From assembly GCA_030595925.1 (NCBI GenBank), contig JAUVLC010000002.1, positions 1 through 56,155 on the forward strand: DNA of 56,155 bases, in the 5' to 3' direction. This stretch comes from Clostridia bacterium. GTDB lineage: Bacteria > CBDUZB01 > JAGLHV01. Both the position numbers and the translations under genes were made by a program. This document shows positions 1-56,155 of this stretch, in pieces. How positions within the stretch are numbered: position 1 is the stretch's first letter; each line of letters starts with the position of its first letter. The notes below the pieces were generated by a model. It saw only the letters and a list, made by a program, of their open reading frames with translations, was not told the DNA's origin and did no database searches.

Positions 1-189
1 ATCCCCGCACTCGGCTTTAGGATTACAAAACATTTCACTGCGACAATCAGTTACCCTCTTTCGTCTCGTTTCATAAAACATTTTGCAATACTAAATCAGG
101 ATTATTCCCACCCTATTAAATACGCCTTCCATCTAAAAAGACGAACTCTTCTGTTTGATAGTGTAAGATATTCTTCTGACATTACGTGA
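1..189 (+). CDS. possible C-terminal fragment of an unidentified protein (cut by window edge)
   Basis: Frame 1 is open from the first base for 62 codons and stops at TGA 187-189. The predicted peptide has alternating hydrophobic and polar residues with several aromatics, compatible with beta-strands of an exported protein, but I do not recognise it. The plus strand is C-rich here (C 19 and G 8 in the first 60 bases by hand count), unlike the G-rich plus strand of the next 35 kb. An open frame this long could occur by chance. No start is visible because the window begins inside it. Confidence 0.28.
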   Translation: MPALGFRITKHFTATISYPLSSRFIKHFAILNQDYSHPIKYAFHLKRRTLLFDSVRYSSDIT

Positions 190-279
190 GTGTGTCATAA
201 TCCCTTTTCTAAAAATTATCCCACTAAATATTACACTAACAGAAAGGAATAATTGTTTTTAAAAATTATATGAGTTTAT

Positions 280-310
280 ATGTTAACCATAACAAAGAAA
301 AGGTTGACAA
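280..310 (+). promoter_or_regulatory. BirA-like biotin operator upstream of bioY
   Basis: Two inverted half-sites, ATGTTAACC (280-288) and GGTTGACAA (302-310), are separated by 13 bases. They match the known BirA box, an inverted TTGTTAACC/GGTTAACAA pair, at most positions; the spacer is slightly shorter than the usual 14-16. The right half-site contains the -35 hexamer of the bioY promoter, so a bound biotinylated repressor would block RNA polymerase. The inference rests on the half-sites plus their position in front of a biotin transporter gene. Confidence 0.7.
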
Positions 311-332
311 AAATGATTTAATAATTTAAAAT
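304..332 (+). promoter_or_regulatory. sigma70-type promoter of bioY and the TonB receptor gene
   Basis: TTGACA (304-309), a 17-base spacer and TAAAAT (327-332) form a near-consensus promoter. Transcription should begin near base 339, which is downstream of an in-frame TTG at 334 and so rules that codon out as the bioY start. Confidence 0.75.
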
Positions 333-369
333 ATTGCAGGAAATAAAACAAAAAAACAAAGGGGGAAAA

Positions 370-957
370 ATGGTTAGTCAATCTCTAAATCAGGTATGGT
401 CAGCAGGAAAAAAAGAAATAATTTTAGATAAAAAGGTATGTGCAATAATCGGAGTAGGCGGGTTTATTATTGCTACGGCATTAGCTGCTTATGCTAAAAT
501 TTATTTACCCTTTACTCCTGTTCCCATAACGTTGCAAACCCTTTTTGTCTTACTTTCCGGAGCGGTATTAGGTAAAAAATTAGGTGGAATATCGCAGTTG
601 GGGTATTTGACGTTAGGTGCGGTAGGATTACCCGTTTTTACCGGTGCGGGAGGAATAGGATATTTTTTTGGTCCAACAGGAGGATATTTAATCGGATTCT
701 TATTAGCTTCCTGGGTAATAGGTAAAATGCTGGAAGAAGAAAAAAGATTCCCATGGGTAATTTTATCTTTTTTTACCGGAACAGTAATTATTTATTTGTT
801 AGGCATGGTGCATTTATCAGTAGTAATGAGAATAGGAATGGGGAAGGCTTTTGCTTTAGGGGTAGCACCTTTTATTCCCGGAGGCCTTTTAAAAATAATT
901 TTTGCCGGTTTGTTATATAATAGATATAAAGCAAGATTTAAAGCAATTTTTAAGTGA
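370..957 (+). CDS. bioY: BioY biotin transporter substrate-binding (S) component
   Basis: A 195-residue integral membrane protein of the ECF-transporter S-component family that binds biotin in the cytoplasmic membrane. Visible family marks are the early TLQTLFVLLSGAVLG stretch, the GLPVFTGAGGIGYFFGPTGG stretch, and the late PFIPGGLLKI segment, with about six hydrophobic helices. ATG 370 is chosen because it follows a run of G at 361-365; an upstream in-frame TTG at 334 lies before the predicted transcription start. No bioM/bioN (ECF A and T components) are nearby, so it either works alone or uses a shared ECF module. The end overlaps the next start (GTGA), implying translational coupling with a TonB receptor. 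The upstream BirA-like box suggests control by biotin. Confidence 0.95.
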   Translation: MVSQSLNQVWSAGKKEIILDKKVCAIIGVGGFIIATALAAYAKIYLPFTPVPITLQTLFVLLSGAVLGKKLGGISQLGYLTLGAVGLPVFTGAGGIGYFFGPTGGYLIGFLLASWVIGKMLEEEKRFPWVILSFFTGTVIIYLLGMVHLSVVMRIGMGKAFALGVAPFIPGGLLKIIFAGLLYNRYKARFKAIFK

Positions 958-2780
958 AAAAAATTGCCTTTTGCGGAATAGTTGGGTATTTTATTTTTAT
1001 GCCCTTTTGGTTATGGGGGGAAAGCGTTTACTTAAATACAGTACGGTTGGGAAGTTCTTTCCCCGGGAGTTTTGTTCAAGGGTCTCCCTATGTAGAAATT
1101 ATCGACCAAAAAGAAATAGAAACATTACCAATTACTTCTATCGGTCAGCTGCTTGATTATACCCTGGGTGTAGATATGAGCAGGCGTAATCCCTGGGGAA
1201 TGCAGGCAGATATTAATATAAGAGGATGTACTTTTCAACAAGTTTTGGTTCTTATTAATGGAGTAAGAGTCAACGATCCACAAACCGCTCACCACAATAT
1301 GGATTTTCCCATAACTATAAATGATATAGAAAGAGTTGAAATTTTATATGGTGCAGGCTCTTGTCTTTACGGCGCAGATGCTTTCGGAGGAGTGATTAAT
1401 CTGATAACTAAAAGGCCGCAGGGAGATGAATTTTTAAAAAGTATTCAAATAGGTTTTAGTGAATATAATACCGGGAATGTTTCTTTTTCTTTAAAGCAAG
1501 GTGGAAAATTCAGTAAAAGAATTTCTTTTCAAAAAATGAAATCTGATGGGTTTCGATACGACACGGATTTTGATAATAATAACTTTTTTAGCAGTTTTGT
1601 CTGGAATATGTTTAGCCCCGGGTCTGATCTTCAGCGAGGAAAAATTTCCCTGGATTTAGGATTTATGGATAAGGAATTCGGAGCTTATGATTTTTATACA
1701 CCGGGAATGAATTTTCCTTCCAAAGAATGGACAAAAACTTACCTGTCTATTATTAAGGGATCTTACAGAATTAATAAAACAATAATGATTGATTCTAATT
1801 TCTCTTTTCGCTGTCATGAGGATAAATACATATTAGATATAAACAACCCTTCCTGGTATGTTAATGAACATACATCTTCTACTTGCGGAGGCGGTTTGCA
1901 GTCTAAGTTTTTCCTTAAAGGGGCAGGGAATTTAGCTGTGGGAGGGGAAATAAATAGCGAAGAGATAGACAGTACCTCTTTAGGAGAACATAGTCGCTTG
2001 AGGAAAGCAGTTTTTGCTGAATATTTGCTGCCGGGACCTATTTGGAAAATGGATTTTAATACCGGTTTACGTCTTGATTCTTCTGACTGGGGACAGATGT
2101 TATCTCCCCAATTAGGTATTGGGTGGAGGGTTGTGCCTTTTTGTGGAGTGCATATGTCGGTTAGCCGTGCTTTTCGTATTCCTTCTTTTACAGAACTTTA
2201 TTACCAAAGTCCGGTAAATAGCGGTAATGTTAATCTTAACCCGGAGGAAAATGTGTCGTATCAATTAAAAGTGGATTTTTCAAGTAAAAATCAAGATAAA
2301 ACAGGGATTATTTTTTTTAGAAAGGAAGAAAAAAATCTTATTGACTGGATAAAAAATGATGAAAATCAAACTCAATGGTCTGCGGAAAATATAGGGAAAG
2401 TCGATTTTAACGGATTAGAAATTTTTTTAAAGAAAAAAATAAATAAAAACATAAGTACGCAGTTAGGATATACTTATGTTGATTCTATATTAAAAAAGGA
2501 TGATTACATTTCTAAATATGGATTGAAATATAGCAAACATCAAATTTCCTGCAAAATAAATCATTTTTTATATAGGGGAATTAATCATGTATGGTGTGGG
2601 GTTTATAAACAAAAAGAAGATAGGGATTTTTTTATTTTAGATACGCGTCTACTCTTAACTATTAAAAAATGGAAATTGTTTTTAGATGTAAAAAATATTT
2701 TTGATGAGAAATATGAAGAAGTTATCGGTATTGGGCAACCGGGAAGATACTGGGGGAGCGGGGTAATGCTAAAATTTTAG
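954..2780 (+). CDS. TonB-dependent outer membrane receptor, candidate biotin receptor
   Basis: A 608-residue TonB-dependent receptor of BtuB-like architecture. Residues 1-22 form a signal peptide, residues 45-153 a plug domain ending in the typical GADAFGGVINLITK, and the rest a 22-stranded-type beta-barrel that closes with a terminal Phe (GVMLKF), as outer membrane proteins do. The GTG start overlaps the bioY stop by 3 bases, so both proteins come from one BirA-boxed transcript. The family imports vitamins, cobalamin or siderophores using TonB energy. Substrate is inferred from context: being coupled to bioY and placed behind a BirA-like operator points to biotin or a biotin precursor. Sequence alone does not fix the ligand. 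Confidence 0.9.
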   Translation: MKKIAFCGIVGYFIFMPFWLWGESVYLNTVRLGSSFPGSFVQGSPYVEIIDQKEIETLPITSIGQLLDYTLGVDMSRRNPWGMQADINIRGCTFQQVLVLINGVRVNDPQTAHHNMDFPITINDIERVEILYGAGSCLYGADAFGGVINLITKRPQGDEFLKSIQIGFSEYNTGNVSFSLKQGGKFSKRISFQKMKSDGFRYDTDFDNNNFFSSFVWNMFSPGSDLQRGKISLDLGFMDKEFGAYDFYTPGMNFPSKEWTKTYLSIIKGSYRINKTIMIDSNFSFRCHEDKYILDINNPSWYVNEHTSSTCGGGLQSKFFLKGAGNLAVGGEINSEEIDSTSLGEHSRLRKAVFAEYLLPGPIWKMDFNTGLRLDSSDWGQMLSPQLGIGWRVVPFCGVHMSVSRAFRIPSFTELYYQSPVNSGNVNLNPEENVSYQLKVDFSSKNQDKTGIIFFRKEEKNLIDWIKNDENQTQWSAENIGKVDFNGLEIFLKKKINKNISTQLGYTYVDSILKKDDYISKYGLKYSKHQISCKINHFLYRGINHVWCGVYKQKEDRDFFILDTRLLLTIKKWKLFLDVKNIFDEKYEEVIGIGQPGRYWGSGVMLKF

Positions 2781-2791
2781 TTCTCTGTTAC

Positions 2792-3487
2792 CTAAGAAAT
2801 TTCTTTAAATTGAGCAATAATAAGAATGATCAGCTCTTTACCCTGGGTATAGAGCCATTTCCATATTTTCTGAGTAGTGAAACAACTTACTTCAAAGAAT
2901 TCTCTTATAGAAAAAAAATCTGCCATAGTCCATCCCAGGATTAAAGACAAAACAATGATATTCATTAACCATATGATTACCAGGGAAAAAAACATTCCGC
3001 CTTTTTGAAGGTCTGACTGTTCCTTTCTTAATGAAAAAAAACAAAAAGATAAATGAAATGACCATGAAAATCCGATTAAAAAGATTAATAAAGAAAAAAA
3101 AGATTTTAAGGGATAGAAAAAATTAACAGAATAATAAATAGCTAAAATTAAAAAAGTGTAAAAAGGAAAGAAGTAAGGAGCCAGGGTAATTAAGAAATTG
3201 ACCCTGGTAAGCTGAACTTCTCCTCTATTTTTAAAAACCTTTAGTTTTTTTACTTTTCCGCCAAAGGCTACTGACCAGAGAGCATGGGTTAATTCATGTC
3301 CTAAAATGTATATACGAAAAGGGGTAAATACGAATGTTTGCAAAATGAGATAGGAAAGGAACCCGGTGATAAAATATATTAGCGAATAAGAACCTCCTAA
3401 AGAAAAAACCTGGGACATTAATCCGGCAACGGCTGCTAAACATACGGGAATAAGAAAAAGGCTGATTGAAAATTTTAAAAAACGCAA
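2792..3487 (-). CDS. M50-like membrane zinc metalloprotease homolog
   Basis: A 231-residue protein with about five to six hydrophobic segments and the zinc-binding HExxH motif as GHELTHALWS near residue 64. This places it with the M50 (site-2-protease-like) or M50B-like intramembrane metallopeptidases. A second ligand-bearing region, TLAPYFFPFYT, follows near residue 102. Such proteins cut membrane-spanning regulators or act as folded membrane enzymes; the substrate is unknown. It ends 11 bases from the TonB receptor stop (convergent) and lies 6 bases downstream of the VanZ gene, so the two minus-strand genes are probably one transcript. No rip1-type PDZ domain is present. Confidence 0.7.
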   Translation of the reverse strand: MRFLKFSISLFLIPVCLAAVAGLMSQVFSLGGSYSLIYFITGFLSYLILQTFVFTPFRIYILGHELTHALWSVAFGGKVKKLKVFKNRGEVQLTRVNFLITLAPYFFPFYTFLILAIYYSVNFFYPLKSFFSLLIFLIGFSWSFHLSFCFFSLRKEQSDLQKGGMFFSLVIIWLMNIIVLSLILGWTMADFFSIREFFEVSCFTTQKIWKWLYTQGKELIILIIAQFKEIS

Positions 3488-3493
3488 TTGAAA

Positions 3494-3874
3494 TCAGTTC
3501 TCCTTTGTTTTGAATAGTGTATGGATGATGATTAAGGCCAGCATTATTCCTGTTGTATCGATTAATACATCAGTGACAGAGGGACAGCGGGTGGCAACGT
3601 AATGTTGGTGTAGTTCATCGGAAACAGCAAAAAACAAAGAAAGAGTTCCTGACCAGAGGTAAGTTTTTATTTTATCCCAGGAAAAAGTGATTTTAAGTGC
3701 TCGCCAGAGAAGAATAACCAGAATAAAATATTCTATTATGTGAGCCAGTTTGCGTAAAAAGAATCCCCATTTGTAGTTAATCCCTAAATTCGGAGTAGCG
3801 GAAAGAAGATAAATTATTCCCATCCAGAGAAATACCGGCATCCAGGAGTTTATATGTGTTTTAAGTTTTTTCAT
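3494..3874 (-). CDS. VanZ family membrane protein
   Basis: A 126-residue protein with four predicted transmembrane helices and the VanZ signature: an LSATPN-type segment after helix 1, KLAHIIEYFIL in the middle, and SDELHQHYVATR followed by DVLIDTTGI near the end. VanZ homologs are named after a teicoplanin-resistance accessory protein, but most are of unknown cell-envelope function. It is the first gene of a two-gene minus-strand unit with the M50-like protease and is divergent from uvrB. Family assignment is firm; function is not. Confidence 0.88.
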   Translation of the reverse strand: MKKLKTHINSWMPVFLWMGIIYLLSATPNLGINYKWGFFLRKLAHIIEYFILVILLWRALKITFSWDKIKTYLWSGTLSLFFAVSDELHQHYVATRCPSVTDVLIDTTGIMLALIIIHTLFKTKEN

Positions 3875-3993
3875 TTTGTTATTTTTTTCCCATCCTTTTT
3901 TTTGTATAATAAAATTATCAAAAAAAGGGTAATAAAAAATTTATTGGTTTATAATACCTAAAATTTAAATAAAATTCAAGAGTAAATTAAAGA

Positions 3994-4050
3994 TGTTGGT
4001 ATTATTTGTTGTTAAAACCGCGAATAAAAGGACGGTTTGGTAATCCAACA
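3994..4050 (+). promoter_or_regulatory. structured 5' leader of uvrB
   Basis: Bases 3994-4004 (TGTTGGTATTA) pair with 4041-4050 (TAATCCAACA) with one bulge, enclosing a second helix AAACCG (4015-4020) with CGGTTT (4033-4038). The 3' arm abuts the AGGAG ribosome-binding site of uvrB at 4050-4054. This may modulate translation start; it is inferred from pairing only. Confidence 0.4.
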
Positions 4051-4059
4051 GGAGTAAAA

Positions 4060-6042
4060 ATGGATAGATTTAAGTTGAAAACAGAATATAATCCCAGGGG
4101 AGATCAACAACAAGCAATAGATTCTTTAAGTAAAGGCATCAAGCAAAAAGAAAAAAATCAAGTTCTTCTGGGGGTTACCGGTTCGGGCAAAACCTTTACC
4201 ATGGCTAATGTAATTGCTAAACTTAATAAACCCACCTTAATTATTTCCCATAATAAGACATTAGCCGCACAACTCTATTCTGAATTCAGGCAGTTTTTTC
4301 CGGAAAATGCCGTGGAATATTTTGTTAGTTATTATGATTATTATCAACCCGAAGCCTATATTCCCCATAAGGATGTTTATATAGAGAAAGACTCTTCCAT
4401 CAATGAAAAAATAGACCGCTTAAGACTTAGAGCGACCAGTTCTCTTCTGGAAAGAAAAGATGTGATTATTGTTGCCTCGGTTTCGTGTATTTATGGAATT
4501 GGGTCTCCTGAAGAATGGGAAGAATCTCTGATAAGTTTGCAAGAGGGAAGGATTATTATGCAGGGGGATTTGCTCAGGAGTTTGGTCGATATACAATATG
4601 AAAGAAATGAGATTAATTTTTCCAGAGGGAAATTTAGGGTAAGAGGGGATGTAATAGAGGTTTTTCCCGCTTACTTGGAGACGGCATTACGAATTGAATT
4701 TTTCGGTGATAAAATTGATAAAATTAGCGAAATAAATCCTTTAACCGGTAGAGTACTTAAAAGGAAAAATACTGCTTATATTTATCCGGCAAAACATTTT
4801 GTTACTACTGCTCCCCGCAGGGAAAAAGCTATAAAAGAAATAAGGAAAGAATTAGATGAACGATTGAAATGGTTTGACGGCCAAGGTAAACCTTTAGAAG
4901 CTGAGAGATTAAAGATGAGGACTAATAATGATATAGAAATGATGCAGGAGATAGGGGTTTGTCATGGAGTTGAAAATTATTCCCGTCACCTGTCAGGGAG
5001 AAAACCGGGACAAGCACCTGCTTGTCTGATTAATTATTTTCCTAAAGATTTTCTTTTAATTATTGATGAGTCTCATGTGGCTATTCCTCAAATAAGAGGA
5101 ATGTATGCAGGAGATAGATCGCGTAAAGAAAACTTAATAAATTATGGATTTCGTCTTCCCAGTGCTTTGGATAACCGCCCTTTAAAATTTAATGAATTTG
5201 AAAAGATAACCAATCAGGTAATTTATCTTTCGGCCACTCCCGGACCTTATGAATTAGAAAAAAGTAAGGGAGAATTTATAGAACAGATCATTCGGCCTAC
5301 GGGATTGGTGGATCCCATAATAACGGTAAAACCCATAGAAGGACAAATAAAGGATTTAATTTTCCAGGTAAAGCAAAGAATTGCTAAAAAACAAAGGACA
5401 TTGATAACTACTCTCACTAAGAGAATGGCAGAGGATTTGAGTGATTATCTCCACCAGGAGGGATTATGTGTGAGGTATTTGCATTCGGAAATTAATGTTT
5501 TAAAACGGATAGAAATTTTACAATCATTGCGTAAAGGGGATTTTGATGTTTTGGTAGGAATAAATCTTTTAAGGGAGGGATTGGATTTACCGGAAGTTTC
5601 TTTAGTAATAGTATTGGATGCGGATAAAGAAGGGTTTTTACGAAGTGAGACTTCTTTAATTCAGGTTTGTGGTAGGGCGGCCAGGAATGTAGACGGTGAA
5701 GTAATAATGTATGCGGATTCTATAACCGGTTCGATGGAAAGGGCTATTAAGGAAACCCGGAGAAGAAGAAAAATACAAACAGAATATAATGAACAATATA
5801 ATATTACTCCTCAAACTATTCAAAAAGCTATTCGGGAAGGAATAGAGGAGTATAAGAGTGAAAAACAGGAAATATCTTCTTTCGTTTTCCGGGAAGGTTT
5901 CGGATTTTTGGCTCAAAAAGAAAAGGGTCAAATTTTAAATGACTTAAAGCGGCAAATGAAAGAAGCGGCAAATGAATTGGATTTTGAATTAGCCATAATT
6001 TTAAGGGATAAAATTAATCAATTTAATAAGAAGAAAAAATAA
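4060..6042 (+). CDS. uvrB: UvrABC excinuclease subunit B
   Basis: A 660-residue UvrB, the usual length, which verifies damage and holds the DNA for UvrC incision in nucleotide excision repair. It shows the Walker A GVTGSGKT at residues 38-45, the tyrosine-rich beta-hairpin [12 protein letters not shown] that is inserted between the strands, the DESH Walker B motif, helicase motifs through CGRAARN, and a C-terminal UVR domain ([15 protein letters not shown]). ATG 4060 is chosen because of AGGAG five bases upstream and correct family length; an in-frame TTG at 4006 would add 18 residues from inside the leader hairpin. The divergent neighbour is vanZ. The next plus-strand genes are also DNA repair enzymes. 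No LexA-type box was found. Confidence 0.97.
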
Positions 6043-6205
6043 TAGGATTAGGTAATATAGTTTAAAAATTAAAAATATTGATAGGGGATTGAAAGAAAGG
6101 GTTTTCGGTAGATTCTACCATAAATTTCAGTCAACTTTTACTGGGTTTAAATTCAAGCAAAATGACAGAGATGGGGGGATAATGTCTTATTTCTCATCTA
6201 TTTTC

Positions 6206-6234
6206 TTGACAAAAACCCATTTGTGGTATAAAAT
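6206..6234 (+). promoter_or_regulatory. promoter for the endonuclease Q repair gene
   Basis: TTGACA (6206-6211), 17-base spacer and TAAAAT (6229-6234). About 100 bases upstream lies a perfect palindrome, GGTAGA-T-TCTACC (6107-6119), a possible protein-binding site of unknown partner. The leader to the ATG at 6321 is about 80 bases. Confidence 0.65.
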
Positions 6235-6320
6235 TTATTAAAATGGGAGGTTGTTGGTACGTTTGGGTGAAAAGACTGTGGTAGTTTGGAAGTCGTGTGG
6301 GAGAAAAAAGGAAATAAGAG

Positions 6321-7553
6321 ATGGTGTTTGTTGCTGATTTTCATATACATTCCAAATATAGCCGTGCTACCAGTCCTAATATGGATTTGGAAAATTTAGC
6401 CTGGTTTGCTAAGCTGAAAGGGATTGGCTTATTAGGAACCGGTGATTTTACCCATCCGCAATGGTTGATTGACCTTAAAAAAAATCTTAAGCCTTGCGAA
6501 AATGGGGTTTTTATTTATAAAAGTGTACATTTTGTACTTACCTGTGAAGTATGTACTATTTTTTATGATAAGGGAAAAGCGAAAAAGGTTCATATTATTC
6601 TTTTTGCGCCAGGTTTTGAAGTAGTAGAAAAAATAAAGAAAGCTTTATCTAAATACGGGAATCTTGGTGCGGATGGGCGGCCTATACTTAAATTAGAGGC
6701 TAAAAATTTAGTAAAAATAGTTCTTAATATATCGGATAATTGTTTTCTTGTTCCGGCGCATATTTGGACGCCTCATTTTTCTTTATTTGGAGCCAACTCG
6801 GGATTTGATAGTATAGAAGAATGTTTCCAGGAGCAAACAAAGAATATTTATGCCCTGGAAACAGGCCTTTCTTCTGATCCGGCAATGAATCGGCGGATTT
6901 CTTATTTAGATAGATTTTCTCTTATTTCTAATTCTGACAGCCATTCCCCTTCTAAAATAGGAAGGGAAGCAAATGTGTTTGATTGCAAATTGGAATACAA
7001 TGAAATTTTAAACGTTTTAAAGACAAAAGATAATAAGAAATTTTTGTATACAATAGAATTTTTTCCGGAAGAAGGCAAATATCATTTTGACGGACATAGA
7101 AAGTGTAATGTGAGAATGACTCCCCGTGAGGCACTAAATAACCAAAATCTATGCCCTGTTTGTGGAAAAAAACTAACTATTGGGGTAATGCATAGAATTG
7201 AGCAGCTTGCTGATAGAAATGCTGGGTTTTCACTTTCAAAGAAGATTCCTTTTAAGCACTTAATTCCTTTGCCGGAAGTAATTTCTCAGGCTATTAATAG
7301 AGGGATAGGAACAGTAAGTGTGGAAAAAGAATATAATAAATTAATTAATCGGATAGGTGCGGAATTTGATATTCTGATGAATGTTGACAGGGAAGAATTA
7401 GAAAAGGTTACTTTACCGAAAATTGCGGAAGGGATAATTAAGATAAGGGAGAAAGAAGTAAAAATTCTTCCCGGGTATGATGGGGTTTACGGAAAAATAA
7501 AAATTTTGTGGGACAACAAAGGAAAAGAAAAAAAACAATTATCTCTTTTTTGA
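6321..7553 (+). CDS. endonuclease Q (EndoQ) family PHP-domain DNA repair nuclease with clamp-binding tail
   Basis: A 410-residue PHP-domain protein of the endonuclease Q family, close to the length of archaeal EndoQ. EndoQ nicks DNA 5' of deaminated bases (uracil, hypoxanthine, xanthine) and abasic sites. Metal-site residues of the PHP fold are visible: H8 and H10 (DFHIHSKYS), D42 and H45, E76, H147, and D206/H208 (NSDSHS). A zinc-finger region follows with C262 and C278-x2-C281. The last five residues, QLSLF (406-410), match the bacterial beta-sliding-clamp binding pentapeptide QL(S/D)LF. It has its own promoter, and the next gene is a DNA glycosylase. EndoQ is mostly archaeal and patchy in bacteria, so transfer is possible though composition is like its neighbours. 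Confidence 0.85.
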   Translation: MVFVADFHIHSKYSRATSPNMDLENLAWFAKLKGIGLLGTGDFTHPQWLIDLKKNLKPCENGVFIYKSVHFVLTCEVCTIFYDKGKAKKVHIILFAPGFEVVEKIKKALSKYGNLGADGRPILKLEAKNLVKIVLNISDNCFLVPAHIWTPHFSLFGANSGFDSIEECFQEQTKNIYALETGLSSDPAMNRRISYLDRFSLISNSDSHSPSKIGREANVFDCKLEYNEILNVLKTKDNKKFLYTIEFFPEEGKYHFDGHRKCNVRMTPREALNNQNLCPVCGKKLTIGVMHRIEQLADRNAGFSLSKKIPFKHLIPLPEVISQAINRGIGTVSVEKEYNKLINRIGAEFDILMNVDREELEKVTLPKIAEGIIKIREKEVKILPGYDGVYGKIKILWDNKGKEKKQLSLF

Positions 7554-7604
7554 TTTGAGTCTGTTTTCACAGTATAAAATAGAAAAAGTATATATTTAAA
7601 GCTT

Positions 7605-8288
7605 ATGAATTTATTAGCTGTTTATGAACGATTGCAGGGCCATTTTAAAATAAAAGATTGCTGGTGGCCACACGAAACTACTTTTGAAATAATGGTGGGA
7701 GCACTTCTTACACAGAATACAGCATGGGGAAATGTAGAAAAAGCGATAAAAAATTTAAAAACAGAAGGTCTTCTTAATATAAAGAGTTTATCAAAAATCA
7801 ATCGGAAAAAATTAGAAGAAGCGATTCGTCCTTCCGGTTTCTATAAACAAAAGGCCGGATATCTTTCAGCATTTAGTAAGCATTTATATACAAAATATAA
7901 AGGTGATTTAAATGCTTTTTTTAATCGCGACACCCATATAATTCGTCGGGAACTTTTATTGTATAAAGGTGTTGGTAAAGAGACGGCGGATTCTATGCTT
8001 TTGTATGCAGGGAATAAGTTGATTTTTGTTATAGATGCTTATACTAAAAGAATGTGCTTTCGTTTGGAACTTACCGAGTTGGGTGATTATGATAAATTAC
8101 AATTGTTTTTTCAGGATAACTTAAGAAATGACTTGTTTTTATATAAGCAATTTCATGCCTTAATTGTGGAATTAGGGAAAAATTTTTGTAAAAGTAATCC
8201 TTTATGTGGGAAATGTCCATTAAAAAGAAAATGTAAACAGCAGGGGATAAGCGAAAAGTTGAAGAAAAGGGAGAGCAGGGAATTATAA
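7605..8288 (+). CDS. endonuclease III-related DNA glycosylase (MagIII/COG2231 type, HhH-GPD)
   Basis: A 227-residue HhH-GPD glycosylase that would excise damaged bases in base excision repair. The helix-hairpin-helix is YKGVGKETADSML (120-132), the catalytic Asp is D144 in VIDAYTKR, and a 4Fe-4S loop has C195-x5-C201-x2-C204-x5-C210. True endonuclease III has Lys in the hairpin (GVGRKTA) for its lyase reaction; here the position is Glu126, so it should be a monofunctional glycosylase, like the 3-methyladenine glycosylase MagIII. The first Cys spacing is 5 rather than 6. It overlaps the next start by one base and follows the endonuclease Q gene by 51 bases. No strong Shine-Dalgarno precedes the ATG. 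Confidence 0.85.
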   Translation: MNLLAVYERLQGHFKIKDCWWPHETTFEIMVGALLTQNTAWGNVEKAIKNLKTEGLLNIKSLSKINRKKLEEAIRPSGFYKQKAGYLSAFSKHLYTKYKGDLNAFFNRDTHIIRRELLLYKGVGKETADSMLLYAGNKLIFVIDAYTKRMCFRLELTELGDYDKLQLFFQDNLRNDLFLYKQFHALIVELGKNFCKSNPLCGKCPLKRKCKQQGISEKLKKRESREL

Positions 8289-9961
8289 TGATATTGAGAA
8301 TAGGGGAAAGAGGAGATAAACTGCATGGTTTGAACCAAACAATAGAGAGATTAGAGTTCAAGTTAAATGCTTTGGAAAAAATCAATGAAGCGATAAATTT
8401 AAATGAACAAATAGATATTACCATAAATAAAATAATGCAGTTGTTTTTGGAGTTGTTTAATGCCGAATATATCCTGATTATTTTAACCGGGAAGAAAAAA
8501 AGCGAATTTAAAATTAGTTGTTCGGATTGGGGAGATAAAGAAAAAGAACAAAAAGAAAAACTTTTAATAAACAAAACGATTCCGGAAAAAGGTATAATAA
8601 AAGAAGTAATTGATAAGGGGATTTCAATAGCAGGAACAAGTCCTTTATCAAATGAAATGGAATTTGAAAAAGAATTAGAAGGCTGTATAGGGTTTTCCGT
8701 AAGAAATTTTCTCTGTGCTTCCTTAAAAAATAAAAACCGGAAATTGGGAGTGATTGAGATATTTAATAAAAAAGGGGAAAACTCAGATTTTTCCGAAGAA
8801 GATATGGATTTAATTAATTTTTTGTCTAATAAAATAGGTAGTGAGATAGAAAATGCCGGATTGGTTAGTGAGAGGAATCAAAAAATTTTAGAGTTGAATA
8901 GTCTTATTAGGGCAACAGAGTTGATTAATTCTACATTGGAACTTAAAGTGCTACTGGATGTAGTGATGCAATTAGCTATGAAAATGTTGAGTGCTGAGGC
9001 GGCATCGTTGCTTCTGCTTGATGAAGAAAGGCAGCAGCTTTATTTTGAATCTGCCCAGGGAGAAAAAGGAGAAAGAATAGAAAGGACATATTTGACTAGA
9101 GGAGAAGGTATTGCTGACTGGGTAGTACATGCGGGGAAAGATGCGTTAGTTCCTGATGTGAGTAAAGACCAGCGTTTTTGTAAAAAAATGGATCGTTTTT
9201 CAGGGTTTGAAACCAAATCCATTTTATGTGTTTCCTTGAAAGTAAAAAATAGAGTTATTGGAGTAACGGAGGTTATAAATAAAGTGGGAAAAGGAAGTTT
9301 TACTTCCGCGGATTTAGTGTTACTCAAGACATTGTCTTCACAGGCTGCAGTGGCTATTGAAAAAGTAAAATTATATCGGAAATTAAATAATATGGGTATA
9401 GCAGTGGTGAAGTCTTTAATGACGGCTATAGATGCTAAACATCCTTACACCCGGGGCCAATCTGAACGGGTAACGAAATATGCCTTAATTATAGCCCGGG
9501 AATTATGTTTTTCTGCGGAAGAGATGCGAAATGTACAATTGGCCGGATTGTTGCATGATATAGGAAAAATAGGAATCCCGGAAAAAATTTTGGAGAAAAA
9601 TGGAAGTTTTTCAAGGGAAGAGTGGATAATAGTGAAAAAACATCCTATTCTTGGAGCGGAAATATTAAGTCCCATAAAAGAATTGAAAGATCTTATTCCT
9701 ATTATTCGTCACCATCATGAGAGATTAGATGGGACAGGATATCCGGATGGATTAAAGGGAGAGAAAATTCCCTTGATTAGCAGGATTATTGCTATAGCCG
9801 ATGCTTTTGATTCTATGACTTCTCCCAGGTTTCATAAAAAAGAAAAATCCGATATGGAAGCTTTACGTGAAATAAAAAATAATGAAAAATCACAATTTGA
9901 CACCGGATGTGCGGAAGCGTTTATAAATGGCTATAGAAAAGAGTATATTCTTAGAGAATAA
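8288..9961 (+). CDS. GAF-GAF-HD-GYP domain protein, predicted cyclic-di-GMP phosphodiesterase
   Basis: A 557-residue soluble signalling protein. A short coiled-coil (about 10-40) leads into GAF domain 1 (about 40-190), GAF domain 2 (about 210-360) and an HD-GYP domain (about 370-555). The HD dyad is H423-D424 in LLHDIGKIGIPE and the second signature is HHE (476-478) with DGTGYP (481-486), followed by IADAFDSMTS, so the active site looks complete. HD-GYP proteins hydrolyse cyclic-di-GMP to GMP; the two GAF domains probably bind a small ligand or sense redox state. The start overlaps the glycosylase stop (TAATG), and the next gene starts 17 bases later, so it sits inside a mixed operon. Confidence 0.93.
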   Translation: MILRIGERGDKLHGLNQTIERLEFKLNALEKINEAINLNEQIDITINKIMQLFLELFNAEYILIILTGKKKSEFKISCSDWGDKEKEQKEKLLINKTIPEKGIIKEVIDKGISIAGTSPLSNEMEFEKELEGCIGFSVRNFLCASLKNKNRKLGVIEIFNKKGENSDFSEEDMDLINFLSNKIGSEIENAGLVSERNQKILELNSLIRATELINSTLELKVLLDVVMQLAMKMLSAEAASLLLLDEERQQLYFESAQGEKGERIERTYLTRGEGIADWVVHAGKDALVPDVSKDQRFCKKMDRFSGFETKSILCVSLKVKNRVIGVTEVINKVGKGSFTSADLVLLKTLSSQAAVAIEKVKLYRKLNNMGIAVVKSLMTAIDAKHPYTRGQSERVTKYALIIARELCFSAEEMRNVQLAGLLHDIGKIGIPEKILEKNGSFSREEWIIVKKHPILGAEILSPIKELKDLIPIIRHHHERLDGTGYPDGLKGEKIPLISRIIAIADAFDSMTSPRFHKKEKSDMEALREIKNNEKSQFDTGCAEAFINGYRKEYILRE

Positions 9962-9978
9962 ATTCGGAGGTTTTAAAA

Positions 9979-11667
9979 TTGAAGTATAGTGTGATAAAAT
10001 TACTTCTAAAATATTTAGAGCAAGAGGGAGTTAAGTATATTTTTGGCATTCCCGGAAAATTTCTAATGCCTTTTTATGATGAATTATATAATATGCGGAC
10101 TATAACTCCCATATTGGCTAAACGTCATGAAGGGGCAGTGTTTATTGCTGATGGATATGCCCGGGTAAGTAAACAGATAGGGGTTTGTTGTGCTACGGCA
10201 GGAGCAGAAAGTACAAATTTACTTGCCGGAATAGGAACTTCTTATGCAGGGGCCGTTCCTTTATTCGTTTTAACTGCTTCTTCGGGTGAAAATGCCATGA
10301 AAAGAGGGCTTTTTCAGGAAGATTTTTATGATGAAATAGATGTGATGGAGATGTTTAAAACAATTACAAAATTAAGTGTTGATGTTTCGGAGGTTAATTA
10401 TTTATCCCATACAATAAGGCATTGTTTAAGGGTAGCATTGAATGGGCGAAAAGGGCCGGTTCATCTTAATCTACCTTTTCCTTTAATGAAAGAAGAGGTA
10501 GAGGAAGAGATAATTCCTCCCAGTGAATATCGTTTAATGAAAAGAACATTTTTTGATCGGGAAGAAATAAAAAAAGCAACTAAGTTTATTCTTCAGGCAC
10601 AGAACCCGGTTATTCTTATTGGTAATGGGGTGAATAATGCTAAGGCAAACCGAATAATTCGCAAATTTGCTGAGCGATTAGTAATTCCGGTAGCTACTAC
10701 TCCTAAAGCAAAAGGGGCTTTTCCGGAAAACCATTTACTTTCTTTGGGAATTTTTGGGTCTGCCGGGACACCGATTGCCAATAAATATTTGCATTCAGGA
10801 GAAGTCGATGTTTTATTGGCTGTAGGTACAAGTTTGAATGAATTGTCGAGTTCTCATTATCGGGGAAAGCTTAATCCTACGAAGGCTTTGATTCAGATAG
10901 ACATAGAACCTTATCAGATTGGCAAGAATTGTCCGACAACTGTAGGTTTGTGTGGGGATGCCCATACGCTATTGACAGAAATGATGTATCAGATTTCCCG
11001 GGATACCAACTGGAATGAATTTAAGCCTAAAATGTCAATAGATGGAATTCGTTCTTTTAAGAAAGAAAATTCTATGTTTGCTAATGAAAAAATGATATAT
11101 TCGGATAGTTCTCCCGTTAAACCACAGCGATTAATGAAAGATTTGCGGGATAGTTTGCCGGATGAGGCAATTGTTTTTACTAATAGGGGGAATAGTTTGC
11201 TCTGGGCACTACAATATTTTCCTTGTTATCATCCCGGAACTTTTTTATGTAATATAGGTTTTTCTTCAAAAGGGTATGCTATAGCTGCGGCTATCGGCGG
11301 AAAAATAGCTGCTCCCCAGAAAAACGTGATTGCAATAGTAGGAGATGAAAGTTTTGGTATGAATGGAATGGAAATTGCTACTGCTGTTAATTATAATATT
11401 CCGGTGATCTGGTTAGTGCTTAATAATAGTCGGTTGGGAACTGTTTATTCCATGCAGAAATTTCAATATCAAGGGAGGTATATTGCTTCTACTTTTAAAA
11501 GATTGGATGTTGTAAAAATAGCGGAAGGGTTAGGAGCACAAGCCGTTCAGATAGAAAAACCCGGGGAGCTCAAAGAAATTATGCCTCGACTAATAGAGAG
11601 CAAAAAGCCAACGGTAATAAATGCTATTATTGATTCTGAAGAAATGCCATCGGTAGATTTGTTTTAA
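9979..11667 (+). CDS. acetolactate synthase-like ThDP-dependent enzyme
   Basis: A 562-residue enzyme with the three-domain fold of the acetohydroxyacid synthase / pyruvate oxidase group: N-terminal pyrimidine-binding domain with the activating Glu51 (AKRHEGAVF), a central domain near 190-330, and a C-terminal diphosphate-binding domain. The ThDP motif GDG...NN appears as GDE (455-457) and NN (482-483), so the third residue, normally Gly, is Glu. The exact reaction cannot be assigned; no small regulatory subunit (ilvN) or other branched-chain genes are nearby. The TTG start at 9979 is supported by CGGAGG ending eight bases upstream. It is the last gene of the repair/signalling run and faces the convergent tRNA-Leu. 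Confidence 0.82.
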   Translation: MKYSVIKLLLKYLEQEGVKYIFGIPGKFLMPFYDELYNMRTITPILAKRHEGAVFIADGYARVSKQIGVCCATAGAESTNLLAGIGTSYAGAVPLFVLTASSGENAMKRGLFQEDFYDEIDVMEMFKTITKLSVDVSEVNYLSHTIRHCLRVALNGRKGPVHLNLPFPLMKEEVEEEIIPPSEYRLMKRTFFDREEIKKATKFILQAQNPVILIGNGVNNAKANRIIRKFAERLVIPVATTPKAKGAFPENHLLSLGIFGSAGTPIANKYLHSGEVDVLLAVGTSLNELSSSHYRGKLNPTKALIQIDIEPYQIGKNCPTTVGLCGDAHTLLTEMMYQISRDTNWNEFKPKMSIDGIRSFKKENSMFANEKMIYSDSSPVKPQRLMKDLRDSLPDEAIVFTNRGNSLLWALQYFPCYHPGTFLCNIGFSSKGYAIAAAIGGKIAAPQKNVIAIVGDESFGMNGMEIATAVNYNIPVIWLVLNNSRLGTVYSMQKFQYQGRYIASTFKRLDVVKIAEGLGAQAVQIEKPGELKEIMPRLIESKKPTVINAIIDSEEMPSVDLF

Positions 11668-11719
11668 ATGGCTCAAATTTTAATGGGTTGGACTTAACAA
11701 GCCGAAATAAAAAATAACC

Positions 11720-11807
11720 TGGTGCCGGAGGAGGGAGTCGAACCCTCATGTCCACAATTAGACGGCAGATTTTGAGTCTGCTGTGTCTGCCATTTCACCA
11801 CTCCGGC
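11720..11807 (-). tRNA. tRNA-Leu (anticodon CAA), CCA encoded
   Basis: Read on the minus strand, the 7-bp acceptor stem GCCGGAG pairs with CTCCGGC, followed by discriminator A and an encoded CCA (11722-11720). The anticodon arm is GCAGA-CTCAAAA-TCTGC, giving anticodon CAA, which reads UUG. A long class II variable arm and a T arm GAGGG-TTCGACT-CCCTC follow. Total length is 88. Confidence 0.96.
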
Positions 11808-11832
11808 TAAGAAAATCCATCAAAACAATCTC

Positions 11833-11861
11833 ATTCTAATTGAATGTGTTTTAAAAGTCAA
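11833..11861 (-). promoter_or_regulatory. promoter of tRNA-Leu
   Basis: On the minus strand TTGACT (11861-11856), 17-base spacer and TAGAAT (11838-11833), ending 25 bases before the tRNA 5' end. It lies eight bases from, and divergent to, the infC leader promoter. Confidence 0.7.
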
Positions 11862-11869
11862 TAAAAAAC

Positions 11870-11898
11870 TTGACAAAGAAGAAAGAATGTTGTAGACT
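11870..11898 (+). promoter_or_regulatory. promoter of the infC-rpmI-rplT leader
   Basis: TTGACA (11870-11875), 17-base spacer and TAGACT (11893-11898). It would give a leader of about 290 bases before infC, which contains an intrinsic terminator at 12072-12093. Confidence 0.65.
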
Positions 11899-12071
11899 GC
11901 TATTATTGTTTTGGCTTCTAAAAAATCAAGAAAAGATGTAGAAAGAGAAATAATTGTTTTTAATAAAAAAATGATAGTTTCTCACCTTGTGCCTTTTAAA
12001 TTGAGTTATCTTTTTATATGGAAGTAGGCAAAAAGGTTGTTGATTAAAAGAAAGGTATTTTAAATAAAAAG

Positions 12072-12093
12072 GATGGCGTGAGCCATCTTTTTT
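12072..12093 (+). terminator. intrinsic terminator in the infC leader (probable attenuator)
   Basis: GATGGC (12072-12077), loop GTGA, GCCATC (12082-12087), then six T. It lies between the leader promoter and the infC start, with no convincing promoter after it, so transcripts must read through. Upstream bases can form alternative pairings, for example CCTTTT near 11992 with AAAAGG near 12031. This layout matches transcription attenuation by ribosomal protein L20 known for infC-rpmI-rplT in Firmicutes. The terminator is clear; the controlling ligand is inferred. Confidence 0.7.
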
Positions 12094-12191
12094 CGCCTAA
12101 AGTTTGTTTTAGTAGAATAGAACAGAGTTTCATTAATGAAATATATTTTAAAGAAATAGAGAAAAATTATTTTTTAACAGAAAGGAGTTGA

Positions 12192-12719
12192 TTGAGAATA
12201 AAACATAAAAAAGAAAGCAAGGTTAGTAAAAATGATGATATTAAAGCAAAAAAAGTAAGGCTTATTGATGTGGACGGGAACCAATTAGGGATAATGGAGA
12301 AGGAAAAGGCACAAACTATTGCTTTAGAGAAAGAGTTGGATTTGGTACAGGTATCGATAGGAGTTGATCCTCCGGTATGTAAGTTGGTTGATTATAACAG
12401 ATATAAATATGAGAGAGTAAAAAAGAAAAAACAAAACAAGAAGAAACAGAAAACTATGCAATTGAAGGAAATAAGAATTCGTCCCAGGATTGATAAGCAT
12501 GATTTGGAAATAAAAGCAAAACATATTGAAAAATTCCTGGAAGGAAACGATAAAGTGAAAGTTAGTGTTATGTTTAGAGGAAGGGAATTAAAAAATGTTC
12601 AAGCAGGAAAAGAAATATTAGAAAGATTAAAAGAGAGATTTGTTAAAATAGCAACTATAGAAAGAGATGTTTGTAAAGACGGCCGGGTTTTTCATATGAT
12701 TATTGTCCCAAAAAAATGA
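12192..12719 (+). CDS. infC: translation initiation factor IF-3
   Basis: A 175-residue IF-3 with the N-terminal domain (KAKKVRLIDVDGNQLGI), a highly charged linker and the C-terminal domain starting LKEIRIRPRIDKHDLEIK. IF-3 binds the 30S subunit and checks start codons. The start is TTG at 12192, four bases after AAAGGAG; an in-frame stop at 12189 excludes anything earlier. A non-ATG start is typical of infC, where the factor discriminates against its own weak start codon. It leads the conserved infC-rpmI-rplT operon, preceded by a 290-base leader with a terminator. Confidence 0.96.
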   Translation: MRIKHKKESKVSKNDDIKAKKVRLIDVDGNQLGIMEKEKAQTIALEKELDLVQVSIGVDPPVCKLVDYNRYKYERVKKKKQNKKKQKTMQLKEIRIRPRIDKHDLEIKAKHIEKFLEGNDKVKVSVMFRGRELKNVQAGKEILERLKERFVKIATIERDVCKDGRVFHMIIVPKK

Positions 12720-12766
12720 TATACATAAATTAAAGAACGAAAAGGATTTTGGTAAAGGAGGAAGAA

Positions 12767-12964
12767 ATGCCTAAGATGAAGACGCATAGTGGCGCAAAGA
12801 AAAGATTTAAGCTTACAGGAAAAGGGAAAATTAAGAGAAAAAATGCATTTGCCAGACATCTTTTAGCTCACAAGAATGCTAAACGTACGAGAAATTTAAG
12901 AAAAGCGGGAACACTTAATAAAACGGATTCGAATACCATTAAGAAACTAGTGCCGTATTTGTAA
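12767..12964 (+). CDS. rpmI: 50S ribosomal protein L35
   Basis: A 65-residue, strongly basic L35 that begins [14 protein letters not shown] and carries the family core [22 protein letters not shown] 12767 is chosen over a TTG 18 bases upstream, because AGGAGG (12757-12762) precedes it at standard spacing and the protein then has the normal length. It stands between infC and rplT as in most bacteria. Confidence 0.97.
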
Positions 12965-13020
12965 AAAAAATAATTAGACTTTAAAAAGAATTTATTTGGC
13001 TTCGTAAATAGGGAGGAAAA

Positions 13021-13461
13021 ATGAGTAGAGTAAAAGGTGGAGTGACAACAAAAAAAAGAAAGAAAAAAATTTTTAAAATGGCTAAAGGATACCGTTTAGG
13101 AAGAAAAAATCTTTATCGACATGCAACAGAACAGGTAGATAAAAGTCTACAGTATTCTTACAGGGATAGGCGAAAAAGAAAGAGTGTTTTTCGTTCTTTA
13201 TGGATTACGCGAATTAATGCAGCATCGAGGTTAAATGGTTTATCCTATAGTCAATTGATGAATGGATTAAAGAAAGCAGGGATTTGTGTTGATAGAAAAA
13301 TTTTGGCTGATTTAGCCGTTTTTGATATGAATACTTTCAGTCGGTTGGCTGAAGTAGCTAAAAATCAATTAGTGATTTCCGATCCGAATTTATCTTGCCC
13401 TGCTGCTGGTTCTTCTTCATCCGATACTCTTTCTAAATCAGAAGTTAATAGTGTTGCTTAA
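13021..13461 (+). CDS. rplT: 50S ribosomal protein L20 with extended C-terminus
   Basis: A 146-residue L20. Residues 1 to about 117 are the normal protein ([16 protein letters not shown], then [22 protein letters not shown]), which binds 23S rRNA early in 50S assembly and represses its own operon in other bacteria. The last 28 or so residues (after [11 protein letters not shown]) are a Ser-rich tail absent from typical L20. GGGAGG (13010-13015) precedes the ATG. Third gene of the infC operon; ktrB follows 36 bases later. Confidence 0.97.
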
Positions 13462-13497
13462 GTAAAAGCAAAAAGAAAAGAGGATGGATTAAAGAAG

Positions 13498-14838
13498 ATG
13501 TCCTATAGGTTTACTCCTTCACAGATTTTATTAATCGGTTTTGCCTGTGTAATTTTAATCGGGACGGTTTTGCTTTCTTTTCCTTTTTCTACTGTTTCAG
13601 GAAAGGGACAGCCGGTAATCGATGCTTTGTTTACAGCAACTTCAGCTGTTTGTGTAACGGGGTTAGTGGTTAAAGATACAGGAAGTTTTTATTCCTTGTT
13701 TGGCCAGCTTGTAATTTTATTCCTTTTACAGATAGGGGCTCTTGGTTATATGACCATGGCTACGATTTTAAGTTTAATAATCGGGAAAAAAATATCCTTG
13801 CGTGAAAAGGTGATAATAAAGGAATCGCTAGACCAGTTTAATTTGGGAGACTTAGTGTCTTTCGTTAAATATATTGTCAAGGTAACTTTTCTTATTGAAA
13901 TGATTGGGGTTGTAATTCTGACCTGTCGCTGGATGGGGGATTTTTCGATATTAAAAGCTGTATATCTGGCAGTATTTCATTCTGTTTCCGCTTTTTGTAA
14001 TGCAGGTTTTGATGTTTTTGGTGGAATATCAGGTCCTTTTAGTAGTTTATCCGCTTATAAAGGGGATATAGTAGTTAATTTAACTATGGGTTCTTTGATT
14101 ATTTTAGGGGGACTGGGATATATAGTTTTAAGTGAGTTTTATCGATATAAGAAAGAAAAAAAAATATCTTTACATAGTAAAATTGTTTTGTTATTTTCTT
14201 TTCTTTTAATTGTTTTTGGAACAATAGTTTTTTTCGTTTTCGAATATAATAATCCTGCTACTTTAGGGGGTTTTTCCTGGAAAGAAAAAATTGTAACGGC
14301 GTTTTTTCAATCTGTTACGGTGAGAACAGCAGGATTTAGTACTATAAATATTTCATGGCTAACCAGTGGAACATTATTTGTAGTTGCTTCCTTAATGTTT
14401 ATTGGTGCCTCACCGGGAGGTACGGGAGGAGGAATAAAGACAACTACTTTTGGGGTAATGATCACTGCTATGGGGGCTACAATTAGAAGAAAAAGAGAAG
14501 TAACTTTTTTTCATCGGCGAATAGCTGATGAAATAGTGAGGAAATCTTTTGTGGTGGGGTTTCTTTCTATAATTTTTATTGGTATTATTACTGTTGTTAT
14601 GTTAAAAACGGAGAATGAAACTTTTATTAGAGTTTTTTTCGAAGTGATTTCCGCTTTTGGTACGGTAGGTTTATCTACGGGAATAACTCCGGCTTTAAGT
14701 AGTATAGGAAAAGTATTGATTGTTTTTACCATGTATGTAGGAAGATTAGGGCCTCTTACTTTAGGAGTAGCAGTACTGTTGCAGGATAATGAACAAGTAA
14801 AAATTCAATATCCCCTGGAAAGAGTTTTTGTGGGATAA
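13498..14838 (+). CDS. ktrB: KtrB/TrkH-family potassium transporter membrane subunit
   Basis: A 446-residue channel-like transporter with eight transmembrane helices and four re-entrant P-loops. The selectivity filter segments are TSAVCVTGLVV, SAFCNAGFDVF, VRTAGFSTIN and SAFGTVGLSTG, each with the conserved Gly, so it should pass K+ (often Na+ coupled). The loop SPGGTGGGIKTTT is the intramembrane gate region. Length and filters fit KtrB better than the longer TrkH. It is followed 82 bases later by its cytosolic RCK partner and sits between rplT and pheS. Confidence 0.92.
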   Translation: MSYRFTPSQILLIGFACVILIGTVLLSFPFSTVSGKGQPVIDALFTATSAVCVTGLVVKDTGSFYSLFGQLVILFLLQIGALGYMTMATILSLIIGKKISLREKVIIKESLDQFNLGDLVSFVKYIVKVTFLIEMIGVVILTCRWMGDFSILKAVYLAVFHSVSAFCNAGFDVFGGISGPFSSLSAYKGDIVVNLTMGSLIILGGLGYIVLSEFYRYKKEKKISLHSKIVLLFSFLLIVFGTIVFFVFEYNNPATLGGFSWKEKIVTAFFQSVTVRTAGFSTINISWLTSGTLFVVASLMFIGASPGGTGGGIKTTTFGVMITAMGATIRRKREVTFFHRRIADEIVRKSFVVGFLSIIFIGIITVVMLKTENETFIRVFFEVISAFGTVGLSTGITPALSSIGKVLIVFTMYVGRLGPLTLGVAVLLQDNEQVKIQYPLERVFVG

Positions 14839-14920
14839 ATTTTTTTAATAATTATCTAAATTTGTGAATGATAGTAAAGATATTTTGTAAAAGTAGATTG
14901 AACGTTTTTAAGGAGAAAAA

Positions 14921-15616
14921 ATGGCAAGTAAAAAACAAATAGCAGTTATTGGGTTAGGGACTTTTGGTTATAATATCGCAAAAGTTTTGTCCCAGAAAAA
15001 ATGTGAAGTGTTGGCAATAGATATAAATGAAGAGCGAATAAGAGAAATTAGCGGTTTAATTACTCATGCGGTGCAGGCTAATGCAACAGAAGAGAAGACA
15101 CTGCGTGCTCTGGGAATAGAAAAGATGGATGTTGTTATTGTTGGTATTGGAACAGGGATGGAAGCAAGTATTTTGGTGACTTTATTATTAAAAGAGATGG
15201 GAGTAAAAAAAATTGTCGCTAAAGCATTAAATTCCCTTCATGGAAAAATTTTGAGAAAAGTGGGAGCTGATAGAATTATTTTTCCCGAAAGGGATATGGC
15301 CCTTAAATTAGCAGAGGGTTTAATTTCTCCCAACATATTAGATCAAATAGAACTTTCTTCTGATTATCGTATCGTGGAAATACATGCTCCGCAATCTTTT
15401 ATCGGCAAAACAATTCGAGACATAGATATAAGAGCAAAATATGGGGTTACGGTAATTGCCATAAAGAAAAAACAACCAATAGTAACTAAATCCGGAGAAA
15501 CGGATTTTAAAGAAGTAGTGAATATTTCTCCTCAGCCGGAAGATGAAATTAACGAGGGGGATTCTTTGGTAGTTCTGGGTAAAATTGAAACCATTACCCA
15601 ATTGAAAAAAGATTAA
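14921..15616 (+). CDS. ktrA: KtrA/TrkA-type RCK regulatory subunit of potassium uptake
   Basis: A 231-residue cytosolic gating subunit. Residues 1-140 form an RCK_N Rossmann domain with the nucleotide loop GLGTFGYNIA (11-20) and a conserved acidic residue at the end of strand 2 (VLAIDINEE), and residues 150-231 form an RCK_C domain. KtrA rings bind ATP/ADP or c-di-AMP and open KtrB. One RCK pair, not two, is the KtrA layout as opposed to proteobacterial TrkA. The ATG has AAGGAG at 5-8 bases. Confidence 0.92.
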   Translation: MASKKQIAVIGLGTFGYNIAKVLSQKKCEVLAIDINEERIREISGLITHAVQANATEEKTLRALGIEKMDVVIVGIGTGMEASILVTLLLKEMGVKKIVAKALNSLHGKILRKVGADRIIFPERDMALKLAEGLISPNILDQIELSSDYRIVEIHAPQSFIGKTIRDIDIRAKYGVTVIAIKKKQPIVTKSGETDFKEVVNISPQPEDEINEGDSLVVLGKIETITQLKKD

Positions 15617-15658
15617 CAAAAAAGAATTGATTTATTAATATAAGAGAGAAAGACTGAG

Positions 15659-15958
15659 ATGAAAGAGAAAAAAGAAAAAAAAGAGAAGTTAGATGAGGAT
15701 GTAGACAGCATAGAGCAGGAATTGATAGAATTGGGGAAATTTTATTTTTTGAATCAGAAGTATGATCAGGCAATAAAAGAATTCCAAAAAGCTATAGAGA
15801 TTAATTCAAAAAATCCCCAGGGTTTTTATAATTTAGGAATTGTTTACGAAGCAAAAAATATGATTGAAAAAGCAAGCAGGATGTATAGACGGACTTTGGA
15901 ATTAAAACCTGACCATGTTTTTGCTAAAGAACATCTGAATAAATTGGTAGGCATTTAA
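15659..15958 (+). CDS. small tetratricopeptide repeat protein
   Basis: A 99-residue soluble protein. The first 20 residues are Lys/Glu-rich; two TPR units follow at about 26-59 and 60-93 (NQKYDQAIKEFQKAIEINS and NPQGFYNLGIVYEAKNMIEK). TPRs bind short peptides; no partner can be named. It starts 42 bases after ktrA and ends 16 bases before pheS, so is probably co-transcribed with both. Confidence 0.85.
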   Translation: MKEKKEKKEKLDEDVDSIEQELIELGKFYFLNQKYDQAIKEFQKAIEINSKNPQGFYNLGIVYEAKNMIEKASRMYRRTLELKPDHVFAKEHLNKLVGI

Positions 15959-15974
15959 AAGAGGAGATTTCAGG

Positions 15975-16994
15975 GTGGAGAAAGAATTAGAAAAGCTAAG
16001 GGAAACGGCAAAAAAAGAAATAGCCCAAATAAAAGAAAAAAAAGAGGATTTAGAATTAATAAGGGTTAAGTATTTAGGAAGAAAGGGGTTAGTGACTAAG
16101 ATTTTGCGTATAATGAAAGACCTTTCTCCCCAGGAACGGAAAATCATTGGTAAATTAGCAAATGAAATAAAAGAAGAAATCAATCTTTTATTAAGTTTAA
16201 AACAGGAAGAATTAAAACAGTTAATTTATAAAAAAGATTTAAAAGAGGATTTGGATATAACACTTCCCGGAAAACCTTTGGTGCGGGGGAAATTACATCC
16301 TTTGACTAAGATTTTAGAAGAAATAAAAGTTATTTTTGAAAGATTAAATTTTGATATTGTGGAAGGGCCTGAGGTAGAAACCGAATATTATAATTTTGAA
16401 GCTTTAAATACTCCTGAAGATCATCCTGCGCGGGATATGCAGGCTACTTTTTATATTTCTGATGGAATAGTTTTGAGAACCCAAACTTCACCTGTTCAAA
16501 TTAGAGTAATGGAAAAAAATACACCTCCATTGCGTATTATTGCTCCCGGAAGATGTTATCGGAGTGATGCTATAGATGCTTCTCATTCACCTGTTTTTCA
16601 TCAGGTGGAAGGATTGGTTGTGGGTAAGGAAATAACCTTTCGACATTTAAAAAGCATTATGAAAATGTTTTTCAGACAATTATTCGGGGAAGATATAGAA
16701 ATTAGATTAACACCCAGTTTTTTCCCTTTTACTGAGCCAAGTGCGGAGGTTTCTGTGTGCTGTGTTTTATGCAAAGGAAAAGGTTGTAGTGTTTGCCAGC
16801 AAACGGGATGGTTAGAACTTTTCGGTGCGGGGATGGTGGATCCTAATGTGTTTAAGGCGGTTGGTTATGATCCGGAAAAGTGGACAGGGTTTGCCTTTGG
16901 CGGAGGCATAGAACGTTTAGCAATGATTAAATATGGTATTAGTGACATACGTTTGTTTTATGAAAATGATTTACGGTTTTTGAAACAATTTTAA
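15975..16994 (+). CDS. pheS: phenylalanyl-tRNA synthetase alpha subunit
   Basis: A 339-residue PheS with an N-terminal coiled-coil (about 1-85) that grips tRNA and a class II catalytic domain. Motif 2 is LRIIAPGRCYRSDA and motif 3 FAFGGGIERLAMI; a Cys-rich turn (CCVLCKGKGCSVC) is typical of the bacterial family. With PheT it forms the alpha2beta2 enzyme charging tRNA-Phe. GTG start at 15975 follows GAGGAG at eight bases. pheT begins 15 bases downstream. No T-box or phe leader peptide is seen. Confidence 0.97.
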   Translation: MEKELEKLRETAKKEIAQIKEKKEDLELIRVKYLGRKGLVTKILRIMKDLSPQERKIIGKLANEIKEEINLLLSLKQEELKQLIYKKDLKEDLDITLPGKPLVRGKLHPLTKILEEIKVIFERLNFDIVEGPEVETEYYNFEALNTPEDHPARDMQATFYISDGIVLRTQTSPVQIRVMEKNTPPLRIIAPGRCYRSDAIDASHSPVFHQVEGLVVGKEITFRHLKSIMKMFFRQLFGEDIEIRLTPSFFPFTEPSAEVSVCCVLCKGKGCSVCQQTGWLELFGAGMVDPNVFKAVGYDPEKWTGFAFGGGIERLAMIKYGISDIRLFYENDLRFLKQF

Positions 16995-17009
16995 AAAAAA
17001 GGGTTTTAA

Positions 17010-19421
17010 ATGAAAATTACTTATCGTTGGCTAAAAGAATATGTGGATTTTGATTTATCTGCTGAACAGTTGGCTGATAAATTAGTTAGTTTAGGTATAA
17101 ATGTAGAAAGTATGCAATCCATAGGAGAGGGAATAGACGGTGTTATTGTAGGCAAAATTCTGTCTGTTGAAGCACATCCTCATGCAGAACGCTTAACAGT
17201 TTGTAAAGTAGATACAGGGAAAGAAGAATATAATATTGTTTGTGGGGCAAAAAACATGAAACAGGGAGACGTTGTCCCTGTAGCTTTGGAAGGAGTTGTA
17301 TTAAGTGAAAACAAATTAATAAAGCCGGTTAATATACGCGGAGTTAAGTCGGAAGGAATGATGTGTTCAGCTAAGGAACTTGGTGTTTCCGATGATGCGG
17401 CAGGATTGTTTATTTTGCCTGAGAAAACTCCGTTAGGGAAAGAAATCAAAGAGGTACTTTCTTTGCCCGATGTGGTTTTTGACCTGGAAATTACACCTAA
17501 TCGCCCGGATTGTTTGAGCGTAATAGGGGTAGCGAGGGAAATAGCTGCTGTTTTAAATATTCCTTTTAAATTACCGGAGATAAAGTTAAAAAGTACGGGG
17601 AAAGAAATAGAAAAACAGTTACAAGTAACAATAAAGGATTCTTTACTTTGTCCCCGTTATCTGGCCAGGGTAATTAGAAACGTTAAAGTTTCCTCATCAC
17701 CTCTTTGGTTGCAACGTCGTTTGGAGATGGTAGGATTAAGGGCTATTAATAATGTTGTGGATGCAACAAATTATGTTTTGATGGAATTAGGACATCCCCT
17801 TCATGCCTTTGATTATGATCTTATTAGTAATCACCATATTATTGTTCGTCGGGCAGAGGAGAAAGAAAAATTTGGTGCACTGGACGAGGTTGAATATACA
17901 TTAACTAAAGATATGTTAGTAATTACCGATGATAATAAGGCCGTTGCTTTAGCCGGTATAATGGGAGGAAGTAATTCTCAGGTGAGTGAAGGAACTTGTA
18001 ATTTACTTATTGAAAGTGCTTATTTTGATGCAATAAATATTCGTAGAACTTCTAAAAAATTAGGGTTAAGCACAGAGTCTTCCTATCGATTTGAACGGGG
18101 GACTGATTTTGAAATGGCGGAAAAAGCCATTAATAGAGTTACTTCATTAATTAAAGAAATAGCAGGAGGTGAAGTAGTAGAAGGGATTATTGATCAATAT
18201 CCTCAAAAAATTGTTCCTCAACAGATTATTTTAAGACTGGAACAGGTGAATAGAATTTTGGGAATAGAAATATCCGGAAAACAAATACAGGTTTTTCTTA
18301 AAAGGCTAGGTTTTGAATGTAATTTGGAGAAGAATTCCAATCTAAAAGTAGTGGTTCCCGCTTTTAGACGGGAGGTAAGCAGGGAAATTGATTTAATAGA
18401 AGAGATTGCCCGTATTTATAAATATGATGAAATTTCTCCTGCTGTTCCCCAATGGAAAAGTTTAGAGTATAGTCCTAATCAGGAATTTTTGTTGGAAAGG
18501 GAAGTAAAGAATTTTTTTGTTGGTGCAGGGTTTTACGAAGTAATAAATTATTCTTTTAGCAGTGAGGATGAATTTAAGAAATTAGGGGTTGAGGATAGTT
18601 TTTATTATACTAAGGCGGTAAAGGTTAAAAATCCTCTATCTCGTGAATATGGTTTTTTGCGGACGACTCTTCTGGGAAATATTTTCGAAAATATTTCAAA
18701 AAATATTAGTTACAATTTATATAATCTTAAATTATTTGAATTAGGAAAAGTATTTTTAACTAAAGAAAATAATCTTTTGCCGGAAGAGAAGAAGATGCTT
18801 TCCGGTGCGATTTGTGGAATGGCAGAAGAATCGTACTGGCAAAAAAAATCTAATGAAGTAGATTTCCATTATTTAAAAGGAGTTCTGGTCTCTCTTCTGG
18901 AAAATTTAGAAATTAAGAATTACAAAATGGAGAAAGGGTCGAATATACTTTTTCATCCGGGACAATCAGCAAAAATAATTATCAATGGGAATCAACAGAT
19001 AGGACAACTTGGGAAGGTGTTTCCCTGGATAGCGGAAAAATATAATTTTGATTTACCTGTTTATATTTTTGAATTAAGTCTGGGTGCTCTTCTAAAAAGT
19101 CAAAATACCAAAAGGCGTTATTTACCGGTTAGTAAATATCCGGCCGTGACAAGGGATGTAGCTTTGGTAGTGCCTAAAGAAATTTCTTATTTTCAGGTTT
19201 CTTCTCAAATTAAAAAAACAGGAGGGGAGGTTATTTCTCAAATAAAATTGTTTGATGTTTATCAGGGGAAGCAAATAGATGAAGGGTATAGGAGTTTGGC
19301 TTATTCTATTGTTTATCAATCAAAGGAAAAAACTTTAACGGATAAAGAGGTTAATTTTATTCATAACGATGTTCTTCAGTCGCTGAAGGAAAATTTCAAG
19401 GTAAAAATAAGGGATAAATAA
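17010..19421 (+). CDS. pheT: phenylalanyl-tRNA synthetase beta subunit
   Basis: An 803-residue full-length PheT: N-terminal tRNA-binding OB domain at about 40-150 (GKILSVEAHPHAERLTVCKV), B3/B4 editing domain with ITPNRPDCLSVIGVAREIAA, B5 domain near 400-475, the catalytic-like domain, and the C-terminal ferredoxin-like anticodon-binding domain from about 705 (SKYPAVTRDVALVV). Editing of Tyr-tRNA-Phe occurs in B3/B4. It is directly behind pheS and ahead of a coiled-coil gene and zapA. Confidence 0.97.
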   Translation: MKITYRWLKEYVDFDLSAEQLADKLVSLGINVESMQSIGEGIDGVIVGKILSVEAHPHAERLTVCKVDTGKEEYNIVCGAKNMKQGDVVPVALEGVVLSENKLIKPVNIRGVKSEGMMCSAKELGVSDDAAGLFILPEKTPLGKEIKEVLSLPDVVFDLEITPNRPDCLSVIGVAREIAAVLNIPFKLPEIKLKSTGKEIEKQLQVTIKDSLLCPRYLARVIRNVKVSSSPLWLQRRLEMVGLRAINNVVDATNYVLMELGHPLHAFDYDLISNHHIIVRRAEEKEKFGALDEVEYTLTKDMLVITDDNKAVALAGIMGGSNSQVSEGTCNLLIESAYFDAINIRRTSKKLGLSTESSYRFERGTDFEMAEKAINRVTSLIKEIAGGEVVEGIIDQYPQKIVPQQIILRLEQVNRILGIEISGKQIQVFLKRLGFECNLEKNSNLKVVVPAFRREVSREIDLIEEIARIYKYDEISPAVPQWKSLEYSPNQEFLLEREVKNFFVGAGFYEVINYSFSSEDEFKKLGVEDSFYYTKAVKVKNPLSREYGFLRTTLLGNIFENISKNISYNLYNLKLFELGKVFLTKENNLLPEEKKMLSGAICGMAEESYWQKKSNEVDFHYLKGVLVSLLENLEIKNYKMEKGSNILFHPGQSAKIIINGNQQIGQLGKVFPWIAEKYNFDLPVYIFELSLGALLKSQNTKRRYLPVSKYPAVTRDVALVVPKEISYFQVSSQIKKTGGEVISQIKLFDVYQGKQIDEGYRSLAYSIVYQSKEKTLTDKEVNFIHNDVLQSLKENFKVKIRDK

Positions 19422-19451
19422 AAGATTTAAAAGGGTTGTTTTTTAATAATA

Positions 19452-19691
19452 ATGAAAATATTAAAAGAAAAAATAAAAAAAACAGTAGAAATGGTTTATT
19501 TTTTAAAAGAAGAAAATAAATTGTTAAAAGAAAAGATTAAAAAAAACAGTGATAAATTAAAGTTTTTAGAAAAAGAAAATGAAAAGGCACGAAAGTTAAT
19601 TAAGGAAAATGAGGTACTTTATGAGGAAAAGAAAGAAATAAAAGAAAGGATGATGGATCTTTTAGGAAAGATGGAAAAATTTAAAATATAG
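19452..19691 (+). CDS. small coiled-coil protein, possibly ZapB-like
   Basis: A 79-residue protein that is almost one continuous coiled-coil with heptads rich in Lys, Glu, Leu and Ile and no hydrophobic membrane segment. It lies 30 bases after pheT and 19 bases before zapA. Position and shape suggest a ZapB-type partner that works with ZapA at the FtsZ ring, but coiled-coil sequence is too simple to prove homology. Confidence 0.65.
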   Translation: MKILKEKIKKTVEMVYFLKEENKLLKEKIKKNSDKLKFLEKENEKARKLIKENEVLYEEKKEIKERMMDLLGKMEKFKI

Positions 19692-19710
19692 ATAAACCAG
19701 GTGAAGCAAA

Positions 19711-19995
19711 GTGGCTAAAGATAAGATAGTAATAAAAATATTTGGCAGGGAATATGAAGTCACCAGTGAAGAAGATCCGTTACATGTATATTCTTTAGCT
19801 TCTTTAATTGATCAAAAGATGAAAGAAATTTCACACATCACTAACATTGTAGACACAAATAAAGTAGCAGTGCTGGCAGCATTGAATATTGCTGATGAGT
19901 TGTTTAAATTAAAGGAAAACAAGAATTTTATTCATGATTCAATGGAAAAAGATACCGAAGAGTTGATTAAATTATTGGATACTGCCTTAGAATGA
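19711..19995 (+). CDS. zapA: cell division protein ZapA
   Basis: A 94-residue ZapA, which cross-links FtsZ protofilaments. It shows the globular head (VIKIFGREYEVTSEEDPLHV), the ASLIDQKMKEI helix and the VAVLAALNIADELFKLKE core, then a C-terminal helix. The GTG start at 19711 follows AGGTGA. A 6S RNA gene lies directly downstream, the same zapA-ssrS order found in many proteobacteria and other phyla. Confidence 0.92.
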   Translation: MAKDKIVIKIFGREYEVTSEEDPLHVYSLASLIDQKMKEISHITNIVDTNKVAVLAALNIADELFKLKENKNFIHDSMEKDTEELIKLLDTALE

Positions 19996-20064
19996 GTTTA
20001 TGTTTTGAATCTGAAAGAAAATTAAAGTTTTTCTGAGTGGGGCTTGTAAAAAAGGTATTATAAT

Positions 20065-20093
20065 TTGAAAAAATGTTAAAATTTTAGTAAAAT
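20065..20093 (+). promoter_or_regulatory. promoter of 6S RNA
   Basis: TTGAAA (20065-20070), 17-base spacer and TAAAAT (20088-20093), placing the transcription start at about 20100, just before the 6S closing stem. Confidence 0.7.
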
Positions 20094-20099
20094 ATATAT

Positions 20100-20270
20100 A
20101 AGCCTTTAATATATCCCTGCGGTGTTAGTGTTGTGTTGATCATTTTGGGCCTACAAGCCTAAATCAGGGAATTCTTCGGTTTTCTGTAATCTTGGTTACA
20201 GAAACGGAATACCCACCTGGTATCTGGTGCTTCAAAAGGACTGCACACACGGCATACGCGGGGGTTTTTT
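20100..20270 (+). ncRNA. ssrS: 6S RNA
   Basis: The roughly 170-base transcript has 6S features: a closing stem between CCCTGCGG (near 20116) and the GCGGGGG end (near 20264), a central open bubble, and a long internal hairpin whose tip is TTCTGTAATC...GGTTACAGAA (20180-20202). The typical 3' half (ACTGCACACACGGCATACGCG) is recognisable. 6S RNA mimics an open promoter and sequesters sigma70 RNA polymerase in stationary phase. It has a near-consensus promoter and ends in a T run (20265-20270). Its place between zapA and, one gene on, the 5-formyltetrahydrofolate cyclo-ligase gene is the classic 6S neighbourhood. Confidence 0.88.
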
Positions 20271-20365
20271 ATTTAATGGTAAATAATTCTAATTTGGATA
20301 AAAAAATATAAATCAGGGGGTGTAATTTAAAATATCTTTGGATTAAAGGTGGATTGAGGAAAAAA

Positions 20366-21670
20366 ATGGATTTGTTTAATCAACAACTAAACCGGGAAGA
20401 TATGCCTCTGGCTTTACGTATGTGTCCTGAAAAGTTAGGAGAGTTTGTTGGTCAGGAGCATATATTAGGGAAAAATAAACTTTTGCGTAGGCTTATTGAG
20501 GCGGATAAGATTATTTCCCTGATTCTTTATGGCCCTTCCGGTTGTGGAAAATCGGCATTAGTTAATGTCATTGCTAAAACGACAAGAAGTAGTTTTATTT
20601 CTTTAAATGCAGTAACTTGCGGGGTTGTCGATTTGCGAAAAGAGATAAAATGTGCTGAGCAAAGAAGGATACAAAATAATAAAAAAACCATATTGTTAAT
20701 TGAAGAAATTCATCATTTTAATAAAACTCAACAGGATGTGCTCCTTCCTAATGTGGAAAAAGGAATAATTACCCTGGTAGGTATTACTACACATAATCCT
20801 TATTTTTATTTGAATTCCGCTTTGATTTCGCGGTCGGTAGTATTTGAGTTTAAGGCTTTAAGTGAGAAAGAAATAGAAACTATTTTAAAGAAAGCAATAA
20901 TTGATTCTAATCGGGGTTTGGGTAAGTACAGGATAAATATGGAAGAAAAAGCTCTCAACCATTTAATTAAAATTGTAGGAGGTGATGCAAGGAAAGCATT
21001 AAATGCCTTGGAATTAGGGGTAATTACTACATTCCCTGATGAAAAAAATATGATTAATTTTACTATTTCAGTAAGTGAAGAATCCATCCAGAAAAAAGTT
21101 CTTCTTTATGATAAAAAAGAAAATGAACATTTTAATACAATTTCAGCTTTTATTAAAAGTATGAGGGGCTCTGATCCTGATGCTACTTTGTATTGGTTAG
21201 CAAAAATGATTTATGCCGGGGAAGATCCCCTGTTTATTGCCCGCCGGATTGCTATTTGTGCTTCGGAAGACGTAGGGAATGCAGATCCTCAGGCGATATG
21301 TGTAGCAGCAGCAGCCTTAAAAATTAGTGAGTTTGTGGGTATGCCCGAGGCAAAAATTCCTCTTTCTCAGGCAGCTGTTTATGTTGCTTGTGCCCCCAAA
21401 AGTAATGCATCTTTTTTAGGGATTGAGAGAGCTTTAAAAGATATAGAAGAAGAAATAATTCAGAAAGTTCCTTTCCACTTAAAAGATAGCCATAGTAAAA
21501 AAAATGAACAGGTAAAGAATTATAAATATCCCCATGAGTTTGCCGGGCACTATGTAAAGCAGGAATATTTACCGGGAGGAAGAAGTTATTATAAACCAAC
21601 GGAAGAGGGATATGAATCAGGAATAAAAAAAAGGTTAATTAATTTGATGGGAAAAAATGAAAACAGATAA
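20366..21670 (+). CDS. rarA: RarA/MgsA-type replication-associated AAA+ ATPase
   Basis: A 434-residue RarA, a clamp-loader-like ATPase working at stalled forks. It opens with MDLFNQQ and MPLALRMCPEKLGEFVGQEH, then Walker A GPSGCGKS (56-63) and Walker B LLIEEIHHFNKTQQD (110-124), sensor 1 and the C-terminal tetramerisation domain ending HEFAGHYVKQEYLPGG. The family norm is GPPGTGKT and DEIHRF; here Walker B is Glu-Glu rather than Asp-Glu. ATG 20366 is preferred (GAGGA five bases before) to a TTG at 20354. The 3' end overlaps the next gene by 14 bases. Confidence 0.92.
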   Translation: MDLFNQQLNREDMPLALRMCPEKLGEFVGQEHILGKNKLLRRLIEADKIISLILYGPSGCGKSALVNVIAKTTRSSFISLNAVTCGVVDLRKEIKCAEQRRIQNNKKTILLIEEIHHFNKTQQDVLLPNVEKGIITLVGITTHNPYFYLNSALISRSVVFEFKALSEKEIETILKKAIIDSNRGLGKYRINMEEKALNHLIKIVGGDARKALNALELGVITTFPDEKNMINFTISVSEESIQKKVLLYDKKENEHFNTISAFIKSMRGSDPDATLYWLAKMIYAGEDPLFIARRIAICASEDVGNADPQAICVAAAALKISEFVGMPEAKIPLSQAAVYVACAPKSNASFLGIERALKDIEEEIIQKVPFHLKDSHSKKNEQVKNYKYPHEFAGHYVKQEYLPGGRSYYKPTEEGYESGIKKRLINLMGKNENR

Positions 21671-22256
21671 AAATAGTTTGAGGGATAAATTCAGGAAATT
21701 AAGAGATAGTCTTTTGGTAAAGGACAAAGAAAAAAAAAGCAAGAGAATAGCTCAAAGGGTATTTTCCTTGCAGGAATTTAGGAAAGCACGCGTTATTATG
21801 TTTTATTTTAATTTTGAGGGAGAAGTAAGAACGGAAGAAATGATAGATGCTGCCTTGAATATGGGGAAAAGGGTAGTATTACCTGTGGTAATAGACAGGC
21901 AGGGAAAAATGGAAGTATTTGAAGTAAAGAAAGATTATAAAAAACAATTAACGAAAGGAGCATTTGGAATTATGGGAATAAAAAAATCTTTAATGGAAAA
22001 ATTTAACAAAAAGAATATTGAGATGGTAATTGTCCCGGGAATAGTTTTTGATAAGGAGGGACAAAGAATAGGGTTTGGTTATGGATATTACGATCGATTT
22101 TTAAAGAAATTAAAAAAAGAAGTTTTCCGGGTAGGATTGGCCTATGAATTACAGGTAATAAACAAAATTCCCTTCAAAAAAAAGCACGATGTAAATATGA
22201 ATTTAATAATTACCGAAAAAAAGATTATTAAAGTTAAAGAGGCGGCAGCGGCATAA
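21657..22256 (+). CDS. 5-formyltetrahydrofolate cyclo-ligase
   Basis: A 199-residue enzyme that converts 5-formyl-THF to 5,10-methenyl-THF using ATP. It has an Arg/Lys-rich N-terminal helix, FNFEGEVRTEEM near 52-63, the PGIVFDKEGQRIGFGYGYYD stretch and the phosphate-binding GFGYGYYDRF (139-148). The start lies inside the end of rarA (14-base overlap), so it is translated in coupling. Linkage to 6S RNA (ygfA in E. coli) is widely conserved, and here only rarA separates them. Confidence 0.93.
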   Translation: MKTDKNSLRDKFRKLRDSLLVKDKEKKSKRIAQRVFSLQEFRKARVIMFYFNFEGEVRTEEMIDAALNMGKRVVLPVVIDRQGKMEVFEVKKDYKKQLTKGAFGIMGIKKSLMEKFNKKNIEMVIVPGIVFDKEGQRIGFGYGYYDRFLKKLKKEVFRVGLAYELQVINKIPFKKKHDVNMNLIITEKKIIKVKEAAAA

Positions 22257-22320
22257 AAAGTAATTGAAAAAAGATAAGGAATAAATAATAAATTGAAAAA
22301 AAGACAGAAAGGGGCAAGTT

Positions 22321-23880
22321 ATGAATAATTTTAGTTTATGGATGATAGGTAGCCTTTTTTCGGGTATACTTTTAGGTTATTTAGGAAGAATGACCTATAT
22401 AAAGTTTAAGATAAATATTTCGGAAAAAGAATCTAAGAAAATTTTAGAAGAGGCTATTAGAGAAGCGGAAACGAAGAAGAAAGAAGGTTTTTTGGAAATA
22501 AAAGAAGAAAGGCACCGGCTTAGAATAGAATTTGATAAAGAGACTCGTAGCCGCCGAGTAGAACTGAATAATGCGGAAAAAAGATTAATTCAGAAAGAAC
22601 AAAATATGGATAAGAAAATGGATATTTTAGACAGAAAAGAAAGAGAAACCCAGGTAAAGGATAAATCTTTGTCTAATTTGGATAAGCAACTTAGGGAAAA
22701 AGAACAAAAAATAAGTAGACAGGATGAAGAACAGAAGAAAGTTTTAGAAAGAGTAGCCGGGATGAGTCGTGAAGAAGCAAAAAGGATTCTTCTTCAAAAT
22801 ATAGAAAAAACTCTAACCCATGAATCAGCAGCATTAGTAAAAAAAATGGAAGAGGAAACACGGGAAATAGCCAGTAAAAAAGCGAAGGAAATTATTAGCT
22901 TATCTATTCAAAGATGTGCTGCGGATCATACTGCGGATATTACGGTATCAACCGTTTCTTTATCCAGTGATGAAATGAAAGGGAGAATTATTGGTAGAGA
23001 AGGACGAAATATCCGGGCTTTTGAAACTATTACCGGGGTTGATTTAATAGTTGATGATACTCCCGAAGCTATTACTTTATCTGCGTTTGACGGGGTAAGG
23101 AGAGAAATAGCCAGGGTATCTTTAGAAAGATTAATTAGTGATGGAAGGATTCATCCGACCCGTATTGAAGAAGTTGTGGGAAAAGTAAGCAATGAGATGG
23201 AGGTTTTCTTAAAAGAAGTAGGAGAGCAAACTGTTTTTGAATTAGGAATAGTAGGCCTTCATCCGGAATTAATAAGGTTAATAGGCAGGTTAAAATATCG
23301 AACGAGTTATGGTCAGAATGTTTTACAGCATTCCAAAGAAGTAGCTCTTCTTATGTCGGTTTTAGCTGCGGAGATAGGGGTGGATATTGCTTTTAGTAAA
23401 CGGGCAGGACTTTTGCATGATATTGGAAAAGCGATAGACCATGAAGTAGAAGGTTCCCATCCTCAAATAGGTGCGGATTTAGCCAGGAGATTTAATGAAG
23501 GGGATAAAATGTGTAATGCTATTTTGTCTCATCATGAAGGGGGGGAAGAGCCACGGAGTGTGGAAGCCGTATTACTTCAGGCAGCGGATGCAATTTCCGC
23601 ATCCCGTCCGGGAGTAAGGAGAGAAAGTTTAGAACGTTATTTGAAGAGATTGGAAAAATTGGAAGGGATAGCTAATGAATTTCAGGGAGTGGAAAAGAGT
23701 TATGCAATTCAAGCCGGAAGAGAATTAAGAATTATAGTTGAACCGGAAGATATAGATGATAATTGTGCAGCGCAATTAGCCAGAGATGTTGCTAAGAAAA
23801 TAGAACAGGAATTAGAATATCCCGGACAAATAAAAGTTACCGTTATCAGGGAAATAAGAGCAGTGGAGTTAGCAAAATAG
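22321..23880 (+). CDS. rny: ribonuclease Y
   Basis: A 519-residue membrane-anchored endoribonuclease that starts mRNA decay. Residues 5-23 form the N-terminal transmembrane helix, about 30-190 a long coiled-coil, 215-260 a KH RNA-binding domain with GRIIGREGRNIR, and about 330-430 the HD domain with H366-D367 (LLHDIGKAIDHE) and HHEGGEEP. All catalytic residues are present. It is followed by ymdB, a very common pair. Confidence 0.97.
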   Translation: MNNFSLWMIGSLFSGILLGYLGRMTYIKFKINISEKESKKILEEAIREAETKKKEGFLEIKEERHRLRIEFDKETRSRRVELNNAEKRLIQKEQNMDKKMDILDRKERETQVKDKSLSNLDKQLREKEQKISRQDEEQKKVLERVAGMSREEAKRILLQNIEKTLTHESAALVKKMEEETREIASKKAKEIISLSIQRCAADHTADITVSTVSLSSDEMKGRIIGREGRNIRAFETITGVDLIVDDTPEAITLSAFDGVRREIARVSLERLISDGRIHPTRIEEVVGKVSNEMEVFLKEVGEQTVFELGIVGLHPELIRLIGRLKYRTSYGQNVLQHSKEVALLMSVLAAEIGVDIAFSKRAGLLHDIGKAIDHEVEGSHPQIGADLARRFNEGDKMCNAILSHHEGGEEPRSVEAVLLQAADAISASRPGVRRESLERYLKRLEKLEGIANEFQGVEKSYAIQAGRELRIIVEPEDIDDNCAAQLARDVAKKIEQELEYPGQIKVTVIREIRAVELAK

Positions 23881-23992
23881 TATTCAAATCAGGTCTTATT
23901 TTTTTTAAGATAGAATGAAAATACAATTCAGGGTATATGCTTGTTGTTTATTTTTCCGGAGTTTATTATTGAAGATTTAGAAAGGTAAATAG

Positions 23993-24784
23993 ATGAAACT
24001 ACTGTTTGTTGCTGATATTGTGGGAGAGACGGGCAGAAAAATATTAAAAGAGTTATTACCTGAAATAAAAAAAGAGGAACAAATAGATTTTACTATTGTT
24101 AACGGGGAAAACTCAGCCGGTGGGTTTGGTATTACTCCCAGAGTGGCTGAGGAAATATTTTTTTTAGGGGTAGATGTTATTACTTTAGGAAATCATACCT
24201 GGGATCGCAAAGAAGTTTTTGAAATTATAGGCAATCCCCGGATTCTTCGTCCGGCAAATTATCCGCCAAATGTTCCCGGTAAAGGGTTTAATGTTTATGT
24301 TCCCAGCTTTAAGGGAGTAAAAATTGGAGTAATAAATCTTATGGGGCGGGTTTTTATGGCTAGTTTGGATTGCCCGTTTCGGAAGAGTGATTCAATTATA
24401 GAAGAAATAAAAGCACAAACCCCTGTTATTTTTGTGGATTTTCATGCGGAAGCAACTTCGGAAAAATTGTGTTTTGGGCATTATCTTGACGGCAAGGTGA
24501 GTGCTGTTGTTGGTACTCATACTCATGTTCCTACTGCTGATGAAAGGATTTTTCCCGGGGGGACGGCATATATCACTGATGTTGGTATGACCGGACCCGG
24601 AGATTCTATAATTGGGGTAAAAAAAGAAATAATTTTAAAAAGATATTTAACCGGTTTGCCTGTGCGTTTTGAAGTAGCCCGGGAAGGGCCTATTTTTGAG
24701 GGAGTAATTATCGAAGTAGATGAAGGAACGGGTAAGGCTTTGAGCATAAAGAGAATTTCTAAAAAAGGAAAAAGTAGTTTTTGA
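23993..24784 (+). CDS. ymdB: YmdB-family metallophosphoesterase
   Basis: A 263-residue protein of the YmdB/TIGR00282 family, a dinuclear metal phosphodiesterase acting on 2',3'- or 3',5'-cyclic nucleotides. Metal-site motifs are LFVADIVGETGR (3-14), NGENSAGGFG (37-46), LGNHTWDRKE (65-74), VDFHAEATSEK and GTHTHVPTADE. The length matches the family. Its gene follows rny in many bacteria, including Bacillus. The 112-base gap has no clear promoter. Confidence 0.95.
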   Translation: MKLLFVADIVGETGRKILKELLPEIKKEEQIDFTIVNGENSAGGFGITPRVAEEIFFLGVDVITLGNHTWDRKEVFEIIGNPRILRPANYPPNVPGKGFNVYVPSFKGVKIGVINLMGRVFMASLDCPFRKSDSIIEEIKAQTPVIFVDFHAEATSEKLCFGHYLDGKVSAVVGTHTHVPTADERIFPGGTAYITDVGMTGPGDSIIGVKKEIILKRYLTGLPVRFEVAREGPIFEGVIIEVDEGTGKALSIKRISKKGKSSF

Positions 24785-24846
24785 GTTAGAGAAGAAAAAA
24801 ATTATTTTTATTAGTGTAAAATAGATAAAGTAGGAGGTAAAAGATT

Positions 24847-25347
24847 ATGGAAGATTTTACTGAGAAAATGGAAAATGAACGGAATAAATGGCAGGTACTT
24901 ACAGAGAAAATACCCGGGTATGGGGGATATAAAGATAGGGAAAGAAGAAGGGATGCCGATAAATTAATTCGGGATTTTCTGGTAAAAGAGCTTAATCAAA
25001 GTAAAGAAAAAATTGCCCAAATTGCTTCAGAGAAGGTAGAAAAAAAACAGTTATCCGGAATTGACAGGATTGATCGATTGACTAAAAAAATGGAAAAAAT
25101 AGCAGATAAAATTCGCTTTGCTGATTATGGATATAGTGGTTTTTTTGATCAGATTAAAATTGATGCTAAAAAATTAGATGATATTTATGATTTTGATCAT
25201 TCGTTAATAGAAAAAGTTGAAGAATTGAAAAAAATGATTGAAACAGTAAAAAAAGAGGCAACAGAAGAAAAAATTTCTTTACTTTCGGAAAAAATTGAAA
25301 AGTTAGATGATATTTTTTCTGAAAGAGAAAAAGGAATAATTATTTAA
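24847..25347 (+). CDS. uncharacterised coiled-coil protein at the head of the SPFH/zinc-ribbon cluster
   Basis: A 166-residue soluble protein that I do not recognise as a named family. It has a short conserved-looking motif, IPGYGGYKDRERRRDADK (24-41), followed by predicted helices and coiled-coil to the end, rich in Lys and Glu. There is no signal peptide or membrane segment. AGGAGG precedes the ATG. It lies 33 bases upstream of the SPFH protein and is probably its partner. In Bacillus the coiled-coil PspA is encoded beside a related SPFH protein (YdjI), so a PspA-like role is possible, but the sequence lacks PspA hallmarks. Confidence 0.75.
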   Translation: MEDFTEKMENERNKWQVLTEKIPGYGGYKDRERRRDADKLIRDFLVKELNQSKEKIAQIASEKVEKKQLSGIDRIDRLTKKMEKIADKIRFADYGYSGFFDQIKIDAKKLDDIYDFDHSLIEKVEELKKMIETVKKEATEEKISLLSEKIEKLDDIFSEREKGIII

Positions 25348-25380
25348 AATAGCATAAAAAAAAAGAAGGAGGAAATTAAA

Positions 25381-26430
25381 ATGGGAATTTTAATTGAAGT
25401 TTTGGAATTTTTGGATGAAACGGGAAAAGAAATGGTGCATCGTATTCCGGAGGGTGGTTCCGGGGATATTAAAATGGGTGCACAGCTTATTGTCCGGGAA
25501 AATCAAAAAGCAGTGTTTTTTCGTGACGGAAAAGCCCTGGATACTTTTGGGTCAGGCAGGCATGTTTTAACAACCGAAAATATTCCCATTATTACCCGGG
25601 TTTTAAGTTTACCTTATGGTTTTAAGAGTCCTTTTCGGGCAGAAGTATATTTTGTTAATGAAAAAGTTTTTATTAATATGAAATGGGGGACAAAGGAACC
25701 GGTTGTTTTTCATGATTCGGAATTAAAAATGGTTAGGTTACGCGGTTTTGGAATGTTTTCCACTAGAATTACCGATGCTCAACTTTTTGTAAATAAGATT
25801 GTAGGAACCCAGGGTAGTTATAATTCAGAACTATTGGAGGATTTTTTTAGGGAAATAATTATAGGCAGATTAAATGACCTTTTAGGTGAAAATTTAAAAA
25901 CAATATTTGATCTTCCTCAATATTATGATGAATTAGCCATGGGAATGAAAACAAGGCTGAGGGATGATTTTGCTAAATACGGAGTGGAGTTGGTTGATTT
26001 TATTATTGGGTCTATTACTGTACCTAAAAAGGTCCAGGAGGTTATTGATGAAAGAAGTGGCCTGGAAGCAGTAGGGGGGTTGCAGGGATATATGCAATTT
26101 AAAGCAGCCCGGGCAATAGAAGAAGCAGCTAAAGGACGAACAGAAGGAGGAGGAAGAGCTGCCGGTTCAGGAATGGGTATGGGTTTAGGAGCAGGAATGG
26201 GAATGATGTTACCCGGTATGATTATGCAATCAATGCAGGGAAAGCAGACTGTCCCCGGTGGAGCAACAATAAAATGTCCCAAGTGTCAGGTGACTATGGC
26301 TGCCGGAGCAAAGTTTTGTTCTAATTGCGGAGAAAAATTAGTTCATGAAGAAACAAAAACCTGTCCGCAATGCAAAAATACTATTCCCTCAGAGGTTAAA
26401 TTTTGTCCTGAGTGTGGTAAGAAAGTATAA
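25381..26430 (+). CDS. SPFH-domain protein with double zinc ribbon (YdjI-like)
   Basis: A 349-residue protein. Residues about 20-230 match the YdjI/virion-core-like SPFH domain ([20 protein letters not shown], later [20 protein letters not shown]). About 245-290 form a Gly/Met-rich linker ([17 protein letters not shown]) that could touch the membrane. The C-terminus holds two four-Cys zinc ribbons: C299/C302/C313/C316 and C328/C331/C342/C345. SPFH proteins oligomerise on membranes; YdjI in Bacillus works with PspA and the membrane proteins YdjGH in envelope stress. Three zinc-ribbon genes follow, supporting a similar membrane scaffold. Confidence 0.9.
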
Positions 26431-26514
26431 TAAAATTTGGTTTTAATGTAGACATGAGATTTTTCTCCGGAAGAAACCGGGTTGTGATTTGCGGGGATAA
26501 AGAAGAGGAATTTT

Positions 26515-27273
26515 ATGCAGGTTAAATGTAATCAATGCGGAGCTGAACTAAAAATAAAACCCAATGAAATATTTTTTAGTTGTACTTATTGCGGTTCTTC
26601 TTTATATTTAGATGCCTCTCAAATAAGTTTTCATTATTATTTAGCTCCTAAAACAATCGATGGTGATTTAAAATTAATCCTTTCTGCTTTCCTGCAGCGA
26701 AAAAGCTTGAAACAAAAAATTAGAATAGAAAAAAAAGAAATTTTTTATTTCCCTTTTTGGTTATTAAAAGGGGGAGAAAAAGGAATAAAACTTAAACTTG
26801 CTGCTTCTACGGCAATTGATGAAATTGAAAAAGTTGTTATTCCCCCTGCAGGGAAATTAAATTTTTTTGATCCTGAAAATGAAGATATAAAAGGTAAAAA
26901 AATAGTAGCACCCGGTATTGCTTATGAAGCGGTTAAAAAAAATATGGAAGATGAAATTAAAAAAGGTGATTTTTCCCAAATTATGCTTTTGCATCTTCCG
27001 TTTTTTTTATGCCAGTATAGATATGCAGGAGAAAAAGGGGTATTTACGGTTTTAATTGATGCTGTCGGAGGGAAGATTTTTGCTAATTCTTTTCCCCATG
27101 TTTCTCTGGAAAAAATAGACTCTGAATTTTTTTGGGCAATAGGGATAACCTGTATTATTTTTTTTATGGAAGGATTAATGTTTAAAAATTTATTGGTTAA
27201 ACTATTTGTATATTTTATTTCTGCTTTTCCTTTATATTTATTATTACAGTATCTTCTCAGAAAGAAGTGGTAA
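26515..27273 (+). CDS. zinc-ribbon membrane protein, paralog 1
   Basis: A 252-residue protein with an N-terminal zinc ribbon (C5-x2-C8, C23-x2-C26: MQVKCNQCGAE and SCTYCGSS), a middle domain containing two Pro-aromatic motifs (YFPFWLLKGG and LHLPFFLCQYRYAG), and two C-terminal transmembrane helices (about 200-248). It belongs to the same small family as the next two genes. The shape matches a membrane-anchored partner of the upstream SPFH protein, comparable to YdjG. GAGGAA precedes the ATG. It is 85 bases from the SPFH gene and its stop nearly touches the next start. Confidence 0.8.
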   Translation: MQVKCNQCGAELKIKPNEIFFSCTYCGSSLYLDASQISFHYYLAPKTIDGDLKLILSAFLQRKSLKQKIRIEKKEIFYFPFWLLKGGEKGIKLKLAASTAIDEIEKVVIPPAGKLNFFDPENEDIKGKKIVAPGIAYEAVKKNMEDEIKKGDFSQIMLLHLPFFLCQYRYAGEKGVFTVLIDAVGGKIFANSFPHVSLEKIDSEFFWAIGITCIIFFMEGLMFKNLLVKLFVYFISAFPLYLLLQYLLRKKW

Positions 27274-27275
27274 CA

Positions 27276-28400
27276 ATGAAAGAAACGGTAGTAATTACTT
27301 TAAATTGTCCCCAGTGTGGTTCTTCTTTGAAAATAAAAGAAGGACAGCAGAATATAAGGTGCGGTGCCTGTTCCTCCTATTTATTGATTAAAGGTGGTGA
27401 AGGAGTAAATAAATTATATATTTCTTCGCTGGTAAATAAATCTAAAGCAGTGTTGAGAGTAAAAAAATGGTTTGACAGGGATGATACGGCTAATGATATT
27501 GGGTTAAGTAAGGTAAAAAGTGTTAAGTTAGTATATATTCCGCTTTGGAAATTGTCTTTTAAGGCAATCGGCTGGCGTTTTATGAAAAGAGAACATAAGC
27601 GTCGTAGTTATAGCGGTAACAGTTATTATGCGTTGGATAATTATGGATTTAATGAAGGACAGAAAAGTATCTCAAAGCGGGAAGCAAAACCTATTTTGCG
27701 TTTCGGAGAATGGATAGTTCCTGCTTGTGGAATAACTGATTTTGGAAGTGAATATGTTAAAATATCTCAAAATAGTTTAAAAAGGGGATTAAAAGTCTTA
27801 GAAGAGGATAAACTACAAGCGGAAGCAATGGTTTTTGATGTGACTATTCCTGCGGAATCTATTTTGGAGAAAAAAGAAAAATCACTGTTGGGCAATCTTC
27901 CTTTAAAGAGATCCACCTCAAATTTTTTCCAAATGGTTAAAAAAATTTCTACCAAAAAAATGTTGATTTATTATCCTTTATGGATAATAAGGTATGATTA
28001 TAAAGGACTGAGATATTTAGTTTCGGTGGATGGAGTGGAGGAAAAAATTGTTTACGCCCATTTTCCGGGAAATCCTCACTATCGGGTAGTTAATTTTTTG
28101 ATTGTAATTGCAGCAATTAATTTTGTATTAACCAGTATTATTCAGCGTCCCGGGGATTTAGTGAATGCTTTAATAAAAATGGAAGAGGTTTTTCTTTTGG
28201 CTTTGTTTTTATTGGGTTCTCTTTTATTTGGGTATTTTAAAGCGGGGATTAAGTCTTTTCGTTTTTCGGATGAAGTAATAGTGAAAAATGGTTTACGTGT
28301 AGATAAGGGATATGCTCCTACCCGGGATGTTTGGGACAATGTCGGATTTTTGGCTATGGAGCGATTGAAAGGGAGTTTGTCTGGTAGAAGATTTAGGTGA
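27276..28400 (+). CDS. zinc-ribbon membrane protein, paralog 2
   Basis: A 374-residue protein. The zinc ribbon is C11-x2-C14 and C29-x2-C32 (LNCPQCGSS, IRCGACSSY). Two Pro-Leu-Trp motifs follow, VYIPLWKLSF and IYYPLWIIRYDYKG, then two hydrophobic helices near 275-330 and a basic cytosolic tail. It is the longest of the three paralogs. The start could also be GTG 27267, inside the previous gene. Function unknown; it is probably co-transcribed with the SPFH gene. Confidence 0.8.
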   Translation: MKETVVITLNCPQCGSSLKIKEGQQNIRCGACSSYLLIKGGEGVNKLYISSLVNKSKAVLRVKKWFDRDDTANDIGLSKVKSVKLVYIPLWKLSFKAIGWRFMKREHKRRSYSGNSYYALDNYGFNEGQKSISKREAKPILRFGEWIVPACGITDFGSEYVKISQNSLKRGLKVLEEDKLQAEAMVFDVTIPAESILEKKEKSLLGNLPLKRSTSNFFQMVKKISTKKMLIYYPLWIIRYDYKGLRYLVSVDGVEEKIVYAHFPGNPHYRVVNFLIVIAAINFVLTSIIQRPGDLVNALIKMEEVFLLALFLLGSLLFGYFKAGIKSFRFSDEVIVKNGLRVDKGYAPTRDVWDNVGFLAMERLKGSLSGRRFR

Positions 28401-28413
28401 AAAAGGAATCTTT

Positions 28414-29055
28414 ATGAAAAAACAAAATATTTGTATTATTCCTTTAAAATGTTCTCAGTGTGGTATGGAATTGCAAGCTGTGGAAGGGGAACAGGTTTAT
28501 TATTGTAATAATTGTAAGACTGCTTTATATTTAAAAGATGGTGAGCTTGAAGTTCTTCCTGTAGAGTTTGCACTTCCGTCGATTGAAAGAGAGAAAGAAG
28601 AATATGTTTTTTTTCCTTTTTGGTCTTTTTTGGTAGATATTGAATTTTTTGCCGGATTGAAACAGGAAAGATTTACTCAATTTTCTTTAGCCCGAAATAA
28701 ACAAGGGGTATGGCAATATCATGTAGCAGGATTATGGGGAACGGATGATTTTGGTTATATTAACAGGACATCCAATTTGTTTATGCGTTTTTGCCCTCAA
28801 TACAAGTTGAGTTCTAACTTCTATCCGATGCAAAAATGTTTTTTATCCAGAGAGGAGGCGGAAGATTTAGTCGAATTAATATTTTTATCTTTGGAAAACG
28901 AAACAATAGTTTCATTAAGTAAAATTAATTACAAGATTAAGATTCTTTCTTCTAAAATGGTAGGTATCCCTTTTTATCTTGACCGGGAAAAAGATGTATA
29001 CAGAGATGCATTAGGGGGAAAAACAATTGTACCGGTTTCTTTATTTAATAAGTAG
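28414..29055 (+). CDS. zinc-ribbon protein, paralog 3 (no membrane helix)
   Basis: A 213-residue protein with the same N-terminal ribbon (C13-x2-C16, C31-x2-C34) and the same pair of motifs as its neighbours (VFFPFWSFLVD and VGIPFYLDRE), but no clear transmembrane segment. It is the last gene of the cluster, 13 bases after paralog 2. It may be a soluble subunit or a regulator of the other two. A repeat-rich gap follows, suggesting the end of the transcription unit. Confidence 0.78.
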   Translation: MKKQNICIIPLKCSQCGMELQAVEGEQVYYCNNCKTALYLKDGELEVLPVEFALPSIEREKEEYVFFPFWSFLVDIEFFAGLKQERFTQFSLARNKQGVWQYHVAGLWGTDDFGYINRTSNLFMRFCPQYKLSSNFYPMQKCFLSREEAEDLVELIFLSLENETIVSLSKINYKIKILSSKMVGIPFYLDREKDVYRDALGGKTIVPVSLFNK

Positions 29056-29229
29056 TCGAATGGTCTCGGGTTTAATTTCCGGTAGCTTGTGTGTCATTCC
29101 CGTGAACAGAATGTGTCATAATCAAAGTAGTTGCCCAATGAACTTGTACCGAGTGTAATCGAAGTATTGGGCTGATGAATATTTTTCCTGACGAGCGTCA
29201 TAAAGAGATTGTTGAAAAATACAAAGTTG

Positions 29230-29252
29230 GTAGTCGCAAACTTTAGTTTGCG
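29230..29252 (+). repeat. GTAGYYG mini-hairpin repeat, copy 1
   Basis: GTAGT followed by arms CGCAAACT / AGTTTGCG around a TT centre. One of five family members in this window; the stem sequence differs from other copies while pairing is kept. Confidence 0.6.
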
Positions 29253-29293
29253 TGAAAATGTGGTAATATTTGGTAATAATCAGCAAAAAAATT

Positions 29294-29316
29294 CGCCGGC
29301 TGAAGCTGTCGGCTAC
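29294..29316 (-). repeat. GTAGYYG mini-hairpin repeat, copy 2 (imperfect)
   Basis: On the minus strand GTAGC is followed by arms CGACAGCT / AGCCGGCG around TC, with two mismatches. It faces copy 1 inside the MITE-like element. Confidence 0.45.
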
Positions 29317-29403
29317 CGTTTTTCAACAATCTCTAAATGTCGCCACTATAATTGTTTTGAAAATTAGAGTTGTGACACAGTCTGGAAAATGGTAATATAT
29401 AGA

Positions 29404-29434
29404 AATAGACTTCTGCTTTCGCAGGAGTGACATT
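29404..29434 (-). repeat. dispersed 31-base repeat, copy 1
   Basis: On the minus strand it matches the copy at 55847-55877 at 29 of 31 bases (starts AATGTCACTCCTGCG). It forms a small hairpin, CTGC-GAAA-GCAG. Sequences of this kind are scattered between genes in several candidate phyla. Confidence 0.6.
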
Positions 29435-29498
29435 GATCGCTTTCCCGTAGATTGCTGTGGGGTTGTTTATTGTATAAGTGGAAAAAGGAATTGGAAAA

Positions 29499-30701
29499 AT
29501 GGAAAATAGAAAAATTTATACTATTACGCAAATTAATCAAATAGTAAAAAATTTATTGGAAGATTCTTTTTTTGAGGTATGGATAGAAGGGGAAATATCC
29601 AATTTTAAATTGCATTCTTCAGGGCATATGTATTTTTCGTTAAAAGATGAAAGTGCTCAAATAAGTGCAATAATTTATAGAGGAATGTCTTTTGCTTTAA
29701 AGTTTGTTCCGGAAGATGGAATGAAAGTAAGGGTTAAGGGGAAATTAACCTGTTTCACTAGGAGGGGGCAGTATCAGATAATTATTTCTTTAATGGAACC
29801 ACAGGGAAAAGGAGCGTTACAGCTTGCTTTTGAGCAATTGAAGGAAAGATTAAAAAAAGAAGGATTGTTTGATGCAGAAAAAAAACAAAAAATTCCTTTT
29901 TTACCGCAGAGGATTGGAGTGGTGACTTCTCCTACGGGAGCGGCCGTAAGGGATATTTTATCCGTAATTGAACGTCGTTTTGCTAATGTGGAGATATTGA
30001 TTTATCCTGTGCAGGTGCAGGGGGATAAGGCGGCGGGAGAGATTTCCGGGGCAATAGATAATTTAAACGGCAAATTTTCTTATTTAGATGTGTTGATTGT
30101 TGGTCGTGGCGGAGGCTCGTATGAAGATTTGTGGGCGTTTAACGAAGAAATTGTTGTCCGGTCTATTTATTATTCTAAAATTCCTGTTATTTCGGCGGTA
30201 GGGCATGAGACAGATTATACTATTGCTGATTTTGTTGCTGATTTACGTGCCCCTACACCTTCGGCAGCGGCGGAGTTAGTCGTAAAAAACAAAGAAGAAT
30301 TGGCTTATCGTTTAAAAAATTATCAGATACAACTTACACAGAATATCAATTATAAATTAAATTCTGTAATGGAATTATTTTCCCGGATTAAGAGGAGTCG
30401 TGTTTTTCTCAATCCGTTTGATTTTATTAACCGGAAGCAACAGGAAGTAGATTATCTCGATGAAGGTCTAAATAGTAAATTCAAATACCTTTTTGCTAAT
30501 AAAGAAAAAGCATTTACTTCTTTGCTGGAGAAATTAAATATTTTAAATCCTCTTTCTGTTTTAGCCCGGGGTTATAGTATTATCTGGAAATGGCCGCAAA
30601 ATACTATTTTAAAAAGTAGTAAAGATGTAAAAATAAATGACAAAATAAAGATAAAACTTCATCAAGGGGAAATAATTTGTAAGGTAAGCCAAAAAACTTA
30701 A
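29499..30701 (+). CDS. xseA: exodeoxyribonuclease VII large subunit
   Basis: A 400-residue XseA: N-terminal OB-fold (about 5-100, FEVWIEGEISNFKLHSSGHM), then the catalytic domain with RIGVVTSPTGAAVRDILSV and VGRGGGSYEDLWAFNEE, and AVGHETDYTIADFVADLRAP. A C-terminal coiled-coil (about 270-370) binds XseB subunits. The enzyme degrades single-stranded DNA to oligonucleotides. ATG 29499 is chosen, with AAGGA upstream; an in-frame GTG at 29478 has no ribosome site. xseB follows after 71 bases. Confidence 0.95.
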   Translation: MENRKIYTITQINQIVKNLLEDSFFEVWIEGEISNFKLHSSGHMYFSLKDESAQISAIIYRGMSFALKFVPEDGMKVRVKGKLTCFTRRGQYQIIISLMEPQGKGALQLAFEQLKERLKKEGLFDAEKKQKIPFLPQRIGVVTSPTGAAVRDILSVIERRFANVEILIYPVQVQGDKAAGEISGAIDNLNGKFSYLDVLIVGRGGGSYEDLWAFNEEIVVRSIYYSKIPVISAVGHETDYTIADFVADLRAPTPSAAAELVVKNKEELAYRLKNYQIQLTQNINYKLNSVMELFSRIKRSRVFLNPFDFINRKQQEVDYLDEGLNSKFKYLFANKEKAFTSLLEKLNILNPLSVLARGYSIIWKWPQNTILKSSKDVKINDKIKIKLHQGEIICKVSQKT

Positions 30702-30772
30702 ATAAAGAACATTATTTAACTCTGTTTCCCAAATTTATTAAAAATAGAGTTTAATAACCGGAGGAAGAAAAT

Positions 30773-31000
30773 ATGGCTAAAAAAGAAATGCAGTTTGAGA
30801 GTGCTTTAAAGAGATTAGAAGAAATTGTCGGTAAATTAGAGCAAGATGAAAATGTATTGGAGGAATCGTTAAAATTGTTTGAGGAGGGAATAAAATTATC
30901 TACATTTTGTTCCGTCAAATTAAACGAGGTCAAGAAAAAAGTAGAGGTACTTACTACTAAAGAAGGAAAATTGCAAAAGGAAGACTATCTTGCGGAATGA
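30773..31000 (+). CDS. xseB: exodeoxyribonuclease VII small subunit
   Basis: A 75-residue helical-hairpin XseB (FESALKRLEEIVGKLEQDE, LEESLKLFEEGIKL), which binds the large subunit in several copies. CGGAGG precedes the ATG. Its stop overlaps the ispA start (ATGA), giving the common xseB-ispA coupling. Confidence 0.95.
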   Translation: MAKKEMQFESALKRLEEIVGKLEQDENVLEESLKLFEEGIKLSTFCSVKLNEVKKKVEVLTTKEGKLQKEDYLAE

Positions 31001-31923
31001 AGAATTTTAAGGAGCAAAAAATTGATTTAAAACAATATCTGAAGAAAAGAAGGGAAGTTATTAATCAGGTCTTAAACAAGTATTTAAAATGTAATAAGAA
31101 ATCTCCTCGTGCTATTCAGCAATCTATGCGTTATAGTGTTTTTTCCGGGGGAAAGAGATTGAGGCCTATTTTGGTTTTATGTGCAGCGGAGATTTGTGGA
31201 AAAGACGGGTATAAAAAAGCATTGGCGTCTGCGTGTGCTCTGGAAATGATTCATGCTTATTCTTTGGTTCATGATGATTTGCCTGCTATGGATAATGATG
31301 ATTATCGCCGGAATAAATTGACTTCTCATAAGAAGTTTGGGGAAGCAATGGCTATTCTTACCGGAGATGCGTTGCTAACTTATGCCTTTCAGATTGTTGC
31401 GGATGACCTCTGGGTAAAAAAAGAAATGATTAGTGAATTAGCCATAGCAGCCGGTAGAGAACAAATGCTGGGAGGACAGGTAGAGGATATACAAAACTCA
31501 GGATGTAAAGGAAAGAAGATAAAGTCAAAGAACGAAAGGGCAAGGGTTGCCAAAAAAATAAATTATATTCATGACTGTAAAACAGGGTCATTAATAAAAA
31601 CAAGTTTGAAGATGGGGGCAATGGCGGTAAATGCATCCAAAAAACAAATTAAAGCTTTAGAAAAATATGGCGAAAATATAGGTTTGGCATTTCAAATTAT
31701 GGATGATGTTTTAGATATTGTGGGCAACAAAAAAAAATTAGGCAAAAGAGGAAGTGATTTTGATAATAGTAAATTGACCTATCCTTTAATTTATGGAGTA
31801 GAAAAGTCAAAGGAAAAAGCAGTTAAATTAGTAGAGAAAGCAAAGCAAAATTTAGTTATTTTTGGGCAAGAAGCAAATATTTTGAAAAAAATAGCTGATT
31901 ACGTAGTAAGTAGAGAATATTAA
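30997..31923 (+). CDS. ispA: polyprenyl synthetase (farnesyl/geranylgeranyl diphosphate synthase)
   Basis: A 308-residue trans-prenyltransferase condensing isopentenyl diphosphate with allylic diphosphates. The first Asp-rich motif is HDDLPAMDNDDYRR, of the DDx4D bacterial FPP type, and the second is MDDVLDIVG; GGKRLRP and the GDALLTYAF region are also typical. Residues before the first Asp motif (EMIHAYSLV) carry Tyr, consistent with a short- to medium-chain product; exact chain length is not certain. It links to dxs downstream, so isoprenoid synthesis runs through the MEP pathway. Confidence 0.93.
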   Translation: MKNFKEQKIDLKQYLKKRREVINQVLNKYLKCNKKSPRAIQQSMRYSVFSGGKRLRPILVLCAAEICGKDGYKKALASACALEMIHAYSLVHDDLPAMDNDDYRRNKLTSHKKFGEAMAILTGDALLTYAFQIVADDLWVKKEMISELAIAAGREQMLGGQVEDIQNSGCKGKKIKSKNERARVAKKINYIHDCKTGSLIKTSLKMGAMAVNASKKQIKALEKYGENIGLAFQIMDDVLDIVGNKKKLGKRGSDFDNSKLTYPLIYGVEKSKEKAVKLVEKAKQNLVIFGQEANILKKIADYVVSREY

Positions 31924-31990
31924 ACCTGTACTTTTTTTAAAAAAATGGGCATAATAAACAAACATAAAAAATAATGAGGGAAAAAACCTG

Positions 31991-32013
31991 GTAGCCGCAG
32001 GCTTTAGCCTGCG
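31991..32013 (+). repeat. GTAGYYG mini-hairpin repeat, copy 3
   Basis: GTAGC followed by arms CGCAGGCT / AGCCTGCG around TT. Compared with copy 1, two A-T pairs have become G-C pairs on both arms, a compensatory change. Confidence 0.6.
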
Positions 32014-32123
32014 TAGGGAAAGGAGACACAGATTACCTTTAAATAGTTATAATTGATAATTGGTAAGAGTATGCGTTTAAAGGTTCGTTAGGTTTTGATG
32101 TAGAAGAAATTATTATATAAAAA

Positions 32124-32160
32124 CGCAGGCTTCCTCCGGAGGTGGACAAGAAAGCCTGTG
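32124..32160 (+). repeat. degenerate hairpin, related stem with enlarged loop
   Basis: CAGGCTT (32126-32132) pairs with AAGCCTG (32152-32158) around a 19-base loop containing the palindrome CCTCCGGAGG. The stem equals that of copy 3 nearby, as if a short sequence was inserted in the loop. It lies in the dxs leader; the rest of 31924-32214 shows nothing else. Confidence 0.4.
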
Positions 32161-32214
32161 ATTACCAAAAGATAAAATATTTTGACATTAAAGTGATTTT
32201 TAGGGAGGAAAGAA

Positions 32215-34092
32215 GTGAGCATTTTAGAAAAAATAGAAAGTCCCGAAGATTTAAAATTGATAAGGAAAGATTTATTTCCTGAATTAGCCAAAGAAATTCG
32301 TGAAGAAATGATAAAAACCGTGTCGGTTACCGGGGGACATTTGGCAGGGAGTTTAGGGGTCGTAGAGTTAACTATTGCCCTGCATTATGTTTTTAATGCC
32401 CCTCAGGATAAAATAATATGGGATGTGGGGCATCAATGTTATCCTCATAAATTATTAACGGGAAGAAGAAAACTTTTTTCTACTCTTCGTCAATTTGAAG
32501 GAATAAGCGGTTTTCCGAAAAGGGAAGAAAGTGTTTATGATTCTTTTGGTGTAGGGCATAGTTCTACTTCTATTTCGGCAGGTCTGGGTTTTGCCTGTGC
32601 GAGGGATATTAAAGGAGAAGAAAATAAAGTAGTGGTAGTAATCGGGGATGGAGCAATGACTGGAGGTATGGTTTTTGAAGGATTAAATAATGCCGGGCAT
32701 ATAGCTACAGATTTACTGGTAATTTTAAATGACAATGAAATGTTTATTTCGCATAAGATAGGTGCGTTTGCCGGTTATTTGGCTAAACTGATGACTTTGG
32801 GATTGGTAAAAAAGTTGGAGCAAAAAGCTTATAAATTACTTAAGAGAATTTCTTTTTGGGGGATAAATCTGGTAAGAATAGCGAAAAGATTTAAGGTCTT
32901 GTTATTTCCGGGAATGCTTTTTGAAGAAATGGGGTTTGCCTATATAGGACCTATTGACGGACATGATATTTATCATATGATAGAAATTATAAGTAAGATA
33001 AAAGATTTAAAAGGCCCGGTTCTTCTTCATATTATTACTAAAAAAGGAAAAGGGTATCGTCCTGCGGAAGAAAAACCTACGGATTTTCATGGGGTAGGTC
33101 CTTTTGATATAACTACGGGAACAAAAGAACAAAAGTCCTCCGGAAAAAAAATTCCTACTTATACAGAAGTTTTTTCTTCTACCCTGCTTGCTTTAGCAAG
33201 AGAAAATGAAAAGATAGTAGCAATTACGGCAGCAATGTCTGATGGGACAGGTTTAACTCTTTTCGAAAAGCAATTTCCAAATCGATTTTATGATGTAGGT
33301 ATTGCCGAACAGCATGCGGTAACCTTTGCAGCAGGACTGGCGGCAGAGGGGCTGAAACCTGTTTGTGCTATTTATTCCACTTTTTTGCAGAGAAGTTTAG
33401 ACCAGATTATTCACGATGTTTGCCTGCAGAAATTACCGGTTGTTTTTGCTCTTGACCGGGGTGGTATTGTGGGGGATGACGGGCCTACCCATCAAGGGGT
33501 TTTTGATTTATCCTATCTTAGAATGATTCCTAATTTAATAGTGATGGCTCCTAAAGATGAAAATGAATTACAGCATATGTTGTATACAGCTTTTACTTTT
33601 GATTTGCCTTGCGCGATAAGATTTCCACGGGGAAAGGGAGTAGGGGTTAAACTGGATAACGACTTAAAAAAATTATCTTTGGGCGAAGCAGAAGTTTTAA
33701 CCTTAGGAAAAGATATAAATATTTTAGCAATAGGTAATATGGTTGAGCCTTCGCTTTTGGCTGCACAGAAATTACAGGTAGAAGAAGGAATATCCTGTGG
33801 AATAGTTAATATGCGTTTTTTAAAACCCTTAGATGAAAAAACACTCAATCTGGTAGCCCAAAAAAGTAAAAAGATAGTTACTGTGGAAGAAAATGTTTTA
33901 GCCGGAGGTTTTGGTAGTGCCGTAGCCGAATTTTTTAAAAGTGAAAAAATGCTTATAAAAAGTATTGGACTTCCTGACCTTTTCATCGAACAGGGAAAAC
34001 CTGAAATAATTCGACAAAAATATGGATTGACGACGGAAAAAATTGCTCAGGAAGTGAAGGATTTTTATAAAAATCGTAAAAAAAATGAGTGA
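32215..34092 (+). CDS. dxs: 1-deoxy-D-xylulose-5-phosphate synthase
   Basis: A 625-residue Dxs, the first enzyme of the MEP isoprenoid pathway, joining pyruvate and glyceraldehyde 3-phosphate. Visible marks are GHQCYPHKLLTGR, the ThDP motif GDGAMTGGMVFEGLNNAG ending in LNDN, and the transketolase pyrimidine domain with YDVGIAEQHAVTFAAGLA and DRGGIVGDDGPTHQG. GTG start follows GGGAGG. It overlaps tlyA by 8 bases and lies after ispA. Confidence 0.97.
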   Translation: MSILEKIESPEDLKLIRKDLFPELAKEIREEMIKTVSVTGGHLAGSLGVVELTIALHYVFNAPQDKIIWDVGHQCYPHKLLTGRRKLFSTLRQFEGISGFPKREESVYDSFGVGHSSTSISAGLGFACARDIKGEENKVVVVIGDGAMTGGMVFEGLNNAGHIATDLLVILNDNEMFISHKIGAFAGYLAKLMTLGLVKKLEQKAYKLLKRISFWGINLVRIAKRFKVLLFPGMLFEEMGFAYIGPIDGHDIYHMIEIISKIKDLKGPVLLHIITKKGKGYRPAEEKPTDFHGVGPFDITTGTKEQKSSGKKIPTYTEVFSSTLLALARENEKIVAITAAMSDGTGLTLFEKQFPNRFYDVGIAEQHAVTFAAGLAAEGLKPVCAIYSTFLQRSLDQIIHDVCLQKLPVVFALDRGGIVGDDGPTHQGVFDLSYLRMIPNLIVMAPKDENELQHMLYTAFTFDLPCAIRFPRGKGVGVKLDNDLKKLSLGEAEVLTLGKDINILAIGNMVEPSLLAAQKLQVEEGISCGIVNMRFLKPLDEKTLNLVAQKSKKIVTVEENVLAGGFGSAVAEFFKSEKMLIKSIGLPDLFIEQGKPEIIRQKYGLTTEKIAQEVKDFYKNRKKNE

Positions 34093-34891
34093 TAAAAATC
34101 GTTTAGATAAAGTATTAATAGATAAAAGATTAGTGCAAAGCCGGCAGAGAGCTAAATCGCTTATTATGGCGGGGATGGTTTTTGTAAATGGAAAGAAAAT
34201 AGATAAAGTAGGTACCTTGATTGACCAAGAAGCAGATATTTATTTAAAAGAAAAAGATATCCCTTATGTCTCACGGGGAGGATTAAAATTAAAAACGGCT
34301 TTGGATGGTTTCAAGATAGATGTAAAAAATAGAATTTGCCTGGATGTGGGAGCATCTACCGGAGGATTTACCGATTGTTTACTTCAATATGGAGCAAAAC
34401 TGGTTTATGCTGTTGATGTCGGGTATGGACAGCTTGATTGGAAATTACGTAATGACTGCAGGGTAATAAATATAGAAAAAACAAATATTAGATATTTTAG
34501 TAGAGAGAATTTTTTACAAACCTTAAAAAATAAAATCAATGAAGCTGTTTTGAAAAACTGTGGTTTTAATAATCTTTGCTTTGAGGAAGAGGTTCTTCCG
34601 GATTTAGCGGTAGTGGATGTTTCTTTTATTTCTTTACGCAAGGTTTTACTTCCTGTTTATCAATTAATTAAACAAAAAGCAGAAGTCATTGCTTTAATTA
34701 AACCGCAATTTGAAGCAAGTAGAAAAGAAATAAAAAAAGGAATCGTAAAAGACGAAGAGGTTATAAAAACGGTAGTAGAAGAAATTAAACAATTTTCCGG
34801 TGAATTAAATTTTAAAGTAAAAGGAATTATTGCTGCACCCCTTAAAGGTCCCTCAAAAAACAGAGAACAATTGATTTATCTACAAAAATAG
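34085..34891 (+). CDS. tlyA: TlyA-family rRNA methyltransferase
   Basis: A 268-residue protein with an N-terminal S4 RNA-binding domain (about 5-60, RLDKVLIDKRLVQSRQRAK) and an FtsJ-like Rossmann methyltransferase (from 75) with the SAM motif LDVGASTGGFTDCLL and the catalytic lysine region IALIKPQFEA. TlyA 2'-O-methylates 16S and 23S rRNA, which can give capreomycin sensitivity. Some members are annotated as hemolysin. It is coupled to dxs. Confidence 0.94.
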   Translation: MSDKNRLDKVLIDKRLVQSRQRAKSLIMAGMVFVNGKKIDKVGTLIDQEADIYLKEKDIPYVSRGGLKLKTALDGFKIDVKNRICLDVGASTGGFTDCLLQYGAKLVYAVDVGYGQLDWKLRNDCRVINIEKTNIRYFSRENFLQTLKNKINEAVLKNCGFNNLCFEEEVLPDLAVVDVSFISLRKVLLPVYQLIKQKAEVIALIKPQFEASRKEIKKGIVKDEEVIKTVVEEIKQFSGELNFKVKGIIAAPLKGPSKNREQLIYLQK

Positions 34892-34990
34892 TAATGTCAA
34901 AAATAAAATGATAAAAGCCAAGAAATGTGTTATAAAAGAAGAAAAATAAAACATTTTTGATATTACTACAAAAATAAAAAGGATTAATTA

Positions 34991-35992
34991 ATGAAGGAAG
35001 CCGCCTATTTTTCATTAATCGATACAGAAATTAAAACCGTACAATGTCATTTATGTCCTCATAAATGTATTATTGAAAATGATAAATTAGGGAATTGTCG
35101 GATAAGAAAGAATATAGAAGGGAAATTGTATTCTTTAACCTATAATAAATATGTTTCAGCAGGAATGGATCCGATTGAAAAGAAACCTTTATATCATTTT
35201 TTCCCTGGGTATGAAATATTATCCATAGGTAATGTGGGGTGTAATTTGCATTGCCTGTTTTGTCAGAATTGGGAAATTTCTCAAAAAGGAGTTCAATCAG
35301 GCCGTTTGCGGGAAATAACGGCGGAAGAGACAATTAATTTAGCTCAAAGTTGTGGTTCTATAGGAATTGCTTATACTTATAATGAACCGTTAATAAATTA
35401 TGAATATGTTTTAGAGACAGCGGCGAAGGCACAAAAAAGAGGCTTAAAAAATGTATTGGTTACTAACGGTTATATTAATGAAGCTCCTCTGGTTAATCTT
35501 TTACCTTATATTGATGCGGCAAATATAGATGTAAAGTCTTTCAGAAATGATTTTTATCGGGAATATTGTGGAGGAACCCTTAGTGATGTTTTACGGACGG
35601 CGGAAATTATGGAGCATCATAATAAGCATATAGAATTTACTAATCTGTTAATTGCCGGGTTGAATGACCGGGAAGAAATAATCGAGGATATGGTAGATTG
35701 GATTTATTCTTTATCTCCTGATATCCCCCTCCATTTTTCACGTTATTTTCCCTGTTACAAAATGACGCGTGAAGCAACCCCCTGGCCTGTTCTGGAAAGG
35801 GCAAGAGAGATTGCCTTGAAAAAATTACATTATGTTTATTTGGGAAATGTTGTAGAAGAGAAATCATCCTCGACTTTTTGTCCGGCTTGTGAAGCGGAGC
35901 TTATTGAACGAAGAGGATATAATGTTAAAATAATTAATCTGGAAGACGGGCATTGTAAAAGATGTGGTGAAAAAATTAATATTGTTGGTTAG
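34991..35992 (+). CDS. amrS: AmrS-type radical SAM protein
   Basis: A 333-residue protein of the AmmeMemoRadiSam system radical SAM family. A zinc-binding-like N-terminus (CHLCPHKC, residues 20-27) leads to the 4Fe-4S motif CNLHCLFCQNW (CX3CX2C) near residue 83-92, and a C-terminal four-Cys tail (CPACE, CKRCGE). The family is named for co-occurrence with AMMECR1 and Memo proteins; neither is in this window. The reaction is not established. The ATG has a weak GGA upstream. Confidence 0.85.
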   Translation: MKEAAYFSLIDTEIKTVQCHLCPHKCIIENDKLGNCRIRKNIEGKLYSLTYNKYVSAGMDPIEKKPLYHFFPGYEILSIGNVGCNLHCLFCQNWEISQKGVQSGRLREITAEETINLAQSCGSIGIAYTYNEPLINYEYVLETAAKAQKRGLKNVLVTNGYINEAPLVNLLPYIDAANIDVKSFRNDFYREYCGGTLSDVLRTAEIMEHHNKHIEFTNLLIAGLNDREEIIEDMVDWIYSLSPDIPLHFSRYFPCYKMTREATPWPVLERAREIALKKLHYVYLGNVVEEKSSSTFCPACEAELIERRGYNVKIINLEDGHCKRCGEKINIVG

Positions 35993-36064
35993 GAAAAGAA
36001 AAATACCTATCAATTTTTCCCCCTGGGGGATTTTGACAAAAGATATCGAATGGTAAATCTGTTC

Positions 36065-36086
36065 GTAGTCGCTCAATTTATTGAGC
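36065..36086 (+). repeat. GTAGYYG mini-hairpin repeat, copy 4
   Basis: GTAGTC followed by arms GCTCAAT / ATTGAGC around TT. Confidence 0.6.
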
Positions 36087-36172
36087 AAAAATGTTTAGGA
36101 TTGGGAAGTTTGCCTGTCCGCCAGTCTGTAAGGCGGGAACAAGGGAAAATAAAGGCAAAATATATTTCTCTC

Positions 36173-36201
36173 TAGACGCATAATTTTACCCTATGGGCAC
36201 G
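36173..36201 (-). other. weak dif-like site (possible XerCD recombination site)
   Basis: On the minus strand CGTGCCCATAG, 7 bases, TTATGCGTCTA. The left arm matches the E. coli dif XerC arm at 8 of 11 and the right arm shares its TTATG core only. It coincides with the G/C skew switch. The match is partial and the spacer one base long, so this is only a candidate. Confidence 0.2.
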
Positions 36202-36321
36202 CAAAAACAAGCTAAAAATGAAAAACTCGCTTTGCTCAAACAGTTCCATTTTTTTTACGCTTGTTTCTGCTAAAATTTGCTATATCGTTCGAAACACATT
36301 TCACCTTTATTTTTTCTGTTT

Positions 36322-36343
36322 GTAGTTGCTCCATTTATGGAGC
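36322..36343 (+). repeat. GTAGYYG mini-hairpin repeat, copy 5
   Basis: GTAGTT followed by arms GCTCCAT / ATGGAGC around TT; it differs from copy 4 by a covarying base pair. Confidence 0.6.
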
Positions 36344-36489
36344 TGTCTTTATCTTCTATTTTTTTGATTCATAACTTATAACTGTAGTTCCTGTCTATGA
36401 ACTATCGACTGCTGGAGCGGAGCGGAAGTCCACCAATCTTTAGTCCAGATGCCTTTGTGCCTGTCTTTTGTTTGTTGTCTTTTATCTAT

Positions 36490-36517
36490 GGACTATCGAC
36501 TGTGGACTATGGACTGT
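36490..36517 (+). repeat. degenerate 7-base tandem repeat (4 units)
   Basis: GGACTAT CGACTGT GGACTAT GGACTGT, with two further units at 36399-36412. Units fit the pattern NRACYRT, the same as the array at 55973-56014. Confidence 0.6.
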
Positions 36518-36614
36518 TTTTGTATTTATATTCACATTATTTAGTAAAAAACAAATATTTTTGTAAGATTTTTACTTATTTATCATCTAATCTAAGTGAA
36601 AGGAGAAAAATACC

Positions 36615-37109
36615 ATGAAATGCAAAAAAGCAAAAAAACTAATTTCTTACCAAATAGACGGCCAAATTAAAGCTAATGACCTAAGCGAATTAAAAAACCA
36701 TCTACTCCTTTGCCCTCATTGTAATAAAGAATACAAAGAACTTTTTGATTATAAGAATCTATTTAAGGAAACTTTTGATGATGTTACTCCCCCGGCTCTC
36801 TCTTCCCGTTTTGACCGGGTTTTTTACCGGCGTCTGGAAGAACAAACCATTTTACAAAAAACAAACATATTAGAAAAATTCATCCTACCCTACAAGCGTA
36901 TATGGGCTAAAGCAGGCATATTAGTAACAGCAGCAGTTTTAATCGTCACGCTAATTATTCCCAAAAACAAACCAATGGAAACACCGCTTAAAATGGCTGA
37001 ATCCAATTTAAGTACTTTAATTGAAAGTGCTGTGGCAAAAAGTAATGAAACCGAGGTGAAAAACTTCGTAGATTTACAGGCAAAAGAAATCTTACAAAAT
37101 TTTTTGTAA
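36615..37109 (+). CDS. zf-HC2 anti-sigma-factor-like membrane protein
   Basis: A 164-residue protein. The N-terminal zinc-finger fold shows C3, H29 and C33-x2-C36 (LLLCPHC), the zf-HC2/ZAS pattern of anti-sigma factors. One transmembrane helix lies at about 97-113, followed by a roughly 50-residue extracytoplasmic tail. ZAS proteins hold an ECF sigma factor in the cytoplasm and release it on an envelope signal. No sigma factor gene is adjacent, which is unusual. AAAGGAG precedes the ATG. It is first of an exported-protein gene group, 132 bases before the secreted protein. Confidence 0.75.
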   Translation: MKCKKAKKLISYQIDGQIKANDLSELKNHLLLCPHCNKEYKELFDYKNLFKETFDDVTPPALSSRFDRVFYRRLEEQTILQKTNILEKFILPYKRIWAKAGILVTAAVLIVTLIIPKNKPMETPLKMAESNLSTLIESAVAKSNETEVKNFVDLQAKEILQNFL

Positions 37110-37241
37110 GATTTAGATTATATTAACATCTAATAAAGCAAAAGGAGGTGGAAAAAGAAAATGAAAAAGCAAATAAGCAAAAAAGGATTATTTAAAGAAA
37201 TTTTGAAAAAATTTAATCGAAAAGGAAAGGAGGAAGAAATA

Positions 37242-38249
37242 ATGAAGAAAATCAGTAAAATAAGTTTAGTCTGTCTGGCAGTCTTAAGTTTGATAGTTGT
37301 AGGAGGAGTATTCGCCCGGGATTATGATTTGGTTAATGAATACCGTAGGGAAATTCGCCTGAGCAATGAAAGAGCATCAACCCAACGCAGTATTACCGGT
37401 GATACCAGAACTGCAGAATACGAAACAGGGAAAACCATCACTGATGTTAATGGTTACCGGGTAGAAATGGAGCAATATATCGAAAGAACAGACCTTGCAG
37501 CTAACCAGTACAAATTAGTTGTACTCAATAAAAGAACAGAATTACCTCCGGAAAAGCAACTTACTGAAGGGTATTCATTACAAACCTTTAATAAAGACCT
37601 ACCTGATAATTTAGGGGATTTATACGGCAAAATGAGTGGAATAGGTCAAGCACCGGAATACTATGCTACCGATATAGAAACCAGAGTATCCAACCCTGAA
37701 GGTGATAGTTGGCAACACGATTCGGAAGGGGGATTTCTCCACGAATATGCTACAAATGGTAGTTGTAGAGTTCTTTATGAGGTAGAAAAAACATCAGTCA
37801 ATGATATCCCCAAAATAAAAGTAGAAAGGAAAGATTATGATTTTCATCGCGAAGGCAACCAAACTTGGTCGGTGCCTAATAGACAGGGAGAATTAGCAAT
37901 ACTCTACAACGGACAGACAGGCCACCTTGATCTTGCAATATTACCCGCTTTGGATATACATATAAGTGGATCAGAAGCGCACTGGAGTGGAAAATTAATC
38001 TTTGTCGATGGTACTTTTATTTCTCACGAGCATTACCGGATTAACGATAAAGGAGAACCGCTGACCTGGAGAAAATTGTTCGGAGAAGGATTAACCATTG
38101 AAAACTGGCAGGAAGAAATCAGCCAATGGAATAATGAACACATCCTCGGAGCAAGTGAATTTAATGGAAGAAATATCGATATCGTCTGGTCACCACATAG
38201 TCTTGCTCTGGAAGTATTTCGCACTGACATTATTCCAGAAGATAATTAA
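37242..38249 (+). CDS. secreted protein of unknown function
   Basis: A 335-residue exported protein. Residues 1-24 are a classic signal peptide (MKKISKISLVCLAVLSLIVV, cleaved after GVFA). The mature part, about 310 residues, has no family I recognise; it is rich in charged and aromatic residues and looks like a soluble mixed alpha/beta protein. There are two in-frame starts, each with a strong ribosome site: ATG 37161 (GGAGGTG upstream) would add a Lys-rich 27-residue cytosolic leader, and ATG 37242 (AAAGGAGGA upstream) gives the clean signal peptide and is preferred. A strong terminator follows the stop. Confidence 0.75.
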   Translation: MKKISKISLVCLAVLSLIVVGGVFARDYDLVNEYRREIRLSNERASTQRSITGDTRTAEYETGKTITDVNGYRVEMEQYIERTDLAANQYKLVVLNKRTELPPEKQLTEGYSLQTFNKDLPDNLGDLYGKMSGIGQAPEYYATDIETRVSNPEGDSWQHDSEGGFLHEYATNGSCRVLYEVEKTSVNDIPKIKVERKDYDFHREGNQTWSVPNRQGELAILYNGQTGHLDLAILPALDIHISGSEAHWSGKLIFVDGTFISHEHYRINDKGEPLTWRKLFGEGLTIENWQEEISQWNNEHILGASEFNGRNIDIVWSPHSLALEVFRTDIIPEDN

Positions 38250-38288
38250 TAGGAGAAAATTTATCTCTATTGATGTAGAAACAAAACA

Positions 38289-38328
38289 CAGAGGGAAGAT
38301 AAAAAGTTTTCCCTCTGCGTTTATTTTA
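38289..38328 (+). terminator. intrinsic terminator after the secreted-protein gene
   Basis: CAGAGGGAA (38289-38297) pairs with TTCCCTCTG (38309-38317) around an 11-base loop, followed by a T-rich stretch. Confidence 0.8.
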
Positions 38329-38330
38329 TC

Positions 38331-38360
38331 TTGACAATTAGTTTTGTTATTTGTTAAACT
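38331..38360 (+). promoter_or_regulatory. promoter of the beta-barrel protein gene
   Basis: TTGACA (38331-38336), 18-base spacer and TAAACT (38355-38360), just after the terminator. The leader to the start is about 140 bases and contains a GC-rich palindrome. Confidence 0.6.
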
Positions 38361-38395
38361 TATTGACGATGTTACAATAATGCCTCATCCTCCAA

Positions 38396-38412
38396 ATCCG
38401 CCTGAGGCGGAT
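38396..38412 (+). repeat. GC-rich perfect palindrome in the leader
   Basis: ATCCGCCT-G-AGGCGGAT. Part of a GC-rich patch (38380-38455) that stands out in AT-rich DNA; a related AAATCCGCCT sequence is at 47003. It may be a dispersed repeat rather than an operator. Confidence 0.5.
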
Positions 38413-38505
38413 GAGACGGAGCGGAATGACCCGCCTTAAGGACTGTCGGGCAGACAGAATACTGTATTTTGCAAAAATCTCACGAACTAACCAAAGGGGG
38501 AATGC

Positions 38506-39762
38506 TTGAAAATGTTTAAAAATAAAATTACTGTCGGATTATTTATTTATTTTTTTGTTTTTTCTTTTTTCTTTTTTATATCAGCTGAAGCGAAAATAGA
38601 AGTCGTTCCTTTGCTTGATTTAAAATTAGGTGGAGGAAATTCTTATTTTGAAGGGGAATCCAGTTCGTTCGGAGGTAACTTTAGTCTGCATTTAGTACCG
38701 GCAATAAGATTTGGTAGAACAACCACCCTGCTTCCCCGCTATAGTGCTTATTACTCAGGATACAGATTAGCTATAGAAATAGAAGATGAAGAAAGCCTCT
38801 ATCAACAATCTTTTGACCATACACTCTCGCTTAAATTAATCCAGGAAATTTTACCCGATTTTAAATTCAGGGCAGAATACGGCCAGGATACGGAACTACT
38901 CAAAGAAACCAAGGACGAATCATGGGGTGATGGATTATATGATTATAACAGTCCCTATACTAATTTCGAGTTAGAAAAAAAATTCCCCATAGGAAACGGC
39001 TCTTCATTTCTTCTGGGAGGAGGAATGAGACTCTATAATATTACTTATCCCAACTATCAATCTCTATCCAGCGAAATAGGACTGGAATTAATGGGAAAAA
39101 ATGTTCTGGATAATAAAAATGCGGATGTTTTTATTAATGGTGAAATCTTCTGGAATTCAAAATATTTCACTCACTGGAAATTTACTCACACCAGAAGCGA
39201 TTATAACGACCAAAAAATAATTACTAATTCCGGAGAATATTCCAATGAAAAAAGAAATGACCGGATTAGCAATTTTACTGTCGGTTTAAATTTTAATCCG
39301 GACAGAAAGTATTATCTGGGTTTTGAGGAAGACGGATATTACAAAATATATTCGGGAATAGATCTGGTTTTTAAAACGAAAACCTCCAATCAAAACCATT
39401 TTGATACTGAATTTCTAATGTTTACCCCCCACTTCTACAGCTATAATCAAGTAAAATTCATCCCTTCTATTACCTTTAAATTTGTACCTGGTAACACCAA
39501 TGTTACCTTAAGTTGTAACTTTTCGTTTAAAAATTATCCCGATAGATTAGCTCAAAATACTCTCGGTGAATATACCAATGACAACCTTTCTTCTCAATCA
39601 GGCGGTATAATGCTAAATCTTTCTTCTCCTATTAATGAACGAATTTATGTGGAATTAGGCTGTGGCTATAAAAAAACATCTTCTAATATGAAATACGAAA
39701 CTTTTTATCAATATAATTATTCTACCGCTGATTATTCAATGGGAATTTGCTATCGGTATTAA
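38506..39762 (+). CDS. predicted outer membrane beta-barrel protein
   Basis: A 418-residue exported protein. The signal peptide covers the first 30 or so residues (FFFFISAEAK). The mature chain is mostly amphipathic beta-strands with many Tyr, Phe, Asn and Ser and no Cys clusters, and ends GICYRY with a terminal Tyr, as outer membrane barrels do. I do not recognise a specific family; it has no plug domain. The start could be TTG 38506 (five bases after AAAGGGGG) or ATG 38512. It is followed after 14 bases by a periplasmic protein gene. Confidence 0.7.
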   Translation: MKMFKNKITVGLFIYFFVFSFFFFISAEAKIEVVPLLDLKLGGGNSYFEGESSSFGGNFSLHLVPAIRFGRTTTLLPRYSAYYSGYRLAIEIEDEESLYQQSFDHTLSLKLIQEILPDFKFRAEYGQDTELLKETKDESWGDGLYDYNSPYTNFELEKKFPIGNGSSFLLGGGMRLYNITYPNYQSLSSEIGLELMGKNVLDNKNADVFINGEIFWNSKYFTHWKFTHTRSDYNDQKIITNSGEYSNEKRNDRISNFTVGLNFNPDRKYYLGFEEDGYYKIYSGIDLVFKTKTSNQNHFDTEFLMFTPHFYSYNQVKFIPSITFKFVPGNTNVTLSCNFSFKNYPDRLAQNTLGEYTNDNLSSQSGGIMLNLSSPINERIYVELGCGYKKTSSNMKYETFYQYNYSTADYSMGICYRY

Positions 39763-39776
39763 ATAAACCTTAAAAA

Positions 39777-40811
39777 ATGAAAAAAACAACTTTATCTTTA
39801 GTTTTATTAATTCTAATCTTTAATTTGTTTTTTTTGCTGCCTTTGGAAGCAAGTAATCTGATTTCCATTATCAGCCCTCTTGCTATTAGTACCGAAGACG
39901 CAGAACAAATTGTAGAAGGAAAAGTAGAAGAATCCTTTATTTCCCGTCTAAAACTTTCGGTAGAACCATTCCTGCCCCGAAAAGGGGAAAAACCAAAAAC
40001 AGTCATTATTGAGGTTAAAAAAGGAATTTTCAGGGAAAACATTATTCTCTTCCCCGGATTAAATATTATCAGTATTTCCACTTTAAGCGGAAAACACAAA
40101 CAAAATAAAGCAATCTTTCTAATCACCCACAAACACAAAAAAGAAAATCAATTTCAAACCCCCATAGAACAATGGGGAACTAATTCCCCTATTGTATTTA
40201 CCACCCCACAAACCCTAAAAACAAACAAACCCAGAGTTTTTATTAAGGGAGTAATTACCAAACCCGAAATTAAAACAATAAAAATTATGGCAATCAATAC
40301 TATGGATTTTTTAACCAGTAAACCTATATCTTCTTCCCGGGAAGAAAGAATTGATTATCATGAGGTTAAAATTAAAAACTTGCAATTTGGCTTTCCGGTT
40401 AAATTAACCGAAGGTTTGAATATAATTATTGCCCGTCCCAGCCTGCTTTCCACTGAAACAATTGACCCAACTATCCTTCAAATAAAAACCCTTATTTATG
40501 AAAAGTTATCTTCGCAAATTTTATTAGATGAACCGCAAATGCAAGACGGAACCCTGATTATAAAAGGAAAAGTAACAGATCCTGCAATTAAAAAAGTGCG
40601 AATAAATGTTTCTGCTTTGGTTAAAGAAGAAATTCGCCCGGGAATACAATCCAAAACACTGATTAATAAAAAAATAAAAGTAAACAACAAGGGTGAGTTT
40701 GCTCTCAAATTAGCGCTGGAGAAAAAAGGACTTTATATAATAAAATCCCCTCCTACTATCAATGTGTGGGCGAACGGAAATAACGCTACAAAAACTATCC
40801 TTAAATGGTAA
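39777..40811 (+). CDS. exported protein with Ig-like repeats
   Basis: A 344-residue exported protein. Residues 1-25 are a signal peptide (LLLVIL-type core, cut near LEAS). Three weak repeats of Ig/filamin type follow, each with a G-x-V/I-T-x-P-x-I-K pattern (VEGKVEESF near 46, FIKGVITKPEIKTIKI near 154, IIKGKVTDPAIKKVRI near 261). It resembles periplasmic or surface adhesion-type domains. It lies 14 bases after the beta-barrel gene and may be its partner. No catalytic motif is visible. Confidence 0.65.
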   Translation: MKKTTLSLVLLILIFNLFFLLPLEASNLISIISPLAISTEDAEQIVEGKVEESFISRLKLSVEPFLPRKGEKPKTVIIEVKKGIFRENIILFPGLNIISISTLSGKHKQNKAIFLITHKHKKENQFQTPIEQWGTNSPIVFTTPQTLKTNKPRVFIKGVITKPEIKTIKIMAINTMDFLTSKPISSSREERIDYHEVKIKNLQFGFPVKLTEGLNIIIARPSLLSTETIDPTILQIKTLIYEKLSSQILLDEPQMQDGTLIIKGKVTDPAIKKVRINVSALVKEEIRPGIQSKTLINKKIKVNNKGEFALKLALEKKGLYIIKSPPTINVWANGNNATKTILKW

Positions 40812-40896
40812 AAAAAAATACGCTGATTTCTGTGACTTTTGCGAAAAAATTGAGCAAGTCTTCGAGTTTTAGCAAAAATATAAATTTTAAATAAAA

Positions 40897-40923
40897 AAAA
40901 TCCCTAAAAAAAATAGGGATTTT
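40897..40923. terminator. bidirectional intrinsic terminator
   Basis: AAAATCCCTA (40897-40906) pairs with TAGGGATTTT (40914-40923), flanked by A and T runs. It separates the convergent Ig-like and GH57 genes and can serve both. Confidence 0.8.
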
Positions 40924-40956
40924 TAAAATTAGATAATTTTTTTATAAAAGCCGTTC

Positions 40957-42540
40957 TTAGCTATAAACCGTGTAATCCATCCAGGGAAAAATATTATCTT
41001 TATATTCTATATCGGAAAGCCAATCTTTATCTATCTTATCTTCTTTTATATCATTATATAATTTGGTAAACCGATTAAGATGTTCTTTGGTCCTTTTCTG
41101 CGCATAACTAACTACTGTCCCGGTAGTCATAATAAAAGCCCAATCACTACTCTGGGCTAAAAGTAATTCCCTCGCTGCCTGATTTAGCGCCTGTTCTTTA
41201 ATCCCATTCGCCTGAGGATTTTCCCTGCTTACCTCCATCATTCTCTCTACCGCTTTATGTAAATGCCTATAAATCCAGTCATTAGAACCATTCAACCAAC
41301 ACTCATTATATCCTTTATCCCCCCATGTTGACATAGAAGGAGTAACGACTTGATTTCTAGGGTTTTCCCTTAAATATTCTATTGGTGTAATTAATCTTAT
41401 CGTTTTCTGATCATAATGAATTTTTCGGAATAAAAAATCAATGAAAGCTGGACCTTCATACCACCAGTGCCCAAACAATTCCGCATCGTAAGGAGAAACA
41501 ATTATGGGTTTCTTTCCCATTAAATCGCTAAGATATTCTAACTGTTTTCCCCTATTAAACACAAAATTGCCTGCATGAGCAGCAGCTGCATCCAGAGCAT
41601 CTTGCGGACAATATGGCTTTTTATCATATAAAGGAACCTGTCCTGTAATCTTATAATATTTAATTCCTATATTCTTTCTTATCCCATTAGACTGTAAGTG
41701 CGGCCGAATATATTCATAATCAGCATCATAACCTAAATCACGGTAGAACTCTCTATAACGAAAATCACCCGGATAACCCGTATTTGCACTCCAGACCTGA
41801 TGGGATGACTCTGTATCCCGAGCAAAAGCTGCAACCCCTGAAGGACAAAAAACCGGCGAAAAAACTCCATATTTCGGCCGCGGGTTACCATACATTAATC
41901 CATGAGTATCGATAAAGAAAAATTTAATTTTTTCTTCTTTAAGAACCTCATCAATGCCCGAACCATAAGCACATTCTGAAAGCCACATCCCTCCTGGTTT
42001 TCGTCCAAAGCGCATTTCATAATCTCTCACTGCAACCTTTACCTGTGCTTCTTTTGCTTTTTGATTAACCATTAACGGTAAAATACCATGAGTAGCACAT
42101 CCGGTAATAATTTCTACTTTTCCCATATCCTGAAATTTTTTAAAAGCCGAAAGAACATTCTTATGATATTTATCTTCAAAGATATAACGCGCTGTTTTAA
42201 ATTTTTTCTCGTACATTTGAGCCACATTGCAAAGCTCAGGAATCCATTGTAAACGTTTCACCTCTTTTTCTGATAATTCAATCAATTTATATAGATACCG
42301 AAGATACCGCTCCCGCAGTAGGGAATCAGAAAGCATGGCACATAAAGGAGGAGTTAAAGATAAGGTAAGCCTAAAATCAATATGTTCTTCTACTAATCGG
42401 TCAAAAATCTCAATTAACGGAAGATATGTCTCGGTAATTGCTTCAAAAAGCCAGTCCTCTTCCATAAAATCTTTATGCTCAGGATGACGAATAAAAGGAA
42501 GATGTGCATGCAATACAAAACATAAATACCCTTTTTCCAT
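40957..42540 (-). CDS. 1,4-alpha-glucan branching enzyme, GH57 family (DUF1957)
   Basis: A 527-residue GH57 enzyme that makes alpha-1,6 branches in glycogen. The N-terminal barrel begins GYLCFVLHAHLPFIRHPE; the catalytic nucleophile is E189 in GGMWLSECAYG and the acid/base is D352 in SPYDAELFGHWW, both at the positions known for GH57 branching enzymes of Thermus and Thermococcus. A C-terminal helical domain contains SSDWAFIM. The length equals the Thermus-type enzyme. The DUF4912 gene precedes it by 47 bases in the same direction. Confidence 0.93.
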   Translation of the reverse strand: MEKGYLCFVLHAHLPFIRHPEHKDFMEEDWLFEAITETYLPLIEIFDRLVEEHIDFRLTLSLTPPLCAMLSDSLLRERYLRYLYKLIELSEKEVKRLQWIPELCNVAQMYEKKFKTARYIFEDKYHKNVLSAFKKFQDMGKVEIITGCATHGILPLMVNQKAKEAQVKVAVRDYEMRFGRKPGGMWLSECAYGSGIDEVLKEEKIKFFFIDTHGLMYGNPRPKYGVFSPVFCPSGVAAFARDTESSHQVWSANTGYPGDFRYREFYRDLGYDADYEYIRPHLQSNGIRKNIGIKYYKITGQVPLYDKKPYCPQDALDAAAAHAGNFVFNRGKQLEYLSDLMGKKPIIVSPYDAELFGHWWYEGPAFIDFLFRKIHYDQKTIRLITPIEYLRENPRNQVVTPSMSTWGDKGYNECWLNGSNDWIYRHLHKAVERMMEVSRENPQANGIKEQALNQAARELLLAQSSDWAFIMTTGTVVSYAQKRTKEHLNRFTKLYNDIKEDKIDKDWLSDIEYKDNIFPWMDYTVYS

Positions 42541-42587
42541 TTATAATTCCTTTTCTATTAATTTAATTATTGATTTTAAGAATTTTG

Positions 42588-43457
42588 TTAGTTTGTTTGG
42601 CAATTCACGATAATCTTAATATCCCGTTTTTCTTTTCTATTTTTAGAAACCGCCTTGATAGGAATTTGCTGACATCCATCGGGTAACGCCATCCTTAAAG
42701 AAAATGTTCCATCCGGCTTCAGGGGTACTTCTTTCCCCTGAACACTTAAAACAGCATCCGACTGAGTAGCCCCACAAATTGTTAATTCCGCATTAGCTAC
42801 AAACCAAAATCCATTCGTTTCCGTTTTATTCCATATTCCCAAAGAAGATATTCCCGGAGAACTCACAGAAATAATCTCTTTCATTTCCTCAAAAAGCCTT
42901 CTTTTCACCTCGACTGAACTTTTACCAATTTTCTCAATATTTACTAATCGCATTAATTTCTCAAAATCTCCCTTTACCATCATCCATTCTTCATCAGCGA
43001 TATCAGATATTCTTCCTGTTGGTAAAGTGATAATATTAGACCGGGCTAAAACGAAAAAATCCCCTCCCGGAATATGCAAACCAATATCCACACAACAACC
43101 TTTTCCGCTTTCATTAATATTAATATACCAATTATTAGCTCCGGAAGGAAGCTCAATATCAAAAAAACGATGAGCATTCAACCCGTTAAAATCAATATTT
43201 GTGACATCATAAAACCTTAAAATATAAGGTATTTTTTGAAAAATATCCTTGCCAAATCTTTCTTTTACTTCCGTTTTTTTTGACTCATTAATCTCCCAAT
43301 AAGCATAAATCATTACGGGATCACGCGGCAAAATAACAATTTTATTGTCTTCGTAATTTAAAGGCAAAGAACCTCCCACATCTACATAAACACCTTGCTT
43401 TCTGGAAACATAACTACCCTGAGAAGCTGTTGCTTCTTCCCCCTTATCATGTCCCAT
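42588..43457 (-). CDS. DUF4912 domain protein
   Basis: A 289-residue cytosolic protein of the DUF4912 family, recognised by ILPRDPVMIYAYWEI near residue 45 and RFFDIELPSGANNWYI near 100, plus GGDFFVLARSN. The family often stands next to GH57 branching enzymes, as here, and includes beta-sandwich parts that may bind glycogen. A C-terminal Ig/CBM-like segment (about 205-285) is visible. It has its own promoter and is co-transcribed with the branching enzyme gene. The biochemical role is unknown. Confidence 0.82.
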   Translation of the reverse strand: MGHDKGEEATASQGSYVSRKQGVYVDVGGSLPLNYEDNKIVILPRDPVMIYAYWEINESKKTEVKERFGKDIFQKIPYILRFYDVTNIDFNGLNAHRFFDIELPSGANNWYININESGKGCCVDIGLHIPGGDFFVLARSNIITLPTGRISDIADEEWMMVKGDFEKLMRLVNIEKIGKSSVEVKRRLFEEMKEIISVSSPGISSLGIWNKTETNGFWFVANAELTICGATQSDAVLSVQGKEVPLKPDGTFSLRMALPDGCQQIPIKAVSKNRKEKRDIKIIVNCQTN

Positions 43458-43526
43458 AACCCTTTCCCCTTTCTATCTCATCTTTTTTGCACAAACAAAC
43501 ATTTTTGGGCCCAAAACCTAATTTAT

Positions 43527-43555
43527 ATATTACTCTTTTCTTTTGTCCCTGTCAA
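43527..43555 (-). promoter_or_regulatory. promoter of the DUF4912-GH57 unit
   Basis: On the minus strand TTGACA (43555-43550), 17-base spacer and TAATAT (43532-43527), about 65 bases before the start codon. Confidence 0.7.
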
Positions 43556-43606
43556 GACAAAAAAAACCTTTTTTTCTAAAATAGGTGCTTTTTAAAATTA
43601 TAAAAA

Positions 43607-43696
43607 ATTACACCGATTTTGTCGTCTAAGTTTTAATCTGTGTAATCTGGTTTCTAATCTGTGAAATCAGGAACTGCTGGGTTTTTCAGCAGACCC
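43607..43696 (+). repeat. 90-base direct repeat, copy 1
   Basis: The first 65 bases (43607-43671) are identical to 47110-47174, and the last 15 (TTTTTCAGCAGACCC) also match. In between about 10 bases differ. Copy 1 contains a hairpin CTGCTG...CAGCAG and ends where the YdcF-like gene stops. With copy 2 it brackets five minus-strand genes. Confidence 0.85.
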
Positions 43697-44322
43697 TAAA
43701 TATATCCCTTACATAAATAATAAATAAACTTTATATACTCATTATTTACACGGACAAGACCTTTTTCGGAAGACCACCAATTGTTTGCGGAAAACCAGCT
43801 ATCCTGGACAGGATAAAACATTAAATTTATAGCACTTTTCTTAAATCTTTTTTTAAATACAAAAAAAGCTCTCTTTATATGGTATGGCTCAGTAACAATA
43901 ATAAGCGATTTAAACCCATATTTTTTAACGATTTTTTTAATAAGCAATGCATCATCATAAGTACTATGAGACTCCAACACAATAATTATATCTTTTTCTT
44001 CAATACCCTTTAACATTGCTTCTTTTTTCGCCAATTGTGCCCAATGCACTTCTTCTAAAGAAGGAACATCTATTTTTTCTCCGGTAAAAATAATTTTTTC
44101 AGCATATTTCTCTTTAAAAAGTTTTATTCCCTGATGGGCCCTTTCCTTTTCTCCTCCCCCTAACACCACTATAACATCCGCCGGTTTTATGGCTGTTTGA
44201 AAAACAAGATATTCTCCTATCTGAATTAACCAAAACTTATAACTAACTAATAAAAAAATTATAAAGGATATAACAAAAAAAATAATCCTTTTTTTAAATG
44301 TCTCTTTTCTCAAAAAAATCAT
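43696..44322 (-). CDS. YdcF/ElyC-like DUF218 protein
   Basis: A 208-residue protein with one N-terminal transmembrane helix (about 13-32) and a DUF218 domain: ADVIVVLGGG (48-57), LFKEKYAEKIIFTGE, LESHSTYDDALL and IIVTEPYHIKRAFFVF. Members include YdcF, which binds S-adenosylmethionine, and SanA/ElyC, envelope-linked factors. The active role is unknown. It is the last gene of the minus-strand block, and its stop codon begins at the last base of repeat copy 1. Confidence 0.85.
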   Translation of the reverse strand: MIFLRKETFKKRIIFFVISFIIFLLVSYKFWLIQIGEYLVFQTAIKPADVIVVLGGGEKERAHQGIKLFKEKYAEKIIFTGEKIDVPSLEEVHWAQLAKKEAMLKGIEEKDIIIVLESHSTYDDALLIKKIVKKYGFKSLIIVTEPYHIKRAFFVFKKRFKKSAINLMFYPVQDSWFSANNWWSSEKGLVRVNNEYIKFIYYLCKGYI

Positions 44323-44372
44323 TTTTTTACCATATCCTCTATGTTTTTTCTGAAATGTATCAATTGTAATTT

Positions 44373-44786
44373 CTACTTACGTGTTTTTTTGGGTTTCCGG
44401 GAATATTTTGCTTCTACAATTGTCTTTATTCCACCTCTAAAATTAAATTCCCCGGAAACATTAACCCATTCAGGTTTTGCCGCCTTGACTATATCCTGTA
44501 AAATATGATTAACTGCATTTTCATAAAATATACCTAAATTGCGGTATTTACCGATATAAAGCTTTAGAGACTTAAGCTCCACACAATATTTAAAAGGCAT
44601 GTATTTAATAATAATCGTCCCAAAATCAGGTAAACCGGTCTTGGGACAAATAGATGTAAATTCAGGAATAACAATAGTTATTTCATAATTTTTAAATTGA
44701 TTTATCCAACATTCAATATCCGGTAATTTTTCCTTGAGTCCTGCTTTTGCATGTTTATCAGAATATTCTCTTTTAACAGAAAGCAA
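44373..44786 (-). CDS. queF: NADPH-dependent 7-cyano-7-deazaguanine reductase
   Basis: A 137-residue short-type (YkvM) QueF that reduces preQ0 to preQ1 in queuosine synthesis. The catalytic Cys47 is in FTSICPKTGLPDFG with Asp54, and the family motif E-L-K-S-L-K is at 70-75. TTG start at 44786 follows AAGGAGG six bases earlier. No other queuosine gene and no preQ1 riboswitch are nearby. It sits between unrelated membrane-protein genes. Confidence 0.94.
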   Translation of the reverse strand: MLSVKREYSDKHAKAGLKEKLPDIECWINQFKNYEITIVIPEFTSICPKTGLPDFGTIIIKYMPFKYCVELKSLKLYIGKYRNLGIFYENAVNHILQDIVKAAKPEWVNVSGEFNFRGGIKTIVEAKYSRKPKKTRK

Positions 44787-44807
44787 TTTTTACCTCCTTA
44801 AAATATT

Positions 44808-45776
44808 TCATTTTTTTTCTAATACTAAATTCGATAAGAAATAAGAACATTTCCCCGCCCATTTTTTTCGATCAGGCCCTATCCGAACAGAAAAAGGAAC
44901 ACTAAATCCCGGTTTAAGTATTTTTCCCTTATTAACTTTTTTTTCGCCTTTAGCAATAACATTAAAACTTCTTTCCAAAATAATTTTCTTTTTCTTATCC
45001 AAAAGTTTAATATTCATTTTCACATTATTAATAACACTTTTACTTATATTTTTTATTTTTCCCTTTGCTAAAACCGATTCACCTTCTTTTTTGTCATGAT
45101 AACGTTTTATTTTAAACTTGCTGACTATTACATACTTACCAATCTTTAATGACTTACCATTCTGTTTCGTTTTTTTCTTAATCTGTTGTTTTTTTGCTTT
45201 TTTGGATATTTTTTTCACCACAGGGGATTTTTTTACCTTTTTATTCTCCATTACTTTTACTTTGCTTTCTTTCTTTTTTTGTTTCACTGTTTTCTTCTTT
45301 TTTTCTGTTATATTTTTCACTTCAGGGGAAATTATCTTTTTATTTAATGCAAATAGATTTAAATCCAGCATTTTTATTTCTTTTTTAATCTGATTATTAG
45401 TTTTTATTCCCAATGCTAAAAAAAGCAAAATAATTCCTGTAATAAAAAGCAAAAAATAAAATACTTTTTTTTGAAAGGACTTTATCGGTTTTATCCTATC
45501 ACTGACTTCCTTTTTATACTGTTCAGCACTTTTCTTAAAACCATCATTTAAACCATTTATTTTCCTCTCCAACGGTTTCATTTTTTCTTCTATTAATTTT
45601 AATACTTTAGCACTTAATTTCTCTTCCTCCTTTGCTTCCGAATATCTCTTTATATCTGATATTTCTTCCTGAAATTGTTTTCTCTTTGGCCTCTCTTCTG
45701 AATTGTCTTTTTTATCAGCTACTTGTTTTCTTCCTTCCATATCTTTTTTTAAAGCTTCTATTTCCTGTTTATCCAT
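44808..45776 (-). CDS. Lys-rich single-pass membrane protein with FxLYD-like domain
   Basis: A 322-residue protein. Residues 1-105 are charged coiled-coil, about 106-126 a transmembrane helix (FYFLLFITGIILLFLALGI), 155-205 a very Lys-rich linker, and about 215-320 a beta-sandwich with the pattern of FxLYD/DUF3426 domains (ESVLAKGKIKNISKSVINNV). The sandwich would lie outside the cytoplasm. I do not know its role. It precedes queF by 21 bases and follows the OB-fold gene by 14 bases, so all are probably co-transcribed. Confidence 0.7.
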   Translation of the reverse strand: MDKQEIEALKKDMEGRKQVADKKDNSEERPKRKQFQEEISDIKRYSEAKEEEKLSAKVLKLIEEKMKPLERKINGLNDGFKKSAEQYKKEVSDRIKPIKSFQKKVFYFLLFITGIILLFLALGIKTNNQIKKEIKMLDLNLFALNKKIISPEVKNITEKKKKTVKQKKKESKVKVMENKKVKKSPVVKKISKKAKKQQIKKKTKQNGKSLKIGKYVIVSKFKIKRYHDKKEGESVLAKGKIKNISKSVINNVKMNIKLLDKKKKIILERSFNVIAKGEKKVNKGKILKPGFSVPFSVRIGPDRKKWAGKCSYFLSNLVLEKK

Positions 45777-45790
45777 ATCTTTACCTCTCT

Positions 45791-46249
45791 TTACTTTAAA
45801 ATTTTTATCTGTTCCGGTTTATTTAAAATTATTTCCGGTTTCCCTGCATATTCTTTAATATAACCAAATACACAAACCTTCTTTCCTTGATAAAAACGTT
45901 CAGGATTTAACGGAAACAAAGAAAACGAAGACTTAAAAATAACCGCACTAAAATGTCGTCTGTAATCCTGATGAAAATTAAGAAAACAGGCTTTTCCTGA
46001 ATTATAAGTAGCCACAACCGTTCCTTCCACTGCAACATATTCTCCATAGTAATCTGCTGCGTTTTGCCAGGAAATGACCGGAATTGAATCTGGTGTTTTT
46101 TTAATTTCTGTTTGTTGCTTATACAAACAAACAGGGTTTTCAAACCAAGTCTTCGCCAAATACATTATCAAAACAGTTGCTATTACAACAAATCCCAGTC
46201 GAACAAGAAATTTTTTTAAATCAATGCTTTGTTTTTTCATTATTTTCAT
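45791..46249 (-). CDS. membrane-anchored OB-fold protein
   Basis: A 152-residue protein with a transmembrane helix at about 15-32 and an OB-fold of tRNA_anti-like type at about 65-150 (YYGEYVAVEGTVVATYNSGK, FGYIKEYAGKPEIILNKPEQ). Such domains bind single-stranded nucleic acid. It overlaps the nuclease gene by 29 bases, suggesting that the two proteins act together outside the cytoplasm. An alternative start at 46240 would drop three residues. Confidence 0.75.
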   Translation of the reverse strand: MKIMKKQSIDLKKFLVRLGFVVIATVLIMYLAKTWFENPVCLYKQQTEIKKTPDSIPVISWQNAADYYGEYVAVEGTVVATYNSGKACFLNFHQDYRRHFSAVIFKSSFSLFPLNPERFYQGKKVCVFGYIKEYAGKPEIILNKPEQIKILK

Positions 46250-46964
46250 TTTTTATTTTTTTAAGAGGATACTTCAAAACAAGATTATTCAGTAATTTAT
46301 CTAATTCCATACGTCCCTCCAAATTGAGAGAATCATATCTTTTTGCAAGATTGGCAATTCTGCCATCCTGAAGTGTCAAATGCCATAAACCGTACTGCCG
46401 ATTTCTTGCCCTTTGTTCTAAAGCAATAAATTCATCTCTTCTACGAAAAGGAAACCGGGTATAAGCATAGGCATAACCCCAACGAATCATCTCAGCATTT
46501 ATCAGCTTATCCCCAATAAAAACATAGGCTAAAATCCTTTCGTATTTATCCAGCTTATTATGGGGTTCGTATTCCAAAAAACACTTATTTCCTTCAGCCA
46601 TTTCCTTTAAAAACCCTGTTGCCTCCCGTCCAAATCTCTGTGCCGGAATCACCGGATGATGAACTTCTGGGGAATCAATACCAATAAGGCGAACTATTTT
46701 ATTATTACTAAGTTTAATTGTATCACCATCAATAACATTTTTTATAAAAAACGGCCCTTCTTTCAAAAACAAAGAAGAACCTTTTCCCTTCGGAATACAT
46801 TTATTAAAACTTTCCTTATGATTTAATTTTACACGAATTACCGCCATTATTAAAATGATACTTACAGTAATGGCGATAAGCCTCACCAGAAAAATATCCT
46901 GACAGAAGGATTTAAAAATATTTTTAGACCGAATAAAAAATCCCATTTGTTCCTTTTTGAACAT
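46221..46964 (-). CDS. membrane-anchored thermonuclease (SNase family)
   Basis: A 247-residue protein with one N-terminal transmembrane helix (about 26-43) and an SNase domain at about 70-195. Key residues are D81-T82 in VIDGDTIKL, R92 and D97 in VRLIGIDSPE, E114 and R143 (YERILAYV), corresponding to the Ca-binding and R/E/R catalytic set. It should cut DNA and RNA on the outer face of the membrane. It is the first gene of the five-gene block. A 50-residue tail follows the domain. Confidence 0.88.
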   Translation of the reverse strand: MFKKEQMGFFIRSKNIFKSFCQDIFLVRLIAITVSIILIMAVIRVKLNHKESFNKCIPKGKGSSLFLKEGPFFIKNVIDGDTIKLSNNKIVRLIGIDSPEVHHPVIPAQRFGREATGFLKEMAEGNKCFLEYEPHNKLDKYERILAYVFIGDKLINAEMIRWGYAYAYTRFPFRRRDEFIALEQRARNRQYGLWHLTLQDGRIANLAKRYDSLNLEGRMELDKLLNNLVLKYPLKKIKNENNEKTKH

Positions 46965-46984
46965 ATCTAAAACTTTCGAATTTA

Positions 46985-47087
46985 GGGCTTACTGAAAAAT
47001 GCAAATCCGCCTCAGGCAAAGCACTCTTTGTACAAAATCACCAAAAACCTTGCACTTTTAATTGCATATAAATTTTCCAGTAAGCCT
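46985..47087. repeat. imperfect inverted-repeat element (MITE-like)
   Basis: GGCTTACTG (46986-46994) is inverted at CAGTAAGCC (47078-47086); the pairing continues through AAAA and TGCAA on each side with gaps. The interior contains AAATCCGCCTCAGGC. No gene is inside. The rest of the gap 46965-47455 holds repeat copy 2 and the HAD-gene promoter. Confidence 0.5.
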
Positions 47088-47109
47088 TGATTACACAGAT
47101 ATTAAAGAG

Positions 47110-47199
47110 ATTACACCGATTTTGTCGTCTAAGTTTTAATCTGTGTAATCTGGTTTCTAATCTGTGAAATCAGGGGCTGATGAATTTTTCAGCAGACCC
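47110..47199 (+). repeat. 90-base direct repeat, copy 2
   Basis: Same orientation as 43607-43696; 65 bases identical then a 15-base identical end. The internal phrase AATCTGTGTAATCTGG recurs as AATCTGTGAAATCAGG, so the unit itself is made of smaller repeats. Confidence 0.85.
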
Positions 47200-47339
47200 G
47201 AATTTATTTTTTCGTCCGTTTTTTTTTATAACAAAACAAATACCTATCTGTCATTATAAAAAGTAACACAAAAAAACCAGGGTGGCAAGATAAATATTAA
47301 GAATTACGTATGTTTATCTATCAACACCTCTAAAAAATA

Positions 47340-47369
47340 TTGACATAAAAGAGAAAAATATTATATATT
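47340..47369 (+). promoter_or_regulatory. promoter of the HAD hydrolase gene
   Basis: TTGACA (47340-47345) with TATATT (47364-47369, spacer 18) or TATATA (spacer 16). A perfect extended -10, TGGTATAAT (47444-47452), lies only three bases before the start codon and might be a second promoter. Confidence 0.55.
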
Positions 47370-47455
47370 ATTGAAAGGATAAAAGTCAATCATTTCCCTC
47401 CAAATTAAATGAGGGTTAAAAAATTTAGTTTTTATTGAATCTATGGTATAATTAA

Positions 47456-48103
47456 ATGAAGAAAATAGTAGCGGTATTTGATATTGATGGAACGATTATC
47501 GATTTTTTTTCGGAAAGGATCTTTTTACTTTTTTTATTGTCAAAGGGGAAATTTTTTATAAATGATTTATTTAATTACGCGGTAAATTTACTGCAAACAA
47601 CCAACAGGGGATTTATATTTGCTACTAAAGGCAACAAAGCATATTTCAAAAACAAAGACAGCAAAGAAATAGAAAAACTGGCTCATATTTGCTTTAGGCA
47701 ACATCTCCTCAAAAGAATTTTTACCCGAGCCAAAGAGAAAATTGAACAACACAAAAAGAAACAACATGAAATAGTTCTTCTTTCAGGAACATTATCTTTT
47801 CTATTAAACGAATACAAAAATTATTTTGGGGTAAAAAAAGGATATGGTACAACATTGGAAATTAAAAATGGCAGGTTCACCGGAAAAACTTTAGGAATAT
47901 ATCCTTACGGTGAAGGCAAAGCTGAAATAATAAAAAAATATTTCGATAAAAACCAATATGACTTACCCCGTTCTTTCGCTTACGGCAATCATCTCTCAGA
48001 TATAAAATCGCTTAAATTATTTGGAAATGCTTTTATTATTAATCCTGATAAAAAATTAGCAGCAATTGCCAGAGCGGAATCAATAAAAATAGAGTATTTC
48101 TGA
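47456..48103 (+). CDS. HAD-IB family phosphatase (SerB-like)
   Basis: A 215-residue phosphohydrolase. Motif I is D9-x-D11-G-T (VFDIDGT), motif II LLSGT, the motif III lysine in GEGKAEIIKKY, and motif IV YGNHLSD, with Asn for the usual Asp in GDS. This pattern is that of the TIGR01490 IB group, which includes phosphoserine-phosphatase-like and other small-substrate enzymes; the substrate is uncertain. No Shine-Dalgarno is visible before the ATG. It is the only plus-strand gene between 40.9 and 56 kb and converges with the following gene. Confidence 0.8.
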   Translation: MKKIVAVFDIDGTIIDFFSERIFLLFLLSKGKFFINDLFNYAVNLLQTTNRGFIFATKGNKAYFKNKDSKEIEKLAHICFRQHLLKRIFTRAKEKIEQHKKKQHEIVLLSGTLSFLLNEYKNYFGVKKGYGTTLEIKNGRFTGKTLGIYPYGEGKAEIIKKYFDKNQYDLPRSFAYGNHLSDIKSLKLFGNAFIINPDKKLAAIARAESIKIEYF

Positions 48104-48111
48104 TTTTAAAA

Positions 48112-48630
48112 TCAATTTTGTTTTACTGCACATCCCTTACAAATCAATCTCATCCTACATTTTGAACAGGTTTTTTTCCTATTAATGGCTCCGCTGTAGA
48201 TGGAAACAAGTAACAACAAAATTAATATCATTAGCTTGAAAAATACAAACTCCTGAAAAATTGAAATAAGAAGAAAAATAAGTGGAATAACAGTTAAAAG
48301 CCCATAAGTAAATGGCGCAAGCTTTTGCCCGTAACTATCCTTAAATTTTTCAATATTCCCTCCTTTGAAAAACAAAGTGGAAAGTTTACCCCATCCCAGG
48401 CAACACCACCGATTATAATAACAACAATTTGTGCAAAGCAATTTCCGCAAAATGATACCTATCATTATTATGGCAAATAAAAGATAAATCCAGCCCGTCA
48501 AAGGACAAAAAAGCCGGCAACTAATCGTCCCTAAGAAAACCCATAAAATCATCAACAAATTACCCTGAAAAATAGTTGCTTTAGAGTATTCTTTTAATCC
48601 TTGTTCATAAATTTTAATTTTACTTTCCAT
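48112..48630 (-). CDS. four-helix membrane protein with two cytosolic Cys clusters
   Basis: A 172-residue protein with four transmembrane helices (about 22-42, 45-62, 106-126, 129-148). The loop after helix 2 has C66, C69, C70, C76, C77 and the tail has C155-x2-C158 and C164-x2-C167. With an even helix number both clusters face the cytoplasm, where they could bind zinc or an iron-sulfur cluster. The TLFFKGGN stretch may be a conserved motif. I do not recognise a named family. Convergent with the HAD gene at 9 bases. Confidence 0.68.
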   Translation of the reverse strand: MESKIKIYEQGLKEYSKATIFQGNLLMILWVFLGTISCRLFCPLTGWIYLLFAIIMIGIILRKLLCTNCCYYNRWCCLGWGKLSTLFFKGGNIEKFKDSYGQKLAPFTYGLLTVIPLIFLLISIFQEFVFFKLMILILLLLVSIYSGAINRKKTCSKCRMRLICKGCAVKQN

Positions 48631-48667
48631 TGTTATTTTTCGATAAAATTTTTAGTTTCTTTGAATC

Positions 48668-48862
48668 TTATTGACCTGTCATTTTCTCCAAATCTGCTGT
48701 TTTCTTCAGATCGCTTAACTGCTTTTCTAACATTGCAATTTTATCTCGCGATTGTTGTGTAAAATTTTCCAATTCTTTTATCGAATTGGCATTATCCATC
48801 AATCGCCTTTCCATACCAAAAAGAATAATAAATGCACAAACCAAAGCAAATAACCATAGCAT
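48668..48862 (-). CDS. small membrane protein with coiled-coil tail
   Basis: A 64-residue protein: a transmembrane helix at about 1-17 and a coiled-coil at about 25-60 (LENFTQQSRDKIAMLEKQLS). AAAGGGGGG precedes the ATG by 9 bases, which supports a real gene. It lies between mscS and the Cys-rich protein in the same orientation. Function unknown. Confidence 0.65.
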   Translation of the reverse strand: MLWLFALVCAFIILFGMERRLMDNANSIKELENFTQQSRDKIAMLEKQLSDLKKTADLEKMTGQ

Positions 48863-48916
48863 TTTTCTCGCCCCCCTTTCAATATATTATAACTTCTATT
48901 GCTTTATACTTTTCTT

Positions 48917-50047
48917 TTATTTATTAATTTGCTTTTTAGATAACCCGGACGGTATCGTCTTAAGCACAGACTTTGTTACCGCAGAATCTGAATTTAAAAA
49001 TAATGTCTGTGTTGGATAGGCAAATTCAATTTTTCTCTTTTCAAATTCTTCCTTAATAGCAAAATTAATCTCCTGCTGAACATCCATGTATTTATTATAA
49101 TCACTACTCAAAACATAATAAACTACCTCAAAAACAAGGCTAAAATCTCCGTAGGAAAAAAAATGTGCCCGGTCAAAAACAGTATTATCAATGCCCTTGA
49201 TAATATTGGTAATTATTATGGGGATTTCTTTTAATTGTTTCGAACCTGTCTGATATGTAACTCCCAACTTAAACACTACTCTGCGTTTATTCATTCTTTT
49301 ATAATTACGCAGGCGGGAATTGGTAAGATCAGCGTTAGAAAAAACTAATTGTTCTCCCCCTAAACTACATATCCGGGTTGTTTTAATACCAATATGCTCA
49401 ACTACTCCTAAATAATCGTCTATAATAACAAAATCACCAATCTCAAACGGACGATCGAGAAATATAGCAAAATAACTAAGTAAATCGCCTAAAACCGACT
49501 GTACAGCCAGTGCTATTGCTACACCGCCTATTCCCAATCCGGCAATTACTGTCGAAATTTTAAAACCAAGATTATCCAAAAGAAAAATAATACCCAAACC
49601 CCAAACAACTACTTTCGTTATTGTAATCATTGTTTGAAAACTCTTTTTTTTAGCCATATCCTTTTCTTTCTTCAGCCAATAATTTTCAAGGATATAAGTA
49701 ATCATAGCTACAGAAAAACGAATGGTAAGGATAGTTAGAATAGTTACTCCTAAAACATTGATTACTTTAGTCAAATAAGCGGTCAAAATTAAACTGCGGA
49801 TAGATAAATAGAAAACACCAAAGTAAAGTAATGGAATCAAGGCCTTTTCGACAATACCAACCAGAAAGTCATCTATAATCGCAGTGCTTTTTTCCGTCCA
49901 TACTTTAAGCCGTTTTAAAACTATTTTTTTGAATACTTTAATAAAAATAAGCCCTAAAATGAAAATAAAAAAACTAATAAGATAATCCAAAAGAGTATTT
50001 TGAAAAACTGTTTTTTCCGTCAAAAAAGAAATAATATTTTGAAGCAT
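48917..50047 (-). CDS. mscS: MscS-family mechanosensitive channel
   Basis: A 376-residue small-conductance mechanosensitive channel protein with five predicted transmembrane helices. The pore helix is GLGIGGVAIALAVQSVLGDL and the MscS beta domain follows with FLDRPFEIGDFVII and the NADLTNSRLRNY stretch; the C-terminal alpha/beta domain is complete. It opens under hypo-osmotic stress. It follows mraY by 35 bases, where murD would usually stand in a dcw cluster. Confidence 0.93.
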   Translation of the reverse strand: MLQNIISFLTEKTVFQNTLLDYLISFFIFILGLIFIKVFKKIVLKRLKVWTEKSTAIIDDFLVGIVEKALIPLLYFGVFYLSIRSLILTAYLTKVINVLGVTILTILTIRFSVAMITYILENYWLKKEKDMAKKKSFQTMITITKVVVWGLGIIFLLDNLGFKISTVIAGLGIGGVAIALAVQSVLGDLLSYFAIFLDRPFEIGDFVIIDDYLGVVEHIGIKTTRICSLGGEQLVFSNADLTNSRLRNYKRMNKRRVVFKLGVTYQTGSKQLKEIPIIITNIIKGIDNTVFDRAHFFSYGDFSLVFEVVYYVLSSDYNKYMDVQQEINFAIKEEFEKRKIEFAYPTQTLFLNSDSAVTKSVLKTIPSGLSKKQINK

Positions 50048-50082
50048 TTTCTATCCTCCTTTTTTCCTCCGGGTTTTTAAAT

Positions 50083-51168
50083 TTAACGTAATTTTAGCGA
50101 AGCCAATGATATTAAAGAAAGAATAATTGCTATAACCCAGAAGCGAATTACTACTTTTGGTTCTGCCCATCCTAATAACTCGAAATGGTGATGCAGAGGA
50201 GCCATTTTAAATATTCTCTTTCCTCTAATTTTAAAAGAAATAACTTGCAAAATAACCGATAATGCTTCTACAACAAAAATTCCTCCAACAATAACCAAAA
50301 GTAATTCCTGTTTTACTAAAACGGCAATTACCCCTATCGTTCCTCCCAAGAACAAAGACCCCGTATCCCCCATAAACACCTCTGCGGGGTAAGTATTAAA
50401 CCATAAAAAACCTAACCCTGCTCCAACCATTGCCGCTAATAAAACAACTAATTCCCCGCTACCCGCAACAGGAATAATACGTAAATACGCACTAAATTTG
50501 GCATGCCCGGCAAAATAAGCAAATATTGCATAAGTCAAGGCAGATAATACAATCGATCCAATAGCTAAACCATCTAACCCATCGGTTAAATTCACCGCAT
50601 TAGAAGCTCCTACGATAATTAAAAGTACCAAACCAAAATATAAAAACCCCAAATCTATAAAAAAATCTTTCACGAAAGGAATATTCACTTTAGTAGCAAA
50701 ATCAGCATTAGAAGGATGAAAATAAATATAGGTTATCACAAAAAAAGCTAAAATCAATTGTCCTCCTAATTTATATAAAGCCCGCAAACCTTGTGTATGT
50801 TTTTTTACTACTTTAAGATAGTCATCTATAAAACCTAACAAACCTAACCACAAAATGGAAATTACGGATAAAAAAATAAAAGGATTGGTTAATTTAGCCC
50901 AGAGAAAAACAGAAATTAAAAGCACCAGTAATATAATTATCCCTCCCATGGTAGGAGTACCAGCTTTAGACTGATGAGAAGGAGGACCTTCCGGACGAAT
51001 ATGCTGTCCAATATGCAATTTTTTAAAACTTCTTATCATTCGGGGAGCTAAAAAGAAGCTGACAATTAAAGAAGTAATTATCGCTCCACCCGCCCGAAAA
51101 GTAATATATTGAAATATATTAAAGGGAGAAAAATATATGTGAAGAGGATAAAGAAAATGATAAAACAT
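50083..51168 (-). CDS. mraY: phospho-N-acetylmuramoyl-pentapeptide transferase
   Basis: A 361-residue integral membrane enzyme with ten helices that makes lipid I. Conserved motifs are PTMGGIIILL, GFIDDYLKVVKKHTQGL (the Asp pair), NAVNLTDGLDGLAIG, FMGDTGSLFLGG and the cytosolic HHHFE. It is 5 bases from murF. In full dcw clusters murD, ftsW and murG come next; here mscS does. Confidence 0.97.
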   Translation of the reverse strand: MFYHFLYPLHIYFSPFNIFQYITFRAGGAIITSLIVSFFLAPRMIRSFKKLHIGQHIRPEGPPSHQSKAGTPTMGGIIILLVLLISVFLWAKLTNPFIFLSVISILWLGLLGFIDDYLKVVKKHTQGLRALYKLGGQLILAFFVITYIYFHPSNADFATKVNIPFVKDFFIDLGFLYFGLVLLIIVGASNAVNLTDGLDGLAIGSIVLSALTYAIFAYFAGHAKFSAYLRIIPVAGSGELVVLLAAMVGAGLGFLWFNTYPAEVFMGDTGSLFLGGTIGVIAVLVKQELLLVIVGGIFVVEALSVILQVISFKIRGKRIFKMAPLHHHFELLGWAEPKVVIRFWVIAIILSLISLASLKLR

Positions 51169-51173
51169 TTAAA

Positions 51174-52583
51174 TCACACCTTTTTACTGCTATTTTTTAA
51201 TTCTCTCACTACTTCTTCTAATTTCATTGCCCTGGATGCTTTAAATAAAAGCATATCTTTTTTTTGTATAATCTTTTTTAATTCAAAAGTTAGTTTTTTT
51301 CTATCTTTAAAAACGAAAATATTTCCTTTTTTCATCCCAAATTTTCTTGCCTCCTGAGCAGTAAGAGCAGCTAAATCTCCTATAGTGAATAAAATATCAC
51401 AAGCCTTTGCCGCTATTTTTCCCGTTTTTTTATGTTCCTTAACAGCATCTTTTCCCAATTCTAACATATCACCCAAAATTAATATTTTCTTTCCTGCGGA
51501 AGATCTTCCGGAAAATGTACCGATAGCATTTTTCATTGAAACAGGATTAGCATTATAAGCATCATTTATAACTTCAATATCTTTAAAAAAAAGTTTTTCC
51601 ATACGCATAGGAAGAGGAGAAAAATTTTCTAATGTTTGTTTAATTAAAGATATATCTATATTTAAATTCCAACTAACGGCACTTGCTGCCAATGCATTAT
51701 AAACATTAAAAATACCTAACATAGGCAATCTGATTTTTTCCTGTTTATCTTTTATATGCAATTTAAACTCTATACCATAAGATAAATTTTTTATATTAGT
51801 AGCATAAATATGTCCCCTGTTTTTTACTCCAAAACTTAACCACTTACATTTTATTTTATTAGTTTCTAAAATTCTCCTGAATTTAACATTATCTATATTT
51901 AAAATCGCCACCCCTTCTTTTGCAGATAACGCATTTATCAATTCCATCTTCCCTGATAATACATTTTTTAGAGAACCGAAAGACTCAATATGAGCATTAG
52001 AAATATTAGTAATCAATCCTATTTGAGGATTAGAAATCTGTGCTAAACGCGCTATCTCTCCGATGCTACTTGCTCCCATTTCCAAAACACATATACGATG
52101 TTTCTTTTCTAACTTTAAAAGAGTTAAAGGCAATCCTATCTGATTATTTAAATTACCTTCCGTAGCTAACACAGAAAATTTTCGTTTTAAAATAGAAAAA
52201 ATCATTTCCTTAGTAGTAGTCTTTCCGTTACTTCCGGTAATTCCTATAACCAAACAATCAAACATTTTACGATAATACCCGGCTAATTCCTGTAAAGCCA
52301 ACAACGTATCGTCAACTTTAATTACTAACAAGTTTTTTTTTTCAATAATCGAATCAAACCCCAAAGGAACTTGAGAAAGAACTACTCCTGACGCACCTTT
52401 TTTAATTGCTTCCCCAACAAAGTTATGCCCATCAAAATTCTCACCTTTTAGAGCAACAAATAAATCATCCTGCTTTAATTTTCTTGTATCAATAGAAATA
52501 TTTTTTACTGTTTTTCTCCTGTTTTTCTGTAAAACTTTTCCTTTAATTACTTTCACTAATTTTTCTATATTAATTTTTGTCAT
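51174..52583 (-). CDS. murF: UDP-N-acetylmuramoyl-tripeptide-D-alanyl-D-alanine ligase
   Basis: A 469-residue Mur ligase with three domains: N-terminal UDP-binding (DDLFVALKGENFDGHNFV), central ATPase with P-loop GITGSNGKTTTKEM, and C-terminal domain starting PLPMRMEKL with NDAYNANPVSM. It adds D-Ala-D-Ala to the tripeptide. The start overlaps murE by 14 bases. Confidence 0.96.
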   Translation of the reverse strand: MTKINIEKLVKVIKGKVLQKNRRKTVKNISIDTRKLKQDDLFVALKGENFDGHNFVGEAIKKGASGVVLSQVPLGFDSIIEKKNLLVIKVDDTLLALQELAGYYRKMFDCLVIGITGSNGKTTTKEMIFSILKRKFSVLATEGNLNNQIGLPLTLLKLEKKHRICVLEMGASSIGEIARLAQISNPQIGLITNISNAHIESFGSLKNVLSGKMELINALSAKEGVAILNIDNVKFRRILETNKIKCKWLSFGVKNRGHIYATNIKNLSYGIEFKLHIKDKQEKIRLPMLGIFNVYNALAASAVSWNLNIDISLIKQTLENFSPLPMRMEKLFFKDIEVINDAYNANPVSMKNAIGTFSGRSSAGKKILILGDMLELGKDAVKEHKKTGKIAAKACDILFTIGDLAALTAQEARKFGMKKGNIFVFKDRKKLTFELKKIIQKKDMLLFKASRAMKLEEVVRELKNSSKKV

Positions 52584-54066
52584 TTTTATCCTTAAATTTT
52601 TTTCTTAACATATCTCTTACTATTTTACGTTCATCAAAAGGAATAATTGCCGCTAAAATCTGACAGGTCTCATGGCCCTTTCCCGCAATAAGCACAAAAT
52701 CTTTTTCAGCAGCATAATCTAAAGCTTCTTGTATTGCTTTCCGCCTATCTAAAACAACTTTGTAATTAGTACTTCCTATTCTTTTTATACCAACTTCAAT
52801 ATCCGTAACAATTTTTTTAGGATCTTCACTTCTGGGATTATCCGAAGTAATCCAGACAAAATCACTATTTTTTACGGCTATTTCCCCCATTAAAGGACGC
52901 TTACTTCTATCTCTATCCCCGCCACAACCAAAAACAGTAATAATCCTTTTAGGATTTAAATGCCGTGCCGTACGGATCGTCCTTTTCAGTGCATCCGGAC
53001 TATGGGCAAAATCTACCACACAAGTAAAGTTTTGACCTTCGGAAATTATTTCAAATCTACCGGGAACAAATTTCAGAGCTTCTAATCCTTCCTTAATCTT
53101 GTCTATTGAAACACCCTGTATTTGTGCAGCAGCACTACTGGCTAAAGCATTATATACATTGTGCCGTCCGATAAGATTTAAACGAATAGAAACGTCCCCC
53201 TGAGGAGTACAAAGAATAAAAGAAGTATATTCCAAATTAAATTCTATTTTTTTAGCGAAAAAATCCCCTTTCGTTTTAATTCCATATTTGACTACCGGAA
53301 CTTTTGTTTTTTCTATTATATACTTACTTGCTTCATCATCAATATTTATTATAGCAAATTTTTGTCCTTTTTTCTTTGAATTTTTACCTAATTCGGCAAA
53401 TAACCTGGTTTTAGCATTTAAATATCCCTCCATGGTCTGATGATAATCCAAATGATCAGGGGTTAAATTAGTAAAAATTGCTATATCATACTCACAATTT
53501 GTTACCCGATGTTGTAATAAGGCGTGAGAGGAAACTTCCATCACTGCAATATCAAAATTTTCTTTTACCATTTTTGATAAAATTTCCTGCAGTTGCACAC
53601 AACTGGGAGTAGTAGTAAAAGAAGGAATCACTTTCTTTCCCAAACGATAAGAAACAGTCCCCAATACTCCTACTTTGTCTCCATTTACAGAAAAAATTGA
53701 TTCTAAAAAATAAGTAATAGTAGTTTTACCATTAGTTCCCGTAACACCTATCATTTTAAGTTTTCTCGAAGGATTTTTATAAAATTCGGAAGATAAAACC
53801 GCCAAAGAATAACGGGTATCCGGGGTAACAACCAAAGTAACGTCTTTAATATCCAATTTCCTTTCTGTTACAATTATTGTTGCTCCATTGGATAAAGCTG
53901 AAGAAATATAATCTTCTCCGTTTTCTTTTTCCCCCACGATGCAAACAAAAATAAAATTTTTTCCCACTTTGCGGGAATCATTGGAAATCCCTTGAACCAT
54001 TATATCCGTTGAACCATAAATTTTTTTATCTTCTAAACAATTAAGTATTTCCTTTAATCTTATCAT
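52570..54066 (-). CDS. murE: UDP-N-acetylmuramoyl-tripeptide synthetase, meso-DAP type
   Basis: A 498-residue Mur ligase adding the third stem-peptide residue. P-loop GVTGTNGKTTITYFL (about 107-121), LTPDHLDYH, and, decisively, the DNPR motif at 409-412 (TSDNPRSEDP), which selects meso-diaminopimelate over lysine. This fits a diderm envelope. It overlaps ftsI by 26 bases and murF by 14, so the four dcw genes are translationally coupled. Confidence 0.97.
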   Translation of the reverse strand: MIRLKEILNCLEDKKIYGSTDIMVQGISNDSRKVGKNFIFVCIVGEKENGEDYISSALSNGATIIVTERKLDIKDVTLVVTPDTRYSLAVLSSEFYKNPSRKLKMIGVTGTNGKTTITYFLESIFSVNGDKVGVLGTVSYRLGKKVIPSFTTTPSCVQLQEILSKMVKENFDIAVMEVSSHALLQHRVTNCEYDIAIFTNLTPDHLDYHQTMEGYLNAKTRLFAELGKNSKKKGQKFAIINIDDEASKYIIEKTKVPVVKYGIKTKGDFFAKKIEFNLEYTSFILCTPQGDVSIRLNLIGRHNVYNALASSAAAQIQGVSIDKIKEGLEALKFVPGRFEIISEGQNFTCVVDFAHSPDALKRTIRTARHLNPKRIITVFGCGGDRDRSKRPLMGEIAVKNSDFVWITSDNPRSEDPKKIVTDIEVGIKRIGSTNYKVVLDRRKAIQEALDYAAEKDFVLIAGKGHETCQILAAIIPFDERKIVRDMLRKKFKDKNDKN

Positions 54067-55753
54067 CTTTCATTAATTCCTTTTCCGCTTGAAAAAAGAG
54101 TCCGGAATCTTTTTCTCGTGGAATATTTAAATAATTCATTATCTGAGAACCTACCCGGGAAAAAACAGGTGCGGCAATAACTCCACCCCAATAATCTTTT
54201 TTAGATTCATCAAAAATTACTAAAATTGCTATTTGAGGATCATTTAAAGGTAAAAAACCAACAAAAGAAGAAACATATTTGTTCTTTTCATAATTATTAG
54301 TTTTAACATTTATTTTCTGAGCCGTCCCTGTTTTGCCTGCTACCCTATATCCATGAATAGCCGCAAATGTACCCGTTCCATCCTTTACTACTCCCTCTAA
54401 TATTTCTACCATCTTTTCTGCCGTAGAAGAAGAAACCACTTCCCGCACTTTTACCGGCTTAAACTCTTTAGCAATTTCCCCTCTTGCATTTACCACACAT
54501 TTTACTATTCGAGGTTGCATAAGAACTCCTGAATTTGCTATACAGGAAAAAGCAGAAATTAATTGAATTGCAGTTACTCCTATTTCCTGCCCAAAGGAAA
54601 TAGAAGATAACGACCGCTTTGACCATCGTTTAGGTGAAGAAAGTATGCCTTTTACTTCATTAGGAAGATCTATTCCTGTAAGATTTCCAAACCCAAAATT
54701 CCGTACATATTTATAAAAATCCCTGTTTTTCATACGAAAAGCAACCTTGCTCATTCCAATATTACTGGATTTTTTCATCACTTCGTCAAAAGTTAACCAC
54801 TCTTCTTTTTCATGGTCATGAATATAAAATCCTTTCGTATAATACTTACCATTTTCACAAAATATTTTTTCTTTACGCTTTACTGTTCCTTCTTCCAAAC
54901 TTGCAGCAGCAGTTACCATTTTAAATGTTGAACCAGGCTCAAAAATATCGCTAACTGCCGCAGATTTTAAATGTTTCACATTAAACGCAGTTAACCTATT
55001 AGGATTAAAATTGGGATAATTAGCCATTGCCAATATTTCCCCGGTTTTTATATTTTGTACAACAATAGTCGCTGCTTTTGATTTAGAGTTTATAAATGTT
55101 TTTTTTAATTCTTTTTCTGCAATATACTGAATCACTTTATCTATGGTAAGCACTACATTATGACCGGAAAAATCAACAACCTTCTTACCTGTCTCTGTAT
55201 TCTTTTTGCCTTTTCGTTTAAGATAAGAATCAAAATAATATTCTATTCCCGCCAATCCCTGATTATCTAAACCAGCCACCCCTATAACCTGACAGGCTAA
55301 TTCATTCTGAGGATAAAAACGTTTTTCTTCTTTTATAAAGCAAATTCCTGCAAGATTTTCCTTTTTAATTTCTTCAACAATTTCCGGATCAAGTTTTCTT
55401 TTTATCCACACAAAAGATTTGTGGGATTTTAATTTTCGTACAGTTTTTTTATAATCTAAGTTTAAAATAGAACAAAGTTTGCGCACGCAGGTTTTACGAT
55501 TTTTTATCTTATAAGGAACTGCATAACAAGAATCCACCATAATACTTACGGCTAATTCTCTCCCCTTACGATCATAAATATTCCCCCTTGTAATCTGAGT
55601 TAAATTAGAAGGAATGACATATTTTTGACCCTTACTTTTTTTAAGATAAAATTGATGTTGGCCAATTTGAATCTGGCCCAATTTAAAAGCAAGAAACAGA
55701 AAACAAAAAATAATACCACAAAAAACAATTTTAATTCTCCCTTTAGAAATCAA
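54041..55753 (-). CDS. ftsI: class B penicillin-binding protein, FtsI/PBP3-like
   Basis: A 570-residue septal transpeptidase. One N-terminal transmembrane helix (about 7-26), the PBP dimerisation domain (about 48-200, TRGNIYDRKG), and the transpeptidase domain with S275-x2-K278 (EPGSTFKM), S329-S-N331 and K474-T-G476. No PASTA domain. The start is TTG 55753: AAAGGAGG lies six to fifteen bases upstream and is itself inside a longer reading frame that would start at GTG 55771, so the GTG is rejected. It heads the murE-murF-mraY group, but rsmH and ftsL, normally upstream, are absent. Confidence 0.96.
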   Translation of the reverse strand: MISKGRIKIVFCGIIFCFLFLAFKLGQIQIGQHQFYLKKSKGQKYVIPSNLTQITRGNIYDRKGRELAVSIMVDSCYAVPYKIKNRKTCVRKLCSILNLDYKKTVRKLKSHKSFVWIKRKLDPEIVEEIKKENLAGICFIKEEKRFYPQNELACQVIGVAGLDNQGLAGIEYYFDSYLKRKGKKNTETGKKVVDFSGHNVVLTIDKVIQYIAEKELKKTFINSKSKAATIVVQNIKTGEILAMANYPNFNPNRLTAFNVKHLKSAAVSDIFEPGSTFKMVTAAASLEEGTVKRKEKIFCENGKYYTKGFYIHDHEKEEWLTFDEVMKKSSNIGMSKVAFRMKNRDFYKYVRNFGFGNLTGIDLPNEVKGILSSPKRWSKRSLSSISFGQEIGVTAIQLISAFSCIANSGVLMQPRIVKCVVNARGEIAKEFKPVKVREVVSSSTAEKMVEILEGVVKDGTGTFAAIHGYRVAGKTGTAQKINVKTNNYEKNKYVSSFVGFLPLNDPQIAILVIFDESKKDYWGGVIAAPVFSRVGSQIMNYLNIPREKDSGLFFQAEKELMKDDKIKGNT

Positions 55754-55846
55754 AATATATCCTCCTTTCACCCGTAAGATTTACCCCCCCCTACAATTAA
55801 GATTACGAATACAAGCCAAGCCGCAGTAAGCCACGGGGTATCAATT

Positions 55847-55877
55847 AATGTCACTCCTGCGAAAACAGGAGTCTATT
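55847..55877 (+). repeat. dispersed 31-base repeat, copy 2
   Basis: Matches the minus-strand copy at 29404-29434 at 29 of 31 bases. Here the hairpin is CTCCTG-CGAAAA-CAGGAG. It stands in the ftsI upstream gap (55772-56032), which also has the GC-rich palindrome-like pieces near 55825 and 55915. Confidence 0.6.
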
Positions 55878-55972
55878 CTGGATTTCCGCTGAAGTTTATC
55901 CCGCACTTGATGCGGGGCGGGAATGACAGGCAACGAAGCAAGCTTCGGGGAATTGACCCGAAACGATTAAAA

Positions 55973-56014
55973 AACCGTGAACCGTGAACTGTAAACCGTA
56001 AACCGTAAACCGTT
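55973..56014 (+). repeat. 7-base tandem repeat array (6 units)
   Basis: AACCGTG x2, AACTGTA, AACCGTA x2, AACCGTT. Shifted by one base the units fit NRACYRT, as in the array at 36490-36517. Confidence 0.85.
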
Positions 56015-56032
56015 AAACAATTGAGGTTAGTT

Positions 56033-56155
56033 ATGGATTATAATTCCATCGACAGAGAAATAGAGACTTTAGGAGATCCCGGATTATCTTCGCCTATTTT
56101 AAGAGGGAGAAATAGCATAAAAAGTCAAAATTTTGTTTCCGACGATGACAGGATA
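56033..56155 (+). CDS. N-terminal part of a probable 6-phosphofructokinase (cut by window edge)
   Basis: ATG 56033 follows GAGG at six bases and opens a frame of 41 codons that runs off the window. The peptide has REIETLGDPGLSSPI and ends NFVSDDDRI, which resembles the N-terminus of the long ATP/pyrophosphate-dependent phosphofructokinase group (LG-x-SPL, then FVxDDxRVL). Only a short part is visible, so the call is tentative. It is divergent from ftsI. Confidence 0.4.
   Translation, partial: MDYNSIDREIETLGDPGLSSPILRGRNSIKSQNFVSDDDRI

Follow-up and report, generated by a model that had tools for sequence, protein, structure and literature searches.

Five co-directional genes of a Clostridia bacterium, at 24847-29055 of the window (the whole stretch of 56,155 nucleotides from contig JAUVLC010000002.1 that was analysed), encode a helical protein, P1, an SPFH protein, P2, and three zinc-ribbon proteins, P3, P4 and P5. 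On balance, we read them as a divergent SPFH membrane module of the YdjI/YdjG type that has no PspA and that carries P1 in the slot where some of its relatives carry PspA. Comparison across genomes shows that P1-P2 is a conserved gene pair and that P3-P4-P5 is a conserved set, all joined in one cluster in several lineages. The first-pass annotation of this DNA had proposed a candidate new envelope system; we do not regard the module as wholly new, because the SPFH and YdjG-like parts are homologous to the known YdjG/YdjI kind. Judged by homology, these parts are the known ones, and the P1 partner and the set of ribbon proteins are what is new.

Gene layout and the SPFH protein

An ORF check of the window found all five ORFs on the + strand, as had been annotated, with 33 bases between P1 and P2, 84 between P2 and P3, P3 and P4 nearly abutting, and 13 bases between P4 and P5. 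In the genus the module is flanked by rny-ymdB on one side and by xseA-xseB on the other. For P4, the ATG at 27276 is a likelier start than the GTG at 27267, because the homologue in G002 begins at the ATG. Compared with sister genomes, the five genes have dN/dS values of 0.05-0.24 and are therefore under purifying selection. In the genome collection used here G000 has two congeners, and its next nearest genomes share only the domain with it. Promoter-like sites at the module were fewer than in shuffled sequences, and we claim no promoter. Elsewhere in the window, at 36000-42000, the GC skew passes from positive to negative and the gene strand switches near 40-41 kb, a change that may be replication-terminus-like or a simple strand-bias boundary.

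P2 (25381..26430) has its Band_7_1 domain at residues 28-228 (25462..26064), with 209 bits against a cut-off of 24 (E=7.1e-62). It continues with a Gly/Met-rich linker at about residues 255-290 (26143..26250), seen in the sequence and present in relatives too, and ends in two zinc ribbons (26269..26427; CxxC at residues 299, 313, 328 and 342), so that its original description as an SPFH protein with such a linker and two ribbons is borne out. Having no transmembrane anchor of its own and a C-terminal zinc finger, P2 belongs with the YdjI type; among 14 control genomes, B. subtilis gave the sole Band_7_1 match. The number of ribbons ranges from 0 to 4 in P2-type SPFH relatives by pattern count, and the SPFH tails of four YdjG-linked relatives (L140, L143, L144 and L145) have none. 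By eye, the tails of L140, L143 and L145 end in a GPF/GPY...W segment resembling the GYF_2 type.

The zinc-ribbon proteins

P3 (26515..27273), P4 (27276..28400) and P5 (28414..29055) each begin with one CxxC...CxxC zinc ribbon and each repeat a Pro-aromatic motif twice (YFPFW and LPFF in P3, YIPLW and YYPLW in P4, FFPFW and IPFY in P5), two features that the first-pass annotation had singled out and that are conserved in relatives. The four ribbon cysteines are invariant in 17/17 relatives of P4, 8/8 of P3 and 8/8 of P5, and the motif prolines are nearly invariant among 25 P3/P4 relatives; neither feature is therefore due to chance. The invariance of the cysteines, together with the dN/dS range given above, also led us to reject the idea that the ribbons are relics and to regard them as intact. 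P3 ends in a transmembrane hairpin and P4 has two C-terminal transmembrane segments, while P5 has none and is predicted to be soluble, in agreement with the earlier view that two of the three proteins are membrane-anchored and one is not.

The likeness to ydjG and ydjI that had been noticed proves to be true homology. P4 aligned with YdjG-like proteins at an hhalign probability of 99.3% (E=1e-20, 249 columns), covering the second YdjG ribbon and the whole core, and P3 did so at 98.6% over 86 columns; the comparison set included an Enterococcus homologue encoded between SPFH and TPM genes, which was used rather than B. subtilis YdjG itself. Homology also links P3 with P4 (99.8%), and P5, a divergent paralogue, is tied to them by 38 ribbon columns only. 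None of the three has the two N-terminal ribbons of YdjG, each having one. In a tree of moderate support, with long branches and several unsure joins, P3 falls on one side of a branch (87/94) with the P4 lines outside, YdjG-like proteins lie on another side, and P4 forms stand between P3 and the YdjG-like proteins. The supposed triplication of a YdjG-like gene is old; a recent triplication of one gene was rejected, because P3 and P4 are separate lines in the tree.

An AF2 model of P3 built with 25 relatives (pLDDT 86) consists of the ribbon, two alpha/beta units and the transmembrane hairpin. In the model, and by the homology of the repeats, YFPFW lies on the long strand of repeat 1 (residues 69-85; 26719..26769) and LPFF on that of repeat 2 (residues 155-170; 26977..27024). 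The two halves align by profile at 87.5% (E=3.6e-6), with unrelated controls below 0.3%, although a comparison with a narrower set of 14 P3 rows gave 9% only; judging from their alignment, the Pro-aromatic motif is probably present twice because of an internal duplication. The P3 core matched the C-terminal domain of YpeB (5boi; Z 5.0, rmsd 2.7, 69 aligned) and a lipoprotein (4exr; Z 5.0, rmsd 2.3, 63 aligned). The likeness to YpeB C-terminal or PepSY-like domains is weak, at a score that common arrangements also reach, but it agrees with the description of the YdjG core as YpeB-related (PMC11237479). P3 differs from those domains in having two repeats per domain, a ribbon ahead and a transmembrane hairpin behind.

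P1, PspA and the recurrence of the P1-P2 pair

P1 (24847..25347) is a protein of 166 residues with helices at 2-21, 25-65, 72-90, 107-136 and 140-165. Its family shares the motifs IPGYxGYxxKExRRxxDKxxR and YGYxGxFD, in which the P of IPGY, the R and D of the next helix and GYxG are among the invariant positions. It had been annotated as a coiled coil; the helices stand, whereas the AF2 model (pLDDT 80) gives a compact antiparallel bundle in place of a coiled coil. No Pfam family covers P1. The sole named family that matches it, almost end to end, is the uncharacterised NF047596 (LIMLP_15305, from Leptospira; 8e-17), and since the score of 61.7 bits does not reach the curated cut-off of 210 bits, P1 is by sequence a homologue that lies outside the curated family. 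In the open-access literature searched, LIMLP_15305 turned up solely in a table that lists Leptospira non-coding RNAs.

P1 was tried as a PspA relative and rejected, there being no profile similarity: against 19 PspA hhalign gave a probability of 0.5% (E=0.11), and PF04012 had no match in P1, which agrees, as far as sequence goes, with the earlier statement that the two are unrelated. Foldseek found nothing below E 0.001 for the P1 model in the PDB, so there is no close match, and the best fold match was IncA at Z 13.2, about the usual level for helical bundles. PspA and ESCRT-III are not among the fold matches listed for P1, which is not evidence of difference. As a family mean, the N-terminal helix is amphipathic (moment 0.46, against 0.27 when shuffled), although this property, expected of a membrane binder, is not clear in the P1 of the window itself (0.22). 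Like P2 and P5, P1 has no transmembrane segments.

Neither PspA nor TPM is among the five genes by domain search, and searches with PF04012 (PspA) and PF04536 (TPM, YdjH), both of which worked in control genomes, gave no match in any of the genus's three genomes. Across the sampled genomes, PspA occurs in 5/24 that have P1 and in 78/362 that do not (p=1), that is, at the background rate, and a genome-wide replacement of PspA by P1 was rejected. P1 precedes the SPFH gene in P1 systems, and at L164, L165 and L166 (genomes G171, G309 and G328) it is PspA that clusters with a YdjG-like gene and this type of SPFH. Across genomes the two proteins neither exclude one another nor are associated, so that P1 is a positional counterpart of PspA within the module, not a general substitute for it, and the first-pass idea that PspA had been replaced by an unrelated protein can be kept for the genus and for the operon slot only.

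P1 relatives were sought with the NF047596 profile and then confirmed, which placed P1 in 24/386 sampled genomes; weak matches in G292 and G332 were excluded for want of confirmation. When species genomes were scanned with a subset of 5 out of 22 P1 sequences, 80 named loci came up, in many bacterial phyla and in archaea. The bacteria, named as in the record titles, include Armatimonadota/Zipacnadia, Planctomycetota, Chloroflexota, Acidobacteriota, Caldisericota, Eremiobacterota, WOR-3, Cloacimonadota, Coatesbacteria and Actinomycetota, and the archaea include Brockarchaeota and Nitrososphaeria. A script based on iterative HMM searches found P1 followed immediately by P2, in the same orientation, at 84/98 loci; L112, with a long P2 frame that the script missed, was added on inspection, and three loci stop at a contig edge, which makes the adjacency 85/95. 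Eight of the ten loci without an adjacent P2 are from Chloroflexota, and the other two, G122 and G259, have a Band_7_1 SPFH elsewhere in the genome. Such an SPFH protein is found in 23/24 genomes with P1 and in 35/362 without (Fisher p=3e-20, a guide only, since the sampled genomes are not independent); the one exception is G001, where P1 lies at a contig end. A few searches of the open-access literature found no paper on the P1-P2 pair, and nothing on an operon of SPFH, zinc-ribbon and PspA genes or on COG4260.

The full set of genes, which the first-pass annotation had suggested looking for in other genomes, also co-occurs elsewhere. The complete P1-P2-P3-P4-P5 order of the window is repeated in L056 (G221), L084 (Thermoanaerobaculia), L089 (Holophagae) and L125 (Acidobacteria), in Acidobacteriota and one further lineage. 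In L099 (Actinomycetota) the blocks are swapped to P3-P4-P5-P1-P2, five archaeal loci (L087, L091, L094, L114 and L129) combine P1-P2 with a pair of P4-like genes, and in G037, G187, G319 and G131 the P3-P4-P5 block and P1-P2 are on different contigs.

Several variants were observed along the way. The same archaeal loci encode one more protein, small and hydrophobic (about 108-134 residues), just before the P4-like genes. Single proteins encoded downstream of the SPFH gene at L058:7995-9311, L168:4968-6413 and L207:5099-6322 appear to be fusions of P3/P4-like and P5-like ribbon units, the one in L058 having no transmembrane segment. P1 is found with no SPFH gene alongside in Chloroflexota loci (L108, L126, L130, L132, L133 and others), and in Anaerolineae the gene after it resembles, by eye, a molybdenum dehydrogenase FAD subunit. 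Inspection by eye of L050:7922-12769 (G316) suggests a Cas9 gene, one resembling Cas1 and repeats after the P1-P2 pair.

Known relatives and a proposed role

The closest known system is pspA-ydjGHI of B. subtilis, which like the module is a co-directional cluster with an SPFH protein that has a low-complexity region, a C-terminal zinc finger and no membrane anchor of its own (PMC8581546), and with a YdjG-type partner that has zinc ribbons and a transmembrane end. It differs in that the genus has no detected PspA or TPM (YdjH) gene and has P1 there instead, and in that three one-ribbon proteins stand in place of one two-ribbon YdjG. The same SPFH type adjoins a YdjG-like protein in Vibrio, Paracoccus, Comamonas, Tsukamurella and others, but these dyads have no P1 and a single YdjG-like gene, and four plasmid examples have SPFH tails without zinc ribbons.

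In B. subtilis, YdjI is required for PspA foci, and its recruitment to the membrane needs YdjG and YdjH (PMC8581546). By analogy, P2 would form an oligomeric SPFH scaffold at the cytoplasmic membrane; it has no anchor of its own and would be kept there by P3 and P4, in the way that YdjG and YdjH hold YdjI. The ribbon and Pro-aromatic domains would provide protein-protein contacts, P5 would be a soluble adaptor, and P1 would be a helical client recruited to the membrane by the scaffold to do the job of PspA in B. subtilis, the sealing or stabilising of a stressed membrane, without being PspA. We infer the scaffold and anchor roles by homology; that of P1 as recruited effector is guessed with less assurance from gene order, because no relation to PspA could be detected for P1 and nothing in the PDB matches it closely.

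Assembling or regulating membrane proteins is a frequent task of SPFH families, and the module could instead be a chaperone, assembly or quality-control platform for membrane protein complexes, similar to HflKC or prohibitin, in which P1 would be a soluble chaperone-like subunit with no part in membrane remodelling. The modelled P1, a compact bundle and not a long PspA-like hairpin, would suit such a role, and chaperone-like roles have been argued for the partners of band-7 and TPM proteins (PMC11237479). However, no protease or other enzyme was observed as a conserved neighbour of P1-P2, and work on YdjI, the nearest homologue to have been studied, connects it with PspA and envelope stress, so that we consider this platform unlikely, if still the best of the alternatives. 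A metal-sensing or metal-handling module, with the ribbons as zinc sensors or as a zinc store, might be suspected from the four ribbon-bearing proteins and the invariant cysteines of P3-P5. Such ribbons mostly serve as structural or contact modules, though, and their variable number in P2 relatives, down to their absence from the four YdjG-linked tails, as well as the lack of a linked metal transporter, make it improbable. Membrane modules without a known function sometimes turn out to be defence genes, but an anti-phage system is highly improbable here, where nothing points to one, PADLOC gave no convincing match (best E 0.0014, to a ribbon only), the seat in the genus is between housekeeping genes and selection is purifying.

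The divergent YdjI/YdjG-type module with P1 in the PspA slot thus remains our preferred reading. A further step, which we find doubtful, would make P1 the first of a widespread and so far unrecognised membrane-acting family, present in bacteria and archaea, that matches PspA in function but has another fold and is delivered to the membrane by an SPFH/zinc-ribbon scaffold that is anchored by YdjG relatives. SPFH scaffolds and PspA/ESCRT-III-type proteins have been discussed as an old membrane partnership (PMC10936438), and a widespread version of the scaffold paired with another helical protein would mark the scaffold as constant and the effector as interchangeable. The P1 family, absent from Pfam, also gains a testable role, and three poorly described ribbon proteins are now linked to YdjG.

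Two further loci deserve mention. At L205:4758-5333, in a genome where P1 was not detected (G254), a P1-type SPFH gene is followed by the gene for a different helical-looking protein of 192 residues, possibly another SPFH partner family. A Paracoccus plasmid cluster (L140:2563-7281) encodes a toxic anion resistance protein, a DUF2927 protein, an SPFH protein and a zinc-ribbon YdjG-like protein, and holds another candidate partner family beside its SPFH-YdjG pair.
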